NCBI GenBank assembly: GCA_021781255.1
Contig: JAJXXG010000944.1
Coordinates: 1 to 10,758 of the forward strand
Reading direction: 5' to 3'
Length of the DNA stretch: 10,758 bases
From: Acidobacteriota bacterium
GTDB lineage: Bacteria > Acidobacteriota > Terriglobia > Terriglobales > Acidobacteriaceae
The notes beneath the pieces are model-generated. The model was not told the DNA's origin. It did no database searches and was given only the letters and a program-made list of their open reading frames with translations. Each line of letters begins with the position of its first letter. Within the stretch, counting starts at the first letter, position 1. Shown here in pieces: positions 1 to 10,758 of this stretch. The translations under genes and the position numbers were made by a program.

Positions 1-409
1 CCGCGCGCTCGGGTTTAGCCAAGTCTTGCGCCGGGCGAAGAGCACGCCCGGCTGTCCCAACCTCGCGCGCTACCCGCTCCGGCTCACGCGGCCCAGCCGT
101 GCCGCTCCTCCGCTTCGCTCCGTCACTGCCGGGCCATCCGGCCCGGCTCACGGCTCCCCCGCGTGCCCCGGCTGCGCCGGGCTGCGCGCGAAAGACAAGA
201 ACGCGCGCAGGCACTACGCCAAGACCATAAAGAGCACGCGGCCAAGGCCGCGCCGCCGCGCTGCGCACGGCCTCGCACGCATCCCCGCGTTTCCTCCGTC
301 GTTCCATTCTCGCTGCGCGGTCAAGGCACTCCGCTGCGCTTCGTCCGCTGCGCGGCGCTGCGCGGCCCTGACTCGCTCCGCACCATTCCACTATGGAGGA
401 AACAACCAC
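1..409. other. C-rich, hairpin-rich non-coding stretch at the left edge
   Basis: No convincing protein is seen here. The plus strand is strongly C-rich and built from recurring words such as GCTGCGC, with five copies between about 258 and 366. Three GC hairpins are visible: GCCGGGCG/CGCCCGGC at 30-52 (7-nt loop), GCCGGGCC/GGCCCGGC at 128-147 (4-nt loop), and CCCGGC/GCCGGG at 167-181 (3-nt loop). Reading frames are open across it on the plus strand, but they are Arg/Pro/Ala-rich low-complexity translations with no recognisable domain, as expected from GC-biased sequence. Its composition differs from the chromosomal genes to the right, which suggests an accessory or mobile origin; that is inference. 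Confidence 0.5.
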
Positions 410-574
410 ATGCTCATCCAGCCACTCAAGCGCATCTTTACATTCCGTTGCCATCATTGCTCGCGCCCCTGCCAGCCCTGCCACATCGTTGTGGCCGTCA
501 CCACCGCCACCCTCACCATGCGCCGCCACTTCTGCACACCCGCCTGTGTCCGCGGCTGGCTCGGCCCCGGCTAG
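410..574 (+). CDS. Possible small cysteine-rich zinc-binding protein (54 aa)
   Basis: This short frame starts at an ATG preceded by a strong GGAGG site (about 10 nt upstream, near 394-398). The product carries C14-x2-C17, C21-x2-C24 and, after a hydrophobic/Thr-rich spacer, an FCTPAC segment (C42, C46) followed by VRGWL. Paired CxxC motifs and a terminal FCxxxC are typical of small treble-clef or FCS-like zinc fingers, so metal binding is plausible. No family is recognised. A GC hairpin lies 3 nt after the stop (577-595). Supporting reality are the ribosome binding site and the ordered cysteines; against it is the low-complexity, C-rich setting, where chance frames are common. No partner gene is evident. 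Confidence 0.45.
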   Translation: MLIQPLKRIFTFRCHHCSRPCQPCHIVVAVTTATLTMRRHFCTPACVRGWLGPG

Positions 575-576
575 GT

Positions 577-595
577 CCGGGCGCTACGCGCCCGG
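577..595. terminator. GC hairpin after the small cysteine-rich frame
   Basis: A perfect 8-bp stem, CCGGGCGC/GCGCCCGG with a TAC loop, begins 3 nt after the stop codon at 572-574. It lacks a T-run, so it is at best a weak or Rho-assisted terminator. It shares the CCGGGCG core with the hairpin at 30-52 and may instead belong to the same local hairpin family. Confidence 0.35.
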
Positions 596-671
596 CCAAT
601 GTGCCAGCGGTCACGGTACAAAAGTTCTGACAAACCGTATCAGCCATCACAGCGCAAAAGTGCTATGCTGT

Positions 672-739
672 GGTGTCCACATGGACACCGGACGGATGGC
701 GACGGGTGTCCACTGGTGTCCACAAATCTTTGGACACCA
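672..739. repeat. Cluster of five GGTGTCCA half-sites (operator- or iteron-like)
   Basis: The octamer GGTGTCCA occurs directly at 672-679, 705-712 and 715-722, and inverted (TGGACACC) at 682-689 and 731-738. The first pair forms an inverted repeat with a 2-nt spacer (672-689). The last pair forms a 9-bp inverted repeat, TGGTGTCCA/TGGACACCA, with an 8-nt spacer (714-739). The cluster lies in the 277-bp gap between the small cysteine-rich frame and the small membrane protein, so it could be an operator, a partition-like site or a recombination site. No protein that binds it is identifiable in the window. Confidence 0.6.
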
Positions 740-851
740 CGCAAAACCCAACAAACACGCGGACCTAAGCGTTTGTGCTTGACTTTGGGTAAAGTTGAGC
801 GGTGGCGCCCGGAGCGATGCACCCGGCGTGCGCGGAGATGAGGCGAGAGTC

Positions 852-1097
852 ATGGATCAGACCATCCAGCTTGCGTTCCGGATTGCGATTGTGTGGTCGG
901 CGGGATTTCTGGTGGCGGTGGGCGTGCGCGCTCTGCTGCCGGACCAGGCCGGAATCACACTGGGCACGGCAGAGGGCAGCCTGTTTCTTTCCTACAGCAA
1001 GATTGGCTTCTGGACATGCCTGCTGGCGGCGCTGACGGTGACGGGACTGGTGGTGTTCCGGGCGATGGTGGCGGATATGGGGTTTGGGACGCGCTGA
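852..1097 (+). CDS. Small two-helix membrane protein of unknown function (81 aa)
   Basis: The product begins MDQTIQLAFRIAIVWSAGF and has two clear hydrophobic segments, at about residues 9-28 and 51-70, joined by a soluble loop containing LLPDQAGITLGTAEGS. It is therefore a probable inner-membrane hairpin protein. An in-frame TTG at 795 would add 19 residues, but the ATG at 852 is preferred because a GAGGCGAGAG stretch lies just upstream and the helix then starts close to the N-terminus. No family is recognised. It stands alone, with the GGTGTCCA cluster 113 bp upstream and an intrinsic terminator downstream at 1422-1472. Confidence 0.7.
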   Translation: MDQTIQLAFRIAIVWSAGFLVAVGVRALLPDQAGITLGTAEGSLFLSYSKIGFWTCLLAALTVTGLVVFRAMVADMGFGTR

Positions 1098-1421
1098 GGC
1101 AGAGCCGGGTGGGCACCTTGAGGCAAAAACGGAAAGAGCCGCCCGGCAACAGGGCAGCTCCTTCCTCAGGGAGAATAGTTCCAACGGAGGCAAAACCATC
1201 AGAACTTTCTGGCTGCATACTAGGGTTCGTGGGGCGGAGTGTCAAGAATAAATCTGGGAAGAAATAAAACTAATTTTATGAATGAGTTAGGAGGGCAGGC
1301 ATGCGGATGTTGCGGTGCAAAGGTTCGCCGTCTGTTCGCCCGCAAAGTTCCTGATTTTTTAGAGAATTGAGGGAGTTTCTTCGGGTTTCTGACTTGTTTT
1401 CCACAGCTTAGAGAGCCAGGG
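1098..1421. other. Intergenic stretch between small membrane protein and terminator
   Basis: No gene of normal size is seen here. It contains an AT-rich inverted repeat ATAAAA/TTTTAT (1264-1279, loop CTAA). It also holds a 17-codon frame (1301-1354) preceded by an AGGAGGG ribosome-binding-like sequence; this is too short to call. A TTTTCCACA at 1397-1405 differs from the DnaA-box consensus at one position and stands alone. Confidence 0.4.
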
Positions 1422-1472
1422 TAACGCCTGAGATGCGCCGGCAGCATGCTGCCGGCGGGGGCGTTATTTTTT
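1422..1472 (+). terminator. Intrinsic terminator reading rightward, overlapping a convergent stop codon
   Basis: An outer stem TAACGCC/GGCGTTA (1422-1428 with 1460-1466) encloses a perfect 22-bp palindrome at 1436-1457 centred on GCATGC. It is followed on the plus strand by six T residues (1467-1472). This is a complete intrinsic terminator for transcription coming from the small membrane protein gene. The TTA at 1464-1466 is also the complement of the stop codon of the convergent gene, so the same hairpin could halt leftward transcription, though without a T-run on that side. Confidence 0.7.
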
Positions 1473-2636
1473 GAGGTCGAGCCGGATGAACTCAATATCC
1501 GAGACGGAGGAGACGGGTCTTCCGCGGGCGATGCGGTAGAGAGCGCGGCCGCCGCCAAGGAAGAAACCGAGGAGGATGGCGGCGAAGGAGCCGATGAGGA
1601 CAAGGCTGGCGATGCCGAGGAGAAGGCGGCCGGTTTTCTGGACTTCGGACTCGGCGGGGAGCGGGATGGCGGTGAGCTGGTCCTGATAATTGACGAGCTC
1701 GATGAGGCGGTGGCTTTCGTCGGGGATGGCGTCTCCGCTGACGAGGGCGACGATGGGACCGCTGCGGCGGACTTCGAGCGAGGCGGTGTCAGAGTCCTGG
1801 AGTGGCTTGGGCCAGGCGGGCTGGGCCTTGCTGCCGGCCTTGATATAGTCGCGGATCTTCTGTTCCTGGGCGGCAGCCATCTGGGGTGTGGGATAGCTGA
1901 TGAGGGTGAGAGTGGCAGGCCCGGAGGGTAGCGAGTAGGTGGCGGTGATGGCTTCGGCGTCGAGGTTGAAGCCGATGAGGCTGGCGGGGAGGACGCCGCC
2001 TGCGCCGGTGTATCCGTCGGGACCGAGCGCGTAGTGGGTGGTCTGCTTTTCCAGCGAAGCCTGGGGCAGGTTGAGAAGGATGGGCGGGGGGATTGCCTTG
2101 TTGCCGCGCGGCGTGGGGAGCTGGTGGGCGAGGGAGCGCATTTCTGCGGCGGACATGGGCGTGATGGTGGAGAAGGTGGCGTCGACGACGGTATCACCCT
2201 GCCAGAAGAGGACGTGATTGTGGTCCGAGGCTGCGCCGAAGCCGATATCGGCGCGGGGGAACCCGTCCTTGCGGTAGAAGGTGTAGGCGCCGTAGGCTCC
2301 GCTCTCGTCACTGAAGCGGAGTGCGCGGAGGGTGAGGGTGTCGCCGTCGCGCTTGTAGGTGGCGGAGGCGCCGTAGGTGAAGTCGTATTCCTGGAGGGCG
2401 GCGGCGTTGACGGCGTCGGCCTGTGCGGTGGAGGTGAGCGGATTGGCGGAGCCGGTGAGGACCCATCCGGAGAAGACCTCGGGCAGAAGAGCCTTGGCCT
2501 TGGCGGCGGGTGGCACGGGGACGTCGACGGTGACAGCCGGGGCGTGCGATGGGGCGGGTTGAGGGCTCTGTGGCCGGGCTTGCGCGCGGGCGGCGAGAAG
2601 AGCGAGGCAACAGAGCAGGGTGGCGGACTTCCGCAT
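1464..2636 (-). CDS. Secreted, membrane-anchored protein, DUF6599-like (390 aa)
   Basis: The precursor has a signal peptide (positive MRK, hydrophobic core to about residue 16, cut probably after ARAQA at 20). A Pro/Ala-rich linker (21-48) follows, then a long extracytoplasmic region beginning LLPEVFSGWVLTGS. This contains the YGAYTFYRKDG and LFWQGDTVVDAT segments that I associate with the acidobacterial DUF6599 family. A C-terminal transmembrane helix (about 337-361) follows, then a basic cytoplasmic tail. It is therefore probably exported and anchored by its C-terminus; biochemical function is unknown. The ATG at 2636 is supported by a GGTGGGAG stretch upstream. It diverges from the LOG gene across 73 bp that must hold both promoters. 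The family name is from memory of its sequence style and is moderately sure. Confidence 0.8.
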   Translation of the reverse strand: MRKSATLLCCLALLAARAQARPQSPQPAPSHAPAVTVDVPVPPAAKAKALLPEVFSGWVLTGSANPLTSTAQADAVNAAALQEYDFTYGASATYKRDGDTLTLRALRFSDESGAYGAYTFYRKDGFPRADIGFGAASDHNHVLFWQGDTVVDATFSTITPMSAAEMRSLAHQLPTPRGNKAIPPPILLNLPQASLEKQTTHYALGPDGYTGAGGVLPASLIGFNLDAEAITATYSLPSGPATLTLISYPTPQMAAAQEQKIRDYIKAGSKAQPAWPKPLQDSDTASLEVRRSGPIVALVSGDAIPDESHRLIELVNYQDQLTAIPLPAESEVQKTGRLLLGIASLVLIGSFAAILLGFFLGGGRALYRIARGRPVSSVSDIEFIRLDLKK

Positions 2637-2709
2637 TCAAAAAGACTCCCACCTCAAGGGTACACGCTGGCGGGGAATGCGTGTGCCGGGGCGCTATGCT
2701 GGAGGCACG

Positions 2710-3270
2710 ATGAGCGAAAATGTGGGACGTATCCGTCGTGTGGCGGTGTATTGTGGCTCGGCGAGCGGCGCGGACCCGGTGTATCTGCAGGAGGCGCGGG
2801 CGCTGGGAGTGGCGATTGCGACTGCGGGGATGGGTCTTGTGTATGGCGGGGCGAGCGTGGGGCTGATGGGCGCAGTGGCCGATGCGGCGCTGGCCGGTGG
2901 CGCGGAGGTGATTGGCGTGCTGCCGGAGGTGCTGGCGGGCAGCGAGATTGCGCACACGGGATTGACGCGGCTGGAGCAGGTGCCGACGATGCACGCGCGC
3001 AAGGCGCGGATGGTGAAGCTGGCCGATGCGTTTCTGATCTTGCCGGGAGGCTACGGAACGCTGGACGAGCTGATGGAAATTGTGACGTGGGCGCAGTTGA
3101 AGATTCACGCCAAGCCGTGCGTGCTGATTAATACGGCGGGGTATTGGAACGGGCTGCTCGATTTTCTGGATACGGCGGTGCTGGAAGGCTTTCTGAAGGC
3201 GAAGAACCGGGCGCTGCTGCGCGTGGCAGGGAGTGCGGCGGAGGCGGTGGCAATGCTGGAGGAGATGTGA
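2710..3270 (+). CDS. LOG-family protein (cytokinin riboside 5'-monophosphate phosphoribohydrolase-like)
   Basis: At 186 aa it is normal in length for the LOG / TIGR00730 family, often misnamed lysine decarboxylase. The Rossmann-like fold motifs are present: VAVYCGSASG (11-20), GLVYGGASVGLMGAVADAAL (42-61), the MHARKARM arginine motif (94-101) and the diagnostic PGGYGTLDE (112-120). Members release the base from nucleoside 5'-monophosphates; in bacteria the real substrate may be another nucleotide. The ATG at 2710 has GGAGG 4 nt upstream. Start codons further upstream (from 2620) would add residues that overlap the divergent promoter region and are rejected. The last ~108 bp of this gene recur at 4649-4762, so its present 3' end may have been delivered by an inserted island. 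Confidence 0.92.
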   Translation: MSENVGRIRRVAVYCGSASGADPVYLQEARALGVAIATAGMGLVYGGASVGLMGAVADAALAGGAEVIGVLPEVLAGSEIAHTGLTRLEQVPTMHARKARMVKLADAFLILPGGYGTLDELMEIVTWAQLKIHAKPCVLINTAGYWNGLLDFLDTAVLEGFLKAKNRALLRVAGSAAEAVAMLEEM

Positions 3271-3275
3271 GGGCG
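3168..3275 (+). repeat. Left copy of a ~108-bp direct repeat (3' end of LOG gene)
   Basis: Positions 3168-3275 match 4655-4762 at a constant offset of 1487 bp. Only two substitutions are seen, and both are synonymous in the LOG frame: GAA to GAG (Glu) and CTG to TTG (Leu). The match ends 5 nt after the LOG stop codon. This copy completes the intact gene. Confidence 0.85.
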
Positions 3276-3325
3276 TTGGGGATGGGGCGGTTTCGGGTTA
3301 GACGACCAACCGCTAGCGTGCCGGA

Positions 3326-3790
3326 TCAGGCGGAAGTCCACCTTTGCGAAGCCGCAGCTTTGCGGCTCTTCGAGTACACAATCAGACCGATGACTACACA
3401 AATCCCCATAATTAGAAATGATTGCATTCCCCTCTGCCTTCTGCTGGCAGACCCAAAGTCTTCTAGCGAGTTTGTCGCAGGATCGTTGCGATCAAAGTAG
3501 ACCCGCACTAATTGTCCAATGTATGCGGCTTTCGTTGGTGACGACCATTTGCCGCTGTATTGTGTCCCTCGAATTTGGAACGTGTAGGTACATTGGTTGT
3601 GATTGGATGGCTCATATCCTGTCACGACACCTGTAGTCGATTGCTGACGTTGGGCTAGAGCGTGGTATTCGTGCGCATTGAATGAGACAAAAACTAAGCC
3701 AAAAACGAATGGAGCTGTAATGAACAGCGCGTTCCAGGATTTCCAATCGTCATTCGATCGCGGAGAAATCAACCATCTAAAGAAATTCAC
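3326..3790 (-). CDS. DUF3592-like membrane protein (154 aa)
   Basis: The architecture is a transmembrane helix (about residues 21-39), a β-rich extracytoplasmic domain, and a second helix (about 122-141) with a basic tail. The central segment TYTFQIRGTQYSGK, then GQLVRVYFDRNDPATN, fits the DUF3592 pattern of Y-x-F-x-V-x-G-x-x-Y followed by G-x-x-V-x-V-x-Y/F-D-x-x-x-P. Function is unknown for the family. The start is a GTG with no clear Shine-Dalgarno sequence, so the N-terminus is uncertain. Base composition is visibly less GC-rich than LOG, ssb or rsmI. Together with its position between the two copies of the LOG 3' end, this suggests it arrived with the island. Confidence 0.75.
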   Translation of the reverse strand: MNFFRWLISPRSNDDWKSWNALFITAPFVFGLVFVSFNAHEYHALAQRQQSTTGVVTGYEPSNHNQCTYTFQIRGTQYSGKWSSPTKAAYIGQLVRVYFDRNDPATNSLEDFGSASRRQRGMQSFLIMGICVVIGLIVYSKSRKAAASQRWTSA

Positions 3791-3990
3791 GAGTCAATTA
3801 TGACCCTTGGCCTCAGAGCTTTGAAAGGCACATCCTCGTTCTCCGTCCGAATCACCAGCTATCCGGAGATCGACGGCGTTTGGGTCTAGCTTGAGGCAGT
3901 GGAGCGAATGCGGACGACACAATTGAGCCATGCTTGGGGTGTCCGCCGATACCTGTTTGATCGTCTGCCGGTGTTTGCTCATCTCCGATG

Positions 3991-4008
3991 TTCTAATATT
4001 TGTTAGAA
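3991..4008. promoter_or_regulatory. Palindrome upstream of the antitoxin gene, likely autoregulatory operator
   Basis: TTCTAA and TTAGAA (3991-3996, 4003-4008) form a perfect inverted repeat with a 6-nt AT-rich spacer. It lies 22 bp before the antitoxin ATG and overlaps a -10-like TAATAT (3994-3999). Type II antitoxins of the AbrB/MazE fold normally repress their own operon by binding such palindromes. The role here is inferred from position. Confidence 0.5.
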
Positions 4009-4029
4009 TCTGGGCAGGGAGGGTCTGTC

Positions 4030-4254
4030 ATGCTGAAGCTCAAGCTCACGACGATTGGAAGCTCTGTCGGGGTGATTCTGCCCAAAGAGGCCCTGGCCCG
4101 GCTGAAGGTCGACAAGGGCGACTCCATCTTTCTGACGGAAGAGAAGGATGGGTTCCGGCTAACGCCGTTCGATCCAGCGTTTGAGAATGCGATGCAGTCG
4201 GCGCGCAAGGTGATGAAGAAGCGCCGGAACGCATTGCGCGAGCTCGCAAAGTGA
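4030..4254 (+). CDS. AbrB/MazE (SpoVT-AbrB) family antitoxin of a Doc module
   Basis: This 74-aa protein begins with a swapped-hairpin DNA-binding domain: LKLTTIGSSVGVILPKEALA (4-23), then LKVDKGDSIFLTEEKDGFRL (25-44). A charged C-terminal tail (about 45-74, RKVMKKRRNALRELAK) is the part expected to wrap the toxin. This matches the 'addiction module antidote' type that partners Doc toxins. The ATG at 4030 has GGGAGGG 6-12 nt upstream, better than the upstream in-frame start at 4000. Its stop codon overlaps the toxin's GTG by 4 nt (GTGA at 4251-4254), giving translational coupling with antitoxin first, the usual order. Regulation is likely by the palindrome at 3991-4008. Confidence 0.9.
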   Translation: MLKLKLTTIGSSVGVILPKEALARLKVDKGDSIFLTEEKDGFRLTPFDPAFENAMQSARKVMKKRRNALRELAK

Positions 4255-4637
4255 GAGCCCGCCGATGGGTATGGGTTCCGGTGGAGGTGGTCCTTGCCAT
4301 TCACGACGAACAGATTGCAGAGCACGGCGGCATCGGCGGCGTCCGCGATGTGGCAGTGGTGGAATCTGCGCTGGCACGGCCCCGCAACCTCGTAGCCTAC
4401 GGGAAACCCGATGCTGCTGCATTGGCGGCAGCGTATGCATTCGGGATCTGCAGCAATCACGGTTTTCTCGATGGCAATAAACGGACGGCCTACGTCGTTG
4501 CGGAAACGTTCCTTGATCTGAATGGTTACGCGATGGAGGCTTCGGACGAGGCGGTGGTGCACGCAGTGCTTGCAGTCGCATCCGGCGGGATGACGGAAGA
4601 ACAACTGGAGAAGTGGTTCCGATCCTTTATCCGGTAG
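4251..4637 (+). CDS. doc: Doc-type toxin (Fic/DOC fold, death-on-curing protein)
   Basis: The length of 128 aa is standard for Doc. The Fic-fold signature HGFLDGNKRTA is at residues 70-80, with the catalytic His70, Asp74 and the NKR that separates Doc from canonical Fic proteins (HxFxxGNGR). Upstream segments GIGGVRDVAVVESALARP (27-44) and ALAAAYAFGICSNHGF also fit the family. Phage P1 Doc phosphorylates elongation factor Tu and stops translation; the same activity is inferred here. The start is the GTG overlapping the antitoxin stop. The motif is intact, so the toxin is probably functional. Immediately after the stop, the same frame runs into the duplicated LOG 3' end, showing that the right border of the island is close. 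Confidence 0.93.
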   Translation: MRARRWVWVPVEVVLAIHDEQIAEHGGIGGVRDVAVVESALARPRNLVAYGKPDAAALAAAYAFGICSNHGFLDGNKRTAYVVAETFLDLNGYAMEASDEAVVHAVLAVASGGMTEEQLEKWFRSFIR

Positions 4638-4648
4638 CTGGCAGGCTT

Positions 4649-4762
4649 GATTTTGGATACGGCGGTGCTGGAGGGCTTTTTGAAGGCGAAGAACCGGGCG
4701 CTGCTGCGCGTGGCAGGGAGTGCGGCGGAGGCGGTGGCAATGCTGGAGGAGATGTGAGGGCG
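4649..4762 (+). pseudogene. Truncated duplicate of the LOG gene 3' end (right repeat copy)
   Basis: This segment repeats the last ~108 bp of the intact LOG gene, including its TGA (4755-4757) and five bases beyond. It keeps a frame encoding DTAVLEGFLKAKNRALLRVA and the rest of the C-terminus, with only two synonymous changes. At its left end, GATTTT is joined to GGATAC with a 2-bp loss relative to the intact copy, and homology stops there. It has no start and cannot encode a working enzyme. It is best read as the original chromosomal 3' end, left behind when the DUF3592/antitoxin/Doc island entered the LOG gene with its own replacement 3' end. Confidence 0.8.
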
Positions 4763-4768
4763 GCGGGG

Positions 4769-4796
4769 TTTGGAAAGGCATTGGCTGGACTATAAT
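4769..4796 (+). promoter_or_regulatory. Probable ssb promoter with perfect TATAAT
   Basis: A consensus -10 box TATAAT is at 4791-4796. TTTGGA at 4769-4774 is a possible -35 box with a 16-bp spacer. It is 87 bp upstream of the ssb start and begins only a few bases after the duplicated LOG fragment, so ssb appears to have kept its own promoter after the island inserted. Confidence 0.6.
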
Positions 4797-4883
4797 CAAG
4801 CTTCCGAAAGCAGCGGGTTGCGCTGGGAAGCGAGCCGTGAGGCAATGGAAACCTGACCAATTGAAGGATGGGAGAGCGCGAGC

Positions 4884-5354
4884 ATGGCGAAGTCAGTGAA
4901 TAAGGTATTTCTGCTGGGGAATGTGGGCAAGGACCCGGAGATTCGTTCGACGCCGAGCGGGACGACGGTGGCGCAGTTTACGCTGGCGACGAGCGACCGG
5001 CAGAAGGACGCGCAGGGTAACTGGCAGGACCGCACGGAGTGGCACAACCTGGTGGCGTTTACGAAGCTGGCGGAGATTGTGCGCGACTACGTGAAGAAGG
5101 GCTCGAAGCTGTATGTGGAGGGCAAGATTCAGACGCGGTCATGGGACGACAAGGAGACGGGCGCGAAGCGGTATCGGACGGAGATTATTGTGAACGACAT
5201 TTCGCTGCTGTCAGGACGCGAAGAAGGCGCGGGCGGCTACAGCCGGAGCGCGAGCGCGTCGAGCACGACGGCGAGCTTTGACCAGCGGCCTGCGGGCGGA
5301 CAGGATGAGTACGCGCAGTCGTCGGAGATATCGGACGACGATATTCCGTTCTAG
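4884..5354 (+). CDS. ssb: Single-stranded DNA-binding protein
   Basis: This 156-aa protein has an N-terminal OB-fold (about residues 1-110): NKVFLLGNVGKDPEIR, then TEWHNLVAF, VKKGSKLYVEGKIQTRSW and YRTEIIV. A Gly/Ser-rich flexible linker leads to the acidic tip DDDIPF (151-156), which binds replication and repair partners. It coats single-stranded DNA as a tetramer. Length and motifs are those of a complete bacterial SSB. The ATG at 4884 has GGGAG about 9 nt upstream. It is transcribed alone from the TATAAT promoter and ends at a strong hairpin (5380-5405). No rpsF or rpsR neighbours are present, unlike the arrangement in many bacteria. Confidence 0.97.
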   Translation: MAKSVNKVFLLGNVGKDPEIRSTPSGTTVAQFTLATSDRQKDAQGNWQDRTEWHNLVAFTKLAEIVRDYVKKGSKLYVEGKIQTRSWDDKETGAKRYRTEIIVNDISLLSGREEGAGGYSRSASASSTTASFDQRPAGGQDEYAQSSEISDDDIPF

Positions 5355-5379
5355 TCCGGCAACGAAGACAGTTGTGGCC

Positions 5380-5405
5380 AAGACCCTCCGATGGCGGAGG
5401 GTCTT
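5380..5405. terminator. Bidirectional terminator between ssb and rsmI
   Basis: An 11-bp perfect stem, AAGACCCTCCG/CGGAGGGTCTT, with a 4-nt loop (5391-5394) lies 26 bp after the ssb stop and 15 bp from the rsmI stop on the other strand. The genes converge here. Flanking T-runs are weak, but the position and stem strength support a shared terminator. Confidence 0.75.
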
Positions 5406-5419
5406 CGTGTTGTGCGGGG

Positions 5420-6406
5420 CTATTTGCGTTTGGCGCGCTCGCGCTGGAGTTCGCGATAGAGCTCACTTTTGGACTGGCCGGTTTCGCGTGCGAGGCGCTT
5501 GAGGGCGTCCTTTTCTTCGAGGCCCAACTCGGAATGCAGAGTGGCGATGCGGGCGCTGATTGATTCCGAGGTCCGAGAATCCGGACCTGGGGTATCGGCG
5601 GAACGAATGGGGGCTTCGACGAGGAGGACGAATTCGCCGCGGATGCGGTCGCGATCGGAGAGGGCGCTGCGGAGTTCGGCGACGGTGCCGCGGAGAAACT
5701 CTTCGTGCAGCTTGGTCAGCTCGCGTGCGAGGACGATGCGCAGGGCGGGACCGAAGACCGATTCGAGATCGGCGAGTGTGTCGGCGATGCGGTGCGGCGC
5801 CTCATAGAAGATGAGCGTCTGCACTGCTTCGCGCGGAGCGGCGGCGAGGTCTTCAAGGCGGGAGCGGCGCGCGCCGGCTTTTTCCGGCAGGAAGCCGAGG
5901 AAGGTGAATTCCGCGGTGGGCAGGCCGGAGGCGATGAGGGCGGTGAGGGCAGCGCTGGCTCCGGGGATGGGGACGACAGGGATACCGGCGGCGATGGCCT
6001 CTGCGGCGAGCAGCGCGCCGGGATCGCTGATGCCGGGCAGGCCCGCGTCAGAGACGACGGCGATGGCAGCGCCGCGCTGGATTTCCGCAATGAGCTCGGT
6101 GGCGCGGGCGCGCTCATTGTGCTGATGACAGCTGACGGTGGGCGTGTCGATGCCGTAGTGGTTGAGCAGCTTCTGCGTCTGGCGGGTGTCTTCGCAGGCG
6201 ATGCGGCTGGCGCGGCGGAGGATGTCGAGGGCGCGAAGGGTGATGTCGCCGAGGTTGCCGATGGGAGTGGCGACGAGGTAGAGACTGGGTGCGAGCGGGG
6301 TCTCGCCGGAGGTGGTCCGCGGTTTGTGCTCTCCCACCTTAGCTGATTCGCCAGAAGCGCCAATCGCCGAAGGTGGGGCACACGGAGCTTGAAGATCGCC
6401 GGACAT
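5420..6406 (-). CDS. rsmI: 16S rRNA (cytidine(1402)-2'-O)-methyltransferase RsmI
   Basis: RsmI uses S-adenosylmethionine to 2'-O-methylate C1402 in the ribosomal P-site region. With the ATG at 6406 it is 328 aa. Family motifs in order are YLVATPIGNLGDITLRAL (43-60), ACEDTRQT (70-77), VSDAGLPGISDPG (118-130), VPIPGASA (146-153), FYEAPHR (200-206) and RELTKLHEE (228-236). A basic C-terminal region follows. The ATG lies 7 nt after the stop of the upstream M50-like gene, indicating an operon. The oddity is an N-terminal extension of about 40 residues before the conserved domain; much of it (about residues 9-25) is encoded by a REP-like palindrome at 6331-6382. No ATG lies between that element and the catalytic domain; a GTG at about residue 24 is an alternative start. 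Confidence 0.95.
   Translation of the reverse strand: MSGDLQAPCAPPSAIGASGESAKVGEHKPRTTSGETPLAPSLYLVATPIGNLGDITLRALDILRRASRIACEDTRQTQKLLNHYGIDTPTVSCHQHNERARATELIAEIQRGAAIAVVSDAGLPGISDPGALLAAEAIAAGIPVVPIPGASAALTALIASGLPTAEFTFLGFLPEKAGARRSRLEDLAAAPREAVQTLIFYEAPHRIADTLADLESVFGPALRIVLARELTKLHEEFLRGTVAELRSALSDRDRIRGEFVLLVEAPIRSADTPGPDSRTSESISARIATLHSELGLEEKDALKRLARETGQSKSELYRELQRERAKRK
6331..6382 (-). repeat. REP-like palindrome within the 5' coding region of rsmI
   Basis: The outer stem is CCCACCTT/AAGGTGGG (6333-6340 with 6370-6377), with a weaker inner stem around ATTSGC. Read on the minus strand it begins GTGCCCCACCTTCGGCG and ends GCTAAGGTGGGAG, matching the element at 10371-10421 in foot, stem and central CTTCT loop. 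It is read through in frame by rsmI. Confidence 0.75.
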
Positions 6407-6413
6407 GGGCGGG

Positions 6414-7526
6414 CTATCCGCTGGCCGCATCGTGCTCAATGCGGCGCTGCTCGGCGAGCAGGGACATGGAGCTCATGAGGTTTTGAACGCTGACGATGCC
6501 GACGACCCGGCCACTGTCTGTGACGGGAATGAGGGAGAGCCCGTGGCCGGCGTTGAGGCGGCGGATGGTGGCGCCGAGGGTGTCTTCAGGTCGGGCGACC
6601 TGGAAGGCGCGGGACATGACGGACTGGATGTAGCCGTTGCCGTCGTTGCGGAGCGCGTCCACGATGCGTTGACGGGAGACGATGCCGACGAGCTCGGGTC
6701 CGCGGACGACGGGAAAATCGTCCTGGAGCGAGTGGATGCAGCGGGTGAGAGCGTCGGCGAGGGTGTCTGATGGCGAGAGGGTGGCGAAGTCAGTGAGCAT
6801 GACTTCGCGCATGTGGACGGTGTCGACGACGGACTGGAAGAAGACGCCCTGGTCTTCAATCTGCGCGCCGATCATGATGAAGAAGCCGGCGATGACGAGC
6901 CATGGAGAGTGGAAGAGCATGCCTGCGATCATGGCGGCGAGAGCGAGGAGCTGGCCGAGCCCACCGGCGGCGCGGCCGGCTGGGGCGAGGCCGTGGTTGC
7001 GGGCAAAGCTGCCGCGGAGCAGGCGGCCACCGTCGAGCGGGTAGGCTGGGAGCAGGTGGAGTGCGGCGAGGCCGAGCTGGAACCAGACCATGCTGCGAAG
7101 CAGATAGTCGGCGGTGATCCAGGGCTGAGCGAAGAGCTGGATGGAGGGCCCGGCGGCGCCGAGGAGAGCGGCACCGAGAGCGACGGCCGTGGCGGCGTTG
7201 GCGAGCGGGCCGGCAAAGGCCAGGGCGAATTGTCCGGAGCCCTGGTTGGAGTTGTCCTGGCTCTCTGGGTTGGCGTAGGCGAAGAGGCCGCCGATGGGGA
7301 GCAGGAGAATGGCGCGCAGGCGCAGGCCGAACCACGCGGCGGTGAGCAAGCGCGCGATTTCACGCACGAGCACAGCGAGGACGAGTACGAAGAAGAGGCC
7401 GAGGCCACGCAGAACACCGCTATTGCCGCTCAGCAGCAGACAGACTGCGGCCAGCAGCGGAAAGAAGGCATGGACGCGGAGTTCAACGCCCATCCAGCGG
7501 CCCATTGGGAGTGACCAGCCTCGCAT
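6414..7526 (-). CDS. Site-2-protease-like (M50) membrane protein with two CBS domains, catalytic motif degenerate
   Basis: The protein has 370 aa. The start MRGWSLPMGRWMGVELRVHAF is typical of bacterial Rip/SpoIVFB-like M50 proteins. It has several transmembrane helices between about 18 and 220, then two CBS modules (about 239-300 and 301-355; VMLTDFATLSPSDTLADAL and VVGIVSVQNLMS). CBS modules usually sense adenine nucleotides. Active M50 enzymes carry HExxH in the second helix; here the position reads REIAR (55-59), so both zinc-binding histidines are arginine. The second motif LPAYPLDGGRLLR (159-171) keeps its Asp. It is therefore probably a proteolytically inactive relative with a binding or regulatory role. 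It is first in an operon with rsmI. A TACAAT box lies only 6 nt before the ATG. Confidence 0.88.
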   Translation of the reverse strand: MRGWSLPMGRWMGVELRVHAFFPLLAAVCLLLSGNSGVLRGLGLFFVLVLAVLVREIARLLTAAWFGLRLRAILLLPIGGLFAYANPESQDNSNQGSGQFALAFAGPLANAATAVALGAALLGAAGPSIQLFAQPWITADYLLRSMVWFQLGLAALHLLPAYPLDGGRLLRGSFARNHGLAPAGRAAGGLGQLLALAAMIAGMLFHSPWLVIAGFFIMIGAQIEDQGVFFQSVVDTVHMREVMLTDFATLSPSDTLADALTRCIHSLQDDFPVVRGPELVGIVSRQRIVDALRNDGNGYIQSVMSRAFQVARPEDTLGATIRRLNAGHGLSLIPVTDSGRVVGIVSVQNLMSSMSLLAEQRRIEHDAASG

Positions 7527-7582
7527 AAGGCAATTGTAGAAGGTCGGGGCTGAGAGGCGATGGTCATTTATGCTGGTTCGCG

Positions 7583-8242
7583 ATGCGCATCATTGCGGGA
7601 CAGTATCGGTCGCGGGTTCTGGAGGCACCGGTGGGGATGTCAACGCGGCCGACGAGCGACCGGCTGCGGGAGACGCTGTTCAACGTGCTGGCGCCGCGGA
7701 TGGAGGGATGCGCGTTTGCGGATTTGTATGCAGGCTCGGGAGCGGTGGGGTTGGAGGCACTGAGCCGCGGCGCGGCGCGTGTGGTGTGTGTGGAGCGCGG
7801 GCCAGCGGCGCTGAAGGCGCTGCGCGGGAATCTGGCGCGGCTGGGCGTGAAAGAGGGTGTGCGCGTGGAAGCGGCGAGTGTGGCGGCTTGGCTGAAGCGG
7901 GCACAGGGGCCGTGGGATATCGTGTTTCTCGATCCGCCGTACGACGCGGAGGAAGAGTATGAGCGCGCGCTGGGTGCGCTGGGCGGCGGGGCGGTTCTTA
8001 GCAGAAGCCACGATTCGACTCCTCACGCAGAAGTGAATCCTGGCGGGGAGATCGTACCCTCCCACCCTAAACGCGATGCGTTTAGGGTGGGGCACCCAAT
8101 TCTGGCGGAGGGCGCGGTGGTGATTGCCGAGCATCGAAGAAAGATGAAGCTGGAGGATCGGTATGGCGGGTTGCGGCGCGTGCGGCTGCTGGAGCAGGGC
8201 GATGCGGCGCTGAGTTTTTATGAGACAGCTGTCAGCTGTTAG
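7583..8242 (+). CDS. rsmD: 16S rRNA (guanine(966)-N2)-methyltransferase RsmD, with an in-frame palindrome insertion
   Basis: RsmD methylates G966 of 16S rRNA in the assembling small subunit. Motifs are MRIIAGQYRSR at the start, TRPTSDRLRETLFNVL (21-36), the SAM-binding DLYAGSGAVGLEALSRGA (47-64), and the catalytic DIVFLDPPY (112-120). The domain then resumes with ILAEGAVVIAEHRRK (173-187). Between residues 140 and 173 lie about 32 residues absent from E. coli RsmD. They are encoded by a 96-bp insert (about 8003-8098) containing two hairpins, the larger a perfect 14-bp stem at 8061-8091. The frame is kept. The last codons and stop fall in a heptamer repeat (8227-8261). The ATG at 7583 is chosen by homology; ribosome-binding evidence is poor. 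Confidence 0.94.
   Translation: MRIIAGQYRSRVLEAPVGMSTRPTSDRLRETLFNVLAPRMEGCAFADLYAGSGAVGLEALSRGAARVVCVERGPAALKALRGNLARLGVKEGVRVEAASVAAWLKRAQGPWDIVFLDPPYDAEEEYERALGALGGGAVLSRSHDSTPHAEVNPGGEIVPSHPKRDAFRVGHPILAEGAVVIAEHRRKMKLEDRYGGLRRVRLLEQGDAALSFYETAVSC
8012..8039 (+). repeat. Small imperfect hairpin in the rsmD insert
   Basis: GATTC-G-ACT (8012-8020) pairs with AGT-GAATC (8032-8039) with one bulged base. It precedes the larger REP-like palindrome by about 20 bp and lies in the same stretch absent from other RsmD proteins, so the insert appears to be composite. Confidence 0.45.
8059..8096 (+). repeat. REP-like palindrome inside rsmD
   Basis: A perfect 14-bp stem, CCCACCCTAAACGC/GCGTTTAGGGTGGG (8061-8074 with 8078-8091), has a GAT loop. 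On the minus strand it starts GGGTGCCCCACC and ends GGTGGGAGGG, the same feet as the elements at 6331-6382 and 10371-10421. Its inner stem differs, so it is a distinct subtype of the same family. Confidence 0.8.
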
Positions 8243-8261
8243 CTTTCAGCTTCCAGCTCTG
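8227..8261 (+). repeat. Tandem heptamer array AGCTNNN (5 units)
   Basis: Five adjacent 7-bp units read AGCTGTC, AGCTGTT, AGCTTTC, AGCTTCC, AGCTCTG. The array covers the last codons and stop of rsmD and runs towards the next gene, ending about 12 bp before its start. It resembles the degenerate heptameric short tandem repeats found in several bacterial groups. Confidence 0.65.
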
Positions 8262-8273
8262 GAAAGGAATGAA

Positions 8274-9398
8274 TTGAAGAACAGGATGCAGTGGATTGCG
8301 TGTGCGGCGCTGGTATGGGCCGCGATGGGCTTTGGTCAGACAAGTGCTTCGTGGGGGATTGGGCCATGGACGCGGCCAGCCGCTGGCAATCCGGTGGTGA
8401 CGCCGAATGCGGCATCGACGTTTATGGACCCGATTGCGGAGAAGCCGGTGCAGTGGGAGGCGCTGCACACGTTCAACCCGGCAGCGGTGGTGCGCGGCGG
8501 CAAGGTGTTCGTGCTGTATCGCGCAGAGGACAACTCGGGCGCGATGGAGATTGGCGGGCACACGTCGCGGCTGGGGTTGGCGGAGAGCAAGGACGGTGTT
8601 CACTTCACGCGCAGGGGCGAGCCGGTGTTTTATCCGGCGGAAGACGATCAGAAGGCGCGCGAGTGGCCGGGCGGTGTGGAGGATCCGCGCATTGTGGAGT
8701 CGCCGGACGGGATGTATGTGCTGACGTACACGCAGTGGAATCGCGAGACGTATTCGGTGGGGATTGCGACCTCGCGCGACCTGCTGCACTGGACGAAGTA
8801 CGGGCCGGCGTTTTTGACGGCGAAGGGCGGCAAGTATGCGCAGCTGAAGTACAAGTCGGCGGGGATTGTGACACAGCTGGTGAAGGGACGGCTGGTGGCG
8901 GCGCAGATCAACGGGCTCTACTGGATGTACTGGGGCGAGGGCGCGATTCACCTGGCGACATCGAAGGATTTGATTCACTGGGATCCGGTGGAAGACCAGC
9001 GCGGGAAGCCGGTGGAGCTGCTGCGGCCGCGGGCGGGGCATTTTGACAGCTCGTTCCCGGAGACGGGGCCGCCGCCGGTGCTGACCAATGCGGGGATTGT
9101 GGTGCTCTACAACGGGAAGAATGCCGCCGGACACGATGCCGCGACAGGTGGCGACCCGAAGCTGGGCGAGGGCGCGTATGCGGCAGGCGAGGCGCTGTTT
9201 GCCGCGAACAACCCGGCGCTGCTGCTGAAGCAGACCGACGAGCCTGTGCTGAAGCCGGAGCTGCCGTATGAGAAGACGGGACAGTACGCGGCGGGAACGA
9301 CTTTCGCCGAGGGGCTGGTGTGGTTCCACAAGCGGTGGTTCTTGTACTACGGGTGTGCGGACTCGCTGGTGGCGGTTGCTACGGCGCCGGGGGAGTGA
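8274..9398 (+). CDS. Secreted glycoside hydrolase family 130 protein (mannosidase/mannoside phosphorylase-like)
   Basis: The protein is a five-bladed β-propeller type, 374 aa from a TTG at 8274 (AAAGGA 5 nt upstream). An ATG at 8286 would shorten it by four residues. The N-terminus is a signal peptide, cut probably near residue 22 after MGFGQ, so it acts outside the cytoplasm. GH130 marks are SRLGLAESKDGVHF (98-111), the GGVEDPR motif (133-139) carrying the family's general-acid Asp, repeated 'ATSRDLLHWTKYGP'-like blades, and a final YGCAD (359-363). GH130 enzymes cleave β-mannosides by phosphorolysis or, in some secreted members, hydrolysis; which applies cannot be decided here. It has no sugar-transport or sugar-enzyme neighbours. 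Confidence 0.88.
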   Translation: MKNRMQWIACAALVWAAMGFGQTSASWGIGPWTRPAAGNPVVTPNAASTFMDPIAEKPVQWEALHTFNPAAVVRGGKVFVLYRAEDNSGAMEIGGHTSRLGLAESKDGVHFTRRGEPVFYPAEDDQKAREWPGGVEDPRIVESPDGMYVLTYTQWNRETYSVGIATSRDLLHWTKYGPAFLTAKGGKYAQLKYKSAGIVTQLVKGRLVAAQINGLYWMYWGEGAIHLATSKDLIHWDPVEDQRGKPVELLRPRAGHFDSSFPETGPPPVLTNAGIVVLYNGKNAAGHDAATGGDPKLGEGAYAAGEALFAANNPALLLKQTDEPVLKPELPYEKTGQYAAGTTFAEGLVWFHKRWFLYYGCADSLVAVATAPGE

Positions 9399-9452
9399 AG
9401 AGCGGATACGACGAGCAGGAAGCCGAGCATTCAGTAGATGAGAGAGGTGGGC

Positions 9453-10340
9453 ATGGGACGCTCCAAGAGCACAACTGCAAGAGGAAATGCATTGGAAGAT
9501 GCTGTTAGAGCGATCGAATCTACAATACTTCGCACAACTCAAGGGAATGCTGGAAAGACGTTTCGCATTGAGAGTAAGCGAAAAGTGACTTCGCACACTC
9601 CTGATGGAGGATCTGTAGAGCACGAAATCGACATCTGGGTGAGCATTGATGATTCGTACTACCCTTCGGTTTTCATCTTTGAATGTAAGAACTGGAACAA
9701 ACGGGTTGGGAAAGACAAGGTGATTCTTCTCAGCGATCTTGTAAAAGTGACTGGCGCCCAGAAGGGTTATATGGTGGCGAGTAGCTATACATCCGGCGCG
9801 ATAGCCCAGGCCAGCACGGATAAACGGATCGAGCTACTTACATCAAGAATTCTGGACATCCACGATCTGCCTGCAGTCGTCGCCACATTTCATGCGGTCA
9901 GCAAGAACAACCTCCATGCTGAATTCAAAATGAAAAGCGGCGTGGACCCGAGTACTTCATCTGGCGAGCAGATCGATCTGAAGAGCGCGACGTTTACTAT
10001 CGATGGAAATGAAGTCAACCTGTCGCAATATATCAATGAGTGGTGCGAGGAAGCTTCCGACAAAAAGATGAATTCTGTGCGCTCGGAAAAACTTGACGCA
10101 GGGATGTACGACTTTGAGTTCTCTGATAAGCGATCCTTTGTTGATTCGGTGGTGAAGATTAATGGGAAGCCAATTGTCGAAGTTGAGCTGAACGGGACAT
10201 TTGCATTGGGTGTCCACAGTATCGACCACATAGAAGGCTTTGAAGTTGCCGGAAGAGGTCGGTCAATCCGCGTTTCAGTCACTCTTCCGAACATCGGCCC
10301 AATGATTGTTGACTTTTCGCAGCTAGTCGCGAGAGATTAG
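9453..10340 (+). CDS. Lone PD-(D/E)XK nuclease, Mrr/restriction-endonuclease-like (295 aa)
   Basis: The first ~125 residues show a restriction-endonuclease-like core: GNALEDAV (11-18, Glu15), SVEHEIDIWVSI (54-65, Asp60), then FIFECKNWNK (74-83) with the catalytic E-x-K (Glu77, Lys79), and GYMVASSYTSGAIAQA (105-120). The remaining ~170 residues form a separate β-rich domain that I do not recognise. The order fits Mrr-like and related DNA-cleaving proteins, often used in defence. No methyltransferase, specificity subunit or helicase is next to it. The ATG at 9453 is chosen because GAGAGG lies just upstream; ATG 9438 has no such site. Composition is clearly less GC-rich than rsmD and the GH130 gene, which suggests horizontal acquisition. 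Confidence 0.78.
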   Translation: MGRSKSTTARGNALEDAVRAIESTILRTTQGNAGKTFRIESKRKVTSHTPDGGSVEHEIDIWVSIDDSYYPSVFIFECKNWNKRVGKDKVILLSDLVKVTGAQKGYMVASSYTSGAIAQASTDKRIELLTSRILDIHDLPAVVATFHAVSKNNLHAEFKMKSGVDPSTSSGEQIDLKSATFTIDGNEVNLSQYINEWCEEASDKKMNSVRSEKLDAGMYDFEFSDKRSFVDSVVKINGKPIVEVELNGTFALGVHSIDHIEGFEVAGRGRSIRVSVTLPNIGPMIVDFSQLVARD

Positions 10341-10370
10341 GCATTCTTAAAGTAATCGATAATCCGCCGG

Positions 10371-10421
10371 GTGCCCCACCTTCGGCGCTGCGCCTTCTTT
10401 GCGCAGCGGCTAAGGTGGGAG
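10371..10421 (+). repeat. REP-like palindrome upstream of the RAYT gene
   Basis: Outer stem CCCACCTT/AAGGTGGG (10375-10382 with 10412-10419), inner stem CTGCGC/GCGCAG (10388-10393 with 10401-10406) and a CTTCTTT loop. It starts 31 bp after the nuclease stop and ends 55 bp before the RAYT start, the classical position of REP elements around their transposase gene. It may also act as a terminator for the nuclease gene. Confidence 0.8.
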
Positions 10422-10476
10422 GCGAATCGTTCGGCATCTTGTGTTGTTCTGGCCTGCCCCATCTACAATCCCGCAT

Positions 10477-10758
10477 GTGACTCAGGGTCTGAAGCGCTAC
10501 CAGCCCGCAGGCGATCTGCATTTTGTCACTTTCAGTTGCTACCACCAGCAGCCCTATCTCGCGTCGGCCGAGGCGCGTGACCGCTTTGCAGAGGCGCTGG
10601 AGCGGACGAGGGTGCGCTACGCGTTGTGTGTCATCGGGTATGTCGTGATGCCCGAGCATGTGCATCTGCTGTTGAGTGAACCACAGCGGGGAACGCTCGC
10701 AACGGCGTTGCATGCGCTCAAGCTGTCGGTGTCGAAGCTGTCGCGTGAGCGGCCCTTC
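10477..10758 (+). CDS. REP-associated tyrosine transposase (RAYT, Y1/HUH), 5' part only
   Basis: The frame is open from a GTG at 10477 to the edge of the window (94 codons, no stop). It starts GLKRYQPAGDLHFVTFSCY, typical of TnpA-REP proteins, and contains VVMPEHVHLLLSE (56-68) with the HUH metal-binding histidines His61 and His63. The catalytic tyrosine would be further on, outside the window. These single-strand DNA nickases and ligases of the IS200/IS605-related Y1 group act on REP hairpins and are usually single-copy, domesticated genes. The start lies 7 nt after a -10-like TACAAT (10464-10469) with no Shine-Dalgarno sequence, so translation may be leaderless. Confidence 0.88.
   Translation, partial: MTQGLKRYQPAGDLHFVTFSCYHQQPYLASAEARDRFAEALERTRVRYALCVIGYVVMPEHVHLLLSEPQRGTLATALHALKLSVSKLSRERPF

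Follow-up and report, generated by a model that had tools for sequence, protein, structure and literature searches.

Of the RAYT (REP-associated tyrosine transposase) systems that have been studied biochemically, those of E. coli, Stenotrophomonas and Marinomonas are all described as GTAG-tagged (PMC8266576), and residues W94, Q95, E100, H101 and R104 of TnpAREP are reported to read that tag (PMC6006769). Atypical hairpins have been described for class 3, which counts Acidobacteria among its hosts, and for subclass 2.6, whilst REPs lie in frame within the tnpAREP genes of subclass 2.4 (PMC6006769). In the same paper, Quentin et al. (2018) reported about 600 class 3 TnpAY1 hairpins in Solibacter usitatus. 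Acidobacterial RAYT-like genes with inverted repeats were described as TIRYTs, or TIRtrons, by Di Nocera et al. (2013) from Terriglobus saanensis, Koribacter versatilis, Acidobacterium capsulatum and Granulicella mallensis, with one of the repeats forming a repeat family, and the text of that paper also covers intragenic REPs of other tags and the Rickettsia palindromic elements (PMC3733652). RepRanger has since predicted thousands of REPs in Granulicella aggregans (PMC12306157). REPs within genes and RAYTs with inverted repeats in Acidobacteria have thus both been published before; neither a GGTGCC foot nor REPs in rsmD were found in the text of this literature, the acidobacterial repeat figure (Figure 9) aside, and priority is uncertain.

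Here we describe a 10,758-nucleotide stretch of acidobacterial DNA (the window) that holds three palindromes and the 5' part of a RAYT gene. We conclude, with high confidence, that these palindromes belong to an acidobacterial REPtron as its REP elements, with the foot GGTGC(C), and that their RAYT begins at 10477. The elements share with those of E. coli their small hairpin form, the conserved 5' foot, the placement around the RAYT gene, the high copy number and, in some subtypes, a mismatched stem, and the RAYTs are single-tyrosine HUH nucleases with the fold of TnpAREP (4er8). Unlike the GTAG-tagged REPs of E. coli, the foot is GGTGC(C), which falls outside the canonical GT[AG]G (GTAG/GTGG) tag. 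In combining a Y1 transposase with neighbouring hairpins of high copy number in an acidobacterial host, the system recalls class 3 TnpAY1, but the latter has the foot CnGA and a tyrosine motif ending in Q (PMC6006769), in contrast to GGTGC(C) and the class 2 motif Y---NP of the related RAYTs here. The TIRYTs are probably the same gene group as our acidobacterial RAYTs; however, some TIRtron repeats are given as GGGGWSAS, which GGGGCACC does not fit when compared with the text rather than the figure, and that text, its Figure 9 repeats aside, mentions for TIRtrons neither a foot of the GGTGCC type nor copies within genes, and gives no counts across genomes (PMC3733652).

Hairpins and RAYT gene of the window

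The original prediction, made from the letters of the window, had named three palindromes, one of them 55 nt before a RAYT gene, and all were recovered with coordinates off by at most one base (Table 1). The pattern GTGCCCCACC-N8-38-GGTGGGAG matched three times in the window and not once in any of 200 dinucleotide-preserving shuffles. As had been proposed, two copies share inner parts and the third differs: the 6331 and 10371 copies have an imperfect stem in common, with CCACCTTCGGCG and a CTTCT loop, whereas the rsmD copy (8059–8095) has a different stem, a perfect palindrome, joined to the same foot and outer stem. The foot, predicted as GTGC, needs one correction: two of the three copies read GGTGC, and the 6331 copy, with GTGTGC, lacks that G. 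All three copies are single rather than closely spaced inverted pairs, and two are not cleanly intergenic: 8059–8095 is in the rsmD frame, and 6331–6381 falls either within the N-terminal coding part of rsmI or in its 5' leader. The matched core of the rsmI product begins at residue 53, after the REP, and this copy may be translated or belong to the leader.

Table 1. Coordinates of features in the window (z, folding z-score as single-stranded DNA)
Feature	Position	Strand	Evidence
rsmI (16S rRNA 2'-O-C1402 methyltransferase)	5420..6439	-	TIGR00096, 263.1 bits
REP hairpin, subtype of 10371–10421, foot GTGTGC	6331..6381	-	pattern match, z -2.65
rsmD (16S rRNA m2G966 methyltransferase), 219 aa, 33-codon net in-frame insert	7583..8242	+	TIGR00095, 135.1 bits (cut-off 117.5)
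109-nt stretch in rsmD replacing 10 nt of the empty site (L122)	7995..8103	+	alignment with L122 and L126
REP hairpin within rsmD, perfect-stem subtype, foot GGTGC	8059..8095	-	pattern match, z -6.24
Candidate guide sequence: foot GGGTGCC, immediately 5' of the stem and running into it	10369..10375	+	
REP hairpin upstream of RAYT; stem CCCACCTT-[C.T mismatch]-...-AAGGTGGG, inner stem GCTGCGC/GCGCAGC	10371..10421	+	exact pattern match, z -5.14
RAYT (REP-associated tyrosine transposase) gene, 5' part, 94 aa	10477..10758	+	PF01797, NF047646

The RAYT gene begins with GTG, and its open frame runs past the end of the window, so that the catalytic tyrosine motif would fall beyond it. The translated piece matches PF01797 (Y1_Tnp) at E 4e-7, with an HUH motif reading EHVH, and matches NF047646 (REP_Tyr_transpos) at E 2.6e-13; the score of 50.1 bits does not reach the cut-off of 80, which would not be surprising for a fragment of 94 aa. 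P0001, the representative of its 90% cluster and 98% identical to it, stops at 125 aa, also short of the tyrosine motif, suggesting that the window gene may be damaged and its RAYT lineage decaying.

Elsewhere in the window, a direct repeat of 123 nt (94% identical; 3164–3286 and 4651–4773) lies at the 3' end of a LOG/lysine-decarboxylase-like gene (2620–3270). The roughly 1.36 kb between its copies holds a MazE-like antitoxin (4000–4254) and a Fic/Doc-like toxin gene (4251–4637), and resembles inserted DNA by which the 3' end of this host gene was restored. Directly 5' of the REP and RAYT, a gene at 9438–10340 encodes an Mrr_cat domain of restriction endonucleases (E 1.7e-7).

Relatives of the RAYT

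The window RAYT piece matched 1856 proteins at E 1e-3 or better, of which 120 were listed. Its closest full counterpart, at locus L001, has a hairpin of the same type upstream and an inverted one downstream. The top PDB sequence match of the L001 protein was 4er8 (E 1.2e-10), and 4er8 was likewise the top fold match of its AlphaFold model (pLDDT 87.7; E 9.6e-10, TM 0.73). Across 68 aligned RAYTs (a further 13 of 81 were too short and were left out), the HUH motif was conserved as E in 65, H in 67, V in 64 and H in 66, and the class 2 motif Y---NP as Y in 65, N in 66 and P in 65. A new RAYT subclass is not claimed on these grounds, EHVH being undiagnostic, as 4er8 itself reads EHMH.

Amongst the positions reported to read GTAG in TnpAREP, 65 of the 68 RAYTs retained W94 and 57 retained Q95, but E100 was replaced by D in 67 and H101 by F in 53 (H in one), and R104 had given way to W, F or Y in 46 (W 26, F 10, Y 10; R in 14). 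Since D100 and R104 have been reported for group 3 TnpAREPs (PMC8266576), residue 104 is the change that stands out. An aromatic residue 104 went with G at foot base -6 in 37 of 37 loci and R with G in 4 of 13 (Fisher 2.9e-7; seven loci with other residues set aside). As the reader of base -6, however, residue 104 is a lead only: the tree offers three independent contrasts, on which a sign test cannot reach significance. Separately, the RAYTs of L066, L067 and L073 (L066 and L073 being one assembly) carry the motifs DFVVW and ENPV, with altered residues beside the guide-reading positions, and are flanked by hairpins with a GGCTGC foot.

Feet and stems at related loci

Related loci were the best 80 of 188 from a contig scan with P0002, a close homologue, and all are titled Acidobacteriota or sub-groups thereof. 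In a seed-free count of 8-mers, GGTGCCCC ranked top upstream of the RAYTs, in 51 of 78 windows of 200 nt (0.39 expected), and its reverse complement ranked top downstream, in 43 of 75 (0.57 expected). The best palindrome within 260 nt upstream, chosen blind to any motif, had a GGTGCC foot at 41 of 78 loci (on the 5' side only in 39), the remainder having GGTGGCC (n = 4), another foot (n = 25) or no palindrome (n = 8); background pieces gave GGTGCC in 4 of 400. Seeding on the CCC stem alone, blind to the foot, GGTGC preceded 103 of 166 hairpins near RAYTs versus 17 of 186 far from them, and near RAYTs every position from -6 to -1 carried about 0.8–1.2 bits of information, compared with no more than 0.15 in the distant set. 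Together, the foot-blind and motif-blind results show that the foot takes in the G before GTGC; the sequence at the hairpin base thus stands as the candidate recognition site, as first suggested, but in widened form.

Of the 63 near hairpins without GGTGC, some reflect the other strand or longer runs of C and others are real lineage variants, namely GGTGGC, GGCTGC and GTGTGC. The GGCTGC foot was found at L066, L067 and L073, GTGTGC at L031, and GGTGGC-type feet on both sides at L035, L052, L061 and L079. Counting the window as an eighty-first locus, a GGTGCC hairpin lay upstream of 56 RAYTs, downstream of 47, on both sides of 36 and on at least one side of 67; some loci end next to the RAYT gene, and the downstream side of the window's own lies outside the stretch.

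Behind the common foot, stem bodies were diverse (for example CCCAGGTCTC, CCCATTCAAGCC, CCCGTCCTTGTC and CCCACCTTCGCC), and many, the window's included, show by eye a C.T mismatch after TT. The expected subtypes are real: stems vary by lineage, yet those on the two sides of one RAYT agree at 0.88 versus 0.53 between loci (36 loci; 0 of 10000 permutations). Stem similarity also tracks RAYT identity (Mantel r 0.31, 46 loci; 0 of 5000), its mean rising clearly only above 70% identity. The strict window pattern found no match beyond the window in the 80 RAYT loci, its stem and 3' AG being too specific, and the foot with a generic stem was therefore used in later searches. When 400 kb were scanned in each of two genomes, the distance between neighbours was within 200 nt for 3 of 8 pairs in one and 2 of 17 in the other, three of these five pairs having the same orientation; this stricter scan found fewer copies than the genome pattern would suggest, and partners may have been missed.

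Copy number and co-occurrence with RAYTs

As relatives standing in for the window's own genome, 150 genomes were drawn from the family of the closest locus and searched with GGTGCCCCA-N10-40-TGGG, a pattern that does not require pairing and counts some hairpins twice, the reversed control being the only guard against this. Enrichment, whose absence the original prediction had named as grounds for rejection, was about 25-fold, with 6744 matches against 269 for the reversed pattern. Copies also accompanied RAYTs: genomes with a related RAYT (a match at E 1e-10 or better; n = 121) held a median of 36 and a maximum of 304, and those without (n = 29) a median of 6 (Mann-Whitney p 9.5e-7, kinship ignored), at least 10 copies being present in 109 of 121 and 10 of 29, respectively. 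The comparison spans draft assemblies, the titled loci being mostly draft MAGs, and carries no correction for kinship. Fourteen of the 29 genomes had an NF047646 match at E 1e-3 (six over the cut-off), and the 15 that lacked a RAYT by both searches kept the median of 6; against the association, five of these hold 13, 16, 31, 72 and 166 copies. The GGTGCC-rich but RAYT-less genomes G038 (166), G039 (72) and G048 (31) could possibly reflect loss of the RAYT, contigs absent from the assembly or mobilisation by something else. A phylum sample of 60, reduced to the 55 genomes outside the family draw, gave 305 matches against 301 for the control, and the hairpin element is clearly not phylum-wide.

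RAYT matches numbered 1–16 per genome across the 121 genomes, above the class 2 means of Quentin Table 1, and correlated weakly with hairpin copy number (Spearman 0.21). Hairpins per RAYT match ran unevenly from 2.7 to 304 in seven picked genomes. In four chosen genomes, 39 of 40 within-genome RAYT pairs were 43–91% identical; the exception, at 98.7%, was G019:C31 and G019:C55 (L225, L226), either a recent duplication or a repeated contig end.

Copies inside RAYT genes

GGTGCC hairpins resembling the flanking ones were found in frame, in either orientation, within 7 of 70 readable RAYT genes (L021, L022, L023, L037, L068, L078 and L080; a tag at L038 was spurious and was left out), in each case between the HUH and tyrosine motifs. 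Two copies occur in the L078 gene and three in that of L080. Hairpin-free relatives could be aligned for three of the groups concerned, as expected of mobile units. More generally, 29 of 183 hairpins lay in long open frames; these were checked by eye in RAYT genes only, and chance open frames are common owing to the high G+C. Short palindromes in frame in genes, the RAYT gene included, are in this respect like published intragenic REPs and Rickettsia palindromic elements. They differ in foot and host group, and in that a single host gene, rsmD, has probably received REPs of different stem types at one site on several occasions.

In-frame copies in rsmD

The rsmD gene of the window carries 99 extra nucleotides, or 33 codons, in frame, relative to the 186-aa proteins P0122 and P0123 and, in DNA, to L122 and L126. 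Outside its own cluster, its nearest relatives are P0123 (77%) and P0122 (Terracidiphilus; 72%), both insert-free, and the window therefore probably stems from an acidobacterium of this kind. The 109-nt stretch consists of the REP, read in frame as PSHPKRDAFRVGHP, and about 60 nt of other sequence. The latter was tried and rejected as a decayed older REP, 1208, 1760, 1875 and 130 of 2000 shuffles matching four consensus strings as well. In the model of the window protein, the insert forms a low-confidence loop between the end of a helix at 133 and the start of a strand at 174, most of the core scoring above 90.

Among the top 120 RsmD proteins, a set to which that of the window belongs, 36 had inserts at the REP site. 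In 28 of these 36 the insert contains GHP, as which GGGCACCC is read; a PRSQ- or PRSP-like start occurs in 32 and an HP- or RP-type ending in 33. Two readings could be matched exactly to hairpins at RAYT loci: PRSQNRDLGH is the reverse-strand reading of the hairpin beside the L008 RAYT, and SPNARDRGH (P0140) that of the L012 hairpin. At the DNA level, REP inserts in rsmD were recognised at L112, L115 and L134, that is, in 3 of 47 rows of L111–L160 (L135, L147 and L151 left out; one of the rows, L125, misparsed); 20 of the rsmD loci were picked for long spans, and the count is not a frequency. None was found in the 30 family loci L081–L110, in which L106 and L110 carry other inserts. The RsmD inserts of L106, L110 and L149, which lie in this loop or one next to it, cannot be recognised as REPs, and this part of the protein seems generally tolerant.

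When insert columns were left out of the RsmD tree, the insert label required 15 changes, at least three of them forced by starred branches. The window row fell in a starred clade of 11 rows, the other 10 of which are insert-free. A single clade of insert-bearing RsmD was rejected (p-AU 6.7e-14, on a quick tree). The RsmD inserts probably have more than one origin.

Discussion

The anatomy and distribution of a REP/RAYT system with an uncommon foot are well supported by these data. That palindromes and transposase instead form an ordinary IS200/IS605-like insertion sequence, the hairpins being its ends and the scattered copies MITE-like remnants, we judge very unlikely. The hairpins on both sides of 36 of the 81 RAYTs, the IS200/IS605 transposases that follow 4er8 as next matches of the L001 protein by sequence and fold, the up to 16 RAYT matches per genome and the one nearly identical pair in G019 would all suit such an element. 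However, the top match by both sequence and fold is the TnpAREP 4er8 and not an IS200 transposase, the window RAYT matches NF047646 far better than NF033573 (IS200; E 2.4e-4), the other 39 within-genome pairs are unlike those of an active IS, and the hairpins outnumber the RAYT matches, if unevenly. An origin as RNA elements (terminators, attenuators or mRNA stabilisers) under transcript selection, with the RAYT incidental, is highly improbable. The hairpins are strong by fold, and known REPs often lie in transcribed places (PMC3733652). Yet a scan of 6200–10758 predicted nothing resembling a terminator where the three hairpins lie, the window has no Rfam match at gathering score, footed hairpins cluster at RAYT genes with the foot outward, copies lie within reading frames and counts track RAYT presence.

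For rsmD, the alternative to repeated insertion is a single ancient event, after which the body of the inserted REP was replaced by those of other types, a history that we consider rather unlikely. It would account for the single site and, where legible, the one orientation and phase, the latter despite five of six frames of a typical hairpin being open. The label changes on the tree, the insert-free neighbours of the window row and the rejection of a single clade speak against it, although horizontal transfer or recombination of rsmD could mimic these patterns.

On the REPtron reading, the RAYT, a one-tyrosine HUH nuclease, would bind the hairpin as single-stranded DNA and read the conserved foot GGTGC(C), which precedes a CCC...GGG stem and takes the role that GTAG has for E. 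coli TnpAREP. It would then cut next to the hairpin and insert copies at new sites in single-stranded DNA. Under the guide rule of PMC8266576, cuts would be predicted at GC or GA if GTGC is the guide, and at CA or CC if it is GGTG. The body and loop of the stem would drift fast, partly in step with the RAYT lineage, giving rise to subtypes, whilst the foot and the outer C/G pairs would stay because they are read by the RAYT. Copies would be retained where they are harmless, either between genes or, as in RsmD, where an in-frame copy encodes part of a disordered loop. We infer this biochemistry (binding, cutting, joining and mobility), as well as which RAYT moves which subtype; the rsmD copy, with its other stem subtype, may belong to another RAYT.

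A more far-reaching interpretation is that these elements constitute a further, GGTGCC-tagged REP superfamily, in one Acidobacteriota family and its near kin, in which the guide residues of the RAYT have changed together with the foot and entry into genes is site- and strand-specific, so that one place in RsmD has repeatedly received different REP types in the same frame and orientation. As a whole this is speculative, and we regard it as unlikely. If true, a transposase would keep supplying ready-made coding insertions to one loop of a host protein, RsmD.

The biochemistry of foot reading by RAYTs, and of the co-evolution of foot and protein, comes from very few systems, and the foot variants GGTGC, GGTGGC, GGCTGC and GTGTGC beside related RAYTs offer natural material for swapping experiments. 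Ultimately, repeated in-frame insertion of REPs into a conserved rRNA methyltransferase would mean that protein sequence has been added without evident loss of the gene.
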